A DNA stretch of 64,000 nucleotides from Stigmatella aurantiaca DW4/3-1 (GTDB taxonomy: Bacteria > Myxococcota > Myxococcia > Myxococcales > Myxococcaceae), in assembly GCF_000165485.1 (NCBI RefSeq), contig NC_014623.1, positions 701,501 through 765,500 on the forward strand, read 5' to 3'. This document shows, one piece after another, positions 1-64,000 of the stretch (the stretch's first letter is position 1; each line of letters begins with the position of its first letter). A model generated the notes under the pieces. That model was not told the DNA's origin and searched no databases. It saw nothing but the letters and a program-made list of their open reading frames with translations. A program made the position numbers and the translations under genes.

Positions 1-82
1 CCGTGTGGAAGTAGTCGACACGGAAGGTGCGAGGGGCGGCGGAAACACTGGTGGCCAGCAGCAGGGCAAGCAGGACGCGCAT
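1..82 (-). CDS. N-terminus of a secreted protein, possibly M64-peptidase-like (cut by window edge)
   Basis: Reading leftward from an ATG at position 82 gives a clean cleavable signal peptide (MRVLLALLLATSVSAAP) followed by RTFRVDYFHT, and the frame stays open to the window edge. The first mature residues resemble the N-terminal domain of IgA-protease-type M64 metallopeptidases, which often begin with a similar R-V-D-Y segment. That family call rests on about ten residues and is tentative; only export is well supported. It lies downstream of, and on the same strand as, the gene at 155-787. Confidence 0.5.
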   Translation of the reverse strand, partial: MRVLLALLLATSVSAAPRTFRVDYFHT

Positions 83-154
83 GGGCGCGCACTCTATGCG
101 CGGAGGCCCCGGAGCGCGATGAACGCGAATGCCTGCGTGGGCAGAAGGGGGCGT

Positions 155-787
155 TTACCAGCCGAGAAGCTTGCGGTTCGTGACGTTGAACCGTTCATCC
201 AAGTACTGCCCCAGCGCATTGGCGAGGATCGTCTCGGCCTCTGGCTGCGTGTATCCCAGTTCGTCCACGAGCTCATTCGCCCGCCCGGCGATGGCGTTGT
301 CGATCATCGACACGCAGTCGTCCCAAGCCTGCTCTCGATTCGGCGCGTACTCCCGGATTGTCTCGAGCACTTGCGCGACGGGCAGATGCCCAGCGAACGG
401 CCCAGTCCGGATCCGGTCGATCAGCACCGCATTGAAGAAGGTGGCGCCAAAGCGGGAATCAATGGGCCCGAAGGCCGACTGAAGCATCAGGGAGAAGCGC
501 TGGGCCTCATTCTCCATCGAGGTTGCCCGGACCTTGAGGTGGACAAGGCCTTCGTTGAGAACGTCCTCCCAGGGGGAAAGATGCGGAGGCGCTGGGGGGC
601 CGTTCTTGCGCTCCACGTGCACGTAGATGTCCGCCGGACGGAAGGTCAGCCCTTCTCTGGGGCGGTAGAGCTCCATCTTCAGTCCGCTGACCGTGGGGTC
701 TTTCTGCATCGCCCGCCAATGGCGCACCATGGGGTGCGTCTCCCAGGCGGGCTGTGCCTTCTTGAAGTAGTCGCTGATGCCTGGCAT
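155..787 (-). CDS. hypothetical protein, coupled to upstream nucleosidase
   Basis: A 210-residue soluble protein that I do not recognise. It has no signal peptide or membrane segment; the N-terminal half is basic and proline-rich and the C-terminal half looks helical, ending NRKLLGW. The ATG at 787 is chosen because GGGAG lies about 8 bases upstream; an open frame extends further upstream but overlaps the preceding gene. The start is about 20 bases after the stop of the nucleosidase gene at 807-1580, so the two are almost certainly one transcript. The pairing suggests a functional partnership, for example sensor or inhibitor with a nucleoside-cleaving effector, but nothing in this protein itself shows that. 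Confidence 0.75.
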   Translation of the reverse strand: MPGISDYFKKAQPAWETHPMVRHWRAMQKDPTVSGLKMELYRPREGLTFRPADIYVHVERKNGPPAPPHLSPWEDVLNEGLVHLKVRATSMENEAQRFSLMLQSAFGPIDSRFGATFFNAVLIDRIRTGPFAGHLPVAQVLETIREYAPNREQAWDDCVSMIDNAIAGRANELVDELGYTQPEAETILANALGQYLDERFNVTNRKLLGW

Positions 788-806
788 CGGTCTGGCTCCC
801 TGATGT

Positions 807-1580
807 CTAACCATCGTTCCGGATCGCGGACAGGACGAGCAGCGCGGCATTGAAGCAAGCCGTCGCCCGATTGTCTGGCACCGTGTCCGCCACCGGGCCT
901 TCCCCAAAATCCGAAATGCCCTTCACGACAATCCAGACCGGTCTATCCGCGGGTGCGACGGCGAGAAGCCCCACGCCCTCCATGTCGCCGCCAATCACGG
1001 GGAACCGTCCGGGTGGAACATGGTTGAACAACTCATCCCGGAACTGCTGACTCGACACGCGCGCCCCCCCGGAGAGAAGCGTGCCGAACGAGACGCGGAA
1101 ATGGTAGGGAGTGCGTTTCGCCTCGCGCTCGACCATGGCGATGAGGCCCGCATTCGCGTGCCGATACTTGGTTCGCGAGTAGTTCGGGGCAGGGCCGGTA
1201 GGGGAGTCGACCATCTCCCGGTCATCGTAGGGGAAGAGACTTTGAGAGACGAGCACATCTCCGAAGCCCTGGACTTTGCGGCTCATGCCGAAGGCCATGC
1301 CGAGAGCGATCAAGCGCTGAGCCCCCGTCTGACGTTCGAACAGAATGGCCTTCGATGTCGATGCGCCATACTGAAACGCTCCCATCCGTGTCTTGACCGC
1401 GAGAACACGGTACTGGCCGACTCTTTCCAGATCGAAATAGTCGCCCAGCTCATGGGAGGTTCGGGGTTCGAAGGCGAGCTGAAGCGAGCTCGCAGCGAGT
1501 TGCATCGCCTTGACTTCGTCCTCGGTCGTGACGAAGAGCAGGATGTCACACGCGGGTGGAGGGGACGAGGCGGGATTCAT
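807..1580 (-). CDS. nucleoside phosphorylase-fold nucleosidase (PNP/MTAN superfamily)
   Basis: A 257-residue cytoplasmic protein of the phosphorylase superfamily that cleaves N-glycosidic bonds of nucleosides. Visible landmarks are the N-terminal strand ILLFVTTEDEVKA, the substrate-binding segment IGGDMEGVGL with the conserved Met-Glu pair, and VKGISDFGEG near the C-terminus, whose Asp corresponds to the catalytic Asp of MTA/SAH nucleosidases and whose context is typical of the variants found in signalling and conflict operons. The ATG at 1580 is used because the extra 33 upstream residues are Pro/Arg-rich and unlike the family; the ribosome binding site there is weak. It is followed after about 20 bases by the unknown gene 155-787. 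Ordinary purine salvage is the alternative role. Confidence 0.8.
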   Translation of the reverse strand: MNPASSPPPACDILLFVTTEDEVKAMQLAASSLQLAFEPRTSHELGDYFDLERVGQYRVLAVKTRMGAFQYGASTSKAILFERQTGAQRLIALGMAFGMSRKVQGFGDVLVSQSLFPYDDREMVDSPTGPAPNYSRTKYRHANAGLIAMVEREAKRTPYHFRVSFGTLLSGGARVSSQQFRDELFNHVPPGRFPVIGGDMEGVGLLAVAPADRPVWIVVKGISDFGEGPVADTVPDNRATACFNAALLVLSAIRNDG

Positions 1581-1626
1581 GGCTGGGAGTGGCGAGCTTA
1601 GCGTGCGTTCACGCGGAAGGTGGATC

Positions 1627-3165
1627 TCAGAACGAACCCAGAATGCGGGCCGAAGCTCCACCGGATTCCACCGAGACATCCAGGGTGACGGGAGGGGGCG
1701 GGGCGCGCGGGGGGGACACGAGGAAGAGCACCGCCCCCGTGGTGAGGGCCGCTCCGGAGCCGATGAGCAGACCGGTCAGAAGGGTGCGTTGGGTGGAGAG
1801 CGAATCCCGCAGCGCCATGGCCTCCGTGTCGCGGGCATCCAGGCGGCCGCTGGCGTCGAGGTGCGTGTCGAGCCGGTCGAGATCCTTCTGGGCCATGAGC
1901 CGGACGATGCCCGCGCCCACCAGGGCGGCGGCGCCCCCACCGAGTACCCCATACGAGATCTTGCGCAGCTTTGGCGTCCGCGACGAGGGCTCGGCCGCCG
2001 TGATGGCGCGCTCCTCCGGGAACCGGTGGGGGGCTGGGACGTCGAAGTCCCCCGGGGCCGTGGGGGCGTGAGGAACATCGGAGCTGTTCACGAGGGCCCA
2101 GGGCGCCGTGCCTTGCGGGCTCGGCACGACGAGCGGAGGGGGCGCCTTGCCCGTGGTGACGAAGTCGACGAGCGCGGAGAGCGACGCCGCGAAGGCTTCC
2201 GGGTCTTGAATCTTGAAGCCGCCCTCCCGGAGCTTCTGGCCGCCCTCGACGTTGAGCACGGTGGCCGCGAGCCACTGGGGTCCCTTGCTGCTGGCGCGCT
2301 CCAGGCGCACGACGATGACTTCCTCCACGCCGAGCGTACCGCCCACCCGGATGGCGTGGCTCATCGTGCGCTCGGCGGATCTGGGAGGGGCGGCAAGGCA
2401 GGGAAAGGGGCTGCCGGAGACAGAGCCCTCATAGGCCAGGTCGACGAAGACGGGCGTGTCCGGGCCCTCCACTTGGAGCCGCCGTGGGAAGCTGACGGCC
2501 TCGTCCTTCACGACGGTGAGTTCATATTCCCCGGGCAGGACCTCCCGTGTGAGCGGGGTCTGTCCGGCCTTGTGGCCGTCGAGGTAAACCTCGGAGGCGG
2601 GCAGGGAGGACTTCACCGAGAGCTTTACCTTCCTGGCGCGGGCCAGCTCTCCGCGCACCTTCTCGAAGGCCTGCCGGAAGGACGGGGGATAGAGCCCCGC
2701 GTCGAGCTTGTATTGGGGATCGAGCCGCAGGATGGCCCGGAAGGCCGCATCGCTGTCCTTCCCCTTTCCCGCCGCCCGGGCGTTGAGGGCGTGGAGGAGC
2801 TGCGCATGGGCATGGAGTTGCCAGCGCGTGTTTCCCACGGGAAGGCGGGAGAGCTTCCGGAGCACATCGCCGATGAGCTGTTCGGCCTGAGGGTGGCGCG
2901 CCTCGTAGAACTGATTCTGCGCGGCCTCGAGCTGGCGCTGAAGGTCCTCGTCGCTCCGGGGCGGGGACGGGAAGAAGTGCTCGCTGAAGGCGGCCGGGCT
3001 CAGCACCGCTTGCTCTGGCCTTCGCGAGAGGGCGTCATGAACCGCTTGGGCCTGGGTGTTCAGTTCCGCGTCCTGGCACTCCCCGCTGGCCACCACCAGC
3101 CGCCGGGGAGTCGCATGCGCGACACAGGAGAGAACGCAAACGAATGAGAGCAGTCGTGTTTTCAT
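1627..3165 (-). CDS. secreted PEGA-domain protein with C-terminal membrane segments
   Basis: A 512-residue exported protein. It starts at ATG 3165 with a signal peptide (MKTRLLSFVCVLSCVAHA, then TPRRL). Residues about 30-175 look like a helical TPR-type region (FYEARHPQAEQLIGDVLRKL and following). Residues about 178-235 form a PEGA domain, with ASEVYLDGHKAGQTPL and LPGEYELTVVKDE. The C-terminal third has two hydrophobic stretches, around GVLGGGAAALVGAGIVRLM and LLTGLLIGSGAALTTGAVLF, so the protein is probably anchored by its C-terminus. PEGA proteins are abundant in myxobacteria, often as accessory periplasmic domains next to signalling systems. The gene lies about 46 bases upstream of the nucleosidase gene and may share its transcript. 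Confidence 0.75.
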   Translation of the reverse strand: MKTRLLSFVCVLSCVAHATPRRLVVASGECQDAELNTQAQAVHDALSRRPEQAVLSPAAFSEHFFPSPPRSDEDLQRQLEAAQNQFYEARHPQAEQLIGDVLRKLSRLPVGNTRWQLHAHAQLLHALNARAAGKGKDSDAAFRAILRLDPQYKLDAGLYPPSFRQAFEKVRGELARARKVKLSVKSSLPASEVYLDGHKAGQTPLTREVLPGEYELTVVKDEAVSFPRRLQVEGPDTPVFVDLAYEGSVSGSPFPCLAAPPRSAERTMSHAIRVGGTLGVEEVIVVRLERASSKGPQWLAATVLNVEGGQKLREGGFKIQDPEAFAASLSALVDFVTTGKAPPPLVVPSPQGTAPWALVNSSDVPHAPTAPGDFDVPAPHRFPEERAITAAEPSSRTPKLRKISYGVLGGGAAALVGAGIVRLMAQKDLDRLDTHLDASGRLDARDTEAMALRDSLSTQRTLLTGLLIGSGAALTTGAVLFLVSPPRAPPPPVTLDVSVESGGASARILGSF

Positions 3166-3377
3166 GGCGAGCGACAAGCGGAGGTCCCTTGCAGGGACTG
3201 TTCCGCACGCCATCGAATCGGCCGCTCCGTGACCAGTTCCTCCAGGGTTCGCTCATGGCCTGAGCCGGTGATTCCTCGCGGGAGGCCAAATTCTGGATGG
3301 TTTGGTCTCGAATCTGGACGCCTGTGCCGGGCGTGCTGACAGAGCCATGACATGGTGGGGGGAAAGTCACGGCCCAA

Positions 3378-4382
3378 ATGAATGTCGCCGTCCTGGTCAA
3401 CCTGCGCTCCCGCCGTGGCTCCGAAGTGATCGAGGGCCTCGTCCGGCGATTCCTCCCCCAGGCTCGCGTGGCCCTCACCCAATCGGTCGAGGAGTCCCGC
3501 GCCTGGATTGACCAGCAGCTGCGGCCCAATCCCCCCTCGCTCCTGCTGGCCGGTGGCGGCGATGGCACCATCACGGGCCTCGTCAACGAGTTCCGCGCGC
3601 AGGGGTTGGCCCTGCCCGCTTTGGGCGTGCTTCCCCTGGGAACGGGCAATGCGTGGGCCCACGCGACGGGGACGCCCCGCCCCGCGGTGGCGCTCAAGCA
3701 CCTCGCGGCATACGGCGAGCGCTTGCCTCCCTTGCGGCCCTTCGGCCTCGTGCGCGTGGAGGGCTCCCTGGCCCCCTTCGCTGGAACGGGCTGGGACGCG
3801 GAGCTCGTGCAGGACTTCAAGAGCCAGCTCGCTTCATCGGGCCCGCTGAAGGGGACCCAGGCCGGCCTGAGGGGCTACCTGGGCGCCCTGTTCACCCGCA
3901 CCATTCCCCGTCACGTCTTCGGCGATGGCAACCCCCAGGTGTCCGTCTACAACCTCGGGGCGCCCGTGCTCACCTTGGATGCGCAGCGCGCGATTCGCCC
4001 CTTGCCCGGGGGGGACACGGGCGCGCTGCTGTACCGGGGGCCCGCGGGGGTGGCGGGCGCGGCCACCACGCCCGAGTGGGGCTTTGGGTTCAAGGCCTTC
4101 CCGTTCGCCCAGGCGGTGCCGCACCGCCTCTCCGTGAGGGTCTATTCCGGCGGTGTTTTCGAGGCCACGCGCAACATGCTCAAGCTGTGGCGTGGGGCGC
4201 ACCCCATGCCCCGCATGCATGACTTCTTCGTTCAGCGCGTGCGCATGGACTTCGACCGCGACGTGCCGTTCCAGATCGCCGGGGATGTCATCGGGATGCG
4301 CCGCTCGGTGGAGTTCGAACTGGCCGAGGAGAGCGTGCAGCTCATCGACTGGCACCAGTTCTCGAACCTCCTGCGCGGCTGA
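3378..4382 (+). CDS. diacylglycerol kinase family lipid kinase (YegS/BmrU type)
   Basis: A 334-residue lipid kinase of the DAGK catalytic family, predicted to phosphorylate diacylglycerol or a sphingoid/phosphatidylglycerol-like lipid at the inner membrane surface. It shows the N-terminal NLRSRRGSE turn, the nucleotide-binding motif LLAGGGDGTI near residue 60, and LGVLPLGTGNAWA, all diagnostic. The length is typical. There is no signal peptide, as expected for this peripheral enzyme. It reads in the same direction as the Nudix regulator gene that follows after about 90 bases, but a separate promoter and operator lie in that gap, so it is probably not part of that regulon. Confidence 0.88.
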   Translation: MNVAVLVNLRSRRGSEVIEGLVRRFLPQARVALTQSVEESRAWIDQQLRPNPPSLLLAGGGDGTITGLVNEFRAQGLALPALGVLPLGTGNAWAHATGTPRPAVALKHLAAYGERLPPLRPFGLVRVEGSLAPFAGTGWDAELVQDFKSQLASSGPLKGTQAGLRGYLGALFTRTIPRHVFGDGNPQVSVYNLGAPVLTLDAQRAIRPLPGGDTGALLYRGPAGVAGAATTPEWGFGFKAFPFAQAVPHRLSVRVYSGGVFEATRNMLKLWRGAHPMPRMHDFFVQRVRMDFDRDVPFQIAGDVIGMRRSVEFELAEESVQLIDWHQFSNLLRG

Positions 4383-4419
4383 GCACGAGGCCGCAGTCCG
4401 TGGTTTTCCGTCTCATGCG

Positions 4420-4448
4420 TTGACTTCGTGTGTGTTTGACACTATCTT
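4420..4448 (+). promoter_or_regulatory. promoter with embedded operator upstream of the Nudix regulator
   Basis: A -35-like TTGACT (4420-4425) and a -10-like TATCTT (4443-4448) are separated by 17 bases. The spacer is largely filled by GTGT-N7-ACACTAT (4428-4445). The same arrangement, base for base in spacing, recurs at 7940-7968. A repressor bound here would block RNA polymerase, and the first downstream gene at 4473 is an NrtR-like regulator, so autoregulation is the simplest reading. Promoter and operator are sequence-based predictions. Confidence 0.7.
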
Positions 4449-4472
4449 TGGGTCATCTCGCTGCGAAGGAGC

Positions 4473-5168
4473 ATGGACGTGAGCTACACCTACGAGTACC
4501 CCCGGCCCGCCGTCACGGTGGACTGTGTGGTGTTCGGGCTGGACGAGGAGGACTTGAAGGTCCTGCTGATCCAACGGGGCGCGGAGCCTTTCCTCGGCAA
4601 GTGGGCGTTTCCAGGAGGCTTCGTGCAGATGGACGAGTCGCTGGAGGACGCCGCGCGCCGCGAACTGGAGGAGGAGGCCGGCATCCGACCCAGCCACCTG
4701 GAGCAGCTCTACACGTTCGGCACGGTGGGAAGAGATCCCCGGGGCCGGGTCATCACCGTGGCGTACTTCGTCCTGGTGAAGCTGAGCGACTACCGCCCCC
4801 GGGCCGCCTCGGACGCGCGCGAGGCCGCCTGGTTCTCGGTCTGGGACACGCCGAAGCTGGCGTTTGACCACGCGGAGATCCTCTCCACCGCGCTGCAACG
4901 GCTCAAGGGCAAGGTGCGCTATCAGCCCATTGGCTTCGAGCTGTTGCCGCCCAAGTTCACCCTGACGCAGCTCCAGCGCCTGTACGAAGTCGTGCTGGAG
5001 CGGACGCTCGACAAACGCAACTTCCGCAAGAAGATCCTCGCGATGGATCTGCTGGAGGAACTGGACGAGGTGGAGCAGGACGTCTCCCACCGCGCCGCGC
5101 GCCTCTACCGGTTCGATCACCGCAAGTACAAGCAACTGGAGAAGGCAGGCTTCAACTTCGAGCTGTAG
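4473..5168 (+). CDS. nrtR: NrtR-like Nudix transcriptional regulator / ADP-ribose-binding Nudix protein
   Basis: A 231-residue two-domain protein. Residues about 10-145 are a Nudix domain with a complete Nudix box (G49, E55, REL at 63-65, EEE at 66-68, G70). Residues about 155-231 form the winged-helix-like C-terminal domain typical of NrtR ([20 protein letters not shown]). NrtR proteins repress NAD-synthesis genes and are released by ADP-ribose or related NAD-derived ligands. Many NrtR regulators have a degenerate Nudix box; this one looks catalytically intact, so it may also hydrolyse its ligand. AAGGAG precedes ATG 4473. The promoter-embedded operator just upstream, repeated before the nicotinamidase-like gene, supports a regulatory role. 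A plain Nudix hydrolase is the alternative. Confidence 0.83.
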
Positions 5169-5240
5169 CCCGCCGCCCTTTTTCACGCTGTCCCAACCCG
5201 TTCACCGTGGCCCCTCGCGGGGCACGGGAGAGGTGTGTCC

Positions 5241-6044
5241 ATGTTTTCCCCCTTCGAGGCCGCCACCGCCTCCGTCGTGGGCCGCGAGCACACCCGCTCG
5301 GGCCGCAACAACCAGGATGCCCTTTTCCTCCACACCTCTGGGACGGCGCTGGCGGCCGTGGTGGCGGATGGCTGCGGCAGTGGGGCGCACAGCGAGGTGG
5401 GCGCACAGCTCGGCGCCCGGTGCGTGGCCCAGGCAGCGCTGGCCGTGCTGGGGCGGGGCCTTCCTGTGGGCGCGCCCGGGTTCCTCCCGGCCGTGAGGGC
5501 CGAGGTGCTGGGCTTTCTCTCCTCGCTCACCGGGCAGTTGGGAGGGACGCTCCTGGCGGAGCATCTGCTCTTCACCGTGGTGGGCGCGGTCGTGACCCCA
5601 GAGCAGACCCTGGTCTTCTCCGCGGGCGATGGGGTGTGGGCCCTCAATGGCGAGGTCCATGCGCTCGGCCCTTTTCCCAACAACGCGCCGCCCTACCTCG
5701 CCTATGGGCTGCTGTCGCCGGGGGCCGTGCCGCTGGAGTGTCAGGCGCTCGTTCGCACCGAGGAGGTCTCGAGCTTGTTGCTCGGCACGGATGGGGCGGC
5801 GGACCTTCCCTCGCTCGCCGAGGCCCGGGTGCCCGAGCGGGAGGAGGCCGTGGGCCCCTTCTCGCAGTACTGGACGGAGGACCGGTACTTCCAGAACCCG
5901 GATGCGCTGAGGCGAAGGCTCGCCCTGCTGGGCCGAGAGTCCGTGCGGGCCGATTTCACCGCGCGCCGCCTGGTGCGCACCGCGGGCCTGCTCGCGGATG
6001 ACACGACGCTCGTCGTCTTGCGCCGCCGCGTGGGGAGGGCTTGA
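5241..6044 (+). CDS. PP2C-family protein phosphatase
   Basis: A 267-residue cytoplasmic PP2C-like Ser/Thr phosphatase. The family pattern is visible as GREHTRSGRNNQDAL near residues 15-30 (the conserved Asn-Gln-Asp metal site), AAVVADGCGSG about residues 45-55 (the DG(x)G metal motif), FSAGDG in the middle, LLGTDGAADL, and a C-terminal DDTTLVVLRR. It is shorter than stand-alone PP2C regulators and looks like a minimal catalytic domain. The ATG at 5241 is preceded by GGAG at normal spacing. Its stop lies only 4 bases before the kinase start at 6049, so the phosphatase and kinase are translationally coupled and probably act on the same target, perhaps the vWA protein at 9147. Confidence 0.87.
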   Translation: MFSPFEAATASVVGREHTRSGRNNQDALFLHTSGTALAAVVADGCGSGAHSEVGAQLGARCVAQAALAVLGRGLPVGAPGFLPAVRAEVLGFLSSLTGQLGGTLLAEHLLFTVVGAVVTPEQTLVFSAGDGVWALNGEVHALGPFPNNAPPYLAYGLLSPGAVPLECQALVRTEEVSSLLLGTDGAADLPSLAEARVPEREEAVGPFSQYWTEDRYFQNPDALRRRLALLGRESVRADFTARRLVRTAGLLADDTTLVVLRRRVGRA

Positions 6045-6048
6045 GGCC

Positions 6049-7920
6049 ATGGACGTCTATGTCGATGGGAAGAAGGTCCGGGTGGATCCGTCGCGCTCCC
6101 TTGGCAAAGGAGGAGAGGCGGATGTGTTCGACCTGGGCGATGGCAGGGCCCTCAAGCTCTTCAAGCCTCCCGAACATCCGGACTACCAGGGGCTGCCCGA
6201 GGAGCAGGCCGCGGCCCAGGCCCGCCTGGACGAGCACCAGCACAAGCTGCCCGCGTTTCCGAGGGTGTTGCCGGCGCGGGTGGTGGTACCGCAGACGCTG
6301 GCCACGGACCGGCGAGGCCGGCGGATCCTGGGCTATGCCATGCGCAAGCTGGAGGGCACCGAGCCACTGCGCCGCTTCAGCGATCCCGTCTTCCGCCGCG
6401 CGGGCGCCCTGGCCGGGCAGGCCGTCGAGGTGCTGTGCGGTCTGCATCGCACCCTGAACGCCGTGCACGGCGCGGGCGTGGTGGTGGGGGATTTCAATGA
6501 CCTCAACGTGCTGATGGCTGGCGCGGACGCGTATCTCATCGATGCGGACAGCTTCCAGTTCCAGGGCTTTCTCTCCTCGGTCTTCACCGAGCGCTTCCTG
6601 GATCCCCTCCGGCTCACGGGAACAGGCGCTTCGGCGCTGAGCCCTGGCCGGGCAGCGTCTCCGGACAGCGACTGGTACGCCTTCACCGTGGCCCTGATGC
6701 AGAGCTTGTTGTGCGTGGGGCCCTATGGCGGTATCCACCGGCCCAAGGCGCCGTCTCCTCGGGCCACCGCCGCGGCCCGTCTCCACCAGCGCCTCACCGT
6801 CTTCCACCCCGAGGTTCAGTACCCCAAGCCCGCTTTCCCGTTGCACACCCTCCCGGATGAGCTGCTGCACCAGCTCCACCGGGTCTTCGCCGAGGACGCG
6901 CGAGGGCCCTTTCCCCTGCCGCTGCTCGAAGGGCTCCGGTTCACGGCGTGCGCCTCGTGTGGCCTGGAGCATGCCCGCGCCGCATGCGCGGCCTGCCGTC
7001 CGAGTGCCTCGGCCACCGTGACGCCCGTCACCGCGTCCCGGGGACAGGTGACCGCGAGCCGCCTCTTCACGTCCCGGGGCGTGCTCGTGCACGCGTGTGG
7101 GGAGGAGGGGGTGCTTCGCTGGCTCTCCCATGAGGAGGGGGTGTACCGGCGGGAGGATGGCCGCGCCGTGCTCCAGGCACCGCTGGATCCCTCGCTGCAC
7201 TGGGCCCTCCAGGGCGAGGTGACCCTGGTGGGGCGGGGCGGGGAGTGGGTGGTGCTCGCGCCGGGCCGGGCCCCCGAGCGTCTCGGGGTGGATGTGCCCG
7301 AGGGGCGTCCCGCCTTCGCCGCGAACCTCCGTCACCGGTACTGGGCCCATTCCGGAGGCCTGTGGCGGGATGGAGCCCTGGGCCCCGAGCGCATTGGCGA
7401 CGTGCTGGAGGGCCAGACGCGGCTCTTCGTGGGGCCTCGCTTTGGTCTCGGCTTCCATCGCGCCGGCAACCTGCGGGGGGCGTTCGTGTTCGACGCGGAG
7501 CACCCAGGCCTCAAGGACGGCCTGGCGCTCCCGTGGCCCGCGGGGAAGCTCGTGGATGTGGAGTGCCTCTTCGAGGGGCAGAACGCCTGGTTGTTTCTGG
7601 CCGAGGAGAGTGGCGGCCGCACCGTGCACCATTGCGTCGTCGTGGGCTCGAACGGGGACATCCGCGCCCAGGCCCAGGGCGTGGCGGGGGATGGCTCGTG
7701 GCTCGGCTCCTTGCGTGGCAAATGCGCGCTGGGGGACGTCCTCTTCGCCGCCGCCGACACGGGCCTCATCCGCGTGGAGCTGCGCCAGGGCCGGCTCGAG
7801 GCCGTGAGGGAGTTTCCCGACACCGAGCCCTTCGTCGATGCCGGTTGCCACCTCTTCATGACGAAGCACGGGCTCACCGTGGTGGGGCGCCAGCACATCA
7901 CCGGCTTGCGCATGGCCTGA
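6049..7920 (+). CDS. atypical protein kinase with zinc-ribbon and propeller-like C-terminus
   Basis: A 623-residue protein. The N-terminal kinase-like domain (about 1-230) has a glycine loop GKGGEADVF, the ATP-binding lysine in ALKLFKPP near residue 36, a catalytic loop VGDFNDLNVLM in which the usual HRD is replaced by VGD but Asp and Asn are kept, and a metal-binding Asp in LIDADSF in place of DFG. Around residues 300-316 a CASC...CAAC pair suggests a zinc ribbon. The remaining 300 residues contain repeated Trp/Gly-rich strands compatible with a beta-propeller. No transmembrane segment is seen. Kinases of this form occur with PP2C and vWA partners in TerY-P-type triads, and both partners are in this locus. 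ATG 6049 follows GGAGGG. Confidence 0.82.
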   Translation: MDVYVDGKKVRVDPSRSLGKGGEADVFDLGDGRALKLFKPPEHPDYQGLPEEQAAAQARLDEHQHKLPAFPRVLPARVVVPQTLATDRRGRRILGYAMRKLEGTEPLRRFSDPVFRRAGALAGQAVEVLCGLHRTLNAVHGAGVVVGDFNDLNVLMAGADAYLIDADSFQFQGFLSSVFTERFLDPLRLTGTGASALSPGRAASPDSDWYAFTVALMQSLLCVGPYGGIHRPKAPSPRATAAARLHQRLTVFHPEVQYPKPAFPLHTLPDELLHQLHRVFAEDARGPFPLPLLEGLRFTACASCGLEHARAACAACRPSASATVTPVTASRGQVTASRLFTSRGVLVHACGEEGVLRWLSHEEGVYRREDGRAVLQAPLDPSLHWALQGEVTLVGRGGEWVVLAPGRAPERLGVDVPEGRPAFAANLRHRYWAHSGGLWRDGALGPERIGDVLEGQTRLFVGPRFGLGFHRAGNLRGAFVFDAEHPGLKDGLALPWPAGKLVDVECLFEGQNAWLFLAEESGGRTVHHCVVVGSNGDIRAQAQGVAGDGSWLGSLRGKCALGDVLFAAADTGLIRVELRQGRLEAVREFPDTEPFVDAGCHLFMTKHGLTVVGRQHITGLRMA

Positions 7921-7939
7921 GGGGGAAAAGCAGGTGCGC

Positions 7940-7987
7940 TTGACATGGTGTCGTTTGTACACTATGTTGGTGTTGTCGAGACACTAA
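7940..7987 (+). promoter_or_regulatory. promoter with two tandem GTGT-N7-ACACTA operators
   Basis: A near-consensus -35 TTGACA (7940-7945) and -10-like TATGTT (7963-7968) are 17 bases apart. The first operator-like site, GTGT-N7-ACACTAT (7948-7965), fills the spacer exactly as at 4428-4445. A second copy, GTGT-N7-ACACTA, follows at 7970-7986, one base after the -10 and 22 bases from the first, placing both on one face of the helix. The controlled gene is the nicotinamidase-like hydrolase at 8023. The likely ligand is the Nudix regulator encoded at 4473. Confidence 0.72.
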
Positions 7988-8022
7988 GGGTGCCTGAAGA
8001 GGGCGCCTCCAGGAGGAGAGCC

Positions 8023-9087
8023 ATGAAGACCCAGGTGAAGGAGCTTCCGCTGCCAGCGTTCTACCGGCCCAGCCATGCGGGCACGTTTGGGTACAGCCCG
8101 AACGCGGGCAAACTCCAGACGGAGGCCGTGGCGTGGGCCGCCCAGCACGGCATCACGTCCGCCGCCACGGACACGTTCAACCTGCACCTGCTGCTCATCG
8201 ACGTGCAGAAGGACTTCTGCTTCCCGGAGGGCTCGCTCTACGTCGCGGGCCGCAGTGGCCAGGGCGCCATCGACGACAGCCGCCGCATCGCCGAGTTCGT
8301 CTACCGCAACCTCGGCGTGCTCTCGAACGTCACCACCACGCTCGATACGCACTTCGCCTACCAGATCTTCTTCCCGTCCTTCTGGGTGGACGAGAACGGC
8401 CAGATGCTCACCCCCTACCGCGAGGTGACGCGTGAGCAGATCGAACGGGGGCAGGCGCGACCCAACCCCGCGGTGGCGAAGTGGCTGTGCGGCGGCAACT
8501 ACCCCTGGCTGCTCAAGCAGGTGAAGTACTACTGCGACGAGCTGGAGCGGGCAGGGAAGTACACCCTCTACCTGTGGCCTCCCCACTGCCTGCTGGGCAG
8601 CGATGGGCACGCACTGGCGGGCGTGGTGCAGGAAGCCCGGCTCTTCCAGGCCTTCGCCCGGGGCGCCCAGTCCTGGTGCGAGGTGAAGGGCGGCAACCCG
8701 CTCACGGAGAATTACTCGGTGCTGCGCCCCGAGGTGCTCGCCCGCCACGATGGTCAGCCGCTTGCCCAGCGCAACACCCAGTTCCTCAAGACGCTGCTCA
8801 CCGCGGATGCCGTCGTCATCGCCGGCCAGGCCGCCAGCCACTGCGTGAAGAGCTCCATTGATGACCTGCTGAGCGAAATCGTCGCCCAGGATGCCGCGCT
8901 CGCGCGCAAGGTCTACCTGCTCACCGACTGCATGTCCTCGGTCACCGTGCCGGATGGCAAGGGGGGCTTCGCCGCCGACTTCACGCCCCAGGCCGAGGCA
9001 GCCCTCCAACGCTTCGCCAGCGCCGGCATGCACCTGGTGAAGTCCACGGATCCGATCGCGGGCTGGACGGACCTGCGCATCGGCTGA
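8023..9087 (+). CDS. nicotinamidase/isochorismatase-like cysteine hydrolase
   Basis: A 354-residue member of the isochorismatase-like hydrolase superfamily. The catalytic triad can be placed as Asp60 (LLLIDVQKDF), Lys179 (GKYTLYLWPPHC) and Cys274 (AGQAASHCVKSS). Asp108 and His110 (LDTHFAYQIF) fit the metal site of nicotinamidases. It is about 150 residues longer than classical PncA, with an N-terminal extension and an insertion around residues 120-175, so nicotinamide may not be its only or true substrate. AGGAGGAGA precedes ATG 8023. The context, with an NrtR-like regulator upstream and nicotinate phosphoribosyltransferase nearby, supports a deamidase role feeding NAD salvage, or a reaction on another NAD-derived amide. 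Confidence 0.82.
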   Translation: MKTQVKELPLPAFYRPSHAGTFGYSPNAGKLQTEAVAWAAQHGITSAATDTFNLHLLLIDVQKDFCFPEGSLYVAGRSGQGAIDDSRRIAEFVYRNLGVLSNVTTTLDTHFAYQIFFPSFWVDENGQMLTPYREVTREQIERGQARPNPAVAKWLCGGNYPWLLKQVKYYCDELERAGKYTLYLWPPHCLLGSDGHALAGVVQEARLFQAFARGAQSWCEVKGGNPLTENYSVLRPEVLARHDGQPLAQRNTQFLKTLLTADAVVIAGQAASHCVKSSIDDLLSEIVAQDAALARKVYLLTDCMSSVTVPDGKGGFAADFTPQAEAALQRFASAGMHLVKSTDPIAGWTDLRIG

Positions 9088-9146
9088 CCCGCGGCACGCC
9101 AGACCCGAAGACCCAGAACCCCGAAGACCGATTGGAGACGATGGTC

Positions 9147-9944
9147 ATGAGCACTGCTCAAGAAGCTCCCCAGGTGTCGCAACTCTTCGAGGCCGCCCAC
9201 GCAGAGGGCGTCCTCAGTCCCGCGGGCCTTCAGGCCCTCACCGTCGTGGACCTGGGTGCCCAGATCCAGGCGGGCCTCGGCGTCAGCGTGGACGACGTCC
9301 AGGCCAGCGAGGTGGTCCTCGTGACGGTGATGCCGGATGACTCGGGCAGCATCCAGCACGCCCACAACGCCCAACTCGTCTGCGATGGCCACAACCTCGT
9401 GCTCGATTCATTGCTGACCAGCAAGCAGCGGGACACCGTGCTGTTCCACACCCGCTACCTCAACGGCTTCGTCCTCAATCCCTACCGGCCACTCGAGGAC
9501 GTGGTGCGCATGCACGGCAAGAACTATGACCCGAACCAGGGAACCCCCCTGTATGACCAGACCGTGGTGTTGCTGGGCACCGTGCTGGCCAAGGCCCAGG
9601 AGTTCACCCGCAACGGCGTGGCGGCCCGCACCGTCACCCTGCTCATCACCGATGGCGGGGACTGCCACTCGCAGCGAGCGAGGGCCCGGGAGGTCGCCGC
9701 GCTGGTGAAGGACTTGAAGCGCGCGGAGAATCACATCGTCGCCGCCATGGGAATCAGCGACGGCACCACGGACTTTCACAAGGTGTTCCGGGAAATGGGG
9801 ATCGACGACAAGTGGATCCTTACCCCGGGACAGAGCGCCCAGGAGATCCGCCAGGCCTTCCAGGTGTTCAGCCAGTCGGCGGTACGGGTCAGCCAGGGGG
9901 CCGCCAGCTTCAGCCGCACGGCCCTGGGAGGTTTCGGGCGCTGA
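9147..9944 (+). CDS. von Willebrand factor A (TerY-like) domain protein
   Basis: A 265-residue soluble vWA-domain protein. The MIDAS metal site is intact: DDSGS at residues 64-68 provides the DxSxS motif, QGTPLYDQ the Thr, and LLITDGGD the Asp. An approximately 50-residue N-terminal helical region precedes the fold. vWA proteins of this size partner with PP2C phosphatases and Ser/Thr kinases in TerY-P triads, where they are thought to be scaffold or phosphorylation target; both partners lie just upstream. ATG 9147 is preferred over an in-frame ATG at 9141 because GGAG is 9 bases upstream. It follows the hydrolase gene by about 60 bases, so the two probably form one transcript from the promoter at 7940. 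Confidence 0.85.
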   Translation: MSTAQEAPQVSQLFEAAHAEGVLSPAGLQALTVVDLGAQIQAGLGVSVDDVQASEVVLVTVMPDDSGSIQHAHNAQLVCDGHNLVLDSLLTSKQRDTVLFHTRYLNGFVLNPYRPLEDVVRMHGKNYDPNQGTPLYDQTVVLLGTVLAKAQEFTRNGVAARTVTLLITDGGDCHSQRARAREVAALVKDLKRAENHIVAAMGISDGTTDFHKVFREMGIDDKWILTPGQSAQEIRQAFQVFSQSAVRVSQGAASFSRTALGGFGR

Positions 9945-10076
9945 TCCCGCCGGGTGTCGCTCAGGCACACTGCGGAGCCCTTGGCGCCCGTTTGCCCTGC
10001 ACGGGACATGACTGCCGAAGGCCCGTGTTGCACCGGGGCCTGTCTCTTTCAGACACGGCGTCCTGCTGGAGGGCAT

Positions 10077-11534
10077 TTGAGTCTTAGACGTGTGCTGACG
10101 TCCATCATGGTGGTGTTGGGCTTGCTCGTGCTTGCGTCCATTGGCTCGCTCGCGATGATCACCCGGTATTTTCAACGCATGAGCGATGGGGTGGGGCTTG
10201 CCACCGAGGGGGTTCGCCTTCCCGAGGACCTGGAAATCGAACTGCTCAACCACTACAGGCGGAGCTTCGAGCCCCCCGCTGAACCCCCGGCGGTTCAAGG
10301 GGCCCTGCTTGCCGCGAGCGAAAACCGGCTGATGCTGGGGCTGGATGCGGTCACGAACATCGCCCTCTCCATCGAAGAGAGGAACCTCATCGATGGGGTC
10401 CGCCAGAAGGTGTATGCCTACCTCGTCGCGGAGAGGGAGGCGCGGAGCGATCCCACCGAGGAGAAGCTCCAGCGCGCCAAGGGGGCGCTGGACGTGGCGC
10501 TGGTCAACACGGCGTTCCTCACCTACTACAACGTGAAGGAGGCGCGCGACACCGAGGCCCAGGCCGTCCGCTGGAGCCGCACCGCGCTCGTGGGCAGTAC
10601 CACCCTGAGCACCCTGCTCCTGCTGAGCTTGGTGGCCATGCTGCTGTGGATGCGGCGGGCTGTGCTGCGCCCGGTCATCGGGGTCAGTCAGGCCATGCGC
10701 CGCTTCGGGGCCGGGGACAAGGAGACGCGTGCCCCGGAGCGGGGGCCGGCCGAGCTGCGCGAGATGGCACTCACCTTCAATGAGATGGCCGCGACGCTGG
10801 CCCAGCGTCAGGAGGAGCAGCTCACGTTCCTGGCGGGCGTGGCGCACGACCTCCGCAATCCCCTGGCCGCCCTGAAGATGTCCACGGCCCTCGCCGGCTC
10901 GGGACGGAACGAGGCCTCGCCCGAGCGCATCCAGCGCATGCTCACCCTGGTCCGCCGGCAGGTGGCGCGGTTGGACCGGATGGTGGGGGACCTGCTCGAT
11001 GCGGCGCGCATCGAGGCTGGCAGGCTGGAGCTGCACATCGAGGAACGCGATGCCCGGGAGATGGCGCGCTCGGTGGTGGAGTTGTTCGAGGCCAGCGGGC
11101 AGGGCCGCGAGCTGCGCCTGTCCGTGCCCGAGGTCCCCGTGCCCCTGCGCTGCGATGGCACCCGGATGGAGCAGGTGCTCAACAACCTGGTCAGCAATGC
11201 CCTGAAGTACTCCCCCACGGGCACGAGCGTGGACGTGACGGTGTCCCGGCAGCAGGACGAGGCGATCCTGACCGTGACGGACCGTGGCATCGGCCTGTCC
11301 GCCGAGGCGAAGCACCATCTGTTTTCGCCCTTCATGCGCGCCAACAATGCCCGGGATTGTGCGCCCGGGGCGGGCCTGGGGCTCTCTGTGGCGCGGCGCA
11401 TCGTGGAGGCCCATGGGGGCCGCATCGAGGTGGAGAGCCAGCCTGGCCAAGGGGCCACGTTCCGGGTCCGTCTCCCGCTCAGCCTCCCGCGCCCGCCCGC
11501 CGCGCCGTGGTCCGCCGGCGACGTGATGCACTGA
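10077..11534 (+). CDS. membrane sensor histidine kinase (no adjacent response regulator)
   Basis: A 485-residue sensor kinase. From the proposed TTG start there is a first transmembrane helix (ILTS-type, VLTSIMVVLGLLVLASIGS), a periplasmic sensing region of about 140 residues, and a second helix (STTLSTLLLLSLVAMLLW). A HAMP linker follows, then the DHp box AGVAHDLRNPLAAL with the phospho-His, and ATPase motifs NNLVSNALKYSP (N box), DRGIGLS (G1) and GAGLGLSVARRIVEAHGG (G2). TTG 10077 follows GGAGGG; an ATG at 10008 in the same frame would add a Cys-rich, unlikely leader. No response regulator is next to it, so it is an orphan kinase. It begins about 130 bases after the vWA gene. Confidence 0.88.
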   Translation: MSLRRVLTSIMVVLGLLVLASIGSLAMITRYFQRMSDGVGLATEGVRLPEDLEIELLNHYRRSFEPPAEPPAVQGALLAASENRLMLGLDAVTNIALSIEERNLIDGVRQKVYAYLVAEREARSDPTEEKLQRAKGALDVALVNTAFLTYYNVKEARDTEAQAVRWSRTALVGSTTLSTLLLLSLVAMLLWMRRAVLRPVIGVSQAMRRFGAGDKETRAPERGPAELREMALTFNEMAATLAQRQEEQLTFLAGVAHDLRNPLAALKMSTALAGSGRNEASPERIQRMLTLVRRQVARLDRMVGDLLDAARIEAGRLELHIEERDAREMARSVVELFEASGQGRELRLSVPEVPVPLRCDGTRMEQVLNNLVSNALKYSPTGTSVDVTVSRQQDEAILTVTDRGIGLSAEAKHHLFSPFMRANNARDCAPGAGLGLSVARRIVEAHGGRIEVESQPGQGATFRVRLPLSLPRPPAAPWSAGDVMH

Positions 11535-11555
11535 GGGCCGTTCCGGGGCATCCCG

Positions 11556-12896
11556 TCACGGGCTCGCCGCCCAGGCGTCGATGAGTTGCTCGCGCGTCCA
11601 GGCCAGCACGGGGCTCACTTCGACACGGTAGGGCGGGCTCGACGGTTCCAACTCCAGCGTCTCTGGGGGCAGCCGCTCCCGTTCCCGCCGGGCATGGTCA
11701 CGGACCTCGAGCACGGGCGGGCAGGCCCCTTCGAGCCGCATGCCTCCCCGCATCACGGGCTGAAGCAGCGGCCGGCCCGGGAGCGCCTCGCCATGGCGGG
11801 CGAGCACGTCCCGGCGCGCCGCTCCTCCCTCCTCCATCCGGAACACCTGCTTGCGCCCCGGGTAGAGCGCCCGCTGAGAGGACAGCTTGATGCGGTCCTT
11901 TCCCGCGTACGAGACGAGCTTGTAGGCGATCTCCAGGGCGGGGACATCCGGGGACACGCTCAGGGCCGTGTTCAGGCAGAAGGCATCCAGGGGCGCTCCC
12001 TGCGCGATGAGCCGCGCGATGCGGGCCTCGTCCAGGTGGCCGCTCGCGAAGAGCTTCATCCGCGGGAGCCCCGCTTCATCGAGCAGGGACCGGGCCGCGC
12101 GGGACAGGGCCAGCAGGTCTCCCGAACTCAACCGCAAGGCGCGGACCCGGAAGGCCTCGCCCATTTCCCGCGCCAGGCGGATGACGTACTGCACGCCCCT
12201 CAGCGTGTCGTAGGTGTCCACCAGCAGCGCCATCTCGGGAAAACCGTTCGCGAAGGCCCGGAAGGCCTCCAGCTCGTTTTCATGGGCCTGGATGAAGCTG
12301 TGCTCCAGGACCCCCGTGAGGGGGAGCCCGTGGCGGTGCCCGGCCAGCACGTTGGAGGTGCTCTGCACCCCCGCGATGAAGGCCGCGCGCGCCATCCGCG
12401 TGCCCATCTCCAGGCCGTACATGCTCCCCAGCCCGTGATCCATCACCGGACGGCCCCCCGCCGCCGATACCACCCGCGTGGCCTTGGAGGCCGTCAGCGT
12501 CTGAAGGTGGAGCTGATGGAGCAGGTGCGTCTCCAGGAGCTGCGCCTCGGGCAACGGCGCCACCACTTCCAGCAGGGGCTCCTGCGGAAACATCGGTGTG
12601 CCCTCGGGGACCGCGGACACCTCGCCACTGAAGCGGAAGCGCTCCAGGTAGCTCAACAGCCGGTCCGAGAAGCACTGGAGCGAGGCCAGATGGTCGAGCG
12701 TCTCGCGCGGAAAGCAGAGCGTCTCCAGGTGGCGCAGGGCCTCTTCCAGGCCACAGGCCACCAGGAAGTTGAGCCCCGGCGGCAGGCGTTGGACGAAGAG
12801 GCTGAACACCGCCTCGTCGTGCATGCCCTCGTCGAGGTAGGCATCCACCATCGCGAACGCGTGCAAGTCCGTGTACAGCGCGGCGCAGTCCTCCAT
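11556..12896 (-). CDS. pncB: nicotinate phosphoribosyltransferase
   Basis: A 446-residue NAPRTase, which joins nicotinate and PRPP to make nicotinate mononucleotide in the Preiss-Handler NAD salvage route. The typical N-terminus LYTDLHAFAMVDAYLDEGM, the segment FSLFVQRLPPGLNFLVACG, and the phosphate-binding and catalytic region around ASKATRVVSAAGGRPVMDHG and LKLFASGHLDE-like sequence are all present; length and layout fit bacterial PncB. The gene follows a thioredoxin-like gene by about 20 bases on the minus strand and converges with the histidine kinase. No GTGT-N7-ACAC site was seen upstream of this pair, so it may not share the control of the 4.4-9.9 kb block. Confidence 0.93.
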   Translation of the reverse strand: MEDCAALYTDLHAFAMVDAYLDEGMHDEAVFSLFVQRLPPGLNFLVACGLEEALRHLETLCFPRETLDHLASLQCFSDRLLSYLERFRFSGEVSAVPEGTPMFPQEPLLEVVAPLPEAQLLETHLLHQLHLQTLTASKATRVVSAAGGRPVMDHGLGSMYGLEMGTRMARAAFIAGVQSTSNVLAGHRHGLPLTGVLEHSFIQAHENELEAFRAFANGFPEMALLVDTYDTLRGVQYVIRLAREMGEAFRVRALRLSSGDLLALSRAARSLLDEAGLPRMKLFASGHLDEARIARLIAQGAPLDAFCLNTALSVSPDVPALEIAYKLVSYAGKDRIKLSSQRALYPGRKQVFRMEEGGAARRDVLARHGEALPGRPLLQPVMRGGMRLEGACPPVLEVRDHARRERERLPPETLELEPSSPPYRVEVSPVLAWTREQLIDAWAASP

Positions 12897-12917
12897 GGCC
12901 TTCTCCCCCCGGGGCGT

Positions 12918-13364
12918 CTACAGCCGCATCCCCGCGCCGCCCCCGAGGGATTCGGTGAGCCACCGGTTCATCTCCGCGGCCGGCATGAGTCCGCTGCGAC
13001 GCGCCACCTCGCGTCCGTTCGCGTAAAGGACGAAGCAGGGAATGCCGCGCACCCCCAGCGAGGAGGCCGCCTCCGGGTGTTCCTCCGTGTTCAGCTTGAG
13101 GACCAGGAGCTTGCCCGCGGAGGATCGGCCCAGGGCGTCCAGGAGGGGGGCGGCGGCCCGGCAGGGCCCGCACCAGGGGGCCCACAGGTCCAGGAGCACC
13201 GGGATGGGCGAGGAGACCACCGCTCGAGACAGCGCCTCGCCATCCACCGCCTGGGGCTTGCCCGACAGGTCGAGCGTGCCGCGGCAACGCCCGCACAACG
13301 GCGTCCCCGAGGGAAGGGGAGGGGAGATTCGGTTCAACGCGCCACAGGCTGGACATCGGTACAT
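12918..13364 (-). CDS. trxC: thioredoxin-2-like protein with N-terminal zinc ribbon
   Basis: A 148-residue thioredoxin of the TrxC type. The N-terminal zinc ribbon has two CxxC pairs (CPACGALN and CGRCRGTL); the thioredoxin fold carries the active site WAPWCGPCRAAAPLLD and the cis-Pro loop RGIPCFVLY. TrxC proteins reduce cytoplasmic disulfides and are often induced by oxidative stress; the zinc site tunes the redox state. ATG 13364 is favoured because GGAGG sits about 7 bases before it, and the chosen N-terminus (MYRCPACG) matches the family. The gene is immediately upstream of pncB and probably co-transcribed with it. Confidence 0.9.
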   Translation of the reverse strand: MYRCPACGALNRISPPLPSGTPLCGRCRGTLDLSGKPQAVDGEALSRAVVSSPIPVLLDLWAPWCGPCRAAAPLLDALGRSSAGKLLVLKLNTEEHPEAASSLGVRGIPCFVLYANGREVARRSGLMPAAEMNRWLTESLGGGAGMRL

Positions 13365-13481
13365 GCGGTCACCTCCGCGCCTCATTCAGCTTCTTGCGAG
13401 GAAAAGATAAGGACGCGTTCTGGCCTCGCCGTGCGGGCGGGGAGGTGCCTGCTTCGCCGGATGCCCAGGAGGCAGACGCGC

Positions 13482-14105
13482 CTAGGCGTAGAACTCGATG
13501 ATTTTCGCGAGGTCCAGGGCGACGGGCGGGTCGATGTCCTCGGGACGGGTGAGCACCCGGAACCCCTTGCCGCCTTCGAGCAGCGCCACGTGCGAGGGCA
13601 CGCCTCGGTGCGCCGTCTTCTCGCGGACCTGGAGGACCAGCGGGTGCTGGCGGAAGCGCTCCCGGAGCTCCACCGTCGTGCCGGGCTTGAACTCCATGCC
13701 GGGCAGGTTCGCCTTCTTGCCGTCCACGGTGAAGTAGCCGTGGCGCACGAACTGCCGCGCCTGGCGGATGCTGGTGGCGTAGCCGGCGCGCAGCACCATG
13801 GCGTCGAACCGGGACTCGATGAGGGTGATGAGCACCTGGGTCGCGTTCGAGCCGCTGCGCTTGGCCCGGTCCACGTACCGGCGGCACTGCTTCTCGAGCA
13901 GCTCGTACGACAGCTTGAGCTTCTGCTTCTCCATCATCCGAAGCCCGTAGTCCGTCATCTTGGTCTTCTGGGTCGGCCCGTGCTGGCCCGGCGGGTACGG
14001 ACGCCGCAGCGACGGATCCTTGTCGGGATCCTTCGTGGACAGATGTGTGAGTGCCACGAACAGCCGGCGGGCGCGGCGGCCGCGAGGACCTGTGTAGCGA
14101 GCCAT
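13482..14105 (-). CDS. rpsD: ribosomal protein S4 paralogue lacking the zinc-binding cysteines
   Basis: A 207-residue 30S subunit protein S4, the assembly protein that binds 16S rRNA and contains an S4 RNA-binding domain (TSIRQARQFVRHGYFTVDGK). It begins MARYTGPRGRRARR where the zinc form carries a CxxC cluster, and the whole protein has a single Cys. It stands alone, away from the alpha operon of ribosomal proteins. Cysteine-free ribosomal paralogues are usually back-up copies expressed when zinc is scarce, under Zur. A Fur/Zur-like palindrome at 14131-14149 lies 26 bases upstream of its start and fits this. Whether the genome also encodes a zinc-containing S4 cannot be seen here. Confidence 0.92.
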   Translation of the reverse strand: MARYTGPRGRRARRLFVALTHLSTKDPDKDPSLRRPYPPGQHGPTQKTKMTDYGLRMMEKQKLKLSYELLEKQCRRYVDRAKRSGSNATQVLITLIESRFDAMVLRAGYATSIRQARQFVRHGYFTVDGKKANLPGMEFKPGTTVELRERFRQHPLVLQVREKTAHRGVPSHVALLEGGKGFRVLTRPEDIDPPVALDLAKIIEFYA

Positions 14106-14130
14106 CCCCTGAAACTCCTTGAGTGATTGT

Positions 14131-14149
14131 GAATGTGAGAATCATTATC
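14131..14149. promoter_or_regulatory. Fur/Zur-like box between rpsD paralogue and ECF sigma gene
   Basis: The 19 bases GAATGTGAGAATCATTATC match the classical Fur consensus at 15 of 19 positions by my count, with a perfect right half. The site sits in an unusually AT-rich spot in otherwise very GC-rich DNA, 26 bases upstream of the S4 start on one side and about 105 bases upstream of the sigma gene on the other. A Fur-family repressor (Fur or Zur) is the obvious candidate, most directly for the S4 paralogue. Confidence 0.5.
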
Positions 14150-14254
14150 AAATTGAAGGGGAGAGGGGCAAGGAAGATCCTTCCGGTGAAAATTCCGGTG
14201 ACAGTTCCCGTGGGACCGGGTGTTCCCTTGTTCCGAAAGAGGGAGGCGAGTCTG

Positions 14255-14734
14255 GTGTCGATTGACGTGGAGGCCTACTACCGGCGTTACGGGCCCCAGG
14301 TGCTACGGCGCTGCCGCTTCCTCCTGCGAGATGAGGAGAGGGCGGTGGATGCCATGCACGATGTGTTCGTTCAGCTCCTGCGCCATCAGGACCGCTTGAA
14401 GAACAGTGCTCCGTCGAGCCTGCTGCACCAGATTGCCACGCGGGTGTGCCTCAACCGGCTGCGCGGGGCCCGCCGCCGCCCCGAGGACCGTGAGGACGAG
14501 CTGGTGCTGCGCATCGCCTCCGCCGGGGACACCGAGGCGAGGACGGTGGCGCGGGGGCTGCTGAGCCGGCTCTTTGGCCAGGTGCCTGCCTCCAGCCGGG
14601 ACATCGCCGTGCTGCACCTGGTGGATGGCATGACGCTGGAGGAGACCGCCCGCGAGGTGGGTCTGTCCGTCTCCGGGGTGCGCAAGCGCCTCCGGGCCCT
14701 CTCGTCCGTGTTGCAGGAACTGGAGGCCGCATGA
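14255..14734 (+). CDS. ECF-type RNA polymerase sigma factor
   Basis: A 159-residue sigma-70 family factor with only regions 2 and 4, as in ECF factors. Region 2 spans about residues 5-70 (YYRRYGPQVLRRCRFLLRDE, DAMHDVFVQLL); region 4 at the C-terminus contains a helix-turn-helix (MTLEETAREVGLSVSGVRKR). The GTG at 14255 is chosen because GGGAGG lies 8 bases upstream and the frame upstream of it has no family similarity. Its stop overlaps the start of the next gene (ATGA), which encodes a likely anti-sigma factor, and a caspase gene follows with another 4-base overlap, so the three form a tight operon. The signal it answers to is unknown. Confidence 0.85.
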   Translation: MSIDVEAYYRRYGPQVLRRCRFLLRDEERAVDAMHDVFVQLLRHQDRLKNSAPSSLLHQIATRVCLNRLRGARRRPEDREDELVLRIASAGDTEARTVARGLLSRLFGQVPASSRDIAVLHLVDGMTLEETAREVGLSVSGVRKRLRALSSVLQELEAA

Positions 14735-15528
14735 AAACCCCTCATCGCACCCCGGACTGGCTGCTGGAGCGCATCGCCCTGGGCGAGCTGCCCCCGGACG
14801 AGCTGGCCGCCGCCCGCGCACGGCTGGCGCAGGAACCCGATGGCGCGGCCCGGCTGGCCGCGCTCGAGGAGGACAACCGGCGCATCCTGGAGCAGCGGCC
14901 CCCCGCCCTGGTGGCGCGCGAGGTGGAGGCCCTGGCCGCCCGCGCCGAGCGCCTGGAGCCCCTCCAGGAGAAGGCGCATCCGTGGCGCCCTCTGATGCCG
15001 GCCCTGGCCTTCGTGCCGGTGCTGGCCGTGGTCTTCCTGATGGTGCGTCCGGGCCCGCGGCCGCCCGGCGCAGAGCCCATCGCCGAGGTGACGCGCACCA
15101 AGGGCTTGATGCCCCAGCTCGGCCTTCACCGCCTGGGCACGGCCGGTCCGGAGCCCCTCGCCGATGGGGCCCGCGCCGCCGCCCATGACGTGGTGCAGGT
15201 CTCCTATGTGGCGGCGGGCAACCGCTACGGTGCCATCCTCTCTATTGATGGACGGGGCGCCGTCACCCTCCATGCCCCCGAGGGCGGTCTGAACGCCTTG
15301 GCGCTCACGCCTTCCGGGACCCATGCGCTGTCCCGGGCCTACGAACTCGATGACGCCCCCTCCTTCGAGCGGTTCCTCTTCATCGCCTCGGACAGTCCGT
15401 TCACCCTGGAGGAGATTCTCGCCAGCGCTCGGGTGCTCGCCGCATCGAACGAGGCACGCACCGCCCCGCTTCCGCTCCCCCCTGGCTTCCGTCAGGTGTC
15501 CTTGACCCTGGAAAAGACCTCGCCATGA
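14731..15528 (+). CDS. putative anti-sigma factor, single-pass membrane protein
   Basis: A 265-residue protein with the architecture of a membrane anti-sigma factor: a cytoplasmic N-terminal region of about 85 residues (starting MKTPHRTPDWLLERIALGEL, close to the N-termini of anti-sigma domains), one transmembrane helix near residues 88-107 (LMPALAFVPVLAVVFLMV), and an approximately 155-residue periplasmic part without recognised family. No HxxxCxxC zinc motif is present. It overlaps the sigma gene by 4 bases and the caspase gene by 4 bases. The function is inferred from position and topology; an alternative is that it is a sensor or partner for the caspase. Confidence 0.7.
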   Translation: MKTPHRTPDWLLERIALGELPPDELAAARARLAQEPDGAARLAALEEDNRRILEQRPPALVAREVEALAARAERLEPLQEKAHPWRPLMPALAFVPVLAVVFLMVRPGPRPPGAEPIAEVTRTKGLMPQLGLHRLGTAGPEPLADGARAAAHDVVQVSYVAAGNRYGAILSIDGRGAVTLHAPEGGLNALALTPSGTHALSRAYELDDAPSFERFLFIASDSPFTLEEILASARVLAASNEARTAPLPLPPGFRQVSLTLEKTSP

Positions 15529-17834
15529 CCCGCGTTCTTCTTCTGTTGGCATTGCTGGCGGCGCCCATGGCCCACGGGGAGGCTCCCTCGCGGGTGCGCC
15601 GCCTGGCGCTGCTGGTGGGCGTCAACGATGGAGGGCCTGGGCGTGCGCGCCTGCGCTATGCCGCCTCGGATGCCCAGTCCTTCGCCCGGGTGCTGGGGGA
15701 GCTGGGTGGGGTCACCCCCGCGGATCGGGTGATGCTGCTGGAGACGGGGCGCGCCGGACTGCTGGAGGGGTTCACCCGATTGAAGGCCCTGGCCGAGTCC
15801 GCCCGGGCCTCGGGGGCGCACCGGGTGGAGGTGCTCCTGTATTACTCGGGGCACTCGGACGATGAGGGGCTGCTGCTCCAGGGCGAGCGCATGGACTATG
15901 GCGAGCTGCGCCGCGCGCTGGGGACGCTGCCCGCGGACGTGCGCATCGCGGTGCTGGACTCGTGTGCCTCGGGGGCCTTCGCGCGCCGCAAGGGCGGCTC
16001 CCCCCGGCCGGCCTTCCTGGTGGATTCGGGCGTTCAGGTGAAGGGCCAGGCCATCCTCACCTCGTCCAGCGAGGACGAGGCTTCCCAGGAGTCGGACCGG
16101 CTGGGGGGCTCCTTTTTCACCCACCACCTCGTCTCCGGACTGCGCGGGGCGGCGGACGTGACGCGGGATGGGCGGGTGACGCTCAACGAGGCCTACCAGT
16201 TCGCCTTCAACGAGACGCTGGCGCGCACCGAGCGCACCCAGGGCGGCGCCCAGCACCCGGCCTATGACATCGAGATGGCGGGCACGGGGGATCTGGTGAT
16301 GACCGACCTGCGTGCCACGTCGGCGGGGCTGGTGCTGACGGAGGCGCTGGAGGGACGCCTTTATGTGCGCGACGAGTCGGGCGCGCTGGTGGTGGAGTTG
16401 ATGAAGACGGCCGGCCGGCCCGCGGAGCTGGGGCTGGCGCCCGGCCGCTACCGGGTGCGGCGTGAGCTGGGAGGGGGCATGTCCGAGGCCAGCCTCGTGC
16501 TCACGGAAGGAAAGAGCACGCCGCTGGCGGCGGCCCACTTCAGCTCGGTGCTGAGCGAGGCCACGGTGTCACGCGGAGGCCCCGCGGGGGCCGAGGCCGA
16601 AGTCTCCGCGGTGGGGCCTGCCCGCAGGCGCGTGCCGTTCAACGCCAGCCTCGTCCCCGGGGTGAGCTTCAACGCGCTGGTGGCGGGCGAGGCGCCGGTG
16701 GAGAACGCCTTTGCGCTCGGGGTGGTCAACGACGGCACGGCCCTGCATGGCGCGGCCCTGGGACTGGGGGCCAATGTGTATGGCGAAGAGGTGAGGGGGC
16801 TCTCGGCGGCGGTGGGCATGAACATGGCGGGTGGCAAGACGCGGGGTGTCCAGGCCTCCGTGGGCCTCAACATCTCGGGAGGGGCGCTGAACGGGATGCA
16901 GGCGGCGGTGGGGGCGAACTGGGCGGGGGGGAGCGTGGAAGTGGGGCAGCTCGCGGCCGGGGTGAACGTGGCGATGGGGAGCGTCTCCGGCGTGCAGGGG
17001 TCCGCGGGGGTGAACGTGGCCGCGGGAGACTTCCGGGGAGCGCAGGCCACGGCCGGGGTGAACGTGACGCGGGGGGCCTTCCGCGGCCTCCAACTGGCGT
17101 CGGGGATCAACATGACGCAGAAGGGCTTCCACGGTGCTCAGGTCGCGGCGGGGGTGAACTGGGCGGGGGGCGCTCTGTCCGGTGTGCAGGTGAGTTCGGG
17201 CTTCAACCGCGCGCAGGGCCTCTCGGGCTTGCAGCTAGGTTTGCTCAACGTGGGCGGCGATGTGACGGGCGCTCAGGTGGGGCTCGTCAACATCGGCGGG
17301 GTGGTGAAGGGCGGCCAGGTGGGGTTGCTCAACGTGGCGAAGGAAGTGCACGGGGTTCCGCTGGGGCTGCTCTCCTTCGTGAAGGAAGGCCAACGCCATG
17401 TGGAGTTCTGGTCGAGCGATATCCAGCTCACCAACGTGGGGGTGAAGCTCGGCAGCCAATACGTCTACTCCACGCTCGTGGCGGGCATCGGGCCGGATGA
17501 CCGGTTCCAGCGCTTCAGCCTGGGGTTGGGCGTGGGGGTGCACCTTCCCCTGTCCTCGCGCTTCTGGGTGGACGTGGACACGGTGGCCAGCGGCGTCCAC
17601 AGCCGGGAGGAGCCCTTCCAGGGAGAGACCCTCCTGGCGCAGGCGCGGGTGATGGCTGGCTTCCAGATCTTCTCGCACTTCGCCGTGTTCGCGGGCCCCA
17701 CGTACAACGCCTACTTCGCGTTCTCGCCAGAGGGTCCACGCTCCATCACGACGATGAAGGTGTCCGAGCACAAACTGGGGAGCGATGGCACGGTGCAGCA
17801 CTGGCCGGGCTTGCAACTCGGCCTGCGCATCTGA
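15525..17834 (+). CDS. secreted caspase-family (C14) protein with surface repeats and barrel-like C-terminus
   Basis: A 769-residue exported protein. A signal peptide (MTRVLLLLALLAAPMAHGEA) is followed by a p20-like caspase domain (about 25-260) with catalytic His110 in LLYYSGHSDDEG and Cys147 in VLDSCASGAF. Residues about 260-400 are a linker with an Ig-like stretch. Residues about 420-620 hold roughly twelve tandem repeats of form GxQxxxGxNxxxGxxx, 16 residues each at first and 14 in the last few, like the LA_2272-type surface repeats. Residues about 625-769 have alternating hydrophobic strands ending GLQLGLRI, typical of an outer-membrane strand. It is last in an ECF sigma / anti-sigma operon. 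A caspase placed at the cell surface or periplasm is unusual. Confidence 0.83.
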   Translation: MTRVLLLLALLAAPMAHGEAPSRVRRLALLVGVNDGGPGRARLRYAASDAQSFARVLGELGGVTPADRVMLLETGRAGLLEGFTRLKALAESARASGAHRVEVLLYYSGHSDDEGLLLQGERMDYGELRRALGTLPADVRIAVLDSCASGAFARRKGGSPRPAFLVDSGVQVKGQAILTSSSEDEASQESDRLGGSFFTHHLVSGLRGAADVTRDGRVTLNEAYQFAFNETLARTERTQGGAQHPAYDIEMAGTGDLVMTDLRATSAGLVLTEALEGRLYVRDESGALVVELMKTAGRPAELGLAPGRYRVRRELGGGMSEASLVLTEGKSTPLAAAHFSSVLSEATVSRGGPAGAEAEVSAVGPARRRVPFNASLVPGVSFNALVAGEAPVENAFALGVVNDGTALHGAALGLGANVYGEEVRGLSAAVGMNMAGGKTRGVQASVGLNISGGALNGMQAAVGANWAGGSVEVGQLAAGVNVAMGSVSGVQGSAGVNVAAGDFRGAQATAGVNVTRGAFRGLQLASGINMTQKGFHGAQVAAGVNWAGGALSGVQVSSGFNRAQGLSGLQLGLLNVGGDVTGAQVGLVNIGGVVKGGQVGLLNVAKEVHGVPLGLLSFVKEGQRHVEFWSSDIQLTNVGVKLGSQYVYSTLVAGIGPDDRFQRFSLGLGVGVHLPLSSRFWVDVDTVASGVHSREEPFQGETLLAQARVMAGFQIFSHFAVFAGPTYNAYFAFSPEGPRSITTMKVSEHKLGSDGTVQHWPGLQLGLRI

Positions 17835-17840
17835 GGCGGT

Positions 17841-18287
17841 CTACTCGAACACCCGCTGCACGTTCAGAACCGAGGCATCTCCGCCCGGCCCAGCGTTCTT
17901 GCGCTGGGAGATGACGGCCTCCACCTTCAGGCCGCTCTTGCTGCCCGCCGCTGACATCAGCTCGTCCTTCTTGTCCTGCGTGGCGACCACCGCCGAGAAG
18001 TCCACCTCGTGGATCTGGATCCCCTCTTTGTCGGACTTGCCCGAGGGCACTGCCAGGAACGAGGGGCAGGGGGGCGCGAAGCAGCGGATGCCACTGTCCC
18101 GCACGAGGTAGGACTGCGGCTTGCCCAGCGCGGTGCCAGCGGAATCCTCCGAGGCGTTCTCGGACGGGACGGAAGACTTCGGAGAATGGGTCATCGGGGC
18201 GGACTCGGGAGAGGCTGAACGAGCGCACCCGGCCACCAGGCCGAGGCACAGCGCGGACAGCAGCAGGGGAGAGGTGCTCAAGGTCAA
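17841..18287 (-). CDS. DUF6748-like lipoprotein
   Basis: A roughly 148-residue exported lipoprotein: the lipobox LVAGC lies about 20 residues from the proposed TTG start and is followed by a Ser/Pro/Glu-rich linker. The folded part begins YLVRDSGIRCFAPPCPSF, a Cys-rich segment I associate with DUF6748 proteins of myxobacteria, and ends with KNAGPGGDASVLNVQRVFE. An ATG at 18389 is also in frame but would put over 50 residues before the lipobox, too long for a lipoprotein signal. Function is unknown. The gene converges on the caspase gene with 6 bases between the stop codons. Confidence 0.65.
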   Translation of the reverse strand: MTLSTSPLLLSALCLGLVAGCARSASPESAPMTHSPKSSVPSENASEDSAGTALGKPQSYLVRDSGIRCFAPPCPSFLAVPSGKSDKEGIQIHEVDFSAVVATQDKKDELMSAAGSKSGLKVEAVISQRKNAGPGGDASVLNVQRVFE

Positions 18288-18587
18288 GCCCTTGGAAAGG
18301 GGGCTTCCAGTCTCGGTCCTCTTCTCCCCCGAGGCCAGGGGGGCGACGGTCCTCTCCCCGTGCACACAACACTGCACACCAGTGCACATCGCGGATCACC
18401 CGCTGGGGCAGGCGGGTGGGCGGTGACCTGCCGGGTTGGAATTTCAGTCTGGACGGACGGGCCGAGCCTGGGGGAGGCGGGCGTCCCCGGGGCTCCTGGC
18501 AGTGATGCTCGTTCGTTGACGCTCCCCTTTCGCCGGGCTACACCCGCCCGGGCTGAGCCGCTTGAAAGAGGACGAGGACGCACCCCG

Positions 18588-19694
18588 ATGGAATTCCGCA
18601 TCGCCGCCGATGAGCTGAAGAAGGCCCTCTACCGTGCCCAGGGCATCGTGGAGCGCAAGACGACGATGCCCATCCTCGCCAACGTGCTCGTCAACGCCAC
18701 CAAGAGTGGCGTCACCGTCACCGCGTTCGATCTGGACATCGGTGTCGTCTCCGAGCACCCCGCCGAGGTCTCCAAGCCGGGCGCCGTCACGCTGAACGCC
18801 AAGTACATCTTCGACATCGTCCAGAACCTTCCGGACGCGCAGGTGACGCTCAAGAAGCTGGCCAACAACTACGTGGACATCGCCAGCGGCTCGGCGCACT
18901 TCAAGATCGTCGGCATGGCCGCCGAGGAGTACCCCAAGCTGCCCAAGGAGGAGAACGCGCCCCTGGTCCAGGTCTCCGGCAACACGCTGCTGGAGATGAT
19001 CAAGAAGACCCAGTTCGCCATCTCCTCGGACGAGACGCGCTACATCCTCAACGGCGTCTATTTCGAGCCTCAGTCTGGCGGCAAGGTGCGCATGGTGGCC
19101 ACGGATGGACACCGGCTGGCGCTCATCGAGCGGGAGCTGAACGGGGATTTCAAGCTCAAGGGCGGGGTCATCATCCCCCGCAAGGGCCTGATGGAGCTCA
19201 AGCGCCTCTTGGACGAGGCCCCCGACGCGGAGTGCCACCTGGGCTTCGCGGAGAACTCGGCGCTCTTCAAGAAGCCGGGCCTCACCATGGTGATGCGCCT
19301 GATCGACGGCCAGTTCCCCGAGTACCAGCGCGTCATCCCCAAGGAGGGCGAGAAGGTGGTGCTGGTCTCCAAGGTGCGCTTCCTGGAGGGGCTCAAGCGC
19401 ATTGCCCTCTTGTCCGCCGACAAGAGCTACGCGGTGCGCATCGGCCTGGAGCAGAACAAGCTGCTCATCACCTCCAACAACCCGGACCTGGGCGAGGCCC
19501 GTGACGCGCTGGAGATCGCCTACCGGGGCGGGGACATCACCATTGGCTTCAACGCGCGCTACCTCATCGACGTGCTCACGGTGACCGAGACGGACGAGGT
19601 CTCCTTCGAGCTGGGGGATGAGCACAGCCCCGGGGTGCTCCACGCGCCGGGCGACCGCAGCTTCACCGCCGTCGTCATGCCCATGCGCGTCTGA
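18588..19694 (+). CDS. dnaN: DNA polymerase III beta sliding clamp
   Basis: A 368-residue beta clamp, the ring that tethers DNA polymerase III to DNA. Three repeated clamp domains can be followed: MEFRIAADELKKALYRAQGI at the start, ISSDETRYILNGVYFE in domain 2, and the C-terminal signature FTAVVMPMRV that forms part of the hydrophobic protein-binding cleft. Length is standard. In many bacteria dnaN sits between dnaA and recF near the origin; here recF is about 1.9 kb downstream with two genes between, and dnaA is not in the window, as reported for myxobacteria. ATG 18588 lies 8-15 bases after purine-rich AAAGAGGA. Confidence 0.97.
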   Translation: MEFRIAADELKKALYRAQGIVERKTTMPILANVLVNATKSGVTVTAFDLDIGVVSEHPAEVSKPGAVTLNAKYIFDIVQNLPDAQVTLKKLANNYVDIASGSAHFKIVGMAAEEYPKLPKEENAPLVQVSGNTLLEMIKKTQFAISSDETRYILNGVYFEPQSGGKVRMVATDGHRLALIERELNGDFKLKGGVIIPRKGLMELKRLLDEAPDAECHLGFAENSALFKKPGLTMVMRLIDGQFPEYQRVIPKEGEKVVLVSKVRFLEGLKRIALLSADKSYAVRIGLEQNKLLITSNNPDLGEARDALEIAYRGGDITIGFNARYLIDVLTVTETDEVSFELGDEHSPGVLHAPGDRSFTAVVMPMRV

Positions 19695-19703
19695 AAACGT
19701 GCC

Positions 19704-20231
19704 TCAGGGCGCCTGGGACCTCGTCTTCGCCGTGGGCTTCTTCACCTTCCGGCCCTTCTCCCAGGCCTCCTCGGAGGTCAGCACGCCCCGCGCGTAGGTG
19801 CGCGAGGGCCCGTGCCGCTTGCCGGCCTGGAAGTAGGTCTCCGACAGGAGCTGGCCCTTGGCGTCGTACTCCACCGAGCGCCCCTCCAGCCTGTTGTCCA
19901 CGAAGTCTTCTTCCGACCAGGAGCCATCGGAGTTGAGGGCGACATGGCGGCCCTGCTTCTTGCCGTCCTTGTAGTTCCCCCAGCTCTGGCCCTCTCCGTC
20001 CGCGCACGTCACCGAGGGGCCGTGCCGCACCTGCCGGCCCTTCTTCGTCATCCGGCACTCCAGCGTGCCGGACGGGTCCTTGGGGCCGCCCGAGGCGGTG
20101 GCTCCCGGGGGACACGCCAGCGTCCAGGAGGCGCAGACGGCATCCGCCTGACGCTTGTCCATGGCCAACGCGGGCGAGACTGCCAGCAGTGTGGCGGCCA
20201 AGGTGGTCAAGGTGCGCGGGAACAACTTCAT
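19704..20231 (-). CDS. secreted MORN-repeat (YwqK-like) protein
   Basis: A 175-residue exported protein with a clear signal peptide (MKLFPRTLTTLAATLLAVSPALA). The mature part begins with a Cys-containing segment (CASWTLACPPG) and then shows MORN-like repeats typical of the so-called YwqK family: GPSVTCADGEGQSWGNYKDG, GRHVALNSDGSWSEEDF, GRSVEYDAKGQLLSETYF, GPSRTYARG. Such repeats form beta-hairpins and often mediate binding at membranes; the antitoxin label sometimes given to this family has no support here. The gene is transcribed against dnaN, with a 9-base gap between stops. Confidence 0.75.
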   Translation of the reverse strand: MKLFPRTLTTLAATLLAVSPALAMDKRQADAVCASWTLACPPGATASGGPKDPSGTLECRMTKKGRQVRHGPSVTCADGEGQSWGNYKDGKKQGRHVALNSDGSWSEEDFVDNRLEGRSVEYDAKGQLLSETYFQAGKRHGPSRTYARGVLTSEEAWEKGRKVKKPTAKTRSQAP

Positions 20232-20367
20232 GGGGGCCTCGAGTGCGAACAGTCAACATCGCCGGACCCGTGGGCCCGTGCCAAGGGGACTTCTACTGGT
20301 CAACCCCCCTGTCCTCCGGAACGGATGGCCTGCGACCTGCCCCGCCCCTCCTTATAGTGGAGAGACC

Positions 20368-21546
20368 GTGGCCACCCACCCTGACATTCTGCGGGAACGG
20401 CTGGAGGACCGTGCGGACCTCCTGGAGGCCTCACGGCTGCGCTACCGCGCCCTCCGGAGCATCCTGAGCGGGTTTTTCTGGAAAGAGCGGCTCCGGGCCA
20501 ACCTGGAGCTGCTGCGCGAGGTGGCCCTGGCGCAACCCGAGGTGGATGCTTCGCTCGCCGCCGCGGGCCGCCGGGCCGCCGCCGAGGGCTGGCCCCGGGA
20601 GTCGGCCCCCGTCCGGCTCCTGGACGAGGTGCGGCACCTGCGCGAGGCGGTCGCACAGGCCGTGAAGCGGCGGTTGGCGGACCGCGAACTGCCGGCCTTG
20701 CTGGGCGAGGCGATGGTGGCCCTGGAGGAAGAGGTGCTCGCCACTGGCCCGCTCCTGGGGGGCCGGACCTGGGCACGGGCCGTGGAGATTCTCCCCCGGA
20801 ACCTCCCGGAGCTGCGCGCCGCGTGTGCCGCGGCCGGTGTGCTCGAGGGCATCTTCAAGCGCCCCTTCCCGAAGGGGGTGCTGCCCTTCAACCGCGCCGA
20901 GGCGGACGAGCTGGGCCGCGCGCTGCCCCTGGGTGAGGTGGCGCTGCGCTCCTTGTGGGAGCGGCTGGACCGGTTCGACGAGACGGGCCGGGTGCGACCC
21001 TTCCTGGAGCGCAAGGTGCGCCGGATGCCAGGGCCCACGCCGCGCAGTGGCCCCGAGCTGCTGCTGCACGCGGCCTTCTGGTACGACGTGGCCCATGTCC
21101 GGCTGAGCGAGCTGCTGGAGGCGCGGCTGGAGCCCGTCGCCGCCCAAGACGAGGAGGTGCCCGTTTTGCTGGCCTGGCTGGTGGCGCGGGAGGACTCCCC
21201 GGAGGCGCGGCTGGAGGCCGGTGAGGTGCTCAGCGAGGGGCGCGCGGGCCTCTTCGAGCTGGCCATCGAGCTGGCCCTGCTCTCCCGGGGCCGTCCCGAG
21301 GGGGCCTGGAACGAAGAGGCGGCCTGGGTGCGGCTCTGGACGGCCGCCCACCGGGCCCGGGACGAGCAGGGAGAGGACGTGGAGCGGGTGCGCGAGGCGC
21401 TGCACCTCTTCATCCGCCTGCGGGGCCGGACGAATGTCCCGGCCCGGCTCTTCTCCCCGGACCAGGCGACGCCGATTCCCCTGGTCGGCGCGGACATCAA
21501 GGATCTGCCCGGGCTCGTCCAGGCGGCACGGGCCGCCGCACGTTAG
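20368..21546 (+). CDS. conserved hypothetical protein upstream of recF
   Basis: A 392-residue soluble, strongly charged helical protein (rich in Arg, Glu, Leu, Ala) with no signal peptide or membrane helix and no motif that I can name. The GTG at 20368, preceded by GGAGAGA, is chosen as start because the upstream frame runs antisense through the MORN gene. It ends 30 bases before recF and reads in the same direction, suggesting co-transcription. Its placement between dnaN and recF hints at a link with DNA replication or repair, but nothing in the sequence proves it. Confidence 0.7.
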   Translation: MATHPDILRERLEDRADLLEASRLRYRALRSILSGFFWKERLRANLELLREVALAQPEVDASLAAAGRRAAAEGWPRESAPVRLLDEVRHLREAVAQAVKRRLADRELPALLGEAMVALEEEVLATGPLLGGRTWARAVEILPRNLPELRAACAAAGVLEGIFKRPFPKGVLPFNRAEADELGRALPLGEVALRSLWERLDRFDETGRVRPFLERKVRRMPGPTPRSGPELLLHAAFWYDVAHVRLSELLEARLEPVAAQDEEVPVLLAWLVAREDSPEARLEAGEVLSEGRAGLFELAIELALLSRGRPEGAWNEEAAWVRLWTAAHRARDEQGEDVERVREALHLFIRLRGRTNVPARLFSPDQATPIPLVGADIKDLPGLVQAARAAAR

Positions 21547-21576
21547 GCCCCCGCTGCTGGCGAGAGAGCGTATAGG

Positions 21577-23034
21577 GTGACGGTGACCGTGCGCCTGCTT
21601 GCGCTCCAAGCCCAGAATTTCCGCAACCTGCACCAGGTCTCCCTGGCCCCGAGCCCTCACGCCACCATCGCCGTGGGACAGAACGGCCAGGGCAAGACGA
21701 ACCTGCTGGAGGCCCTCTATTTCCTGGCCACGCTCAAGCCGCTGCGCGCGGGCCGGCTGGCGGAGCTGGTGCGCTGGGGGACGAAAGGGGCCCGGGTCTC
21801 GGGCCGCTTTCTGCTCAAGGGGGCCGAGCGGGAGATCTCCGTGGAGGTGGGCGGTGGGGTGCGGCAGGCCTTCGTGGATGGCAAGAAGGCCTCCAGCCTG
21901 GAGGAGTACTTCGGCGGCGTCGCGGTGGTGGCCTTCACGCCCGATGATCTGGAGGTGGTGAAGGGAGGGCCGGAGGCGCGGCGCACCTTCCTGGACCGGG
22001 CGGTGTTCAACCGCTTCCCGGCGTTCCTCAAGGAGAGCCGGGACTACGCCCGGGCGCTGAAGAACCGCAACCGGCTGCTGCGCGACGGGCCCGCGGCGGA
22101 GGCGGCGTACCTGGACGCCTACGATGAGACGCTCGCGCGCGCGGGGGCCCGGGTGTACGTGCGGCGCCGAGCCCTGATGGCCGAGCTGGCGCCCCGGGCC
22201 CAGGCCACGTTCGCGTCCATCGGGCGCACGGTGGATCCAGCCGCCTATGGTTACCACCCCGCGCACCTGGCCCAGGAGTTCGCCGAGGTGGACGAAGTCC
22301 GGCTGGCGGATGCCCTGCTGGAGGCGCTGGCGGGGCGCAGGCGGAGGGACCTGGAGCGGGGCTTCACCTCGGTGGGGCCGCACGTGGACGACGTGGCGGT
22401 GACGCTGGGGGGCCGCAGCGCGCGTGCCTACGCCAGCCAGGGACAGCAGCGCGCGCTGGTGCTGGGCTGGAAGATCGCCGAGATCGAAAACCTCCACGCC
22501 GCGCTGGGCTTCCTGCCCTTGCTGTTGCTCGACGATGTGTCGAGCGAGCTGGATCCGGAGCGCAACGCGTACCTGATGGGCTACCTGGCCGCGAGCGGCG
22601 CCCAGGTGTTCCTCACCACCACGGATGCCTCGCTGGTCCGGGCGGCGGCGGCGCACGACACCCTGTGGATGGACGTGCACGCGGGGCAGGTGGCGCCCCG
22701 CCTCCTGGAGACCGGGACCTCAGAGGTGGTTCGTGCGCCGGGCCCTGGAGAAGCGCCAGCGCCGGTGGGTGGGGTGGGGCACCTCGTCCGTGGTCACGTG
22801 GCCGAAGGCGGTGAAGCGGAACTCCGCCCAGAGGATCCCGTAAGCCACGGCGAAGAGGAACGTGCCGAGCACCGACCACCAGGGGACGCTCATGAGGAGG
22901 CCCACCCCCGCGCCGAGCAGGAGCACCACCCCCATCGTGAGGGACACCTCGCGCCTGCGCCGGAACTCGCTGAAGGCCATCCCCATGGAGACGAGGGAGA
23001 CGGCCAGGAGGAGCCCCGCCAGCCCGAGCGCTGA
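21577..23034 (+). CDS. recF: DNA replication/repair protein RecF with abnormal C-terminal run-on
   Basis: RecF loads RecA at single-strand gaps with RecO and RecR. The ABC-type ATPase motifs are present: Walker A VGQNGQGKTNLLEAL (about residues 32-46), signature YASQGQQRALVLGWK, and Walker B LLLLDDVSSELDPERN near residue 320. A normal RecF would end around residue 370-380, near HAGQVAPRLLETG. Here no stop occurs until residue 485. The extra 105 residues are His/Glu/Pro-rich, have no family similarity, and lie entirely antisense to the membrane-protein gene 22720-23103. The extension may be a true read-through product or the result of a lost stop or frameshift near 22715. The GTG at 21577 is the likely start. 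Confidence 0.9.
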   Translation: MTVTVRLLALQAQNFRNLHQVSLAPSPHATIAVGQNGQGKTNLLEALYFLATLKPLRAGRLAELVRWGTKGARVSGRFLLKGAEREISVEVGGGVRQAFVDGKKASSLEEYFGGVAVVAFTPDDLEVVKGGPEARRTFLDRAVFNRFPAFLKESRDYARALKNRNRLLRDGPAAEAAYLDAYDETLARAGARVYVRRRALMAELAPRAQATFASIGRTVDPAAYGYHPAHLAQEFAEVDEVRLADALLEALAGRRRRDLERGFTSVGPHVDDVAVTLGGRSARAYASQGQQRALVLGWKIAEIENLHAALGFLPLLLLDDVSSELDPERNAYLMGYLAASGAQVFLTTTDASLVRAAAAHDTLWMDVHAGQVAPRLLETGTSEVVRAPGPGEAPAPVGGVGHLVRGHVAEGGEAELRPEDPVSHGEEERAEHRPPGDAHEEAHPRAEQEHHPHREGHLAPAPELAEGHPHGDEGDGQEEPRQPER

Positions 23035-23103
23035 ACGGGCATACAGGTTGGCGATCGACAGCAGGAACAGCCCAAGACCCAAGAGCGCCAATCCTCCATC
23101 CAT
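22720..23103 (-). CDS. small four-helix inner-membrane protein
   Basis: A 127-residue membrane protein with about four hydrophobic segments: GLALLGLGLFLLSIANLYA, ALGLAGLLLAVSLVSMGMAF, LTMGVVLLLGAGVGLLMSVP and SVLGTFLFAVAYGILWAEF. The C-terminal tail is basic. GGAGGAGG sits 7 bases before ATG 23103, an excellent ribosome binding site, which argues that this gene is real and that the antisense recF extension is not a conserved coding region. No family is recognised. Its stop codon falls within the recF frame about 10 codons after the expected end of RecF. Confidence 0.75.
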   Translation of the reverse strand: MDGGLALLGLGLFLLSIANLYARSALGLAGLLLAVSLVSMGMAFSEFRRRREVSLTMGVVLLLGAGVGLLMSVPWWSVLGTFLFAVAYGILWAEFRFTAFGHVTTDEVPHPTHRRWRFSRARRTNHL

Positions 23104-23336
23104 GGCAGTGCCTCCTCCAGCAGTGTCCAAGACGAAACATCGCCACGGCACACGGTGGGAGCACGGCATGGTGTCAGGCGCTCCGCGCCCTTGCCTGGAG
23201 GGCAGGAAACAACCCAGGGAGGGTGAGGGAGTCATGCCCCTGGGGAATCGTTTGGCACCGAATCAACCTTTGCTTCCCTGACCCACTAGGCGTTTGCCCA
23301 TCCGTGCCTAGCTTCCGTTTCCTCGGAGACGGAGGA

Positions 23337-23843
23337 ATGAAGAGGACCCTGATAGCGCTTGCCCTGCTGGCCTTGCCCCTTTCGACGGGCTGCCGCCGCG
23401 TGAGCTTCGAAGATTCGATGCTGTCCAAGCGGGACGTGGACTACCGCATTGGCGAGCTGCCGGAGCACTGGCACCGCGTCTACCTCAAGGACAATGATCT
23501 GGCCTTCTCGGAGACTGGCACGGGGCGCGCCCTGTCCATCAACTCCACCTGTGAAGGCCACGACGACCCGCCGCTGCCGGTGCTCACGCGCCACCTGGTC
23601 ATGGGCTTCACGGACCGCGAGGAGCAGTTCCAGAAGCTCATCAACCTGGATGGCCGTGAGGCGCTGCGCTCGCGCTACCTGGCCCGGCTCGACGGGGTTC
23701 CCGTGGAGCTGGAGATGGTGGTGCTCAAGAAGGACGGCTGCGTCTTCGACTTCACCTATGTCGCCCCTCCTGGCCAGGCCGAGGAGCGGATGGCGGACTT
23801 CGACGGCCTGCTGGCGGGCTTTCACTCGGAGCGCAACGGATGA
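23337..23843 (+). CDS. lipoprotein at the head of the mla operon
   Basis: A 168-residue predicted lipoprotein: MKRTLIALALLALPLSTGC gives a signal peptide with a lipobox at Cys19. The rest is soluble with no recognised domain; a second Cys pair (STCEGHDD and KKDGCVFDF) might form a disulfide. ATG 23337 follows GGAGGA closely; an upstream frame exists but has no signal-peptide logic. The stop overlaps the mlaE start (ATGA), so it is the first gene of the lipid transport operon and may act as an envelope accessory of that transporter. Confidence 0.75.
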   Translation: MKRTLIALALLALPLSTGCRRVSFEDSMLSKRDVDYRIGELPEHWHRVYLKDNDLAFSETGTGRALSINSTCEGHDDPPLPVLTRHLVMGFTDREEQFQKLINLDGREALRSRYLARLDGVPVELEMVVLKKDGCVFDFTYVAPPGQAEERMADFDGLLAGFHSERNG

Positions 23844-24664
23844 ACCCCTCGGTGCAGGCCAGTCCCATCCCCGAGCCCCAGGCAGCGCCGGTCTCGTTCC
23901 TGTCCTCCGCGATGGCGGTGGTGCGCCAGCGGCTGGAGGTGCTCGGGGCCATGGCGATGATGACGGGCCGCGTCTTCTCGCGCGCCGTGCGCCCGCCGTA
24001 TGACTGGGGCGCGCTCGTCTACCACACCGAGTTCCTGGGCGTGCGCTCCATGCCCATCGCCCTGCTGACCTCCACGTTCGCGGGCCTGGTCATCTCGCTC
24101 CAGTTCGGCTTCTTCCTGGCGCGCTTCGGCGTGCAGTACACCGTGGGGCGCGTGGTGGTGCTCACGCTCTTCCGGGAGCTGGCCCCGGTGCTCACCGCGC
24201 TCACGGTGGGCGCGCGCATCGGCTCGGGCATGGCGGCGGAGCTGGGCGCCATGACGGTGACCGAGCAGGTGGATGCCATCCGCGCGCTGGGCGCGGATCC
24301 GCTGCGCAAGCTGGTGGTGCCCCGGGTGCTGGCATGCCTGTTGGTGATGCCCACGCTCACGGTGCTGGCGGACGTCATCGGCCTGGGCGCGGGCGCGCTC
24401 GTCGTCAACATGCAGTACGCCATCTCCTTCGATCTGTTCTTCCAGGGCGCACTGGACGCGGTGCTGATGACGGACTTCGTGTCCGGGGTCATCAAGGGCG
24501 CCATCTTCGGCGTCATCATCGGGCTGGTGGGCTGCTTCAAGGGGCTCACCGTCGAGGGGGGCACCGAGGGCGTCGGCCGCGCCACCACGCAGACGGTGGC
24601 CATCACCTCCGTGTCCGTGTGCCTGGCGGACTTCTTCATCACGAAAATCACGCTCTACTTCTAG
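23840..24664 (+). CDS. mlaE: MlaE-family phospholipid transporter permease
   Basis: A 274-residue inner-membrane permease of the Mla/Ttg2 system, which moves phospholipids between the inner and outer membranes to maintain outer-membrane asymmetry. Signature sequences include EFLGVRSMPIALLTSTFAGL, LTALTVGARIGSGMAAELGA and MTVTEQVDAIRALGADPLRK, the conserved cytoplasmic coupling region of MlaE. Multiple membrane helices are evident. It overlaps the upstream lipoprotein gene by 4 bases and is followed 4 bases after its stop by mlaF. Confidence 0.93.
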   Translation: MNPSVQASPIPEPQAAPVSFLSSAMAVVRQRLEVLGAMAMMTGRVFSRAVRPPYDWGALVYHTEFLGVRSMPIALLTSTFAGLVISLQFGFFLARFGVQYTVGRVVVLTLFRELAPVLTALTVGARIGSGMAAELGAMTVTEQVDAIRALGADPLRKLVVPRVLACLLVMPTLTVLADVIGLGAGALVVNMQYAISFDLFFQGALDAVLMTDFVSGVIKGAIFGVIIGLVGCFKGLTVEGGTEGVGRATTQTVAITSVSVCLADFFITKITLYF

Positions 24665-24668
24665 CCTC

Positions 24669-25487
24669 ATGCCCTCGTCCGACTCCTCATCGCGTCTGAA
24701 TTTTCGCCCGCCCACCCCGGGAGAGGAACTCATCCGGTTCGAGCACCTGAAGAAGGCGTTCGGCTCCAAGCGCGTCTACGACGATCTGGATCTGTCGGTG
24801 TACGCCGGGGAGACGCTGGTGGTGATGGGCGGCTCGGGCACGGGCAAGAGCGTGCTGCTCAAGTGCCTCATCGGCCTGCTGTACCCGGATGCGGGGCGCA
24901 TTCACGTCCAGGGACAGGACCTGACCGACTTCGACGAGGAGGACTTCCGGGCGGTGCGCAAGCACGTGGCCATGGTGTTCCAGGGCGCGGCGCTCTTCGA
25001 CTCGCTCACGGTGGGCGAGAACGTGGCCTACCCCCTGCGCGAGCACTTCCCAGACATGCCCCGGGACGAAATCGCCCGCCGCGTGGCGGAGAAGCTGTCG
25101 TGGGTGGATCTGCCGGGGACCGAGGGGATGATGCCCGCGGACATGTCCGGTGGCATGCGCAAGCGCGTGGGGCTGGCGCGCGCCATCGCCACGGATCCCG
25201 AGATCATCCTGTGGGACGAGCCCACCACGGGCCTGGATCCGGTGACGACGCAGAACATCAACACGATGATTAACTCGATGAAGCAGCGCCTGGGGTGCAC
25301 CTCCATCGTCGTGACCCACGACATGTTGAGCGCCTTCGAGGTGGCGGACCGCATGGCGATGCTGGCGGACCGGCGCATCGTGCAGGTGGGCTCGCCCGAG
25401 GAGATCCGTCACTCGACGGTGCCTCAGGTGCGGGCGTTCATGGAAGCTCGGCGGACGGAGTTGGGGATAGGGAAGGTGGCGTCATGA
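24669..25487 (+). CDS. mlaF: Mla phospholipid transporter ATP-binding protein
   Basis: A 272-residue ABC ATPase that powers the MlaE permease. Walker A is GGSGTGKSVLLKCLIGL, the Q loop MVFQGAALFDSLTVGENV, the signature MSGGMRKRVGLARAIA, and Walker B ILWDEPTTGLDPVT with the catalytic Glu, followed by the H-loop VVTHDM. The N-terminal 25 residues (Pro/Ser rich) are not part of the fold. Its stop overlaps the mlaD start by 4 bases, confirming an operon. Confidence 0.94.
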   Translation: MPSSDSSSRLNFRPPTPGEELIRFEHLKKAFGSKRVYDDLDLSVYAGETLVVMGGSGTGKSVLLKCLIGLLYPDAGRIHVQGQDLTDFDEEDFRAVRKHVAMVFQGAALFDSLTVGENVAYPLREHFPDMPRDEIARRVAEKLSWVDLPGTEGMMPADMSGGMRKRVGLARAIATDPEIILWDEPTTGLDPVTTQNINTMINSMKQRLGCTSIVVTHDMLSAFEVADRMAMLADRRIVQVGSPEEIRHSTVPQVRAFMEARRTELGIGKVAS

Positions 25488-26668
25488 GTCTGTTTACATC
25501 GACGGATCGGGAGCGGCGGTTTGCCTGGCGCGCGGGCATTTTTGTCACCGTGGGGCTGGTGCTGGCGGGGATCGTGGTCCTCTTCATCGGAAAGGAAACG
25601 CGGCTCTTCGAGGATCAGGTGAAGTACCACGCGTACTTCTCGAACGTGGAAGGGCTGAGCGAGGAGTCGCCGGTGTGGCTTGGCGGCCTCGAGGTGGGAC
25701 GCGTGACGGGCATCGCCTTCGCGCCGGGCGCGGACGCGAAGAACCACCGCATCGAGGTGAGCCTCCAGGTGGCCAAGAAGTACGCGGACCGGGTGCGGGC
25801 CGATTCGGTGGTCCGGCTGTCCAGCCTGGGCGTGCTGGGCGAGAAGGCGGTGGACATCACCCTGGGCAATCCCCAGGAGCCCGCCGTGGCCCCGGACAGC
25901 GAGCTGCCCACGGTGCCGAGCGGAGACCTGAACACGCTGATGCGGGCCGCGGGGCAGATCATGGATGACTCCATGGCCATCAGCCGCTCGCTGCGCGTGG
26001 CGGTGGAGGCGTACTCGGATCCGCAGTTGGCCAAGGACGTGGCGGGCACCGTGCGCAGCCTCCGTGGACTGCTGGAGGAGGTGGAGCAGGGGGACGGCGT
26101 GCTGCACGCGCTCATCTACGACAAGGAGGCCGGCCAGCAGGTGCGCGCCATGGTGGCCAACGCTTCTCAGACGGCGCAGCGGGTGGACAAGGCCGTGGGT
26201 CACGTGGAGGCCCTGCTGGGCGAGGTTCGCCACGGACAGGGCATGGCGCACGCGCTCATCTACGACAAGGAAGGCGCGAAGGCGCTGAACGAGCTGGGCT
26301 CGGCCGCGGGGCAACTCGCGGGCCTCATCGAGGACGCGAAGAACAGCCCGAACGGGGCGGTGCACCAACTGGTGTATGGCGACGCGCGGGGCATGTTCGC
26401 GGACCTGGGCAGCGCGGCGGCGGACCTGAAGAAGATCACCTCCACGGTGGCCAGCGGCGAGGGCACGGTGGGCGGGCTCATCGCGGACCCCACCATCTAC
26501 GAGGACCTGCGGACGGTGCTGGGCAACGTGAAGCGCAACCGGGTGCTGCGCGCGCTGGTGCGCTTCACGGTGAACAACCGCGAGGAACTGGACCAGGTGG
26601 GCCAGGTGAAGAAGGTCTCCCAGGAGCCGCCTCAGACCGGCATTGGCGGTTCGGGTCCGGAGAAGTAG
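25484..26668 (+). CDS. mlaD: MlaD/MCE-domain lipid-binding protein
   Basis: A 394-residue membrane-anchored MCE protein, the substrate-binding part of the Mla transporter. A single N-terminal transmembrane helix (AGIFVTVGLVLAGIVVLFIG) is followed by the MCE domain (about 40-150), including VEGLSEESPVWLGGLEVGRV, the conserved core. The 240-residue C-terminal part is a long helical region with internally repeated units around VLHALIYDKEAGQQVRAMV and MAHALIYDKEGAKALNELG, and is much longer than E. coli MlaD (about 180 residues). Such long forms may make a tube across the periplasm. No mlaC or mlaB homologue follows. Confidence 0.92.
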   Translation: MSLFTSTDRERRFAWRAGIFVTVGLVLAGIVVLFIGKETRLFEDQVKYHAYFSNVEGLSEESPVWLGGLEVGRVTGIAFAPGADAKNHRIEVSLQVAKKYADRVRADSVVRLSSLGVLGEKAVDITLGNPQEPAVAPDSELPTVPSGDLNTLMRAAGQIMDDSMAISRSLRVAVEAYSDPQLAKDVAGTVRSLRGLLEEVEQGDGVLHALIYDKEAGQQVRAMVANASQTAQRVDKAVGHVEALLGEVRHGQGMAHALIYDKEGAKALNELGSAAGQLAGLIEDAKNSPNGAVHQLVYGDARGMFADLGSAAADLKKITSTVASGEGTVGGLIADPTIYEDLRTVLGNVKRNRVLRALVRFTVNNREELDQVGQVKKVSQEPPQTGIGGSGPEK

Positions 26669-26697
26669 CGCTGGGCGCCCGCTCCCAGGGGGAGGGC

Positions 26698-28143
26698 TCA
26701 GGCCAGGCTGCGCGCGAGGCTTCCCAGCGTGGCCACGGCGGCCTCGATGCGCGAGGACCACGGGTTCCCGCAGTTCAAGCGGATGAAGTGGGAGTAGCGC
26801 TGGGGCTGGGCGGAGAAGATGGGGCCGGGCGCGACGCTGATGCCCGCCTCCAGCGCCCGGGCGTGCAGGGTGAGGGCGTCCACCGTGCGGGGCATCTCCA
26901 CCCAGAGCAGGGAGCCGCCCGTGGGCCGCGTCACACAGGTGCCCGCGGGGAAGTGCTCGGCGATGGCCTCGCGCATCTGATCCATTTGCGCGGCCATGCG
27001 GCGCCGCAGGCCGCGCAGGTGCCGGTCATAGCCGTCATTCTGGAGGAAGCGCGCGATGGCCAACTGGGGCAGCGTGGGCGTGGCCACGGTCTGAGCGAAC
27101 TTGAGCAACTCCACGCGCTCGAGGTAGCGGCCGGGCGCCACCCAGCCCACGCGGTAGCCAGGGGCCAGGGTCTTCGAGAAGGAGCCGCACAGCAGCACCC
27201 GGCCCTCCGTGTCGAAGGCCTTGCAGGGCCGGGGCCGTTCCGGGCCGAAGAAGAGATCGCCGTAGAGGTCGTCCTCGATGAGCGGCAAGTCCCTCTCGGC
27301 GAGCAGGGAGACGAGGCGTTTGCGGTGCTCCTCGGGCATGCAGCTTCCCAGCGGGTTGCTGAAGCTGGGCACCAGCAGCACGGCGGCCACGCGCCGCTTG
27401 TCGAGCACGGCCTGCAAGGCGTCCAGCTCCAGGCCGTAGCGGGGGTGACTGGGGATCTCCAAGGCCTTGAGCCCGAGCGACTCGATGGACTGGAGCGTGC
27501 CGTAGTAGGCCGGTGACTCGATGGCGATGGTGTCCCCCGTTCGCGCCACGGCCAAGAGGCTCAGGTGGACGGCCTCGGAGGCGCCACAGGTGGTGATGAA
27601 GGCGTCCGGCCCGAGGGCGCCTCCCCACTCCAGGGCCCGGCGGGCAATCTGCCGGCGCAGCTCCGGACAGCCCGGAGGCATGTCGTACTCCACGCCGAGC
27701 TCTCCCTGCTCCCGCGCCATCAAGGCCAGCTCCCGGTTGAGTCGCTGCACGGGCAGCAGCTCGGGCGCGACGCTGGCGGCCCCCAGGGGCACCACGCGTG
27801 AATCGCTCACCGCCCGGTACACGCGAGCCACGAGGGCGCTCACACTCACCGCGCACGCGGTGCTGGCGGGCCGGGAGACCTGGGGCTCGGCGGGCAGGAG
27901 GCGCTCCCGGCGGCGCACGTAGTGGCCCGACTGGGGCCGCGTCTCGATGACGCCCAGGGACTCCAGTTGGAGGTAAGCCTGAAGGACGGTGGAGACGCTC
28001 ACCCGCTCCCGAAGGCTGAGCTCTCGCACGGAGGGCAGGCGTTCGCCCGGGCGGAGTGTCCCCGCGACGATGGCGCCGTTGAGCCGCTCCGCGACCTGCT
28101 CGTACAGCTTCGCTTTCTGCGGGGCTGCCTTCATGGGGTTCAT
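26698..28143 (-). CDS. MocR-type GntR/aminotransferase regulator
   Basis: A 481-residue MocR/PdxR-family regulator. The N-terminal winged helix (about residues 5-75; KLYEQVAERLNGAIVAGTLR, GERLPSVRELSLRERVSV) is fused to a fold-type I aminotransferase domain with the PLP-binding region CGSFSKTLAPGYRVGWV, whose Lys forms the internal aldimine, and IAIESPAYYGTLQSIESLG. These proteins sense PLP or amino-acid derivatives. The ATG at 28143 has GGAGAAAAG just upstream; an ATG at 28182 is possible. A perfect inverted repeat at 28204-28230 lies about 60 bases upstream, between this gene and the divergent DUF2917 gene, and is the probable operator. Confidence 0.9.
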   Translation of the reverse strand: MNPMKAAPQKAKLYEQVAERLNGAIVAGTLRPGERLPSVRELSLRERVSVSTVLQAYLQLESLGVIETRPQSGHYVRRRERLLPAEPQVSRPASTACAVSVSALVARVYRAVSDSRVVPLGAASVAPELLPVQRLNRELALMAREQGELGVEYDMPPGCPELRRQIARRALEWGGALGPDAFITTCGASEAVHLSLLAVARTGDTIAIESPAYYGTLQSIESLGLKALEIPSHPRYGLELDALQAVLDKRRVAAVLLVPSFSNPLGSCMPEEHRKRLVSLLAERDLPLIEDDLYGDLFFGPERPRPCKAFDTEGRVLLCGSFSKTLAPGYRVGWVAPGRYLERVELLKFAQTVATPTLPQLAIARFLQNDGYDRHLRGLRRRMAAQMDQMREAIAEHFPAGTCVTRPTGGSLLWVEMPRTVDALTLHARALEAGISVAPGPIFSAQPQRYSHFIRLNCGNPWSSRIEAAVATLGSLARSLA

Positions 28144-28203
28144 CTTTTCTCCGGAACGGGGAGGGGGCAGGGATTCCTGCACCGGAAGGCCAAGGGCTGT
28201 CCA

Positions 28204-28230
28204 GTACAGTTCGGAGAGGGGAAACTGTAC
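28204..28230. promoter_or_regulatory. perfect 8-bp inverted repeat, probable MocR operator
   Basis: GTACAGTT (28204-28211) and AACTGTAC (28223-28230) are exact inverted copies separated by 11 bases. The repeat lies in the intergenic region between the MocR-type regulator (minus) and the DUF2917 gene (plus), where autoregulatory MocR sites are usually found. Which gene it controls cannot be told from sequence. Confidence 0.6.
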
Positions 28231-28310
28231 CGGTCACAATCATTGCCATCTGAATCTGTTATTCTCAAGCGGAGGGGCTCATCTTTGCTGGCGACGGGAG
28301 GTCAACGGCG

Positions 28311-28634
28311 ATGGGCTCACCCCTCTTTTTCTCGAAACTGTGCGCGGCGCTGGCGAAGCGGATGCACCGGCGGTGCTTGGACTCGCTCGCCACGGTGACG
28401 TTGTCGCTGGGGGGGCTGTGGAGCCACCGCATGCGTGCCGCGGGGTTCTCGCTGCTCTGTCACGAGGGGAGCGTCTGGCTCACCCGCGAGGGCGATGCTT
28501 GCGACCATGTGCTCAAGGCCGGCGAGGCCCTCCGGGTGGAGGGCCCCGGGCTGGTGGTGGTTCAGGCGCTGGGAGCCGCCCGCTTCAGCCTGTCGCCGGA
28601 GGGGCCGCTCACTTGGGCGGGAGCACCGCGATGA
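28311..28634 (+). CDS. DUF2917 family protein
   Basis: A 107-residue small protein of the DUF2917 type, a cupin-like beta fold with unknown function. The recognisable core is GFSLLCHEGSVWLTREGDAC followed by DHVLKAGEALRVEGPGLVVV, in which the Trp-Leu-Thr segment and the Gly-containing turn are conserved. The N-terminal 40 residues are more variable and basic. Its last 26 bases overlap the end of the convergent cyclase gene. It is divergent from the MocR regulator, and the inverted repeat between them makes it the most likely regulated target. An alternative start further downstream cannot be excluded. Confidence 0.72.
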   Translation: MGSPLFFSKLCAALAKRMHRRCLDSLATVTLSLGGLWSHRMRAAGFSLLCHEGSVWLTREGDACDHVLKAGEALRVEGPGLVVVQALGAARFSLSPEGPLTWAGAPR

Positions 28635-29430
28635 TGCGCAGGGGGCCGCCCGTGCCCCCGCCGATCTTCATGGGGAGCGCCAGGACGAACGCGCCCCGGG
28701 GAGGGAGTTGATCCAGGGCGGCCACGTTCTCGAAGCCGGGGATGTCCGCCTTCAAGAGGATCTGGTGGGTGATGAAGTCCTTGGACGGTCCGTGGTCGAG
28801 GCTGGCCGTGTCGATGCCCACGGAGGCCACCTTGCGCTCCACGAGCACCCGGGCCGCCTCCGGCGAGATGCCCGGGAAGTGCAGGCGCGAGGCATCGCCG
28901 GGCGTGTCGTCGCCGAAGTACTGCTTCCGGTCGTGCCAGTACTGGGACCAGCCGGTGCGGACCAGGACGAGGGTTCCCGGTTCGATGCGCCCGTGTTCTT
29001 TCTCGAAGGCATCCAGGTGCGCGGGTTGGAGCTGAGCGTCCCGGTCCTGTGAATCACGGACCGGCAGGTCGATGACCACGGCGGGGGCGGCCAGCCGCTC
29101 GAGCGGAATCTGGGCCGCGTCCGCGTGGCCTTCGGCGAAGTGCAAGGGCGCGTCGAGGTGCGTCCCCGTGTGCTCGGGCATCTTGAAAGAATTGCTGAGG
29201 AAGTAGAAGCCCGACTCCGCGGTGGTGTGGTGCTCCGTTTCGAGGACGAAACCCGCGGGCGCGGAGGGCCAGTAGAGGGTCTTGGAGTCGAAGGGATGGG
29301 TCAAATCCACCCAGCGGGCGCCAGGGGATACGACGAGCCCTTCTTGCGAGGTGCCTGTTGGGTGGGTGGCTCTGCCCATGCAACCGAGGGTGGAGAGCAC
29401 GAGCAGACTTCCAGTCATCAGCTTCTTCAT
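28609..29430 (-). CDS. cyclase-family (kynurenine formamidase-like) lipoprotein
   Basis: A 273-residue protein of the metal-dependent cyclase/KynB family. It begins with a lipoprotein signal (MKKLMTGSLLVLSTLGC). The zinc-binding signature HTGTHLDAPLHF is present near residue 87, with WVDLTHPFDSKTLYWPSAP before it and GIDTASLDHG later, as in the family. Cytoplasmic KynB enzymes hydrolyse N-formylkynurenine; a lipid-anchored form must act on an extracytoplasmic substrate, perhaps a cyclic amide or lactone. ATG 29430 is followed by a classical lipobox. It converges with the DUF2917 gene. Confidence 0.85.
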   Translation of the reverse strand: MKKLMTGSLLVLSTLGCMGRATHPTGTSQEGLVVSPGARWVDLTHPFDSKTLYWPSAPAGFVLETEHHTTAESGFYFLSNSFKMPEHTGTHLDAPLHFAEGHADAAQIPLERLAAPAVVIDLPVRDSQDRDAQLQPAHLDAFEKEHGRIEPGTLVLVRTGWSQYWHDRKQYFGDDTPGDASRLHFPGISPEAARVLVERKVASVGIDTASLDHGPSKDFITHQILLKADIPGFENVAALDQLPPRGAFVLALPMKIGGGTGGPLRIIAVLPPK

Positions 29431-29592
29431 GGTCCGGCCTCTCTTTGCGGGGCGCTGGCCCCTGGCGGATGGTGCCATGGGCGCAGGACGGGCCAAACAG
29501 CTCCTCCCAAGAATGGCGACAAAGAGAGGGCCCAGAGGCATTCTCCGGGGCCACTTCCGGCGCCTGGGGCGCGGATCTCTCTGGAGTCTCGA

Positions 29593-30201
29593 ATGAAGCT
29601 CTATTTCTATCAGCGGTCCCGTGCCACTCGAGTTCGCTGGATGCTCGAGGAACTCGGCATTTCCTACGAACTGGCGCCGGTGGACATGATGAAGGGCGAG
29701 CACAAGCAGCCCGCCTATCTGAAGGTGCACCCGATGGGCTTGTTGCCGGCCATCGAGGACAACGGGTTCCCCCTCTTCGAGTCCGCCGCCATCGTGATGC
29801 AGCTGGCGGACAAGTACCCCGAGAAACGGCTGGCCCCGGCGGTGGGCACGAACGAGCGCGGTGAATATTACCAGTGGATCCTCTTCGCGATGACCGAGGC
29901 GGAGCAGCCCATCAGCACCATCGCGCAGCACACCCTCTTCCTCCCCGAGGCAGATCGCTCCGCAGACGCCGTCGCCCGTGCCTGCAAGCGCTTCAAGGCC
30001 GTGGCCGGGGTGCTCGAGGAGCGCTTGAAGGGCCGTGACTTCATTCTCGGCAACACGTTCTCCGCGGCCGACGTGGTGCTGGGGGGCGTGCTCTACTTTG
30101 CCAACATCATGCGGCAGCTTGGCGATGACACACCCCTGCTGAAGGCCTACCAGGAGCGTTTGATGGCGCGCCCGGCCGCGAAGAAGGGCTACGGCGGATA
30201 G
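29593..30201 (+). CDS. glutathione S-transferase family protein
   Basis: A 202-residue GST-fold protein. The N-terminal thioredoxin-like domain opens MKLYFYQRSRATRVRWMLEE with the glutathione-site residues, continues with the cis-Pro segment LKVHPMGLLPAIEDNG, and has the conserved LFESAAIVMQLADKYP helix. The C-terminal helical domain ends FILGNTFSAADVVLGGVLYF, the N-capping box of GSTs. Length is standard. It could conjugate glutathione to electrophiles or, as in many bacterial homologues, have another thiol role. It stands alone, about 160 bases from the divergent lipoprotein. Confidence 0.9.
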   Translation: MKLYFYQRSRATRVRWMLEELGISYELAPVDMMKGEHKQPAYLKVHPMGLLPAIEDNGFPLFESAAIVMQLADKYPEKRLAPAVGTNERGEYYQWILFAMTEAEQPISTIAQHTLFLPEADRSADAVARACKRFKAVAGVLEERLKGRDFILGNTFSAADVVLGGVLYFANIMRQLGDDTPLLKAYQERLMARPAAKKGYGG

Positions 30202-30281
30202 GCGGAAACACACCCGTCCGGCGAAACGAAGGCCCTCTCGGAGTGCGGCACTGAATTTCGCGGCTGGCTGGCAAGGAGACC

Positions 30282-31493
30282 ATGAAGGATTCTTTTGACA
30301 TCATCGTCATCGGTGGCGGTTCCATCGGCCTGGCTGCCGCGCACTACGCTTCCCGCGAGGGGAGAAAGGTGCTCGTTCTCGAGCGCTTCGGCTATTTCAA
30401 CGACAAGGGCGCCTCGAGCGGGGCCGAGCGCCAGTTCCGCATCCAATACAATGAAAAAGAGATCTCGCAATGGGTCCTCGACTCCATCCCGCTGTGGGAG
30501 GAACTGCAATCCGAGTATTCCGTCGAGCTGCTCAAGACCGTGGGCTGTTTGTGGTTCGGCAATCCGAAGGTCACAGGGGCTGAAGGCCAAATCGAAGCCG
30601 TGACTCGAGTCATGCGCGAACTCAACGTCCCCTACGAGGCGCTTGGCGTTCGCGAGATCGAAGACCGCTTCGGCTTCAATGAATTACCGCCGGCCTACAG
30701 TGGCTTCTTCCAGCGGCATGGCGCCGCCATCCATGTGCAGGCGACGCTGAAGACCCTCCACCGGAGCTGTACCGAGAGCGGAAGGGTGACGCTCAAGAGC
30801 CGAATCACGGTCCGGCGGCTTGAATCGAATCCAGATGGAGTCACGGTAGAGACGGATCAAGGTGTCTACCATGGCGCCAGGCTGGTCGTGACCGCTGGCC
30901 CCTACGTCAACGAGGTGTTGTCGTTGCTCGGTGTTCAGCTTGATCTCGTGATCTGGGAGATGGTGGGAGCGTATTTCAGGCAGATCGATCCTGCGGTGAA
31001 GTTCCCCACCTGGATTTCGTTCGACGAGAAATCCGGCGACGATCCCATGCTCTATTACGGATTTCCCGAAACCGATTGGGCCCATTCCGGTCACTACGTA
31101 CGAGTGGCGGCCAATTACCCGGTGAGGACATTTCGCGACGTCCGTGAATACAAGCAAGCCGCAGAGCCTCAGTGCGTCAAAAAGATCAGCAACTGGGTGA
31201 AGCGTCATATGAAAGGGCTCGATCCGAAGCCCCATTTCGCTTCGGCCTGCATGTGCGCGCTGGTGACCGAGCCAGAGAACGAATGGGTCCTTCGTCGCGA
31301 GATCATCATGGATTTCGCACCCGAAGCGGTTCCGCACCACCGAAACGTCGTCGTCTGCGCTTCGGGGTGGAACTACAAGATTGTGCCCCTCCTGGGGAAG
31401 ATCTGCACGGATCTCGCGCTCCGTGGAGTAAGTCCATACGACCTCTCGAAGCTGAGACTTGCTGAGGATGTCATGGCGCAGTCTGCGCGCTGA
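30282..31493 (+). CDS. sarcosine-oxidase-like FAD-dependent oxidoreductase
   Basis: A 403-residue flavoenzyme of the monomeric sarcosine oxidase / N-methyltryptophan oxidase group (DAO family). The N-terminus has the Rossmann motif IIVIGGGSIGLAAAHYASREG with the acidic strand end VLVLERF, then GASSGAERQFRIQYNE, typical of MSOX. The C-terminal region includes ASACMCALVTEPENEW, in which a Cys corresponds to the residue that covalently binds FAD in MSOX, and CASGWNYKIVPLLGKI. The likely reaction is oxidative demethylation or deamination of a secondary amine with hydrogen peroxide release. Base use is softer in G+C than in neighbouring genes, and it abuts a region full of mobile-element remnants, so acquisition by transfer is plausible. 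ATG 30282 is preceded by AAGGAG. Confidence 0.86.
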   Translation: MKDSFDIIVIGGGSIGLAAAHYASREGRKVLVLERFGYFNDKGASSGAERQFRIQYNEKEISQWVLDSIPLWEELQSEYSVELLKTVGCLWFGNPKVTGAEGQIEAVTRVMRELNVPYEALGVREIEDRFGFNELPPAYSGFFQRHGAAIHVQATLKTLHRSCTESGRVTLKSRITVRRLESNPDGVTVETDQGVYHGARLVVTAGPYVNEVLSLLGVQLDLVIWEMVGAYFRQIDPAVKFPTWISFDEKSGDDPMLYYGFPETDWAHSGHYVRVAANYPVRTFRDVREYKQAAEPQCVKKISNWVKRHMKGLDPKPHFASACMCALVTEPENEWVLRREIIMDFAPEAVPHHRNVVVCASGWNYKIVPLLGKICTDLALRGVSPYDLSKLRLAEDVMAQSAR

Positions 31494-31536
31494 GCAACTC
31501 GGCCGCCAAGAGTGACAGCAGAAAGAGATGCGCTGA

Positions 31537-31639
31537 TCAAATAGTTGACCAGCACGGGACCTTCCGCTTCAAGAGCCTCCTGCTCGAAGCTGGCGTCAGT
31601 CACGTGCTTGATGCGATCGCTGCTCAGGTAAGTTTCCAA
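31537..31639 (-). pseudogene. 5' stub of a thioredoxin gene
   Basis: About 34 codons on the minus strand read SSDRIKHVTDASFEQE and then ALEAEGPVLVNY, a near-perfect start of a bacterial thioredoxin (compare HVTDASF...GPVLVDFWAEWCGPC). Homology stops abruptly just before the active-site WCGPC, at about 31537, where unrelated sequence begins. The remnant starts with TTG in this frame. It sits next to an inactivated IS630-type transposase, which may have mediated the loss. Confidence 0.65.
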
Positions 31640-31729
31640 GGTAGTCAGCCGAGAAAAAGGCGTCGTCGGCTATACCCACGATGGCTCCCCAAGTAGGTCG
31701 CCAGAAGTTCCGAGACAAATTCTGGCCGC

Positions 31730-32595
31730 GTGCACAGCTTCCGGAGCATGCGACCGGCAAGGAGCCCTGCCGAACTGGGGCTGACAGCACACGACAAGCG
31801 GAAGCTGAAGCGGGCTCTGCGGCAGGCACGCGATGCCCGCCACTTCCGTCGCCTTCTGGCCATCACGCTCATCGCCGAGGGCAAAGGCACCAGCCCAGAG
31901 AAGGTGGGCTGGGCAAGCCATGGCTGGACGGTGCCGCTCCTGTGCACGCACCTGCAGCGCCAAGGTTTCGAGGTGTCCGCCCGCACGCTGCGCCGTCGGC
32001 TGCATGAGGCGGGCCTGGCGTGGAAGCGGCCCCACTACGTGTACGCGACAGCGGCGCCTCACCCGGGGCAGAAAAAGGGGGGCTCGTTCGCCGTCTGAAG
32101 CGGCTCAAGTGCCAGCAGCCCCGCGCGGTGCTGCTCGTCGCCGACAGCATCGTGCTGCGCTGGTTTCCACCGCTGCGCGCCGTGTGGGCTCCGGTGGGCC
32201 AGCAGGCGCTGGTGCCGATTTCAGGAGAGAATGCCAAACGCACACGCTGGGGCGCCATCAACCCGCGTACCGGCAGGCGCGTCGTCATGGCGACCCGGCG
32301 TGGCCGACAGGAGGACTTCATGGCCTTCCTGCGCGCACTGCGCGCTGCCTACCCCGTGCTGTTGCCCAAGCAGCGCTCGGAACTCAACTGCATGGACCCC
32401 CTCTGGCGTCCGCTCAAGCAGTGGGTGTCTGCCAACCGGCAGTACCCAACGGTGGACCAGCACGTTGACGCCGCCCTCCAGTGGGTGCTGGACCTGTCAC
32501 CCCAGGATGCCCTCCGCAAAGCAGGCTGCCTCGCCGAGGGCTTCTGGCTACGCGATTGGTTAGAGGACTTTGGGCGGCCTACTTCGTGGAGTGTC
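31730..32595 (+). pseudogene. inactivated IS630-family transposase
   Basis: Two frames together recall an IS630/Tc1-type transposase. The first (to about 32095) has the N-terminal helical DNA-binding part, with DKRKLKRALRQARDARHFRR and VSARTLRRRLHEAGLAWKRP. It fails at an A/G run near 32075, and the continuation is in another frame: VADSIVLRWFPPLRAVWAP, GAINPRTGRRVVMATRRGRQ, SELNCMDPLWRPLKQWV. The aspartate-containing middle block normally ahead of the final catalytic Glu is missing, and the first acidic residue region is altered, so the enzyme is dead by both frameshift and deletion. Terminal inverted repeats were not recognised. Confidence 0.75.
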
Positions 32596-33179
32596 TTCCA
32601 AGTTCTTCGACAGAGTCGTGAGGGTGTCGACGAATCGATTTGTTTGGGCCCACCGTGGCCCTGCCCGTGCCGTCGCCCTGAAGGACACGCATGCGGGTGC
32701 AGGCGCCCTTGCCGACGGAGGTCCGTTCAAACCTGTAGGACAGCCGGACCAGTTCGTCCCGAGTGCGCCGAGGGGCGACACCTCGAACCAACCGGTCCTA
32801 CAACCCGACCCGTTCGTCCAGAGCGCCCGACAGGGGTCCCCTCGAACGGGTTGAGCAAAGGGGAGCCGTGTGCCGAGGGAAGAGCGGGTCGGCTGGTGCG
32901 GGAGGACCCGTCAGGACAGGGGGGACCCGCGCCGAGACGAGTGGCCCGCGACCTGCGTTCCCAAAACGTGGGCCCGTGTTCTCCGTAGACTTCGCGGACA
33001 GTCCACTTGCACCCCTCCCATTCTCCGCAGGTTCTCGCCATGGCGCCCCTGTCTGCGGGGGACGTGGGCCGGCCGGGCCGATGCTCCGACTGGGCCGTCG
33101 TGATGGGGTCTGCTCAATGCCCGCGACGACGGGGGCGCCTCAAGCCCAGCTCGACCAGGGCTTCGCCCCCTGACTGGCT
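32596..33179. other. non-coding remnant region with a degenerate direct repeat
   Basis: No intact gene is seen between the transposase remnant and the kinase remnant. Within it two imperfect copies of about 46 bases lie next to each other (near 32745-32790 and 32805-32855); when translated on the plus strand they give similar 20-residue units, QPDQFVPSAPRGDTSN and QPDPFVQSARQGSPRT. They may be the relic of a Pro-rich linker or repeat gene. The stretch is otherwise high-GC and featureless. Confidence 0.4.
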
Positions 33180-33913
33180 GCTGAGCCTCTCGAAGCTTCG
33201 GGGGGCCAGCATCGGACACGGGATGAAGAAGCTTGCGGAGCGGTATGCGGAGGCCCTCATCGAGGTTTGCCGTCAACCGATCCACGTCCGCTGGAGTATA
33301 GGTTGCCGCGCGCCAGATCGCATCCTCCTGAAGAGGGCTGCCTCCCGAAAGCTGCGCCCGTTGGATGGCGCGCATGACTCGGCGAAGCTGTGATGGCGAG
33401 AGGGACGCCTTCACCTCCTCGGTCACCTCATCCGGGGCATAGAGAAGATTGCTGCCCGTGGACATTTCGAGCATGAGAACGCCCAGGGAGAAGAGATCCG
33501 AGCGCGCGTCGACACGCTTCCCCAGAAGCATCTCTGGCAAGGTGGAAAGTGCGAGGCCAAAGTCAGCGACGCGAACAATGCCATTCCAATCGATAAAGAC
33601 GTGATCCGCATCGATGGCGCGGTGAATGGACTTCAAGAATCCCTGGGTGGGCAAGATACTTTGAGAGGCGCACCTGCTCTTCCAGCCTCGCCCGTGCCCG
33701 CTTGATTCTCGATATTGGCGTATGGGGAGCACTCGAAGGGTCAATCGCCTTGATCAGTACCTTGTCTTGGGGCTGCCCTCCTTCGCGTCGCCACGCCAAA
33801 AGGAGGTGAACCCCCTGGTGAATCTCCCCCAAGTCTTCGCGGAACTCGTACTGAGCTCCGTTCTCCTCAAAGAGAATCGCCCCTCTTGGAACCCCAAAAC
33901 CGGTTGCTGACAT
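33180..33913 (-). pseudogene. collapsed Ser/Thr protein kinase gene
   Basis: The minus strand carries an N-lobe start in one frame (SATGFGVPRGAILFEENG, KVLIKAIDPSS, the Lys being the ATP-anchoring residue, to SKYLAHPGILEVHSP), and then in another frame the catalytic loop remnant IHRAIDADHVFIDWNG, the DFG segment VRVADFGLAL and the helix DARSDLFSLGVLMLEMSTG. The beta4-alphaE part between HPGIL and IHRA, about 70 residues, is absent, so a deletion and frameshift near 33650 have destroyed the kinase. Further shifts follow after 33200. The intact kinase at 34067 is a different sequence type and not its other half. Confidence 0.75.
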
Positions 33914-34066
33914 GTTCGTCCCTCCGCTCGCACGGCACCACGCCAACACGACGCAGGGGAATATTACCCGCAGGATTGGGAGAAAGGGAACTACCCCCCC
34001 AGGTCATCCGATGTCACTCGAGTGAGCGGGCGAAAATCTGAGCTTACCTGTCACGTTCCCTCCCTC

Positions 34067-35812
34067 TCAAGGCCAGCGGTCTACAACGGTGCCGCCGTTG
34101 GTGTTGCTGGCCAGTACGCGACCGTCTTTGAACCCGTAGGAGCGCCCCTCGACGACGAAGCAGATGGGTTGCTCGTCCTGCCCAGGGAGCTTCACGCGGT
34201 CGTACCGCACCACCAGCGCCGGCCCGTCCGCGCGGCCCATCTTGTCAGAGAGGTAGTAAACCTTCCCGTAGAAGCGGGTCCCAGGCGGAGCCACTTCATA
34301 CTGCCTCCGGTTGAGCCCCTTCACCTTCGGGACGACCCCCACCACATCTGAGCCGGGGGTGAACCAGATCTGGTCATCCCCGTCGTGCCGGTCGTCGAGA
34401 GTGAGTATGAATTGGTCGAAGCGTCTCCAGTGAAGGTCATTCACCATGGCACGCACAGCGCCGTCCGGACAGGTGAAGGACTCGGGCCGGATCTGAGAAC
34501 TGGGGCAGCCCGCAGCCAGTGCCGCAACGAGGGACAGCGCCGCGCATTCTGCAGCACTGACCTTGTTTCGCACGCGCGTGGGGCGTCCTTGAATCAGGAC
34601 TTCAGGTGTCGGCATCTTCACGGTTGAACCTTCCTTCTGGCCAGCGTCCGTCGCCGGGAGGAGGGCCATCGGCGCGGGACTCGGGAGGGACATATCAAGG
34701 GGGGAGGTCATCGGCGGTGCGGAATGGTCCAGAATCTGGGAGGCAACGTCTCCAGAAACGCGCCAGAAGGTCACAGCCGCGGTCAGGGCCATCACCAGTG
34801 CGGCACCTGCGGCGAGCGTCTTCGTGGCCCTCTTGGGCGGCGTAGGGCCGTTGGAAGGCACCACAGAAGGTCCCCCAACCCCGGAAGGCTCGGACGGCCA
34901 CTGTTCCGAGGGGGCATGGGCGGGCACCATGTACTCGGCCCCCGAGTGCTCGAGGTGCTCTTCCAACTCGCGACGGAGGGCATCGGTGTCCACCGGGCGC
35001 TTGGAGGGGTCCCGAGAAAGAATCCTCTCGACCAACTCGCTGAGCACCAAGGGTATCCGGGGATTCACCGCCCGTACCGGAGGAGGTGGCATCATGGGGT
35101 TGTTCAGGGCGATGCGCGGCCGATGTTCCGCCGGTCGCGGGTCCGCCAGCAGTTCGTAGAGCATGACTCCAAACGCGAATATCTCGTCGGCCACCCTGAA
35201 TGCATACCGTGCCCGGTGCTCGTTCTTGTGTTCCCGCAGGAACTTGAACTGCTCGGGTGCTCGGAAGCGCTCTGTCCCCGGTGGCAAACCTTCTTCTGTC
35301 AGGTCTTCGGCCATCGAGTAGGTCGCGCAGCCGAAGTCGATGATGATGGGCTCCCCATCGCTCTTCCGGATCAGGACGTTGACCAGCTTCAAATCCCGAT
35401 GAAGTACACCCCGCTCATGCATGTACGACAATGCGGAAGCGAGCTTGACGAAGACTCGTAAGATTTCATGGATCGTGGGGTGCTTGCGCTCCTTCCACTC
35501 CGCCAGCGTCCAGCCGTCCACGTATTCCAACGCGACATACATATTGCCCGTTTCCGCATAGCCATACCCCCTGTGCCGGATGATGTTGGGATGGTCCAAC
35601 ATGAGGAGGGTTGTCGCCTCACGCACCATCCGGGCATGCGTCTGCTTGTCATCCCCGCTGGCTTCGCGATGGCGCGCCACCTTGAGCGCATGCGGCTTGC
35701 CGTTCTTCTCCACCAGATAGACGACGGCAAACCCACCGTTGCCGAGTTCCCTTAAAACGTGCCAACCGTCAACAACAGAGCCAGACGGCAGCCTGAACAG
35801 AGTCGCTGTCAT
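34067..35812 (-). CDS. membrane-anchored Ser/Thr protein kinase
   Basis: A 581-residue eukaryotic-like kinase. The catalytic domain (about 10-295) is complete: glycine loop LGNGGFAVVYLVEKNG, Lys in HALKVARH, HRDLKLVNVL catalytic loop, IIIDFGCATYS, and APEQF. A linker rich in Pro/Ser follows, then a transmembrane helix around residue 330-350 (ATKTLAAGAALVMALTAAV), leaving a C-terminal extracytoplasmic domain of about 200 residues that includes FTCPDGAVRAMVNDLHWRRF and ends RVLASNTNGGTVVDRWP. Its start overlaps the stop of a DUF2381 gene by 4 bases, a frequent pairing in myxobacteria. The DUF2381 protein is therefore probably a partner or sensor in the same pathway. Confidence 0.92.
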   Translation of the reverse strand: MTATLFRLPSGSVVDGWHVLRELGNGGFAVVYLVEKNGKPHALKVARHREASGDDKQTHARMVREATTLLMLDHPNIIRHRGYGYAETGNMYVALEYVDGWTLAEWKERKHPTIHEILRVFVKLASALSYMHERGVLHRDLKLVNVLIRKSDGEPIIIDFGCATYSMAEDLTEEGLPPGTERFRAPEQFKFLREHKNEHRARYAFRVADEIFAFGVMLYELLADPRPAEHRPRIALNNPMMPPPPVRAVNPRIPLVLSELVERILSRDPSKRPVDTDALRRELEEHLEHSGAEYMVPAHAPSEQWPSEPSGVGGPSVVPSNGPTPPKRATKTLAAGAALVMALTAAVTFWRVSGDVASQILDHSAPPMTSPLDMSLPSPAPMALLPATDAGQKEGSTVKMPTPEVLIQGRPTRVRNKVSAAECAALSLVAALAAGCPSSQIRPESFTCPDGAVRAMVNDLHWRRFDQFILTLDDRHDGDDQIWFTPGSDVVGVVPKVKGLNRRQYEVAPPGTRFYGKVYYLSDKMGRADGPALVVRYDRVKLPGQDEQPICFVVEGRSYGFKDGRVLASNTNGGTVVDRWP

Positions 35813-36678
35813 TTTTCTCCTCCCATTCCATACTTCGGGAAGCGCATGTCCGGAACCCGAAGACTGCGGCCATCGTCCCCACGCAGTTCAAGCGTAAAGT
35901 GAGTGTCAGTGTTCAACATGGGGGCGTCCACCACAGCAAGCACTTGCGCAAATTCGCCCGGCGCGATCACGCCTTCACCTTCCACCACCAGCCGCGCTTG
36001 AAGCGACGGTCCTCGTGTTCCCGTAAACGTTGCCTCTCGCGGTGCCCACCTGGGCTGTGTGGGCTGATTCTTAATCTGCAGCGACACCAGTGACCAACCC
36101 TGACCGCGATAGAAGAGCCCCGAAGTTGCTTTAAGGCCCTGAGCCTTATCCTCAACATCCTTGATGGGCACCACCAACACGCCCTCTCTATCCACATAGC
36201 CGAGCAATACGAAATCCTCCGGGAGCGGCACGCGGGGCTGAGCTTCGTTTGGGCAAGGCGCGGCGGGTGACTCGGGGCGCTGCACGTCGATCCGGGTGTC
36301 CACATCGAAGGGGTCGGTGACGAGCACGAAGGCGGCCCGCGACGGCGCCCTTCCATCGGCGAAGAAGACCCCGATCTCGTGGCGCTCGCCTTCCTTGAGG
36401 TCCGTCACGGCTTGAACGATCACCGAAAGCTCCCCAGCGTCCAGCACGCGGATCCGGGACTCGTCGAAGGTGAGGCTCTTCTTCTGGATCGGCGCCGAGA
36501 ACAGAAGCAAGGTCGGCGTGCCGCGCGCCACGCGGACCACGGGCAGCGGCTCGGCGGGATTGGCGGTGACGGTGACAGCGCGCGTGCGCTCGATGCGCCC
36601 CCCATGCGCGGGCTCGGCTCGTGCCGCAGTTCCCCAGAGGAGCGCGAGCGCCAGGGCCCATCTAAGCGGTTGGATCAA
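35809..36678 (-). CDS. DUF2381 family exported protein
   Basis: A 289-residue exported protein with a signal peptide (LRWALALALLWGTAARAEP). I recognise it as a DUF2381-type protein, a family largely confined to myxobacteria and often found with Ser/Thr kinases. Characteristic parts are VVRVARGTPTLLLFSAPI, GERHEIGVFFADG and APREATFTGTRGPSLQARL. The start is a TTG at 36678 preceded by AGGAGG about 10 bases upstream, a clear signal. Its stop overlaps the kinase start (ATGA), so kinase and DUF2381 form a two-gene operon. The function is unknown. Confidence 0.87.
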   Translation of the reverse strand: MIQPLRWALALALLWGTAARAEPAHGGRIERTRAVTVTANPAEPLPVVRVARGTPTLLLFSAPIQKKSLTFDESRIRVLDAGELSVIVQAVTDLKEGERHEIGVFFADGRAPSRAAFVLVTDPFDVDTRIDVQRPESPAAPCPNEAQPRVPLPEDFVLLGYVDREGVLVVPIKDVEDKAQGLKATSGLFYRGQGWSLVSLQIKNQPTQPRWAPREATFTGTRGPSLQARLVVEGEGVIAPGEFAQVLAVVDAPMLNTDTHFTLELRGDDGRSLRVPDMRFPKYGMGGEK

Positions 36679-36890
36679 TGGTACGTGACCTCCTGGATTG
36701 TCACGCTATCATCTCGGCCGCTCGCGCAGTGGGGCCAAAACCCACTGTCCCGGCGCAATTGGGGGAACGCCTTGCCGCCCCACAGGAAGGCGCCTCCGAC
36801 AAGCGGCAAGCTGTAAACGGCCACGGAGCTGGTGGGCAGGAGAGACGCGATGAGCAACTCGTTCTCCCAGCCACCCTGGCGCTTCTGCAT
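36675..36890 (-). CDS. possible small ORF translationally coupled to the DUF2381 gene
   Basis: A 71-codon frame whose stop overlaps the TTG start of the DUF2381 gene (TTGA), an arrangement that would couple the two. The peptide has a hydrophobic middle (ELLIASLLPTSSVAVYSLPL) but no recognised domain, and no strong ribosome binding site was seen. The overlap may be coincidence. The 37066 gene on the other strand begins 176 bases away, and the intervening DNA shows nothing else. Confidence 0.25.
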   Translation of the reverse strand: MQKRQGGWENELLIASLLPTSSVAVYSLPLVGGAFLWGGKAFPQLRRDSGFWPHCASGRDDSVTIQEVTYH

Positions 36891-37065
36891 TCCGTCGGGC
36901 TCCAGTGTGCGCCCAGCTCACACTGAGGTGGCGCGGCAGTTCTCTTCACGTCTGTCCGCCCCCCACCGTGGTCGCCGCCACCAGCGTGGAACTCCCCAGC
37001 GACAGCGTGTTGGAGATGTGTGCACGGGGGCTCCGGCCCTTGTGGTCTTTTGCTAGATTGGCCCC

Positions 37066-38061
37066 ATGCGCATGGTTTCTTTTCTGGTTTGTCTTCTCAT
37101 TGGCGCCGCGGCGCGCGCCGAGGCTCCCGTGGCGGCGGATGCTCCCTCCAAAGTGTCCCACGCCCTGGAGAAGGCGCTGGGCAAACCGCTGCGGGTGGCT
37201 GGCGAGGCGGGCTTCGTGGAGGGGCGGTTGCTGGAGACGAGCGCCCAGTTCCTCACGCTCGATGCTGGGGTGTCTGAGTCCAGGCGAGCACAGTTTCAGC
37301 TTTCCAGTGTCCGGGAGCTTTACGTCCGGGGGCGCCATGCGGGAACAGGTGCGGTCATCGGTGCCGTGCCCGGCTTTCTGGCAGGAATCATTTTGGGCAC
37401 GTACGTGTGCAGCTTCGCGGAGTATTCCGCGACGGCTTCATGCCTTCCGTTGGGTGTCCTCGCAGGCGTGGGCGGGGGCCTCGTGGCGGCGGGGCTGGGA
37501 GCGATCATTGGAAGCCTGATCCCCAGTTGGGACAAGGTATACGCGCGCGTGTTGGATGGGCCGCTCCTCCTTCCTCCGCTGCGAGCGCCGGAGGAGGCCT
37601 GGGTGGAGTCCGCCGAGGGACACTCGCCGTCAGCCACCGGGCAGCTCGGCCTGTTCGTTTCCAATGTCCTCACCATCGACGAGCCCGCGGATGCCTTAGG
37701 ACTGGGCGCCCGCGTCGAGGCCCTCGTGCAGCTCAGCCCCCACGTCGCCCTAGGGCCCGAGGTGGCCTTCCACCATCTGTTCGAGAGCCTGGATCGGCAG
37801 CCGCTGAACGCGGCCTTGTTTTCCTTTGGCGCGCTGATGCGCGCCACCCCTCGTCCCGCCGTCCTCACGCCGTCACTCCTGGTGGGACTCTCCGCACACA
37901 CAGCGGGGCAGCCCGTGACCTACTCCGTGGGGGCGGGCCTGGACTGGAGGCCCGCCCACGGGGCAACGTTCGCACTCGAGCTGCGGTGGCATCAGTTCAA
38001 CGTGCCCTGGAAGGATGGAAGGCAGCTCACCCTGGGTTTTGGCACCCGCTTCTTCCTGTAG
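37066..38061 (+). CDS. exported protein with glycine-rich hydrophobic hairpin and barrel-like C-terminus
   Basis: A 331-residue protein with a signal peptide (MRMVSFLVCLLIGAAARAEA). Residues about 95-150 hold glycine-rich hydrophobic segments, TGAVIGAVPGFLAGIILG and LGVLAGVGGGLVAAGLGAII, resembling glycine-zipper membrane hairpins. The last 130 residues have short alternating strands, ending DGRQLTLGFGTRFFL with a terminal Phe/Leu, like an outer-membrane protein. A cell-envelope role is likely; I know no close family. The next gene (38161) has a similar layout, so the two may be functionally linked. Confidence 0.65.
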   Translation: MRMVSFLVCLLIGAAARAEAPVAADAPSKVSHALEKALGKPLRVAGEAGFVEGRLLETSAQFLTLDAGVSESRRAQFQLSSVRELYVRGRHAGTGAVIGAVPGFLAGIILGTYVCSFAEYSATASCLPLGVLAGVGGGLVAAGLGAIIGSLIPSWDKVYARVLDGPLLLPPLRAPEEAWVESAEGHSPSATGQLGLFVSNVLTIDEPADALGLGARVEALVQLSPHVALGPEVAFHHLFESLDRQPLNAALFSFGALMRATPRPAVLTPSLLVGLSAHTAGQPVTYSVGAGLDWRPAHGATFALELRWHQFNVPWKDGRQLTLGFGTRFFL

Positions 38062-38160
38062 CTCGAGAGGGCCCCGTCTTTGACAGGCAGGTCACAGCCT
38101 CTGAGAAGAGTGTATCCGCTTCGTGACGGAAACTTTTGCCCAACTCTTTACGCTGGCGGT

Positions 38161-38832
38161 ATGTCCTTTCTGAGATTCGCCGTGATGGTGGTCCTGCTCG
38201 CGCCCTTCGCAGGCTTCGCCGACTCCTCAGACCCACGCGCTCTTTCACCGCCCCCGCTCGTCTCTTCCCAGGAGTCAGGGGAGTCATCGCCTTCCGCTGC
38301 GCTCTTTCCCCACCCGGTGGAGTCCTCACTGCCCCCGGAACCTGCTCCTCTGGCCGCGCGGCTCATGCTCGAACTGCTCAGTGGAACCGTGGGCGGCTTG
38401 GGTTTGGGCGCCGCAGGCTTGTTCCTGGGATTAGGCCTTGTGTCCTGCAATGGCGAGTACTTCGGCTGCGGGTTCTTTCTCTTCGTTCCGGCAGGCGTTG
38501 GCATCCTGATCGGCGCCCCCTTGGGAGTGTATGGCGCCGGTAAGCTGCTGAGGGGACAGGGAGCGTTCTGGTCGTCCTTTCTGGGAGCCTTCGTGGGAAC
38601 AGGACTGGGGCTGTTCGCGGGTCTGGCCAGCCAGAGCGATGTCGCGCTGCTGCTCGGACTGGCTGGAGGGCCCGTGGTCGGCGGTATCGTGGGGTTTGAA
38701 CTCTCCCACGCCGCCAACTGGCCCCCGGCACGCCTGGGCGCGGCGCCTCCGGAGCCTGGTGTCTCGCTCCTCCCGGTGCTGGCGGCCGTCCCCGGAGGAG
38801 GCCTGTTCGGCGGGCTCGCGGGCCGGTTTTAG
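38161..38832 (+). CDS. exported glycine-zipper membrane protein
   Basis: A 223-residue protein beginning with a signal peptide (MSFLRFAVMVVLLAPFAGFADS). A Pro/Ser-rich segment is followed by several Gly/Leu/Ala-rich hydrophobic helices (GTVGGLGLGAAGLFLGLGLV, FFLFVPAGVGILIGAPLGV, FLGAFVGTGLGLFAGLA). The pattern resembles that of the preceding gene's mid-section and of many small envelope proteins of unknown role. ATG 38161 is the natural start; the frame further upstream is not supported. It follows the 37066 gene after about 100 bases. Confidence 0.6.
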   Translation: MSFLRFAVMVVLLAPFAGFADSSDPRALSPPPLVSSQESGESSPSAALFPHPVESSLPPEPAPLAARLMLELLSGTVGGLGLGAAGLFLGLGLVSCNGEYFGCGFFLFVPAGVGILIGAPLGVYGAGKLLRGQGAFWSSFLGAFVGTGLGLFAGLASQSDVALLLGLAGGPVVGGIVGFELSHAANWPPARLGAAPPEPGVSLLPVLAAVPGGGLFGGLAGRF

Positions 38833-38966
38833 GGGGTCACGTTCGAGTGGGGGCCTGGCGTACGGAGCTGGCGGGGGCGCATCCTGCGCATCGCGGGGCC
38901 GCTGTCAGGGTGCCGCCGGGTGCCTCGTCGTCTCGGCATCCGACCGCCTAGGAGCAAGGCACACCC

Positions 38967-40571
38967 ATGCGCAGCGATGACCTCGAGACCCGTCCGTCCT
39001 CCCAGCCGGCGGGCTTCCGTGACGAGAGCGACTATCCCGGCTTCCTGGGCCGTCTCCAGACAGCCTTAGAGGGGCACGTCACCGGCCATCGGCTGTTCAC
39101 CACGGAGGCCACGGGACTCTGGGAGGCCTATCTCGCCGCCCTCCCCGACGAGGCGCGCCAGCACTACACCTGCAGTGCCTGCCGCAAGTTTGTCGAGCGC
39201 TTCGGCGCTCTGGTGACCCTCGACGGCCAAGGGACTCAGCGCAGTCCCTTCTGGAACGAGGACCTGGCCACCCCCATGACGTTCGCCGCCGTGAAGCAGC
39301 TGCGGACCTGGGTCGAGAAGGCGCGCGTCAACGGCGTGTTCCTGTCCTCCCAGGCCGTCTGGGGCACCCCGGTGGCGGGCGGCTGGGCGCACATGGCCGT
39401 CCGGGTGCCCCAGGCCCACGTCTTTCAGCCGAGCCTGCTCGATGCCCACCAGCGGATGGCCGAGCTGCGGGAGCATTACCGCTGCTTGAACGTGGCGCTC
39501 GGCGAGTTCCACACCGATCTGCTGAAGCAGGCTCAGACCATCCTTCGGGCGGAGGCCCTCACGCGCTCCGAGAAATTCATCGGCGTGGTGGAGTGGCTCC
39601 TCGCGCGGCAGAACGAGCGCAAGCAGCCTCATGGCCACAACCTGATCTGGAAGGCAGTGGCCTCGGCCCCGGCGGGTTTCTGCACGCCGCGCGCGTCGAT
39701 GATCGGCACGCTGCTGGAGGATCTCGCGGCGGGCCTCCCGTTCGAGACGGTCCAGGCGCGGTTCGACGCCAAGATGCACCCGCTCCAATACCAGCGTCCG
39801 CAGGCGGCGCCGTCCGCGGGGAACGTCCAGCAGGCCGAGGCGGCGATCGCGAAGCTGGGACTCGCGCCCGCGTTGGAGCGCCGGTTCGCCACGCTCGCGG
39901 ATGTCCATCTGACGTGGAAGCCCGCGGCGGACAAGCCCGAGCAGGCCCGGGGCGTCTTTGGCCATCTGCGGACCAAGGAGACGCGGAGCCAGGAGGTCCA
40001 CCTGCCCAGCAAGACCCTGACGTGGGTGAAGTTCCGCGACACGGTTTTGCCCACGGCCGAGCGGATTCAGCTGCGGGTGCCCTCCAGCAGCACGTCGTTC
40101 TCGGCGATGGTGACGGCCGTCCATCCCGACGCGCCGCCCTTGCTCCAATGGGACAGCCGGGAGCGGCGCAATCCGGTCTCTTGGTACTTCTATCCCCACG
40201 GGAGCACCGCCAGCAGCTGGGGCCTGAGGCCCGGGGAGGTGGAGGTGCTCGGCGTGACGATGAAGCCCAACACCTGGTTCAGCGAGCGCTTCGCGCACAT
40301 GGGCCAGGGGGTGTTCTTCATCCTCAAGGGCGCGCGGGACAGCCGCAACAGCGGCCTGTCGTTGTTCCCCGAGTTCCTGCGCGGCGAACTGCACGGGGTG
40401 CGCGCGACCATCGAGGCGTTCTCCCAGAGCCGCAAGCTGGAGACCCCCGAGGGGCAGCCGCTCGCCAGCGGGATGATGTTCACGCCCGCCGCGAACGCCT
40501 CCTGGGAGGTGGTGCTGCGCGTCACGAGCCAGGGGGCCGTGGCGACCTACACCCTGGATCGCTGGGATTGA
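38967..40571 (+). CDS. large hypothetical protein, phage-like appearance
   Basis: A 534-residue soluble protein without signal peptide or membrane helix. A CSAC motif at about residue 70 (HYTCSACRKFVERFG) suggests a metal or zinc site, and the N-terminal 180 residues look helical (LQTALEGHVTGHRLFT; SLLDAHQRMAELREHYR). I do not recognise a family, though the overall style resembles large proteins of phage or phage-derived elements. It lies among envelope genes with no phage structural genes nearby. ATG 38967 is preceded by GAGCAAGG. Confidence 0.6.
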   Translation: MRSDDLETRPSSQPAGFRDESDYPGFLGRLQTALEGHVTGHRLFTTEATGLWEAYLAALPDEARQHYTCSACRKFVERFGALVTLDGQGTQRSPFWNEDLATPMTFAAVKQLRTWVEKARVNGVFLSSQAVWGTPVAGGWAHMAVRVPQAHVFQPSLLDAHQRMAELREHYRCLNVALGEFHTDLLKQAQTILRAEALTRSEKFIGVVEWLLARQNERKQPHGHNLIWKAVASAPAGFCTPRASMIGTLLEDLAAGLPFETVQARFDAKMHPLQYQRPQAAPSAGNVQQAEAAIAKLGLAPALERRFATLADVHLTWKPAADKPEQARGVFGHLRTKETRSQEVHLPSKTLTWVKFRDTVLPTAERIQLRVPSSSTSFSAMVTAVHPDAPPLLQWDSRERRNPVSWYFYPHGSTASSWGLRPGEVEVLGVTMKPNTWFSERFAHMGQGVFFILKGARDSRNSGLSLFPEFLRGELHGVRATIEAFSQSRKLETPEGQPLASGMMFTPAANASWEVVLRVTSQGAVATYTLDRWD

Positions 40572-40598
40572 CCCACGGCTGGCTTTGCGTCCGTGCTT

Positions 40599-41498
40599 CT
40601 ACTGCAACACACCGATCGTGTGCAGCCAGGTTTCTACGGTTTGGGGCCAGGTGGTGATGGGAAATCGGTTTCGGCGGAGGCCGTAGCCATGGCCTCCCTC
40701 GGCGTAGAGGTGCATTTCGGCGGGGACTTTGGCGTTCTTCAACGCGTGAAAATAGACGGTGGCGTTTTCTACGTGTACCGGGTCGTCTTCGGCTTGCACG
40801 ATGAAGGCCGGCGGGGTGTTGGCCGTGACGTGGATGCCGGGGTTGGCAGCGAAGTTCTGGTCCGCGAGCGCGAGATAGCCGGGATAGATGATGACGGCGA
40901 AGTCGGGGCGGCAGCTCTCGCGGTCGGCGGCGTCGATGGGCGGATAGAGGCGCTGCTCGGAGTGCGTGCTGAGGGCTGCGGCGAGGTGTCCTCCGGCGGA
41001 GAACCCGAGGACGCCGACGCGGCGTGGGTCAATGCGCCACTTGGCGGCGTGCTGGCGGACGATGCCCATGGCGCGCTGCGCATCCGCGAGCGCGGTGGAT
41101 GACTGAGGATACGGGCCGGAGCCGGGCACGCGGTACTTCAGCAGCGCGCAGGTGATGCCCGCCTTGACGAGCCAATCGCAGACCTCGGTGCCTTCGAGAT
41201 CCATGGCGAGGATCTGATAGCCACCGCCGGGAAAAACCACGATCGCCGCGCCAGTGTTTTTGCCTTTCGGCGTGTAGATCGTCAGCGTCGGCGTGGAGAC
41301 GTTGCTCAAACGGATGACCGGTTTGCCTGCAATCAACTCATCCTCGGCCGTGGTGATGTCGGCTTCGGGGCCTGCGGCCGGCTTGGCGTCAGGTATCGCG
41401 CCAGGCCAGATGGGGATGCTGGGGCGCTTCAGGCTCTGGGCGGCAAGCGCAGTGGAGAGTCCGGCGGTAGCGGCGAGGAGCAGCAGAACGTTGCGCAT
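40599..41498 (-). CDS. secreted alpha/beta-hydrolase (acetyl-esterase-like)
   Basis: A 299-residue exported esterase of the alpha/beta-hydrolase fold. A signal peptide (MRNVLLLLAATAGLSTALAAQ) is followed by the oxyanion region VVFPGGGYQILAMDLEG, the nucleophile elbow VGVLGFSAGGHLAAA with catalytic Ser, and a C-terminal AEGGHGYGL providing the His. The layout matches esterases that remove acetyl groups from plant polysaccharides (BD-FAE/xylan esterase type). It diverges from a CBM3-GH16 gene across a palindromic site, so the two probably form a polysaccharide-utilisation pair. ATG 41498 is preferred over an upstream ATG at 41540. Confidence 0.85.
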   Translation of the reverse strand: MRNVLLLLAATAGLSTALAAQSLKRPSIPIWPGAIPDAKPAAGPEADITTAEDELIAGKPVIRLSNVSTPTLTIYTPKGKNTGAAIVVFPGGGYQILAMDLEGTEVCDWLVKAGITCALLKYRVPGSGPYPQSSTALADAQRAMGIVRQHAAKWRIDPRRVGVLGFSAGGHLAAALSTHSEQRLYPPIDAADRESCRPDFAVIIYPGYLALADQNFAANPGIHVTANTPPAFIVQAEDDPVHVENATVYFHALKNAKVPAEMHLYAEGGHGYGLRRNRFPITTWPQTVETWLHTIGVLQ

Positions 41499-41560
41499 GG
41501 CTTTTCTGGCGTTCAAGCGGCTCGACCGGGAGGAAGTCAAGAATAAAAGACAAAATATGA

Positions 41561-41573
41561 TTAACCCGGTTAA
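41561..41573. promoter_or_regulatory. TTAACC-GGTTAA palindrome between esterase and glycoside hydrolase
   Basis: TTAACCCGGTTAA is a perfect palindrome with a single central base, in an AT-rich pocket that is unusual for this genome. It lies 63 bases upstream of the esterase start (minus) and about 100 bases upstream of the glycoside hydrolase (plus). Similar palindromes are typical LacI-type sugar-repressor operators; no such regulator is in the window. Confidence 0.45.
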
Positions 41574-41674
41574 ATTGAGAGGGCGCTCTGGTAGGCCAGT
41601 GTCCGTGCTGGGGGGTTGATCTCCTCTTTCCGGGCGCGCTCCCGGAACTCCTCCGGGGAAAGGATCAAAAACCC

Positions 41675-43024
41675 ATGAAGACGACTTGGAAGCCGTGCCT
41701 GCTCGCCGCGATGGCGCTGGCCATGCCCCTGGGCGAGAGCCTCGCCGGGACGGCGGACTTCACCGTGCAGTACCAGAACTACAACGCCTCCGGACCCAAC
41801 GACTCCATCATCGAGGCGGGCATCCAACTGAAAAACAACACCACGGCCGCCATTCCGCTGAGCACGGTCGTCGTGCGCTACTGGTTCACGAAGGACGGCG
41901 CCACGACGGTGGCGCCGGCGTGCTGGTGGTGGAACACGGCGGCTTGCCCGGGGATCTCGCTGGTTACCGGGAGCGTGTCCGCCACGGGCGCGGACCAGTA
42001 TGTGGAGGTCCGCTTCACCAGTGCCGCCGGGAGCCTGGCGGCGGGGGCCTCGACCGCGCCGATCGATCTCGGCATCACCTTCGGGGGCGCCGCCGTCAAC
42101 GAGACGGACGACTATTCGTACGGCAACCAGACGTCACTTGCCGCCTGGAGCCGCATCAGCGTGCACGACGCGGGGGCCGCGCCCACGGGAGGCCTGAGAG
42201 GGGGCACGCCCCCCTCTGGGGGGACGACGCCGCCGCCCACCGTCGCGGCCGAGTTCTTCGATGACTTCACCTACACAGGACCGGGGGACGCGGCGTTCTC
42301 CAACCTCTGGACGGTGCGGACGTATGCGGGCGGGCCCGGCGTGGGGGGGGCGGTTTGGTCCGCGAGCAACGTGTCGATGGTGAGCGATGGCTCCAACCGG
42401 CTGATGCGCCTGCAAGCGAGCACCAATGGGTCCGTGGCGGGGACCTCGCACGCGGAGGTCATCTCCAAGGCGCAGAAGTTCAAGTTCGGCACCTATTCGA
42501 CCCGGATCAAGTTTCGCGACACGCCGCTGTCCGGCCCGCGCGTCTTCGGCGACAAGTACGTGGAGACTTTCTTCGCCCTCACGCCCTACAGCAGCCCCAG
42601 CTATTCGGAGCAGGACTACGAGTACCTGCCCAACGGCGGTTGGGGACAGGGCAACACCCCCACGATGTTCCTGACCTCGTTCGATAAGAACAAGACGGCC
42701 AGCCCGGAGCGCAAGCTCAACTACAGCCATGATGGCTGGCACACGCTCGTGCTGCACTCGACGCCTTCGGGGAATGTCTACCACATCGATGGTGTGCAGC
42801 AGGCCAGCCACACGGCGCAGTTTGCGCCGCTCATCCATCAGTTCCTCGATTTCCAGATGTGGTTCATCGAGCTGGGCACCACGGACGGTACCCCACGCAC
42901 GTACTTCGAGGAGGTGGACTGGGTGTACTTCGCCAAGGACACATACCTGGACACCAACGCGGTCAACGCGAAGGTGGCCAGCTTGCGCAGTGCCTCCGTG
43001 GCGCGCAAGGACACGGTGCCCTGA
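41675..43024 (+). CDS. secreted glycoside hydrolase family 16-like enzyme with N-terminal CBM3
   Basis: A 449-residue extracellular enzyme. Signal peptide (MKTTWKPCLLAAMALAMPLG) is followed by a type-3 cellulose-binding domain, residues about 25-170, recognised from TADFTVQYQNYNASGPNDSI, IPLSTVVVRYWFTKDG, DQYVEVRFTSAAGSL and SYGNQTSLAAWSRISV. A Gly/Pro/Thr linker leads to a beta-jelly-roll catalytic domain, residues about 190-430, with the GH16-like E-x-D-x-E signature EQDYE at residues 312-316 in SYSEQDYEYLPNGGWG. It probably cleaves a beta-glucan or related polysaccharide that accompanies cellulose. The regulatory palindrome upstream and the esterase across it support a degradation role. 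Family assignment of the catalytic part is moderate. Confidence 0.83.
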   Translation: MKTTWKPCLLAAMALAMPLGESLAGTADFTVQYQNYNASGPNDSIIEAGIQLKNNTTAAIPLSTVVVRYWFTKDGATTVAPACWWWNTAACPGISLVTGSVSATGADQYVEVRFTSAAGSLAAGASTAPIDLGITFGGAAVNETDDYSYGNQTSLAAWSRISVHDAGAAPTGGLRGGTPPSGGTTPPPTVAAEFFDDFTYTGPGDAAFSNLWTVRTYAGGPGVGGAVWSASNVSMVSDGSNRLMRLQASTNGSVAGTSHAEVISKAQKFKFGTYSTRIKFRDTPLSGPRVFGDKYVETFFALTPYSSPSYSEQDYEYLPNGGWGQGNTPTMFLTSFDKNKTASPERKLNYSHDGWHTLVLHSTPSGNVYHIDGVQQASHTAQFAPLIHQFLDFQMWFIELGTTDGTPRTYFEEVDWVYFAKDTYLDTNAVNAKVASLRSASVARKDTVP

Positions 43025-43032
43025 GCATTCGC

Positions 43033-43073
43033 ACCGGAGTGCGAGGCCCCCTGCGTCGGCCTCGCGCTCCGGT
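43033..43073 (+). terminator. strong GC hairpin terminator after the glycoside hydrolase gene
   Basis: A 16-bp stem, ACCGGAGTGCGAGGCC paired with GGCCTCGCGCTCCGGT (one G-T pair), with a 9-base loop, begins 9 bases after the stop codon. No U-tract follows, as is common in very GC-rich bacteria, so it may act with Rho or as an RNA 3' end. Confidence 0.65.
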
Positions 43074-43454
43074 GTGGGATCGACTGCTCGAACTGGGAGG
43101 AGTTCACGGAGTTGATCGGCGGCACCCAGAGAGACGCCTCATCACGGACCAGAATCGCCCCACGGGCCAGCTCATCGCGTAGACCGCCACCTGGGAGTTG
43201 GGAACCCGTGGGAACGTGAATGCCGTGGCAGTGCAGAAGTTGCTCCGCCGCCTCTGAGCGCCCAGTCAAGGTCCGCGTTCGTGGTGGCGTCGTGCCTGCA
43301 CGGACCATCTGGTGGTCGTTCAGGCTCGCGGGCACCGGGTTCTTTGTAGGCCGTTTTGCTCTTGGGGAACGTCGCGCAGGCGGTAGTGGCCTGCCACTCC
43401 GGCGGGTTGGGTTGACCTTGGATCTCGGGCGCCGATCCCTAAGAGACTATCTCA
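43074..43454. other. intergenic stretch with no supported gene
   Basis: About 380 bases between the terminator and the mobile element. Open frames here are short and lack ribosome binding sites or recognisable motifs; no RNA gene or repeat was recognised. Confidence 0.4.
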
Positions 43455-43944
43455 GTAGGGAAGAAAAGCCCCTACCTGTGAGGTTATCCAGGTAGGAGGG
43501 AAAAGTGGAATGGGAGTAGCCAAGCACGACGATGGTTGAAGGATGACGGAGGAGGTGTGGGCCAAGCTGGAGCCCCTGTTGCCTCCTCGTTCCGAGCATC
43601 CGCTGGGGTGTCACAATCCACGAGTGCCTGACAGAAAGGCCATGGAAGCCATCCTGTTGGTGCTGCGCACGGGGATGCAGTGGCAGGCGCTCAAGGCCAC
43701 CGGAATCTGCCACCCGTCCTCGGCCTACCGACGCTTCCGGGAGTGGACCGAGGCCGGAGTGTTCCGCGAGTTCTGGCGCTTGGGGTTCGTGGCCTATGAG
43801 CAAAGGTGCCCCACTGAGGCCCCAAGCGCCAGAGTTCGCGAAACACGTTCAACGGATGCTCAGGACGAGAATGTAACAAGTGTTTTAACTTCGCCCAAAC
43901 CTCATACCTGGATCACTCCACAGGTAGGTCATTTTCTTCCCTAC
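43455..43944 (+). mobile_element. IS5-derived small element with about 45-bp inverted ends
   Basis: The left end (43455 onward, GTAGGGAAGAAAA then a CCTACCTGTG...ATCCAGGTA...GAGG pattern) matches the reverse complement of the right end (to 43944) over about 45 bases with a few differences. The 490-base element contains only the N-terminal half of an IS5-group transposase, so it can move only with help from a full copy elsewhere. Its right part contains an inverted copy of a 27-base stretch of the transposase gene, with 3 differences by my count (see findings). A target duplication could not be fixed. Confidence 0.7.
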
Positions 43945-43950
43945 GGATAG
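43543..43950 (+). pseudogene. truncated IS5-type transposase
   Basis: A 135-codon frame whose first 85 residues match the N-terminal (DUF4096-like) part of IS5-group transposases: TEEVWAKLEPLLPPRSEHPL, RKAMEAILLVLRTGMQWQAL and HPSSAYRRFREWTEAGVFRE. Past FWRLGFVAYEQ the sequence is no longer transposase and includes an inverted copy of the preceding codons. The catalytic DDE domain is missing, so no active enzyme is made. Confidence 0.75.
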
Positions 43951-43988
43951 AGGCTTTTCGCGGCTCACCTGCGGGGGCGGCCCGCAGC

Positions 43989-45152
43989 TCAGGCTGCTTG
44001 GGAGCGCTCGGTTCCATCGCGTGACGGAAAGCCTGTCATCCGGCGGAACAGTTCGTCGTGAGCCTCGACCATCCGCTCCAGGGTCAGCTCCGATTCCACG
44101 AAGGCGCGTCCCGCGAGCCCCATCCGCCGCGCCAGGGCCGGTTCATCCAACAGCCGGGTGATGGCCGCCGCGAGGGCCAGGGGGGAGAGCGGCGGCACCA
44201 CGAAGCCGCGCTCGCCATCCGCGACGAGCTCCGCGTTGCCCCCCGCATCGGTCACGACCATGGGAAGACCGGCGGCCATTCCTTCCATGACGGCGTTCGA
44301 CAGCCCCTCGTGCCGGGAGCAGAGGATGCCCACGGTGGTCCTGCGGAGCACGGCCGGAACGTCCGTGCGGTGGCCCAGAAAGTGGACCGCCTCGGCCAGC
44401 CCCAGGGCGCGGGCGCGCGCCTCCAGTTCGGGCCGCCGCACCCCATCTCCCACAAGGAAGGCCGTTGCCTGAGGATGACGCCGGCGCACCGTGGTCAGCG
44501 CCTCGAGGAAGTCTTCCTGGCGTTTGACCTCGTGGGTCATGTTGGCCACGAGCGTGAGGATGGGTGCGCCCTCGGGCACGCTGGGCAGCGGGCTCTCGAG
44601 CCCTGCCACCGCGCGCGCATCGAAGTGCTCCAGGCGCAGCCCATTGCGGATGACGGTGACGCGCTCCGCGGGAAACCACTCGCGCTCCCGCATGAAGCGC
44701 CGCACGGCCTCGGCGTTGGCGATGGCGTGGTTGGCCGCATGCGTGGCGGCGGCCAGCAGGGCGTGGCGCGCACGTCCGTGCCAGTGCACGAGATCCAGCC
44801 GGCCCACGACGACGGGCACCCGGGCCATCCGGCAGGCCGGTACCGCCAGCAGGGTCGTATAGAAGTCATGGACGTGGAGCAGATCCACGCGCTGGGCCTT
44901 CAGCCACTTTGCGAGGCGGACCATCTGGCGGACCGTCTGCGGGTGGACGAGGGAAGGCCCGAGCGGAAAAGTCTCAGGCTCCAGACCCAGCTTGCGCACC
45001 TCGGGCAACAGCGGCCCCGTGGCCTCGAGGGCGAGCACCTGGATGTCGTAGCGTGAGCGCGGAAGGCCCCGGATCAGTTCCAGGAACTGCACCTCTCCGC
45101 CTCCCAGGTGAAACGTATTGGTGAACTCCACCAGCCGGATCCGCTTGTCCAT
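43989..45152 (-). CDS. glycosyltransferase family 4
   Basis: A 387-residue GT4 (GT-B fold) glycosyltransferase. The N-terminal domain opens RLVEFTNTFHLGGGEVQFLE, giving the Gly-rich acceptor loop, and has LLHVHDFYTTLLAVPACRMA; the C-terminal donor domain has VANMTHEVKRQEDFLEAL, LVGDGVRRPELEARA, and the GT4 signature SRHEGLSNAVMEGMAAGLPM with the E-x7-E pair. It likely transfers a sugar in exopolysaccharide, lipopolysaccharide O-antigen or glycolipid synthesis. ATG 45152 gives the normal family N-terminus; a longer frame upstream crosses the intergenic region. It diverges from two further GT4 genes about 180 bases away. Confidence 0.9.
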   Translation of the reverse strand: MDKRIRLVEFTNTFHLGGGEVQFLELIRGLPRSRYDIQVLALEATGPLLPEVRKLGLEPETFPLGPSLVHPQTVRQMVRLAKWLKAQRVDLLHVHDFYTTLLAVPACRMARVPVVVGRLDLVHWHGRARHALLAAATHAANHAIANAEAVRRFMREREWFPAERVTVIRNGLRLEHFDARAVAGLESPLPSVPEGAPILTLVANMTHEVKRQEDFLEALTTVRRRHPQATAFLVGDGVRRPELEARARALGLAEAVHFLGHRTDVPAVLRRTTVGILCSRHEGLSNAVMEGMAAGLPMVVTDAGGNAELVADGERGFVVPPLSPLALAAAITRLLDEPALARRMGLAGRAFVESELTLERMVEAHDELFRRMTGFPSRDGTERSQAA

Positions 45153-45334
45153 GCCGTCATGGTGGCATGCACTTCGGACGCCAGCGCCCCCCTTCTGCCT
45201 GGGACGCCATCCAGCCCCCTTGGAGTGTTGGATTGTCGCAGCAAGCCCCTGGACACTGAAGTGATTGCAGAACAGTCCGAGGGCTGTTGACGATTCTGAA
45301 CCCAGTGTCCAGCTTGCGCAGCCCGGGAGGAAGC

Positions 45335-46522
45335 ATGGGGTTGCGAATCGCGATGCTGTCCGCTGTGTTTCCTCCGTCCGTGGGAGGAATCCAGACACAC
45401 ACCCTGCGGTTGTCTCAGCGGCTCGTGGCACACGGCGCGCAGGTGGTGGTGCTCACCCGCCATCACCAGGGGCTGCCCCGCCGGGAGTTCGTGGAGGGCG
45501 TCGAGGTGCTGCGCCTGGGGCAGGGGGATGCCCGCCGCGAGGTGGCCACCGCGACCTATCTGGCCGACAGCTTGCGGGTGCTGGTCTCCCGGCGTGACGA
45601 ATTGGATGTGATGCACGCACACCAGATGCTCTCTCCCACCAGCGTTGGACTGCTGGCACGCAAGGCGCTCGGGATTCCCTTGGTCATCAACCCACATGCC
45701 TGCGGTCCCCAGGGAGACGTTCAATATTTGAGAAACGCCCACTGGCTCGCGGGCGGCTGGCGCCTCGATGCGGCGCGCCGGTGGGCGGATGCCTTCGTCA
45801 GCATCAGCGAGCCCATCCGGGAAGAGTTGAGGGGCTCGGGCATTGGAGAGGACCGCATCTGGCGCATCGCCAATGGCGTGGATCTGGACACCTTCCGTCC
45901 CGCAGGAGCCGAGGAGCGCCAGGCGCTGCGCGACCCGCTGGGGCTGCCACGCGGGCCCGTGGTCACCTACTCCGGGCGCCTGGCACCCGAAAAGGGGGTG
46001 GATGTGCTGCTGGAGGCTTGGGCGCTGCTCGTGCGCGCGCGCCCCGAGGCCACGCTGGTTCTGTTGGGAAATGGGCCCGAGGAGGCGGCCCTCCGGCGGC
46101 GCGTGGCGCAGCTCGGGCTGGGGGCCTCCGTGCGTCCGATGGGCGCGGTCTCCGATGTGCCGGCGTGGCTGCGCGCGAGCGATGTCTTCGCCCTGGCCTC
46201 GCGGACCGAGGGGCTGCCGGTGGCGCTCCTGGAGGGCATGGCGTGTGCGCTGCCCGCGGTGGCCACCCGCGTGGGTGGCACCCCGGAGGTGCTGGATGAC
46301 GGCGTTCACGGGCGGCTCGTTCCGTCCGAGAACCCCAGCGCTTTGGCCGAGGGGCTGATCGAAGCGCTGGCGCCTGGCACGGGTGCGAGATGGGGCGCGG
46401 CCGCGCGCGCGAGGGTGGAGGCGCGCTTTTCGCTGGATGCCATCGCCCACCGCCTCTTGCAGCTCTATGGCGGGCTGGTTCACGAACGCGCCGGCGCCCG
46501 GTCCAGCGCAGGAACTGTCTGA
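45335..46522 (+). CDS. glycosyltransferase family 4
   Basis: A 395-residue GT4 enzyme with the classical start RIAMLSAVFPPSVGGIQTHT (the glycine-rich loop that contacts the donor phosphate), MHAHQMLSPTSVGLLARKAL, a donor domain with YSGRLAPEKGVDVLLEAW and VLLGNGPEEAALRRR, and the E-x7-E signature SRTEGLPVALLEGMACALP. It probably adds one sugar in the same surface-glycan pathway as its neighbours. ATG 45335 follows GGGAGGAAGC. It ends 10 bases before the next GT4 gene, so the two are one operon. Confidence 0.92.
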   Translation: MGLRIAMLSAVFPPSVGGIQTHTLRLSQRLVAHGAQVVVLTRHHQGLPRREFVEGVEVLRLGQGDARREVATATYLADSLRVLVSRRDELDVMHAHQMLSPTSVGLLARKALGIPLVINPHACGPQGDVQYLRNAHWLAGGWRLDAARRWADAFVSISEPIREELRGSGIGEDRIWRIANGVDLDTFRPAGAEERQALRDPLGLPRGPVVTYSGRLAPEKGVDVLLEAWALLVRARPEATLVLLGNGPEEAALRRRVAQLGLGASVRPMGAVSDVPAWLRASDVFALASRTEGLPVALLEGMACALPAVATRVGGTPEVLDDGVHGRLVPSENPSALAEGLIEALAPGTGARWGAAARARVEARFSLDAIAHRLLQLYGGLVHERAGARSSAGTV

Positions 46523-46532
46523 GGAGACCCGA

Positions 46533-47882
46533 ATGAGCCGATCCGTGTCCGGACGTTCGCGCCGCGTCGCCTACTTGATGTCGTGGTTTCCGGCGGTCAC
46601 GGAGACATTCATCCTCTACGAGATCCTCGAGCTCGAGCGGCTGGGCGTTCAGGTGGAGGTGTTTCCGCTGTTCGGCCGCCACGGCACGGTGCGGCACCCC
46701 GGTGCCAGCAAGCTGATTGCCCGGGCGCATTACCGGCGGATGGTCTCCTGGGCCATGGTGTCGGCCCAGCTCTATTGGTTGTGGCACAGCCCGCTGAGGT
46801 ACCTGGCCGCTTGGTGGATGGCGCTCTCGGGCAACCGGCACTCGTGGGGCTTTTTCGTGCGGGCTTTCGCGGTGATTCCGAAGGCGGCGCTCTTCGCGCG
46901 GGAGATGCAGCGGCTCCAGATCGAGCACGTGCATGCGCACTGGGCCACCCACCCGACGCTGGCGGCCCTCGTCATCCAGCGGCTGACGGGCCTGAGCTTC
47001 AGCTTCACCTGCCATGCGCATGACCTGTTCGTCGACCGGACGATGCTCGACCAGAAGCTCGCGGCGGCCTCCTTCGCGGTGACCATCTCGGAGTTCAACC
47101 GGAACATGTTGGTGGAGCTCTACGGCGAGGAAGCCGCCCGGAAGGTCATCGTGGTGCGCTGTGGGGTGGATCAGGACATCTTCCGTCCCCGCCCGCGCCC
47201 TCGCGGCGCTCACGTGCCGGTCATCCTGTGCGTGGCGAGCCTGCGGGACTACAAGGGCCACTCCTACCTCATCGAGGCCTGCCGCCAGCTCAAGGAGGCA
47301 GGAACGCGCTTCCGGTGTCAGTTGGTCGGAGATGGTCCGCTGCGGAGGCAGCTCGAAGCCGAGGTGGAGAAGGCCGGGGTCCAGGCGGAGATCGAGTTCC
47401 TGGGCAGCCGGCGTCGCAACGAGGTCGCGGCCCTGCTGGCCCGCGCGGACGTGGTCGTCCAGCCCAGCGTGGTGGCCGCCTCGGGGCAGATGGAGGGCAT
47501 TCCCGTGTCGCTCATGGAGGCGCTGGCGAGCGAAGCGCCCGTCGTGGCGACCCGCATCTCGGCCATTCCAGAGTTGATCCTCGACGAGGAGACAGGGCTG
47601 CTGGTCCCCGAGAAGGATGCCCGGGCGTTGGCGGGCGCCCTCCTGCGGTTGCTCGGCGATCGCCACATGGCCCAGCGGCTGGGCCGCAATGGACGCCGGC
47701 GGGTGCTGCAACACTTCAATCTGCGGGGCAATGTCGTCCGTTTGGCGGAGAGCCTCGCGGCGGGAGCAGCCCTCCCTCCGCTCACCCCACAGGCCGAGGG
47801 CATTCCGGAGCAGCTCCGGGGCCGCGAGGGGCGCACCTCCCGCCGGAGCCGTCAGCGCGTGCGCGTCAAGAAGAGTGCCTGA
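46533..47882 (+). CDS. glycosyltransferase family 4
   Basis: A 449-residue GT4 enzyme of the colanic-acid type. It begins VAYLMSWFPAVTETFILYE, the form of loop seen in WcaL-like transferases, then HVHAHWATHPTLAALVIQRL and FSFTCHAHDLFVDRTMLDQK. The donor domain holds CVASLRDYKGHSYLIEAC, LVGDGPLRRQLEAEVEK, and GQMEGIPVSLMEALASEAP, with the E-x7-E. The last 45 residues are basic and disordered. ATG 46533 follows GAGGAGA and lies 10 bases after the preceding GT gene. It is the second gene of a GT operon whose product is probably an extracellular or surface polysaccharide. Confidence 0.92.
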   Translation: MSRSVSGRSRRVAYLMSWFPAVTETFILYEILELERLGVQVEVFPLFGRHGTVRHPGASKLIARAHYRRMVSWAMVSAQLYWLWHSPLRYLAAWWMALSGNRHSWGFFVRAFAVIPKAALFAREMQRLQIEHVHAHWATHPTLAALVIQRLTGLSFSFTCHAHDLFVDRTMLDQKLAAASFAVTISEFNRNMLVELYGEEAARKVIVVRCGVDQDIFRPRPRPRGAHVPVILCVASLRDYKGHSYLIEACRQLKEAGTRFRCQLVGDGPLRRQLEAEVEKAGVQAEIEFLGSRRRNEVAALLARADVVVQPSVVAASGQMEGIPVSLMEALASEAPVVATRISAIPELILDEETGLLVPEKDARALAGALLRLLGDRHMAQRLGRNGRRRVLQHFNLRGNVVRLAESLAAGAALPPLTPQAEGIPEQLRGREGRTSRRSRQRVRVKKSA

Positions 47883-47922
47883 TTCCCAGCCGGTGGCGAG
47901 CGCCGGCCGGGAGGGCGCGGGG

Positions 47923-48723
47923 CTATTCGAAGGAGGCTTCGGAAGGGGCAGCGCGGCGGATGGGCCGGCCCTCGCCAAACAGGAAGCCCAGCTTGACCTG
48001 GAAGAAGCCTCCGTCGAATCCAGAGAGCACCTCTGAGTCCGAATCGCTGGTGTTCACCGAGCCTACGACCGGCACGGAGAACGCGACTTCGGGCATCAGC
48101 CGGAAGCCGCTGCCGATGCGCAGCGCATAGCCGATCGACCCACCGACGCTCAGCACATTGACGCTGCCGTTGGCGTTGTCCCCTCCCACGGAGACCCGCG
48201 CACCGCTCACGCGGGGGCCCAGAACAAACTCAGAGCCTCCGTCGGTCTTGAAGCCGATGAGCAGCGGCAAGGCCAGGTTGGTGTAGCCCACGTCATCCTC
48301 GTCCGAACCGAGGTAGACCCCGGAGATGGAGGGTGCCAGCGAGATGGCCAGGTCTGGGTTGTCGGGGCTGGTGAGCAGGAATTTGGTCTGCAATTCCGCC
48401 AGGGAGAACCCAAATCTCACCCCGAGATCGATGCGGTCGGTGACACCGTAACGCAGCGCCAGATCGAGGTGCGGGTAGGTGGCGGCATCGAAAGTTGAGT
48501 CACCGTCGTCGATATCGTCGATGTCGTCGAAATCGGCAGCGGAGCTGCTTCCGGCGTCATCCTCGGACAAGATCCCCACGCCCTGGATGCCGGGCTCAAC
48601 GGCGAATTGGAACTTGCCCTGGCCCAGCGTGTCCGCTGTCTGCACATGGCTGATGGAAACACACCCGGTTCCCAGCAGCCCCATGAGGAGGGCCGCTGCT
48701 GTGATACCCCACTGCATCCGCAT
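47923..48723 (-). CDS. predicted outer-membrane beta-barrel lipoprotein
   Basis: A 266-residue lipoprotein (MRMQWGITAAALLMGLLGTGC, lipobox before Cys21) followed by an acidic Asp-rich loop (SSAADFDDIDDIDDGDSTFD) and then alternating beta-strand segments (YPHLDLALRYGVTDRIDLGV, SIGYALRIGSGFRLMPEV), ending near GFDGGFFQVKLGFLFGEGR. It resembles small outer-membrane barrels often found in myxobacteria. ATG 48723 (MRMQW) is chosen for the GGGGAA upstream and signal logic. It is convergent with the GT operon, 40 bases from its stop. Confidence 0.75.
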   Translation of the reverse strand: MRMQWGITAAALLMGLLGTGCVSISHVQTADTLGQGKFQFAVEPGIQGVGILSEDDAGSSSAADFDDIDDIDDGDSTFDAATYPHLDLALRYGVTDRIDLGVRFGFSLAELQTKFLLTSPDNPDLAISLAPSISGVYLGSDEDDVGYTNLALPLLIGFKTDGGSEFVLGPRVSGARVSVGGDNANGSVNVLSVGGSIGYALRIGSGFRLMPEVAFSVPVVGSVNTSDSDSEVLSGFDGGFFQVKLGFLFGEGRPIRRAAPSEASFE

Positions 48724-48848
48724 GATGATTCCCCGTTGTTCGGTCACTTCGGCCGGAGGGCCTGAGGCGGCGCTCTCGCCAGTTGTGCTCGCTCATACGG
48801 GCGCCGAGCGTCCGTATTCACCGGGGTTATTTGGGCGATGACCGCGGG

Positions 48849-49208
48849 CTACAGGCTCTTGCCGTCGACGGGGGTAACGCGGAGGGCCGCCAGATCCACC
48901 CCTTCCAGGCAGCGCACGTTGATGGCGTACATCTGGCGGCCATCCGGCGCGGTTCCGCTGGCGAAGGATTCGACCCCACAGGTCCGGCAGAAGAGGTGGT
49001 GGATCACCTTCTTGTTGAACTGGTAGTCCGAGACCGCGTCCTTGCCGGACAGGAGCTTGAACTGGTCCGCGCCCACGAAGGACAGCAGCGCTCCTTTCTT
49101 CGTGCAGACGGAACAGTTACACGAAATCACCTGGTTCAGGTCCGCTGTTACCTCGTATTGGATCTGGCCGCAGTGACAGCCGCCTGTGTACTTCTGGGGA
49201 GTGGTCAT
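48849..49208 (-). CDS. GFA (CENP-V/glutathione-dependent formaldehyde-activating) family protein
   Basis: A 119-residue small zinc protein. The characteristic Cys pattern is present: YTGGCHCGQIQYEV, ISCNCSVCTKKGALL, HHLFCRTCGVESF. These residues bind two zinc ions in GFA-type enzymes, which accelerate formation of S-hydroxymethylglutathione, though many members have other roles. ATG 49208 follows GAGGGGC; an ATG 12 bases upstream is also possible. It diverges from the aminotransferase gene at 49306. Confidence 0.88.
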   Translation of the reverse strand: MTTPQKYTGGCHCGQIQYEVTADLNQVISCNCSVCTKKGALLSFVGADQFKLLSGKDAVSDYQFNKKVIHHLFCRTCGVESFASGTAPDGRQMYAINVRCLEGVDLAALRVTPVDGKSL

Positions 49209-49305
49209 GCCCCTCACCATGAACGCCGCCGCGGGGGACCGTCAACACTCTGGCGGTGCGCTTCGGTACAGTCTTCCCCCCTGTTCGAGCCCTGGAGGCC
49301 CCTGC

Positions 49306-50487
49306 GTGAGCGAGCGTGATCTGTTGATGATTCCTGGTCCAGTGGAGTTCGACCCGGAGGTGATGCGCGCCCTGGGGGCCCGCACGCTCAGTCACCTGGA
49401 CCCCGTCTTCATCGCCACCTTCGGCCGTGCCCTCCAGCGGCTGCGCGAGGTGTGCCTGGCGCCATCCGCACAGCCCTTCATCGTCGCCGGGACTGGCACC
49501 CTGGCCATGGAGCTGGCGGTGGCCAACCTCGTCGAGCCCGGAGACCGGGCGCTCGTCGTCAACACCGGCCACTTCAGCGACCGGATGGCCCTCATCCTGG
49601 CGCGGCACGGCGCGGAGGTGACGCAGGTGCGCCCTCCGCTGGGGGAGGCTCCGCGTCCACAAGAGGTGGAGCAGGCCCTGGCCCAGGGCGCTTACCGGGT
49701 GATGACCGTCACCCACGTGGATACCTCCACCGGGGTGCGTGCCCCCGCCGAGCCGCTGGTGCGTGCCGCCCACCGTCATGGCGTCCTGTCCGTGGTGGAT
49801 GGGGTGTGCGCCACCGCCGGGGAGACCTTCCACCAGGACGCCTGGGGCGCGGATGTGTACCTCACGGGCAGCCAGAAGGCCCTCGGGGTGCCGCCAGGGC
49901 TGGCGCTGCTCACCGTCAGCCCGAAGGCCCTGTCCGCCTGGCGCGCCCGGAAGCACCCGGTGCGCTCGTTCTATGCCGACTGGGCCGAGTGGCTTCCCAT
50001 CATGGAGGCCTACGAGGCCGGAAAGCCCGCCTACTTCGCCACCCCCGCCGTCAACCTCATCACCGCGCTGGAGGTGAGCCTGGGCCAGATTCTCCGCGAG
50101 GGCATGGAGCCCCGCTTTGCCCGTCACCGGCGCATGGCCCGCGCCTTCCGCGCCGCCTGGCGGGCCCTGGGGCTGCGCCCCCTGCCCACCACCGAGGCCG
50201 CCACCGCCAACACCTTGAGCGCCCTGTATTACCCGGAAGGTGTCGATTCCAGCGTGGTGGGGCGCGTGCGGGGCGAGGGGGTGGTGCTCGCGGGAGGCCT
50301 GCATCCGGAGCTCAAGACGCGCTACTTCCGGGTGGGCCACATGAACCTGGTGGGGCCGGGAGAGGTGCTCGCCACGGTGGGGGCCGTGGAGCGGGCCCTT
50401 GGCGCCGCGGGCCACCGGGTGCAGCCGGGCGGGGCCGTCTCCGCGGCCCAGGCCGCCCTGCTAGAACCTGTACCGGCGGCGGATTGA
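49306..50487 (+). CDS. class V aminotransferase (alanine-glyoxylate / serine-pyruvate type)
   Basis: A 393-residue PLP enzyme. It begins SERDLLMIPGPVEFDPEVMR, the conserved nucleotide-like start of this family; VAGTGTLAMELAVANLVEPG provides the PLP phosphate site; HVDTSTGVRAP and LSVVDGVCATAGE carry the aspartate; and the Schiff-base Lys is in LTGSQKALGVPPGLAL. It probably catalyses transamination between alanine or serine and glyoxylate or a related oxo-acid. The GTG at 49306 has GGAGG 7 bases upstream, and fits the family better than upstream ATGs. Confidence 0.92.
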   Translation: MSERDLLMIPGPVEFDPEVMRALGARTLSHLDPVFIATFGRALQRLREVCLAPSAQPFIVAGTGTLAMELAVANLVEPGDRALVVNTGHFSDRMALILARHGAEVTQVRPPLGEAPRPQEVEQALAQGAYRVMTVTHVDTSTGVRAPAEPLVRAAHRHGVLSVVDGVCATAGETFHQDAWGADVYLTGSQKALGVPPGLALLTVSPKALSAWRARKHPVRSFYADWAEWLPIMEAYEAGKPAYFATPAVNLITALEVSLGQILREGMEPRFARHRRMARAFRAAWRALGLRPLPTTEAATANTLSALYYPEGVDSSVVGRVRGEGVVLAGGLHPELKTRYFRVGHMNLVGPGEVLATVGAVERALGAAGHRVQPGGAVSAAQAALLEPVPAAD

Positions 50488-50797
50488 CAAGCCGGCTGTC
50501 GGGTGGCTGACGCACCTTGCCCCCGGGGACCGGATTTTCCGCACGGGGGGTGCGGAAACAGGTGCGTGGAAGGGCGGCCTCATTCTATGGGCCTCGCTTC
50601 TACGCGATGCGGCTTCTTCGATCCCTCTCCTCGCGCCTGGCCATTCCCCCCTTCCCAGCGCTCGCCTTCGGCGCGCCGGGTGTTAGGGTGGCCGCGCCCC
50701 ATGCTGGTTTGATTGGGGCGACCCGCCCCGCCTCGCCCCCGGCGGCCCCCCCGGCGAGTTCCTCCCTCTTTTCCTTGGGGTACCGAGGCTCTTCTCG
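50488..50797. other. 310-base intergenic region upstream of the KaiC-like gene
   Basis: No gene is seen here apart from short shadows. It contains the TTTCCGCAC/GTGCGGAAA hairpin described separately and a GC-rich, proline-coding-like stretch before the KaiC-like start. It presumably carries the KaiC promoter, which I could not place. Confidence 0.4.
50536..50558. terminator. 9-bp perfect hairpin after the aminotransferase gene
   Basis: TTTCCGCAC (50536-50544) and GTGCGGAAA (50550-50558) form an exact 9-bp stem around GGGGG. It lies 49 bases after the aminotransferase stop. It could be a terminator of that gene or an operator for the KaiC-like gene 240 bases downstream; the sequence cannot decide. 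Confidence 0.4.
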
Positions 50798-52315
50798 ATG
50801 ACGGCCGTGGCTGCCCATTCCCTCCAGCGCATTCCCAGTGGCGTGCTCGGGCTGGATGCCATCCTCGATGGCGGTTTTCTCCAGGGGGGCACGTACATCA
50901 TCGCGGGCATGCCGGGCACCGGGAAGACCATCCTCGGCAACCAGATCTGTTTCCACCACGTCGCCCACGGGGGCCGGGCCGTCTACGTGACCTTGCTCGC
51001 GGAGACGCACGGGCGCCTGCTGGCGCACCTGCGGGGCATGGCCTTCTTCTCCGAGGAGCCGCTGGCCTCCGCGCTGCACTACGTCAGCGCCTACCGGGTG
51101 CTCACCGGGGAGGGGCTCACGGGCCTGTTGGACCTGCTGCGCAAGCTCATCCGGGAGCACCGCGCCTCCATGCTGGTGGTGGATGGGTTGGTGAGCGCCA
51201 GCGCCTCGGCCCCCAACGAGCTGGCCTTCAAGGAGTTCATCCACGAGCTCAACACGCTGGTGAGCGTCATTGGCTGTACCACGTTCCTGCTCACCAACGG
51301 CCACAGCCCCGAGGACGTTCATCCCGAGCACACCATGGTGGATGGGCTCATCGAGCTGACGGACATGCTCATCGGCGTGCGTGCCGTGCGCGAGCTCATC
51401 GTCCGGAAGTTCCGGGGCAGCGCGCACCTGCGCGGCCGGCACGTGTTCCAGATCTCCCCCCAGGGCATCACCGTGTATCCGCGCTCGGAGGCCATGCTCG
51501 CGGACCCCATCGCCGTGCCGGGCGAGTACAAGGCGCGCGCGCTGGTGGGGGTGCCGGAGCTGGACGGGATGCTGCGCGGAGGGCTGCAGCGCGGCAGCGC
51601 CACGCTCATCATGGGTCCCTCGGGCAGTGGCAAGACGCTGCTCGGCTTGCAATTTCTCTCCCATGGCGCGAACCAGGGCGAGCCCAGCCTGTACTTCGGT
51701 TTCTACGAGTCCCCGCCGCGGCTGATGGGCAAGGGGGAGTCCATTGGGCTGGACATGGCGGGGGCGATGCGCGGCGGGATGCTGGAGATGATCTGGCAGC
51801 CGCCCGTGGAGCTGGTGCTCGATGCGCTCGCGGTGAAGATCCTCTCGGCCATTCGCCGCCGGGGTGTACAGCGGCTGCTCATCGATGGGCTGGTGGGGTT
51901 CAAGGAATCCACGGTGCATCCGGAGCGCATCAACCGCTTCTTCGCCGCCTTCACCAACGAGCTGCGGGCGTTGGACGTGACGACGGTGTTCACGGAGGAG
52001 ACGCGCGTGCTCTTCGGGCCGGAGATCGAAACCCCGGTCAAGGGGCTCTCCGCGCTGGTGGAGAACCACCTCTTCCTGCGTCAGGTGGAATGGAAGGGAG
52101 AGCTGCGGCGGGTGCTCGCCATTCTCAAGACGCGAGAGAGCGGGCATGACCCCTCGCTGCGCGAGGTCATCATCAATGACCAGGGATGGCATGTGGGCGC
52201 GCGCTTCGAGGGCAAGGCCGTCCTGACGGACTCGCGCCTGCCCCGGCCTCCGAAGCGGCGTGGCTCCGGGGGGGCGAAGCTGCCCGCACGCAAGAAGCCG
52301 AGGAGGACCGAGTGA
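50798..52315 (+). CDS. KaiC-like tandem RecA-fold ATPase
   Basis: A 505-residue protein with two KaiC domains. Domain 1 (about 10-235): Walker A IIAGMPGTGKTILGNQI, MLVVDGLVSASASAP as Walker B. Domain 2 (about 245-470): Walker A IMGPSGSGKTLLGLQFLSHG, with RLLIDGLVGFKES as Walker B. This is the tandem arrangement of KaiC. Unlike cyanobacterial clocks, no kaiA or kaiB is present. A response regulator gene (52312) overlaps its stop by 4 bases, so it likely forms a signalling pair, as in other myxobacterial KaiC-like loci. ATG 50798 gives a normal N-terminus. A second pair of the same design is at 62833-64000. Confidence 0.9.
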   Translation: MTAVAAHSLQRIPSGVLGLDAILDGGFLQGGTYIIAGMPGTGKTILGNQICFHHVAHGGRAVYVTLLAETHGRLLAHLRGMAFFSEEPLASALHYVSAYRVLTGEGLTGLLDLLRKLIREHRASMLVVDGLVSASASAPNELAFKEFIHELNTLVSVIGCTTFLLTNGHSPEDVHPEHTMVDGLIELTDMLIGVRAVRELIVRKFRGSAHLRGRHVFQISPQGITVYPRSEAMLADPIAVPGEYKARALVGVPELDGMLRGGLQRGSATLIMGPSGSGKTLLGLQFLSHGANQGEPSLYFGFYESPPRLMGKGESIGLDMAGAMRGGMLEMIWQPPVELVLDALAVKILSAIRRRGVQRLLIDGLVGFKESTVHPERINRFFAAFTNELRALDVTTVFTEETRVLFGPEIETPVKGLSALVENHLFLRQVEWKGELRRVLAILKTRESGHDPSLREVIINDQGWHVGARFEGKAVLTDSRLPRPPKRRGSGGAKLPARKKPRRTE

Positions 52316-52683
52316 AAACAGTCCTCCTCGTCGACGACGAGCACGCCATCCTCGACGCGCTCTCGGGCATCCTCGCGGACGAGGGGTTCCGGGTCCTCAC
52401 GGCGGGCAACGGCCGGGAGGCGGTCGCGCGGCTGCGGGAGGAGATACCGGATGTCGCGCTCGTCGATGTGATGATGCCGGTGATGGATGGGCGGGAGTTG
52501 CTGCGGGAGATGGCCGCGGACGCGCGGTGGAAGCACGTGCCGGTGGTGTTGATGAGCGCCGTGCCGCTGGCCATTCTGAACCGGGAAGCGCCCGTCACCT
52601 GTGCGGACTTCTTCCAGAAGCCGTTTGATCTGTGGAAGCTCATCTCCCGGCTGCGGGAACTGGCCGGAGAGGGCAGCCACTAG
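52312..52683 (+). CDS. single-domain response regulator
   Basis: A 123-residue receiver domain with no output domain. KTVLLVDDEHAILDAL carries the acidic pair (D10/D11 region), DVALVDVMMPVMDG the phospho-acceptor Asp, VVLMSAVPL the Thr/Ser position, and FFQKPFDLWKLI the conserved Lys. Its GTG start overlaps the KaiC-like stop by 4 bases and is preceded by AGGAGGA. It is probably phosphorylated by an unlinked histidine kinase and works with the KaiC-like ATPase. Confidence 0.92.
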   Translation: MKTVLLVDDEHAILDALSGILADEGFRVLTAGNGREAVARLREEIPDVALVDVMMPVMDGRELLREMAADARWKHVPVVLMSAVPLAILNREAPVTCADFFQKPFDLWKLISRLRELAGEGSH

Positions 52684-52869
52684 GACCGCGTCCGCGAGGC
52701 GCTACCCGCCGCCGTGGGTCGAGGGGACCGTCGCCCGCTGGGCGCCCTGGAGGGACGCCGATTGTCCCCAAGGGTGTTGTTCCTTTGAGAGGGATGACCC
52801 GGGGTGGCTGGGTCACGCCGGTTCTAACGCGTGCCTCGATGCGTTGTTCAGGAGTGCAGGGGGCCTCGG

Positions 52870-53532
52870 CTAGAGGGTCGCGTCCATGTACGCGCGCCGG
52901 GCGGGGACCGAGTAGAAGCGGCCCTCTGGCAGCACGTAGGCGGTGAGCCGGCCGCCGTAGACGCAGCCCGAGTCCAGCCCGAGGGCATGCGGGTAGCGCT
53001 GGATGCCGCGCATCGCATCGTGCCCGAAGAGGACGAGCTCCGGCCCCCGCCAATGGCTCGCCCACGGCTCGCCCCCGTCCACCCGCTTGGAGGGCGTTCC
53101 GTCCCGGGTGATGCTGCGCAGGTTGAGCAGGTGCTCCCGGTGCTGGGATTCCAGGGGCACGCCAGGGAGCATTCCCGCGTGCACCGCCACCACGTTGAAC
53201 TCGGGCAGGCGGAGGTACAGCGGCAGGGAGGCCAGGTACGCCCAGTCCTCCGGGGCCAGCGTGTCCATCACCTGCTGGTGTTGGGGCTTGAGCTTCTTTC
53301 CGGGCTTCACATAGCCCTGGTGCCAGCGCAGCACGTGCTCATCGTGGTTGCCGCGCACGGCCAAGAGGCCCCGCTCGCGTGCCCGGGCCAGCACGCCGGC
53401 GGAGTCGGGCCCCTTGGCCACCAAGTCCCCCACGAGGACAACACGGTCACCCGGCTGCCAGCCGCACACGGCCAGCAGCGCGTCGAGCTCCTCGGCACAG
53501 CCGTGGACATCTCCGATGAACAGCGTGCGCAT
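52870..53532 (-). CDS. metallophosphoesterase, Ap4A-hydrolase/protein-phosphatase type
   Basis: A 220-residue enzyme of the PPP metallophosphatase superfamily. The three metal-binding motifs are present: FIGDVHGCAEELDALL (GDxHG), VVLVGDLVAKGPDS (GDxxxxGP, in the ApaH/PrpE form) and AVRGNHDEHVLR (GNHE-like). A fourth His block lies near FGHDAMRGI. The likely substrates are diadenosine tetraphosphate or a phosphoprotein, in the cytoplasm. It diverges from alr, the two starts being about 220 bases apart. Confidence 0.9.
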   Translation of the reverse strand: MRTLFIGDVHGCAEELDALLAVCGWQPGDRVVLVGDLVAKGPDSAGVLARARERGLLAVRGNHDEHVLRWHQGYVKPGKKLKPQHQQVMDTLAPEDWAYLASLPLYLRLPEFNVVAVHAGMLPGVPLESQHREHLLNLRSITRDGTPSKRVDGGEPWASHWRGPELVLFGHDAMRGIQRYPHALGLDSGCVYGGRLTAYVLPEGRFYSVPARRAYMDATL

Positions 53533-53753
53533 CCGCCCTGCTCCCTACCATGGAACACAAGACGCAGCAGTCGGGCGGACGTGACCCCCCCCAATCCCTG
53601 GCATGGCGGGGAAGCGCGGAGGGGTCCCGCTTGCTGACTGCCCATTCAACCAAGTCCGGAAATCCACGAACCTGGGGTCTTGGCACCCGCGTTGCTGATA
53701 GAGCGGAGGAGGCCCGGCGGGTGCGGGCGCGGGGCGACGGGAGCCCCGGGGAG

Positions 53754-54965
53754 ATGACCGTGGAGCATGGTGGTGGGAGCCGGGAGCCTGCGGCGCAGTC
53801 GTCCTGGTTGGAGCTGAGCGCGGCCAGTCTGCGGCACAACGTGGAGGTGTTCCGTGCGCTGGAGGCCACGGGCGCACCTGCCCGGGCCCTGGGCGCGGTG
53901 CTCAAGGGCAACGCTTACGGGCACGGCCTGGAGCAGGTGTTGCCGCTCGTCCATCCGCTCGTGGACATTCTCTACTTCATCACGCCCCAGGACGCGCTGG
54001 CCGTCCGGGCCTTCGAGCGGGAGCGGAAGCTGGCCCCCCGGCAGGTGTTGGTCATCGGGGCCATCTCCCCGGAGGAGGCCGTGGCGCTGGCGCGCGAGGG
54101 GGTGGACGCCGTGGTGGCCGACAGCGCCTGGGCGGAGGCAGGGCCGAGGCTGCGCGCGGCACGGTTGCAGCACCCCCTGCGGGTCCACGTCCACATCGAC
54201 ACGGGGCTGGGGCGGGAGGGCTTTACGCTGGAGCAGCTCCCCCGCGATACCGGCTTCCTGACCGAGTACCGGGATGTCTTCGAAGTGACGGGGGTGCTCA
54301 GCCACTTCGCCAACACCGAGGATGTGACGGAACAGGCCTATGCGCTGGCGCAGCTCGAGGCCTTCGAGGCGGGGACCGCCCGGCTGGTGGAACAGCTCTC
54401 CTTGAAGGGCCCGCTCCAGCGCCACATCGCCGCGAGTGCCGCGAGCTTGTCCTTGCCCCGCGCGCGCTACGAGGCGCTCCGGGTGGGGATCTCCCTGTAC
54501 GGTTTTTGGCCCTCGCCGGAGACGCGCTTGTCGACGCGGCTGGTGCTGGGGGGGCTGCCCACCCTCAAGCCCGTGCTCTCCTGGCGGTGCCGCAGCCAGG
54601 TGGTGAAGTGGCTGCCCGAAGGCAGCTATGTGGGCTACGGCTGCACGTACCGGTGCCCAGAGCCCACGCGCATCGCGGTGTTGCCCGTGGGGTACTTCGA
54701 TGGTTACCCCCGGCTGGCGTCCGGCAAGGCGCACGTGCTGGTGAATGGCCGGCGGTGCCCGGTGCTGGGCCGGGTGATGATGAACCACCTCATCGTGGAC
54801 GTGACGCGCGCCACGGCGGACGAGCGCCCCCTCACGGCGACGCTGCTGGGCCATGACGGGGGCGAGACGCTGCCGGCCGAAACGCTCGCCGGGTGGGCGC
54901 AGACGATTCACTACGAGGTGGTGACGCGTCTGGGCTCACACCTGCGGCGGGTGGTCGTGGACTGA
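53754..54965 (+). CDS. alr: alanine racemase
   Basis: A 403-residue PLP enzyme that interconverts L- and D-alanine for peptidoglycan. The catalytic Lys is Lys51 in VLKGNAYGHGLE and the opposing Tyr is likely Tyr295 in GYGCTYRCPEP, both in the usual places; YGFWPSPE and VGYFDGYPRLASGKAHVLVN are typical. The C-terminal beta domain has GRVMMNHLIVDVTRA. ATG 53754 is used; GGGGAG is close upstream. The gene ends 14 bases before the convergent acyltransferase gene, on the other strand. Confidence 0.92.
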   Translation: MTVEHGGGSREPAAQSSWLELSAASLRHNVEVFRALEATGAPARALGAVLKGNAYGHGLEQVLPLVHPLVDILYFITPQDALAVRAFERERKLAPRQVLVIGAISPEEAVALAREGVDAVVADSAWAEAGPRLRAARLQHPLRVHVHIDTGLGREGFTLEQLPRDTGFLTEYRDVFEVTGVLSHFANTEDVTEQAYALAQLEAFEAGTARLVEQLSLKGPLQRHIAASAASLSLPRARYEALRVGISLYGFWPSPETRLSTRLVLGGLPTLKPVLSWRCRSQVVKWLPEGSYVGYGCTYRCPEPTRIAVLPVGYFDGYPRLASGKAHVLVNGRRCPVLGRVMMNHLIVDVTRATADERPLTATLLGHDGGETLPAETLAGWAQTIHYEVVTRLGSHLRRVVVD

Positions 54966-54978
54966 GCCCCTTCACCGC

Positions 54979-55938
54979 TCAGGACGGCGGCGCGTACTTC
55001 CAGCGGCGGTGCAGCCACATCCACTGTTCGGGGTGCTGGCGGATGACGCGCTCGAGCGCGGCGGTGACCTGCGCGGTGTGCTCGGTGATGACGTCCTTGC
55101 CCTCCACCGGCGCGGGGGGAGGAAAGGGCCCCTCGATGTGCACGTGCATGCGCGTCCCCTCGCGGACCCCCATCACCACCCAGGCGGGCACCTGGGTGCG
55201 CTGGGCCGCGATGGCCATGGCCGGCGTGGTCGAGGCCAGCCGCCCGAAGAACGGCACGAAGACGCCCTTGCTGGGGATGGCCTGGTCCAGCAGCATGTAC
55301 ACGCTCTCGCCCCGGTGGATGGCCTCCACCGTCTCTTGCACGGCCCCGCGCGGATAGATGAGCCCCGCGCCCGAGTGCAGGCGGTTCTCTGCGATGCGCA
55401 GGTTGATGGCCCCCTTGAGCGGGCGCACCAGCGCATTGAGCGGAATCCCCCGCTGGATGAGGATTCCTCCCAGGGTCTCCCAGTTGCCGAAGTGGGCCGT
55501 GACCAGCAGGGCCCCCTTGCCCGTGGCCACGTGCGCCTGGAGGGCGTTCCACGCCTCCTGGCCCACCGTCTCCTCCTGCTCCCAGTGGGGCGGCAACCGG
55601 TCCCTGTCCGCCAGGGACTCCAGCGCCGTGCGCGCCATGGTGATGTAGACGCCCTTCGCGATGGCCCGCCGCTCTGCCTCGGAGCGCTCCGGAAGGGCGA
55701 GCGCCAGGTTCTCCAGCGCCACCCGGCGCCGGATGCCCAGCAGGTGCGCCAGTCCTCCCACGAAGTGCACGAGCACCTCCCGGGAGCGCCGGGACAGCCC
55801 CGCCAGGACGCGCAGCACGAGGTTGCTCAAAAAGCCGCTGAGCGGGCCCGGGGGCTCGCCGATGATGCGCCGCAGGTGGGGCGATGTCAGGCGGACGGAG
55901 GGCGATGAAGGAGCGGGCGGGAGGGCGGGCGAGGACAC
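54979..55938 (-). CDS. lipid A-type lysophospholipid acyltransferase (LpxL/HtrB family)
   Basis: A 319-residue membrane-associated acyltransferase of the LpxL/LpxM family, which adds a secondary acyl chain to the lipid A precursor or a related lipid. It has a hydrophobic N-terminal anchor region (SGFLSNLVLRVLAGL) and the catalytic block LLVTAHFGNWETLGGIL (an HxxxxD/E-like His with Glu), SVYMLLDQAIPSKGVFVPFFGR and the late HPEQWMWLHRRWK signature. GTG 55938 is the likely start; the very long frame beyond it is antisense to the M1 peptidase gene and is not coding. It is convergent with alr. Confidence 0.88.
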   Translation of the reverse strand: MSSPALPPAPSSPSVRLTSPHLRRIIGEPPGPLSGFLSNLVLRVLAGLSRRSREVLVHFVGGLAHLLGIRRRVALENLALALPERSEAERRAIAKGVYITMARTALESLADRDRLPPHWEQEETVGQEAWNALQAHVATGKGALLVTAHFGNWETLGGILIQRGIPLNALVRPLKGAINLRIAENRLHSGAGLIYPRGAVQETVEAIHRGESVYMLLDQAIPSKGVFVPFFGRLASTTPAMAIAAQRTQVPAWVVMGVREGTRMHVHIEGPFPPPAPVEGKDVITEHTAQVTAALERVIRQHPEQWMWLHRRWKYAPPS

Positions 55939-56022
55939 GGCGGCGCACTCCACACCGAAGCGGACAGGGCGGCAAGGCCAGCGAAGGTGAAGTCGCCGCC
56001 CCGCTGAGCTAGACCGGCCTCC

Positions 56023-58746
56023 ATGAGCCCTCCTCGCCCCTTTGCCGTTTTGCTCCTGGGTCTGCTGGTTGCCTGTGCGGGCAGTCAGCCCGCCCCCCAG
56101 GGTGCCCAGGCGCCCACCCCTCCCCGGCCGGCGCCGGTGGTTTCTCCCACGCCCCCACCAGCGCTGCGCCTGCCGGGGACCGTGCGTCCCACGGGCTATA
56201 CCGCCGAGCTCACCGTGGACCCGCAGTCGCCCACCTTCCAGGGCGTGGTGGACATCGCGCTCGACATCGCCGAGCCCACCTTGGTGATCTGGCTGCACGG
56301 CAAGGACATGACGGTGAAGGAGGCCGTCTTGACGCAGGCCGGCCAAGCCCTCGCGGCAGTGCCCACCGTGGCGCCGGGAAGCTTCCTGGGCTTCACGCTG
56401 GCGAGCCCGGCGGCCCCGGGGCCCGCGAGCCTGCGCATCACCTATGAGGCCGCTGCCTCCGTCCGGGAGGTGGAGGGGGCCTTCCGTACCCAGGAGAGCG
56501 GCGACTGGTACGTGTTCACCCAGTTCGAGCCACTGGGCGCCCGGCGCGTCTTCCCCTGCTTCGACGAGCCGGGCTTCAAGGTGCCCTGGCAGCTCTCCTT
56601 CCACGTGCCCGCGGGCAACGTGGCGGTGACGAACACGCCGCTGCTGGGCGAGGAGGCCCGGGCGGACGGGGGCCGCACCTTCCGCTTCGCGCGCACGCAG
56701 CCGCTGCCCAGCTACCTGATTGCCTTCGGGGTGGGGCCGCTCGAGTTCGTCCAGGCCGAGCCCTCGGGGAGCAAGAAGGTCCCCACGCGCATCATCACCC
56801 CCAGGGGCCGTGCCGCCGAGGCCGCCTACGCCGCCCGGGTGACGCCGCAGATCCTCGCCCAGCTGGAGGCGTACTTCGGCATGCCCTATCCGTTCGAGAA
56901 GCTGGACACCCTGGCCGTGCCCCTGCTGATGGGGGCCATGGAGCACCCGGGCCTGGTCACGTTCAACTCCGAGTTGCTGCTGGCCGCGGGGGCGGAGGAT
57001 TCGGTGGAGCACCAGCGCCGCTTCGCGGAGGTGCAGGTGCACGAGCTGGCGCACCAGTGGTTCGGCAACCTCGTCACCCTGGCCTGGTGGGATGACCTGT
57101 GGCTCAACGAGTCCTTCGCCTCGTGGATGACGCCGCGCATCGTGGAGGGCTGGCAGCCCACGTGGGACGCGATGGTGGACCGGGTGCAGAGCCGCTCGGA
57201 GGCGCTGGAGGCCGACAGCCTGGTGTCGGCGCGGCGCATCCGCCAGCCCATCGAGAACGAGGGGGACATCCGCACCGCCTTCGATGGCATCACCTATGGC
57301 AAGGGCTCGGCGGTGCTGGCCATGACGGAGGAGTGGTTGGGCCGGGACGTGTTCCAGCGCGGCATCCAGCGCTACCTGCGCGCGCACGCGGGCGGCAACG
57401 CCACGGTGGATGACTTCCTGGCGGCTTTGTCCGCGGAGGCGGGCCAGGATGTGGCGAAGGTGCTGGGCACCTTCCTGGAGCAGGGGGGCGCACCCCTCGT
57501 CACCGCCGCGCTGGACTGCTCGGGCAAGGTGCCGAAGGTGGCGCTCACCCAGCGCCGCTACCTGCCCGTGGGCTCCTCGGGAGAGGGGGCGCGCCTGTGG
57601 CGGGTGCCGCTGTGCGTCCGCTACGGGGTGAAGGCGGCGACGGGCCGGTCCTGCACGGTGCTGGAGACCGAGCGCGCGGAGCTGCCCCTGCCCGAGGCGA
57701 AGGCGTGCCCGGACTGGTTCTTCCCCAATGCCGAGGGGGCGGGTTATGTGCGGACCCAGCTGACGGGCGCGGACTGGCGCCGGCTGCTGACGGTGGCCGG
57801 CACGCGGCTGTCGCGCGCCGAGCGTGTGACGCTGCTCGGGGATGTGCGCGCGCTGGCCAAGGCCGGGCAGTTGCCCGCGGGGGATGCGCTGGCGCTGGCG
57901 GCCCGCTTCGCCGAGGACCCGGACCGGCAGGTGTTCCTCGCCTCGACGGTGCTGTTGAGCGTGGTGGACCGGCGCATGCTGTCCGAGGAGCGCCGGGCGG
58001 ACTACGCCCGGTTTTTGCGCGAGACCTATGGGCCGCGGGCCCGGAAGCTCGGCTTCGTTCCACGGGCGGGCGAGAGCGAGGACACCCGCCTGCTGCGGCC
58101 GGAGCTGTTGTTCCTGGCGGGCGTCATGGGGGAGGACCCCAAGCTTCTCTCCGAGGCGCGCAAGCTGACGGACCAGTGGCTGAAGGACCGGAGCGCGGTG
58201 GCTCCAGAGTTGGTGGAGGGGGTGCTTGGCATCACCGCCTCGCACTCGGGGCGCGAGCTGGCCCCCCAACTGCGCGCGGCCCTGAAGGCCGAGAAGGAGC
58301 GCAAGGTGCGCCGCTACCTCCTGGGCGCCCTGGGGGACATCCAGGATCCCGAGGTGATGCGCCAGCAGCTCCCGCTGGTGTTGGACCCTTCCGAGGATCC
58401 GCGCGAGACGGTCTGGATGATGTTCAGCGCTTCCCAGGAGCCGCGGACAAGCGGCGTGGTCTACAACTTCATGAAGGAGAACTACGACGCGCTGGCCGCG
58501 CGCATGCCCGAGGAGTTCGCCAGCTACATGGTCATGCTGGGAGGCGGCTTCTGTGACGTGGAGCACCGCAAGGACGTGGAGTCCTTCTTCTCGGAACGCG
58601 TGGCCCGCACGGCCAGCGGCTCGCGCAGGCTGGCCCAGACCCTGGAGCGGATCGACCTGTGCATCGCCCTGAAGCAGGCCCAGGGCGCCAGCATCGATGC
58701 CTACCTCACGAAGGGGCCCGTGAAGATGCCCCCGCCTGCCCAATAG
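56023..58746 (+). CDS. M1-family aminopeptidase, lipoprotein
   Basis: A 907-residue exported metallo-aminopeptidase. The signal ends with lipobox LVAC (MSPPRPFAVLLLGLLVAC), followed by a Pro-rich linker. Substrate-binding GAMEHPG (Glu307) precedes the zinc motif HELAH (His340, Glu341, His344) with the third ligand Glu363 in DDLWLNESFASWM, and the catalytic Tyr region near GITYGKGSAVL. The C-terminal 450 residues form the ERAP-like helical domain. It probably trims peptides in the periplasm or outside, useful for a predator. ATG 56023 is the start. Confidence 0.94.
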   Translation: MSPPRPFAVLLLGLLVACAGSQPAPQGAQAPTPPRPAPVVSPTPPPALRLPGTVRPTGYTAELTVDPQSPTFQGVVDIALDIAEPTLVIWLHGKDMTVKEAVLTQAGQALAAVPTVAPGSFLGFTLASPAAPGPASLRITYEAAASVREVEGAFRTQESGDWYVFTQFEPLGARRVFPCFDEPGFKVPWQLSFHVPAGNVAVTNTPLLGEEARADGGRTFRFARTQPLPSYLIAFGVGPLEFVQAEPSGSKKVPTRIITPRGRAAEAAYAARVTPQILAQLEAYFGMPYPFEKLDTLAVPLLMGAMEHPGLVTFNSELLLAAGAEDSVEHQRRFAEVQVHELAHQWFGNLVTLAWWDDLWLNESFASWMTPRIVEGWQPTWDAMVDRVQSRSEALEADSLVSARRIRQPIENEGDIRTAFDGITYGKGSAVLAMTEEWLGRDVFQRGIQRYLRAHAGGNATVDDFLAALSAEAGQDVAKVLGTFLEQGGAPLVTAALDCSGKVPKVALTQRRYLPVGSSGEGARLWRVPLCVRYGVKAATGRSCTVLETERAELPLPEAKACPDWFFPNAEGAGYVRTQLTGADWRRLLTVAGTRLSRAERVTLLGDVRALAKAGQLPAGDALALAARFAEDPDRQVFLASTVLLSVVDRRMLSEERRADYARFLRETYGPRARKLGFVPRAGESEDTRLLRPELLFLAGVMGEDPKLLSEARKLTDQWLKDRSAVAPELVEGVLGITASHSGRELAPQLRAALKAEKERKVRRYLLGALGDIQDPEVMRQQLPLVLDPSEDPRETVWMMFSASQEPRTSGVVYNFMKENYDALAARMPEEFASYMVMLGGGFCDVEHRKDVESFFSERVARTASGSRRLAQTLERIDLCIALKQAQGASIDAYLTKGPVKMPPPAQ

Positions 58747-58859
58747 GAGGCCGGGCCCGCCGCCCCGGGGGAAGACCCTTCATTGCCCAGGGGCGTCAGG
58801 CAGGTTTGGGGAACCATCCCTGCCTCCTCGTGTGTTGTCTGAATAGGAGGTAACGGGTC

Positions 58860-59216
58860 ATGGCCGCGTGGACGCGAACGGGCAGCGCAAGGGGCTGGCT
58901 CAAGGTCTTGTCCATGGCCGCGCTGCTGTTCCCGGCCTGGGGCCTCGCCGCGGCCCCGGGGGCTCGCTCGTTTCCCCTGACGCCGCTGGAGGAGTCCCTC
59001 GTCCTGAATCCGCAAGGCGCGCCTGCCATGGTGCGTCAGCCGGTCCTGGGCTACCTGCATGCCACCTCCGAGGGCTGGCAGCTGGTCTTCCCTCCCGCGG
59101 GGGTGTCTCGCGTGGGCCTCCAGCCCGCCCCCACGGACACGGTGGACGCGGCGCTCGAGGATCTCACCTCGAATGCCATCGCCCCCCATGCGGTCCTCTT
59201 CCGGGTGGACTTTTAG
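58860..59216 (+). CDS. small exported hypothetical protein
   Basis: A 118-residue protein with a signal peptide after a basic start (MAAWTRTGSARGWLKVLSMA, then ALLFPAWGLAAAP). The mature part is short and rich in Pro and Val (QPVLGYLHATSEGWQLVF), with no recognised domain. ATG 58860 has GGAGGTAA a few bases upstream, an excellent site, so expression is likely. It ends 21 bases before the convergent enoyl-CoA hydratase gene, with a hairpin between. Confidence 0.7.
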   Translation: MAAWTRTGSARGWLKVLSMAALLFPAWGLAAAPGARSFPLTPLEESLVLNPQGAPAMVRQPVLGYLHATSEGWQLVFPPAGVSRVGLQPAPTDTVDAALEDLTSNAIAPHAVLFRVDF

Positions 59217-59218
59217 TC

Positions 59219-59237
59219 CCCCCAGCTTCTGCGGGGG
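59219..59237. terminator. bidirectional hairpin between convergent genes
   Basis: CCCCC (59219-59223), a bulged A, GC, loop TTCT, GC and GGGGG (59233-59237) form a GC-rich hairpin in the 21 bases between the stop codons of the small exported protein gene and the enoyl-CoA hydratase gene. Its position fits a shared terminator. On the plus strand it is followed by TTACTTCTTT. Confidence 0.5.
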
Positions 59238-59987
59238 TTACTTCTTTCGGGTGAAGAAGGCAGTCAACGTCTCGCGCGCCTCATCGGAGTACAGGCGTTT
59301 GCTGAACTCGATGCCCTCCCTGCGCAGGGTGGCGTTCACCTCGGCGCGCAGGGGCTCTCGCAGCAGGCTCTTGCTCACCCGGAGTGCCTCCAGGGGCTTG
59401 GCGGCGAGGGCCTGGGCGCGCTCGGCCACCACCTCGGCGAGCTGGGCGGCGGGCACCACCCGGTTGATGAGGCCCGCGCGCAGGGCCGTGGCCGCGTCGA
59501 AGGGCTCGCCGAACAGCAGCAGCTCCGAGGCCAGCGCCATGCCCGCGTAGCGCGGGAGCAACAGGCTGGAGGCCCCCTCTGGACAGAGCCCCAGGTTGAT
59601 GAAGGGCATCGAAAAGCGGGCCCGGTCCGAGGCCACCACGTAGTCACAGTGCAGCAGCATCGTCGTGCCGATGCCCACCGCGGGCCCGTCCACCGAGGCC
59701 ACCACCGGCTTGGATTGGTTGACCAGGGCCCTCAGGAACAGGAGCGGGGGCGCGTCCTCGCCCGTGGCGGGGTTTTTGACAAAGTCGCCGATGTCATTGC
59801 CCGCGGTGAAAACATCTCCCGCGCCCGTGAGCACCACCACGTGAATGGCGGGATCCACCTCCGCCTGGCGCAGCGCCTCCGTGGCGGCCTCGTACATCGG
59901 CCGGGTGAAGGCATTCTTCTTCTCGGGCCGGTTGAAGGTGAGGGTACGGACCTTCCCTGTGTCATGTATCAACAGTGTGGTGGACAT
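59238..59987 (-). CDS. enoyl-CoA hydratase/isomerase family protein
   Basis: A 249-residue crotonase-fold enzyme. VLTGAGDVFTAGNDIGDFVK provides the first oxyanion loop and VASVDGPAVGIGTTMLLHCD the second; FINLGLCPEGASSLLLPRY follows. The Glu pair of classical hydratases is only partly visible (CPEGASS has one Glu at the usual second-Glu place), so it may be an isomerase or hydratase of unusual substrate. It is cytoplasmic. The N-terminus STTLLIHDTGKVRTLTFNRP is standard. It is followed by, but not clearly co-transcribed with, the 60010 gene. Confidence 0.88.
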   Translation of the reverse strand: MSTTLLIHDTGKVRTLTFNRPEKKNAFTRPMYEAATEALRQAEVDPAIHVVVLTGAGDVFTAGNDIGDFVKNPATGEDAPPLLFLRALVNQSKPVVASVDGPAVGIGTTMLLHCDYVVASDRARFSMPFINLGLCPEGASSLLLPRYAGMALASELLLFGEPFDAATALRAGLINRVVPAAQLAEVVAERAQALAAKPLEALRVSKSLLREPLRAEVNATLRREGIEFSKRLYSDEARETLTAFFTRKK

Positions 59988-60009
59988 GGCCTGAAACCTA
60001 GCACCAGAT

Positions 60010-61293
60010 CTAAAGATCCACGCCCGTGGCCCGCTTGAGCCGCATCGCGCGGAGCACTTCTTCGTCGTGGGCCAGACGGGTGAAGCCGTGATCTGTCACG
60101 GAGAGTAACGTCAGCGCCTCCGGACCCAGACTGCGAGCCTGATTCGCCGCCCACCGGGGGACGAAGACCGCATCGCCTGGTTTCACCTCCACCTCGGTGC
60201 CGCGCACGTGCATCCGGCCCATCCCGGACATCACGACAAAGAGGACTTCGTGTGCGTGCTCGCGCAGCTCGGTGGTGTGGCCGGGCGCCACGCGCACCAC
60301 GTTCGTCTCCAGCACTTCGGCGGGAAAGGGCACCCGGTCCACGGAGAAGTCGATCCCCTCCTCCTCGTGCGAGTACTGGTAGAAGGACAGGACGCGGGAG
60401 AGGTCATCCAGGTGCAGGGTGTCCGGATCCGGGTGCTCCGGGGTGAGGGGAAGCCGTGCCTGGATGCGCTCCAGCAGCGGGCGCAGCCTGCGGTGATGCA
60501 CCGTCTCGAAGAGGCCCTCCAGGAAGTTGCCGTGCAGCTCCAGCGCCCGCTCCATGGCGCTCAGGCACGTGTCGGCCCAGCCCGGCTCGTGCGCGTGCGA
60601 GAGCACCAGCGCCTCGAGGCTGCTGAGGCGGCCGGGGCTCGCCGCCATGTGCCAGTAGAAGAAGGGCAGGTACCGGTCGGACACGTTGGCCTGGAGCAGC
60701 CCGTCGACGAAGATGCTGTACAGCCGGGGCACCAGCGCCTCCATGCCCAGCGTCACGAAGGCGCTGGCGGAGGACTGGGGCGCGCCCAGGCACGTGTCCA
60801 GGCACTCGCGCACGAAGTAACGTGTGGCGTCGTGGAACCGGATGGTGTCCGCATTCACTCCCAGTCCGTCCTTCAGGAATCGATGGAAGAGGGCCGCGGG
60901 CCGCTTCTCCGGCTTCAGCCCCACCTCCTCCCAGAGGGTTTGCGTGAGGCGGATGCGCTCCGGCTCGGTCTCGCACTGGGCCACCAGCGCGTGGAGGAAG
61001 CGCGTGTGAGAGCCCAGGAGCAGCGCATATTGTGAGAAGACGAGAGCGTAGTCCTCGCGCGTGAGGTGGCCGAGGCGGCAGGCCTTCAGCAGGGGCTTCT
61101 CCCAGAAGGGGTGGGTGGCGAGCTTCACGTGCAACTGTTCGAGCAAGGCTTCCGCCGTCATGGGCGGCACGGCGGACAGAGGAGGGCTGCGGGGCTGCGG
61201 GGGAGAACGGAGGGCGGTCCCTGTCTCGAGAACTCCAGGCTGCGTCACCACCGAGCTGATGGAGAGGACCGGACCGGCGGAGGGCTGTCTCAT
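60010..61293 (-). CDS. heme-oxygenase-like diiron protein fused to a cupin
   Basis: A 427-residue fusion. Residues about 45-265 are a helical domain of the heme-oxygenase-like diiron oxidase (HDO, TenA-like) group, with LTREDYALVFSQYALLLGSH, TLWEEVGLKPEKRPAALFHRF (candidate Glu and His ligands), VTLGMEALVPRLYSIF and YWHMAASPG...SHAHEPGWAD. Residues about 300-410 are a cupin with metal motif HAHEVLFVVMSGMG and PGDAVFVPRWA. One domain probably oxidises a substrate with O2 and the other modifies or binds the product. The first 44 residues are Pro/Ser-rich; ATG 61161 is an alternative start, neither with a strong ribosome site. Confidence 0.75.
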   Translation of the reverse strand: MRQPSAGPVLSISSVVTQPGVLETGTALRSPPQPRSPPLSAVPPMTAEALLEQLHVKLATHPFWEKPLLKACRLGHLTREDYALVFSQYALLLGSHTRFLHALVAQCETEPERIRLTQTLWEEVGLKPEKRPAALFHRFLKDGLGVNADTIRFHDATRYFVRECLDTCLGAPQSSASAFVTLGMEALVPRLYSIFVDGLLQANVSDRYLPFFYWHMAASPGRLSSLEALVLSHAHEPGWADTCLSAMERALELHGNFLEGLFETVHHRRLRPLLERIQARLPLTPEHPDPDTLHLDDLSRVLSFYQYSHEEEGIDFSVDRVPFPAEVLETNVVRVAPGHTTELREHAHEVLFVVMSGMGRMHVRGTEVEVKPGDAVFVPRWAANQARSLGPEALTLLSVTDHGFTRLAHDEEVLRAMRLKRATGVDL

Positions 61294-61318
61294 GGCGGAA
61301 CCCGGGAAACTGGAGATT

Positions 61319-61338
61319 TACAGTCTTTCCAAACTGTA
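61319..61338. promoter_or_regulatory. TACAGT-N8-ACTGTA inverted repeat upstream of the diiron-cupin gene
   Basis: Exact 6-bp inverted arms TACAGT (61319-61324) and ACTGTA (61333-61338) with an 8-base spacer, 26 bases upstream of the ATG at 61293. The half-site resembles that of the MocR-region repeat at 28204 (GTACAGTT...AACTGTAC), though the spacing differs. A repressor operator is plausible. Confidence 0.45.
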
Positions 61339-61531
61339 CACGCTCGCTGGACAGGCAAGCCCACGGGTCCTTGTCCCGAGGACCTATCTGACTGTCGGCG
61401 AGCGCGCCATGGCGTGAAAGACACCCTGTCGAGGAAGCCTTCGCTTGCTTCCTCGAAACAATGCGCGGGCGGCGGGCTTTTTCTTGAGCCGTTCGGGCGC
61501 AGGTTGGAAGAAGAGCAGCCACGGGGGTGTC

Positions 61532-62221
61532 ATGCGGTTTCAAGACCGGGCGGAGGCGGGCCGGAGGCTGGCGATGTTGCTGCGGCCGTACCGCGATGGG
61601 GCCATGCAGGTGTTCGGCCTGGGAGGCGGCGGGGTCCGCGTGGGCTACGAGGTGGCCCATGCGCTGGAGGTCCCCCTGGACATCTGGGTCTCCCAGCGGG
61701 TGGAGGCGCCGGAGCAGCCCGGTCTGGAGGTGGGCGCGGTGTCGGAAGGGGAGGGGTTCTTCCTGGATGTGGACGGCGTGCGCGCCGCCTCGGCCCCCGC
61801 CTCGGAGCTGACCCGGTGGATGGATGGGCACGCGGGCGAGGTGGCGCTCACGGCGCAGCGCCTGCGCGGGCACTTCCCGCGGCGGGTGCCCACGGGGGCC
61901 ACGGCGGTGCTGGTGGTGGATGGCGTCGCGGCGGGGGACATGCGGATTCACGCGGCCCTGCGCGGGCTGCGGCGGCAAGGGCCCCGGCGGTTGTTGCTGG
62001 CGGCGCCCGTGGGCGTGGCCCGGGAGCTGGAGCGGCTCCGGGTGGAGGCCGACGAGGTGCTGTGCGTGCAGTTCGCCTGGGAGCTGGGCTCGGTGGCGCA
62101 CGCCTATGAGGTGTTTCCCCTGGTGCCGTCCGTTCAGGTGCGGCAGCTCTTGGAGCAGGCGCGGCAGTGGGCGCCCCTGCCTGGAGAAGGGGCGCCGGAG
62201 GAGGGCGGCAGGTGGATGTGA
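61532..62221 (+). CDS. phosphoribosyltransferase-family protein
   Basis: A 229-residue PRTase-fold protein. MRFQDRAEAGRRLAMLLRPY and FGLGGGGVRVGYEVAHALEV give the N-terminal hood and the first phosphate-loop, as in predicted PRTases of this type; the PRPP loop appears as VLVVDGVAAGDMRIHAALRGL. The Thr/Asp-Gly-x-x-T-G pattern of classical PRTases is altered here (DGVAAGD), so it may bind but not transfer. ATG 61532 is the start. It ends 30 bases before orn and may share its transcript. Confidence 0.75.
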   Translation: MRFQDRAEAGRRLAMLLRPYRDGAMQVFGLGGGGVRVGYEVAHALEVPLDIWVSQRVEAPEQPGLEVGAVSEGEGFFLDVDGVRAASAPASELTRWMDGHAGEVALTAQRLRGHFPRRVPTGATAVLVVDGVAAGDMRIHAALRGLRRQGPRRLLLAAPVGVARELERLRVEADEVLCVQFAWELGSVAHAYEVFPLVPSVQVRQLLEQARQWAPLPGEGAPEEGGRWM

Positions 62222-62251
62222 CGCGCCAGCCCGTGTATAGCTCTGGCATCC

Positions 62252-62812
62252 ATGACTTTGTCTGCCCCCTGTTTCGTCTGGCTGGACCTCGAGATGACGG
62301 GTCTGGACCCGGAGACGTGCGCCATCATCGAGATTGGCGTCATCATCACCGGGCCCGATCTGGTGCCCCTCGCGGAGATTGAGCGCGTCATCTGGCAGCC
62401 GGAGGAAGCCCTGGCGCGGATGGAGCCGGTGGTGCGGGAGATGCACACGCGCAACGGGCTGCTCACCAAGGTGCGGGCCTCCACCACGTCCCTGCGGGTG
62501 GCGGAGCGGGACGTGATGGCGCTGGTGGCGTCCTACTGCGCGCTGGGCGAGGGCATCCTCTGTGGCAACTCCATCCACACGGACCGGCGCTTCCTCATCC
62601 GCTACATGCCGATGCTGGAGCGCTTCCTCCACTACCGGATGGTGGATGTGACGAGCCTGAAGGTGCTGTCACGGGCGTGGTACCCAGAGGTCTTCGAGCC
62701 GCGCAAGGGCAGCGCGGGGCACACGGCGCTGGCGGACATCCGCGCGAGCATCACGGAGCTGTCGTTCTACCGGGACACCTTCTTCCGGGCGAACCCGGGC
62801 TCCATCGACTGA
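62252..62812 (+). CDS. orn: oligoribonuclease
   Basis: A 186-residue DEDDh 3'-5' exonuclease that finishes RNA decay by degrading di- to oligoribonucleotides, including pGpG from c-di-GMP. FVWLDLEMTGLDPETCAIIE provides the first Asp and Glu, CGNSIHTDRRFLIRYMP the second Asp, and KGSAGHTALADIRASITEL the His and final Asp. Length and order match Orn throughout. ATG 62252 is the start. In a c-di-GMP-using predator it is probably essential. Confidence 0.94.
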   Translation: MTLSAPCFVWLDLEMTGLDPETCAIIEIGVIITGPDLVPLAEIERVIWQPEEALARMEPVVREMHTRNGLLTKVRASTTSLRVAERDVMALVASYCALGEGILCGNSIHTDRRFLIRYMPMLERFLHYRMVDVTSLKVLSRAWYPEVFEPRKGSAGHTALADIRASITELSFYRDTFFRANPGSID

Positions 62813-62832
62813 AGTGGGCGGTTGAAGCCGGC

Positions 62833-63201
62833 TCAGGTGCTGGGCGCCTTGGGGCGCAGCTGCTGATCGAGGGTGCTCAGCAGCACGTCCAGCTCGAAGG
62901 GCTTGGCGAGCGTGGCGGAGGCGGTCCGGCGTTCCTCGTCGGAGATGCTGCCGGCGCTCATCACCACCACGGGCAGATCCTGGAAGGAGGGATCCTCGCG
63001 CACCCGGCGCAAGAGCTCCCGGCCGTCCATCACCGGCATCATCAGGTCCAGCAGCAACAAGTCGGGCTTGGCCGCGTGGAGCTGCTTGAGGCCCTCCGCG
63101 CCGTTGAAGGCGGTCGCCACGTCGTACCCTTCGTCGGTGAGGAGCTCCTGAAGCGCCTCGATGATGGCGGCCTCGTCATCCACGATGAGCAGGCGCTTCA
63201 T
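62833..63201 (-). CDS. single-domain response regulator
   Basis: A 122-residue receiver domain without output domain. KRLLIVDDEAAIIEAL provides the acidic pair, DLLLLDLMMPVMDG the phospho-acceptor Asp, VVMSAGSI the Ser/Thr region, and LAKPFELDVLLSTL the conserved Lys. Its start codon overlaps the stop of the upstream KaiC-like gene (ATGA), the same design as 50798-52683. The two pairs are paralogous rather than identical in sequence. Confidence 0.92.
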   Translation of the reverse strand: MKRLLIVDDEAAIIEALQELLTDEGYDVATAFNGAEGLKQLHAAKPDLLLLDLMMPVMDGRELLRRVREDPSFQDLPVVVMSAGSISDEERRTASATLAKPFELDVLLSTLDQQLRPKAPST

Positions 63202-64000
63202 GAGCTTCCCCGGCGGCGTGCGGGACGTTTGGGCAAGGACTTGCGCTTGGTGCGCTTCGGCCGGGGCGTCAGGGGGCTGGGCTGGCCGGTGAGGACGGCC
63301 TCCGCGCTCTCGAAGGTCTGCGTCACGTCGAGGCCCTGGGAGGTGATGGCGAACAGGTGCATCGCCGGGTGGCTCACGCTCTCGCGCATCTTGAGCACGG
63401 AGAGCGTGCGGTGCAGCTGAGAGCGCAGCTCCACGAAGCGCAGGAAGAGGAGGTTGTCGATGATGGCCTCGAAGCCCTCCAGCGGGGTGTGCAGCTCGGG
63501 TCCAAACAGGAGGTGCGTCTGCTGGGTCATGACCGAGGTGATGCGGCGCTCCCGCAGCGCATGCGTCAGCGCGGTGAGAAAGCTGGAGGTGCGGTGGCGC
63601 TCGAAGGCGCCGCCCAGGACAATGGGCTCGAGGCCATCGATGAGCAGGCGCTGAGGGCGGTGCCGGTCCACCTGGGTGAGCAGGTCATCCACCAGCGCAT
63701 CTGGCAAGGACTCCAGGGCCCCCCGTGTCTCGAACCGCAGCAGGCCGCGGGTCCGCAGGGGCTCGAGCTCCATCCCCACCTGGGCGGCCTTCGCCACCAG
63801 CCGGGGAGCGGTCTCGGTGAAGCCGTAGTAGAGGCAGGACTCGCCCTGCTGGGCCCCTTGCGCCAGGAAGTGCAGCCCCAGCAAGGTCTTCCCGCTGCCC
63901 GGAGAGCCGAAGAGCAGGGTGGAGGAGTGCTCCACCAGGCCGCCGTCGATCAGTGCATCCAGCCCGGAGAGCCCGAAGGGCTTGCGGCGCCCGGGCTCTG
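63198..64000 (-). CDS. KaiC-like ATPase, C-terminal part (cut by window end)
   Basis: At least 266 codons run from the right window edge to 63198. The visible part is a complete KaiC-type RecA domain with GLSGLDALIDGGLVEHSSTL entering Walker A LLFGSPGSGKTLLGLHFLAQ, and Walker B RLLIDGLEPIVLG, ending with a basic tail (RPKRTKRKSLPKRPARRR). The frame stays open at the edge, so an N-terminal domain probably lies beyond, as in the 50798 protein. A GTG at 63935 lies inside the domain and is not the true start. Its stop overlaps the response regulator start. Confidence 0.88.
   Translation of the reverse strand, partial: EPGRRKPFGLSGLDALIDGGLVEHSSTLLFGSPGSGKTLLGLHFLAQGAQQGESCLYYGFTETAPRLVAKAAQVGMELEPLRTRGLLRFETRGALESLPDALVDDLLTQVDRHRPQRLLIDGLEPIVLGGAFERHRTSSFLTALTHALRERRITSVMTQQTHLLFGPELHTPLEGFEAIIDNLLFLRFVELRSQLHRTLSVLKMRESVSHPAMHLFAITSQGLDVTQTFESAEAVLTGQPSPLTPRPKRTKRKSLPKRPARRRGSS

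Follow-up and report, generated by a model that had tools for sequence, protein, structure and literature searches.

Gene content and domain organization of the cassette

Within the window, a 64,000 nt stretch of the Stigmatella aurantiaca DW4/3-1 genome, genes for a sigma factor, an anti-sigma factor and an exported caspase follow one another on the forward strand, overlapping by 4 nt (ATGA) at both junctions (Table 1), just as the first-pass annotation had placed them.

Table 1. Features of the sigma/anti-sigma/caspase locus; positions are those of the window
Feature	Position	Strand	Basis
ECF-type promoter motif GACAGTTC-N11-GGTGTTCC, 28 nt upstream of the sigma start codon	14200..14226	+	Phylogenetic footprint
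ECF sigma factor gene	14255..14734	+	Sigma70_r2, Sigma70_r4_2 and TIGR02937 matches
Anti-sigma factor gene	14731..15528	+	AF2 model; homologue motifs and domain matches
Predicted transmembrane helix of the anti-sigma factor (~residues 92–106)	15004..15048	+	Hydrophobic segment PALAFVPVLAVVFLMV; model helix 95–104
Lys124-Gly125 of the anti-sigma factor, candidate cleavage site in the linker leading from the membrane to the periplasmic domain	15100..15105	+	KG conservation; model
Periplasmic DUF4384-like β-sandwich of the anti-sigma factor (residues 129–262)	15115..15516	+	AF2; PF14326 matches in homologues
Exported caspase (orthocaspase-like) gene, 769 aa	15525..17834	+	Peptidase_C14 match; caspase fold
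Signal peptide (residues 1 to ~19)	15525..15581	+	Sequence; hydrophobic leader in homologues
Caspase domain (residues 24–255) with Asp49, His110, Asp145 and Cys147	15594..16289	+	Four residues conserved; fold match
Small β-sandwich after the caspase domain (~residues 249–342)	16269..16550	+	AF2 secondary structure
~14 LA_2272-like repeats (16 aa, then 14 aa period)	16749..17390	+	Lag-16 periodicity
C-terminal outer-membrane β-barrel-like domain with terminal amphipathic strand	17430..17831	+	AF2; family C-termini; barrel-only Myxococcus genes

The first gene starts with GTG and encodes a short protein (P0001, 159 aa) that has sigma regions 2 and 4 only, both scoring over the gathering thresholds (Sigma70_r2, 5.4e-11; Sigma70_r4_2, 2e-6), and that matches TIGR02937 with 57.1 bits (cut-off 42.9). 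It is thus an ECF (group IV sigma-70) protein, in agreement with the stress sigma factor annotated previously. An alternative, longer GTG start is found at 14123; with this start the promoter motif would fall within the gene.

The second gene product (P0002, 265 aa) is a class I (ZAS-type) anti-sigma factor with a DUF4384-like periplasmic domain, and the predicted inhibitor of the sigma factor. In the AF2 model (mean pLDDT 87.7) a cytoplasmic four-helix domain (residues 9–74; helices 9–17, 22–33, 38–55 and 58–74, most with pLDDT over 90) precedes one membrane helix and a periplasmic β-sandwich; P0002 thus has an N-terminal four-helix anti-sigma domain and is encoded beside an ECF sigma gene, as in class I (ASDI). 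The Hx3Cx2C zinc motif of the ZAS subset is present in 60/84 anti-sigma homologues; at this locus R31, E35 and G38 occupy those positions. Matches to zf-HC2 and DUF4384 were also found among the homologues, PF14326 (DUF4384) being above the cut-off in L120 (9.9e-7) and weak in L071 and L257. The PF14326 profile did not match P0002 itself, and a fold search of the PDB with the P0002 model returned nothing at E 0.001. Together, the zinc motif of the homologues and the modelled helical domain support what had been a putative anti-sigma assignment.

The caspase protein (P0003) begins with MTRVLLLLALLAAPMAHGEA, a Sec-type signal, and a hydrophobic leader stands ahead of the caspase domain in 106/106 homologues. 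Residues 25–248 match Peptidase_C14 (PF00656, 1.6e-8), and a p20 caspase fold spanning residues 21–264 aligns with Arabidopsis metacaspase 4 (VIA-align Z 19.9, 205 residues, 2.8 Å), bearing out the caspase with signal peptide of the first-pass annotation. The EACC1-associated caspase model (NF047832) scored 61.5 bits, below the 140 required, and a sequence search of solved structures with the whole caspase as query gave nothing meaningful. His110 (codon 15852–15854) and Cys147 (codon 15963–15965, the position named beforehand) form a dyad kept in 106/106 homologues, as are the acidic S1-pocket residues Asp49 and Asp145. Taken as counterparts of TbMC2 Asp95/Asp211, these two residues would give an S1 pocket suited to a basic P1 residue, as in C14B enzymes.

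The small β-sandwich behind the caspase domain is also present in short-type relatives, which align to ~residue 340. Beyond it, the repeats, previously put at 12 of a surface type, are genuine: lag-16 identity is 0.33, whereas 2000 shuffles gave at most 0.21 (0/2000 reach it). However, the count is nearer ten 16-residue copies plus four 14-residue copies, and the LA_2272 surface-repeat model (NF047436) scores 21.7 here, under its cut-off of 25; it is exceeded in relatives (L257, 70.5; L007, 33.4; L058, 28.3). No direct DNA-level repeats were found beneath the protein repeats. The barrel-like end noted earlier is modelled with strands of 8–15 residues, and C-termini of barrel type occur in 75 % of the caspase family versus 6 % of other long ORFs, in long and short caspase types alike despite their differing sequences. 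A barrel-like outer-membrane domain at the caspase C-terminus is supported by sequence and by a model of pTM 0.46; the exported caspase is probably tethered to the outer membrane, and its protease and repeats look to face the periplasm.

Conservation, the Myxococcus split and the promoter motif

In myxobacterial genomes, 86 of 106 related caspase genes are preceded by a sigma and then an anti-sigma gene in the same order, an arrangement that is beyond chance. Judged from sequence, the first-pass reading of an operon withstands the comparison that it had named as decisive: the dyad is invariant and gene order is widely kept, the reverse of an inactive caspase in loci of unconserved order. The −4 overlap recurs at 71/86 and 75/91 junctions of related cassettes, and divergence is correlated among the cassette proteins (r = 0.87–0.92); in partial correlations the periplasmic domain did not stand out as the caspase's partner. 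Full triads are also found in spirochaete, Fermentibacteria and FCPU426 MAGs. That a lost operon is an artefact is countered by parsimony, which reconstructs the full cassette as ancestral to the caspase family, with two main derived losses. Three of the anti-sigma-only cases of the first set (L059, L094 and L096) are contig ends. One clade of 14 caspases, including one in the S. aurantiaca genome itself, has neither sigma nor anti-sigma genes and functions without the sigma circuit; the promoter motif is absent upstream in the six members scanned.

In Myxococcus the cassette is split. One locus holds sigma and anti-sigma with a lone barrel domain, the other anti-sigma and caspase, and both retain the promoter motif. 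The anti-sigma factor of the split pair has kept its sigma-binding domain intact (identity of 75 % within the clade versus 77 % in sigma-linked ones). G028 and four Myxococcus genomes have a third gene reduced to signal peptide and barrel; it immediately follows sigma and anti-sigma in the genomes checked, with pairwise dN/dS of 0.24–0.49.

The motif has the consensus GACAGWTY-N11-GGTGTTY, the halves of which would correspond to −35 and −10 elements. The N11 spacing is constant across orthologues, the rest of whose upstream DNA is unrelated. Apart from the copy in Table 1, the 10.26-Mb genome holds no exact match. In 15 genomes there are 25 exact matches (reversed control, 0; expected, ~0.04 per 10 Mb), and 24 of these precede the operon, repeat-barrel, DUF2807 or other envelope genes, the motif in relatives lying also upstream of repeat-barrel proteins and DUF2807 lipoproteins. 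The motif was defined on the cassette operons themselves, which leaves the split pairs and the other targets as the only cases independent of that definition. The S. aurantiaca genome yielded no motif target besides the caspase operon; the one DUF2807 gene that it contains, scanned as a candidate, is without the motif. One-mismatch searches gave counts near the control; one repeated match of this kind sits within a conserved thioredoxin-like coding region. The direct sigma control of the caspase that had been proposed earlier is well supported on comparative-genomic grounds, by this conserved motif and by its retention after the caspase gene left the sigma gene.

A putative envelope-stress circuit and its alternatives

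Gene order, translational coupling, catalytic residues, co-inheritance and promoter conservation in cis and in trans are read from the sequence; from there we infer sigma binding, membrane location, signal and substrate. The reading that we favour, and consider probable, is that of a self-contained envelope-stress regulon with an outer-membrane-tethered periplasmic caspase as its output. The anti-sigma factor would cross the inner membrane, with N-terminal helices that hold the ECF sigma factor and a DUF4384-like domain in the periplasm, until an envelope signal frees the sigma factor. The latter would then transcribe its own operon from the promoter at 14200–14226, a step with strong sequence support, yielding more sigma, anti-sigma and caspase. 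Once exported, the caspase would be anchored in the outer membrane through its C-terminal barrel, protease and repeats facing the periplasm, where it may cleave proteins after basic residues. As the predicted regulon of relatives adds repeat-barrel outer-membrane proteins and DUF2807 lipoproteins, the response looks like envelope remodelling or quality control, with the caspase as its proteolytic arm.

The caspase could also, or instead, be an input. Anchored in the outer membrane, it would extend over the periplasm and cut the anti-sigma factor after Lys124 as the site-1 protease of regulated intramembrane proteolysis, a site-2 protease would complete sigma release, and positive feedback would follow; we hold this tentatively, as a rather unlikely account. 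Caspase cleavage of the anti-sigma factor is nevertheless plausible. Lys124-Gly125, in the periplasmic linker ahead of the first strand at residue 129 (pLDDT ~77 in the AF2 model), is kept in 83/84 homologues, and the conserved Asp49 and Asp145 suit a basic P1 residue (PMC6426788). Elsewhere, some caspase homologues carry a fused DUF4384 domain (PMC7475262, PMC6426788), anti-sigma and caspase remain paired where sigma has been lost, site-2 protease homologues are present in the S. aurantiaca genome, and the caspase-like Csx29 cleaves the ECF inhibitor Csx30 (PMC10028731). However, KG is also carried by five anti-sigma factors without an adjacent caspase gene (L170, L175, L176, L180 and L183), so the dipeptide may be structural and was rejected as proof of cleavage. 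Arg122 is commoner in the caspase-linked proteins (64/84 versus 1/5, a comparison confounded by lineage) and is missing from some anti-sigma/caspase pairs. Myxococcus, moreover, conserves caspase-less cassettes of sigma, anti-sigma and barrel, and the kept pair can be read equally well as a target of sigma that carries an anti-sigma factor of its own. That an outer-membrane-anchored caspase is the site-1 protease which, by cutting at Lys124-Gly125, frees sigma and amplifies itself is doubtful, and the proteolytic sensing of damage raised by the first-pass annotation is possible.

The reduced genes of G028 and the four Myxococcus genomes, which keep signal peptide and barrel alone at the dN/dS values given above, raise a further reading, in which the outer-membrane barrel is the sensor and passes a contact signal to the anti-sigma factor in the style of cell-surface signalling, the caspase domain being accessory and losable. 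The occurrence of barrel-like C-termini in both caspase types fits such a role. Yet these genomes also have an intact caspase, encoded with an anti-sigma factor at the second locus and preceded by the same motif. Features of a TonB-dependent receptor were not seen, and the barrel sensor seems to us a doubtful explanation.

The self- or prey-killing suggested by the first-pass annotation found no support. A sigma-induced toxin would agree with the export signal and, for fruiting-body lysis, with developmental lysis in myxobacteria, for which these enzymes have been suggested as candidates (PMC3501461); it is improbable for a protease predicted to be tethered to the cell's own outer membrane on the periplasmic side, whose complete cassette also occurs in spirochaete and Fermentibacteria MAGs and whose predicted co-regulated genes encode envelope proteins. 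The caspase had no PADLOC match, which speaks against a toxin and led to rejection of an anti-phage defence role. Although inactive pseudo-caspases are known in other bacterial lineages (PMC6426788), a non-catalytic binding module is very hard to reconcile with four active-site and S1-pocket residues that never vary among the homologues.

Relationship to known systems

In the cassette family, one large group of caspases is linked with a sigma factor of its own, a specific anti-sigma factor, a promoter and a small regulon of envelope genes. Many bacterial caspase homologues exist, mostly with substrates that are not known, and whether they are linked to programmed cell death is a matter of dispute. 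With sigma and caspase at separate loci under one promoter motif, Myxococcus is a natural experiment; given this split and a defined circuit, the role of a bacterial caspase can be tested directly in an organism amenable to genetics. Should the caspase indeed cut the anti-sigma factor, envelope stress sensing would involve a type of protease not established for that role, and if the caspase acts as the site-1 protease, the sensor would be ancient and widespread, from Myxococcota to spirochaetes.

The association itself is not new. Caspase-sigma operons were reported for Myxococcus in 2012 (Asplund-Samuelsson, PMC3501461), with 4/5 caspase genes of M. xanthus in sigma-factor operons and further cases in Anaeromyxobacter, Haliangium, Sorangium, Ralstonia and Fibrobacter; these metacaspase operons show the same sigma-70 association as the cassette here. 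That study tested no function and names no anti-sigma factor, outer-membrane barrel end, promoter, regulon or split arrangement. What is new here is the anti-sigma class with its DUF4384-like domain, the barrel end, the promoter motif, the Myxococcus split and the wider targets in relatives.

The type III-E CRISPR CASP system (TPR-CHAT protein Csx29, Csx30 and CASP-sigma; PMC10028731) likewise unites a caspase-like protease, an ECF sigma factor and an inhibitor. It is cytoplasmic and RNA-guided, with a CHAT-type protease and Csx30 as the inhibitor, whereas the cassette here has an exported C14 protease and a membrane-spanning class I anti-sigma factor, and no CRISPR genes were noticed nearby. 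RpoE-RseA-DegS-RseP of Escherichia coli shares the ECF sigma factor, single-pass anti-sigma factor, exported protease and autoregulated operon; DegS, however, is an inner-membrane PDZ serine protease encoded elsewhere, and the protease here is a caspase with an outer-membrane end, encoded by the third gene of the operon. ECF54 sigma factors (PMC8999054) also have protease genes in their context, some caspase-like, and CHAT-domain neighbours, but are described without an anti-sigma factor, which is the middle gene here. Lastly, the caspase repeats are related to the repeat unit of the Leptospira LA_2272/LA_2273 proteins (NF047436), and in one of the spirochaete MAGs holding the whole cassette, LA_2272 repeats were above the cut-off when scanned; in contrast to the Leptospira proteins, the repeats here are fused to a caspase domain within a sigma/anti-sigma operon.

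Gene organization and conservation of the cassette

The window (G000:C1:701501-765500) lies within a complete myxobacterial genome of 10.26 Mb. The first-pass annotation had proposed a three-gene operon with 4-base overlaps; its coordinates hold, and ATGA is the overlap at both the sigma/anti-sigma and anti-sigma/caspase junctions. The repeats it described in the caspase protein are likewise present, with a clear 16-residue period reached by 0 of 2000 shuffles, but about 14 units are counted, not 12. A caspase-sigma operon was already reported in 2012 (PMC3501461). In the literature examined, neither the anti-sigma nor the outer-membrane end was found described, and the same holds for the promoter with its regulon and for the split; the main ECF classification may list the group.

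Features of the cassette and its upstream region (window positions)
Feature	Position	Remarks
Ribosomal protein S4 gene	13482-14105	minus strand, divergent from the sigma gene
Fur/Zur-type box	14136-14150	TGAGAATCATTATCA; 0 mismatches
Promoter motif	14200-14226	conserved among orthologues' upstream regions
ECF sigma factor gene	14255-14734	GTG start; Sigma regions 2 and 4 above Pfam gathering scores
Anti-sigma gene	14731-15528	protein itself without Pfam match
Caspase protein gene	15525-17834	Peptidase_C14 domain above Pfam gathering score

The Fur/Zur-type box, for which a mean of 0.06 matches is expected at up to 2 mismatches, sits between the S4 and sigma genes. Because this S4 copy seems to be without zinc-binding cysteines, zinc-responsive control of S4 is suggested.

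Caspase relatives were found in 53 of the 59 genomes sampled around the window. The proposed gene order is conserved among them: at 86 of 106 caspase loci the caspase gene is immediately preceded, in its own orientation, by sigma and anti-sigma genes in that order, with 4-base overlaps at 71 of 86 and 75 of 91 cassette junctions. His110, Cys147, Asp49 and Asp145 are invariant across all 106 caspase homologues, each with a hydrophobic leader ahead of the caspase domain. Full triads of the same long architecture also occur in MAGs of Spirochaetota, Fermentibacteria and FCPU426. Pairwise distances of sigma, anti-sigma and caspase correlate at 0.87-0.92 (Mantel p 0.001 for caspase and anti-sigma); the three genes therefore travel together. 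By parsimony on a tree of 186 caspase domains, the full cassette is the root state of the family. Two derived groups are prominent: 14 caspases with neither sigma nor anti-sigma, including one at 4.82 Mb of the window's genome, and 13 with an anti-sigma and no sigma gene.

Four further caspase genes are present in the window's genome, at 4.82 Mb (L007), 7.01 Mb (L008), 7.12 Mb (L010) and 8.31 Mb (L009). One is an orphan that has the repeats and barrel, two share the window's order of sigma, anti-sigma and caspase, and one is divergent from a sigma/anti-sigma pair. Two cassettes run caspase, sigma, anti-sigma (L177 in G033 and L179 in G013); in L177 the next gene encodes an exported protein of 466 aa with no known function. 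At L175 (G035:C47) a matrixin-type metalloprotease (PF00413 above cut-off; the myxosortase-dependent family NF041905 below its own) replaces the caspase as third gene, followed by a second similar gene.

Split cassettes and the predicted regulon

The 13 caspases with anti-sigma only belong to Myxococcus, Pyxidicoccus, Citreicoccus, genome G028 and one record labelled Comamonas. In G028, G059, G060 and G061 a sigma orthologue (85-89 % identical) lies at another locus, followed by an anti-sigma and a gene for a signal peptide and C-terminal barrel only; G062 also has a barrel-only gene, and three such genes compared pairwise give dN/dS of 0.24-0.49. The anti-sigma and caspase pairs retain the promoter motif, matching 14-15 of 16 positions in 10 of the 11 scanned and 13 in the other, where random sequence averages about 10.5, and their anti-sigmas are as conserved in the sigma-binding domain as sigma-linked proteins (75 % vs 77 %). 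The simplest account of the split is that the cassette was duplicated, that the two copies then lost complementary parts, and that the sigma still present acts in trans. That the caspase gene kept its promoter after moving away is the best evidence for counting the caspase among the targets of the cassette sigma.

The motif, GACAGTTY-N11-GGTGTTYC, stands just before the sigma gene, where the rest of the orthologues' upstream DNA is largely unrelated, and the window's copy is the only exact match in its genome. In a set of 15 genomes, GACAGWTY-N11-GGTGTTY is matched exactly 25 times and the reversed control 0 times (chance expectation from base composition, about 0.04 per 10 Mb). Of these matches, 11 precede sigma operons and 4 precede anti-sigma and caspase pairs. 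A further 4 stand before genes for exported repeat-barrel proteins that lack a caspase, 4 before DUF2807 lipoprotein genes (PF10988 at 1e-30 or better in the 3 scanned), 1 before a TonB-type secreted protein and 1 before an unclear gene. Another 15 genomes yielded 5 further matches. Two precede DUF2807-type lipoproteins; a third, in G031, precedes a DUF2807-like lipoprotein gene (L373, G031:C329:12875) that lies about 1 kb upstream of a complete cassette; the last two stand ahead of a different lipoprotein and of a short protein. There was no match in the 7 genomes of this second set where only short-type cassettes had been recovered.

Protein architecture and possible modes of action

After its caspase domain, whose fold resembles metacaspases and caspases (VIA-align Z 19.9 vs Arabidopsis metacaspase 4), the caspase protein continues with a small beta-sandwich, the repeats and long C-terminal strands. 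A barrel-type alternating C-terminus is found in 75 % of the family vs 6 % of 808 other long ORFs from the same loci, many of them spurious (anti-sigmas score 2 %), and a hydrophobic or aromatic last residue in 82 % vs 17 %. Short-type relatives (about 530 aa) differ in C-terminal sequence yet are also barrel-like. We infer that the protein is anchored in the outer membrane with its protease on the periplasmic side. Separately, L302, on a Persicobacter psychrovividus plasmid, matches residues 371-769 (the repeat and barrel part) without a caspase domain, which suggests that this half moves among Bacteroidota as a module.

The AlphaFold2 model of the window's anti-sigma, P0002 (mean pLDDT 87.7), has four helices at the N-terminus, then one helix in the membrane and a beta-sandwich. 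The ZAS zinc signature Hx3Cx2C is found in 60 of 84 homologues at positions matching P0002 31/35/38, where P0002 itself has lost the ligands. The sandwich of the homologues matches DUF4384 (above cut-off in homologue L120), a domain also known from fusions with certain caspase homologues (PMC7475262, PMC6426788).

The best explanation, and probably the correct one, is that the sigma factor would drive production of an outer-membrane-tethered periplasmic caspase. Additional cutting of the anti-sigma by the caspase is less likely than not. Lys124-Gly125 of the anti-sigma, a universal basic site (83 of 84 homologues), is suitably placed, in the linker immediately beyond the membrane; caspase pocket residues suit a basic P1, anti-sigma and caspase are retained together as a pair, and the window's genome encodes site-2 protease homologues. 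However, the site is equally conserved in anti-sigmas without an adjacent caspase, including that of the metalloprotease locus L175. Killing of self or prey by the caspase, as the first-pass annotation had envisaged, finds no specific support. For cutting of the anti-sigma there is a precedent in Csx29-Csx30 of the CRISPR CASP system, in which a caspase-like protease cleaves an ECF inhibitor (PMC10028731).
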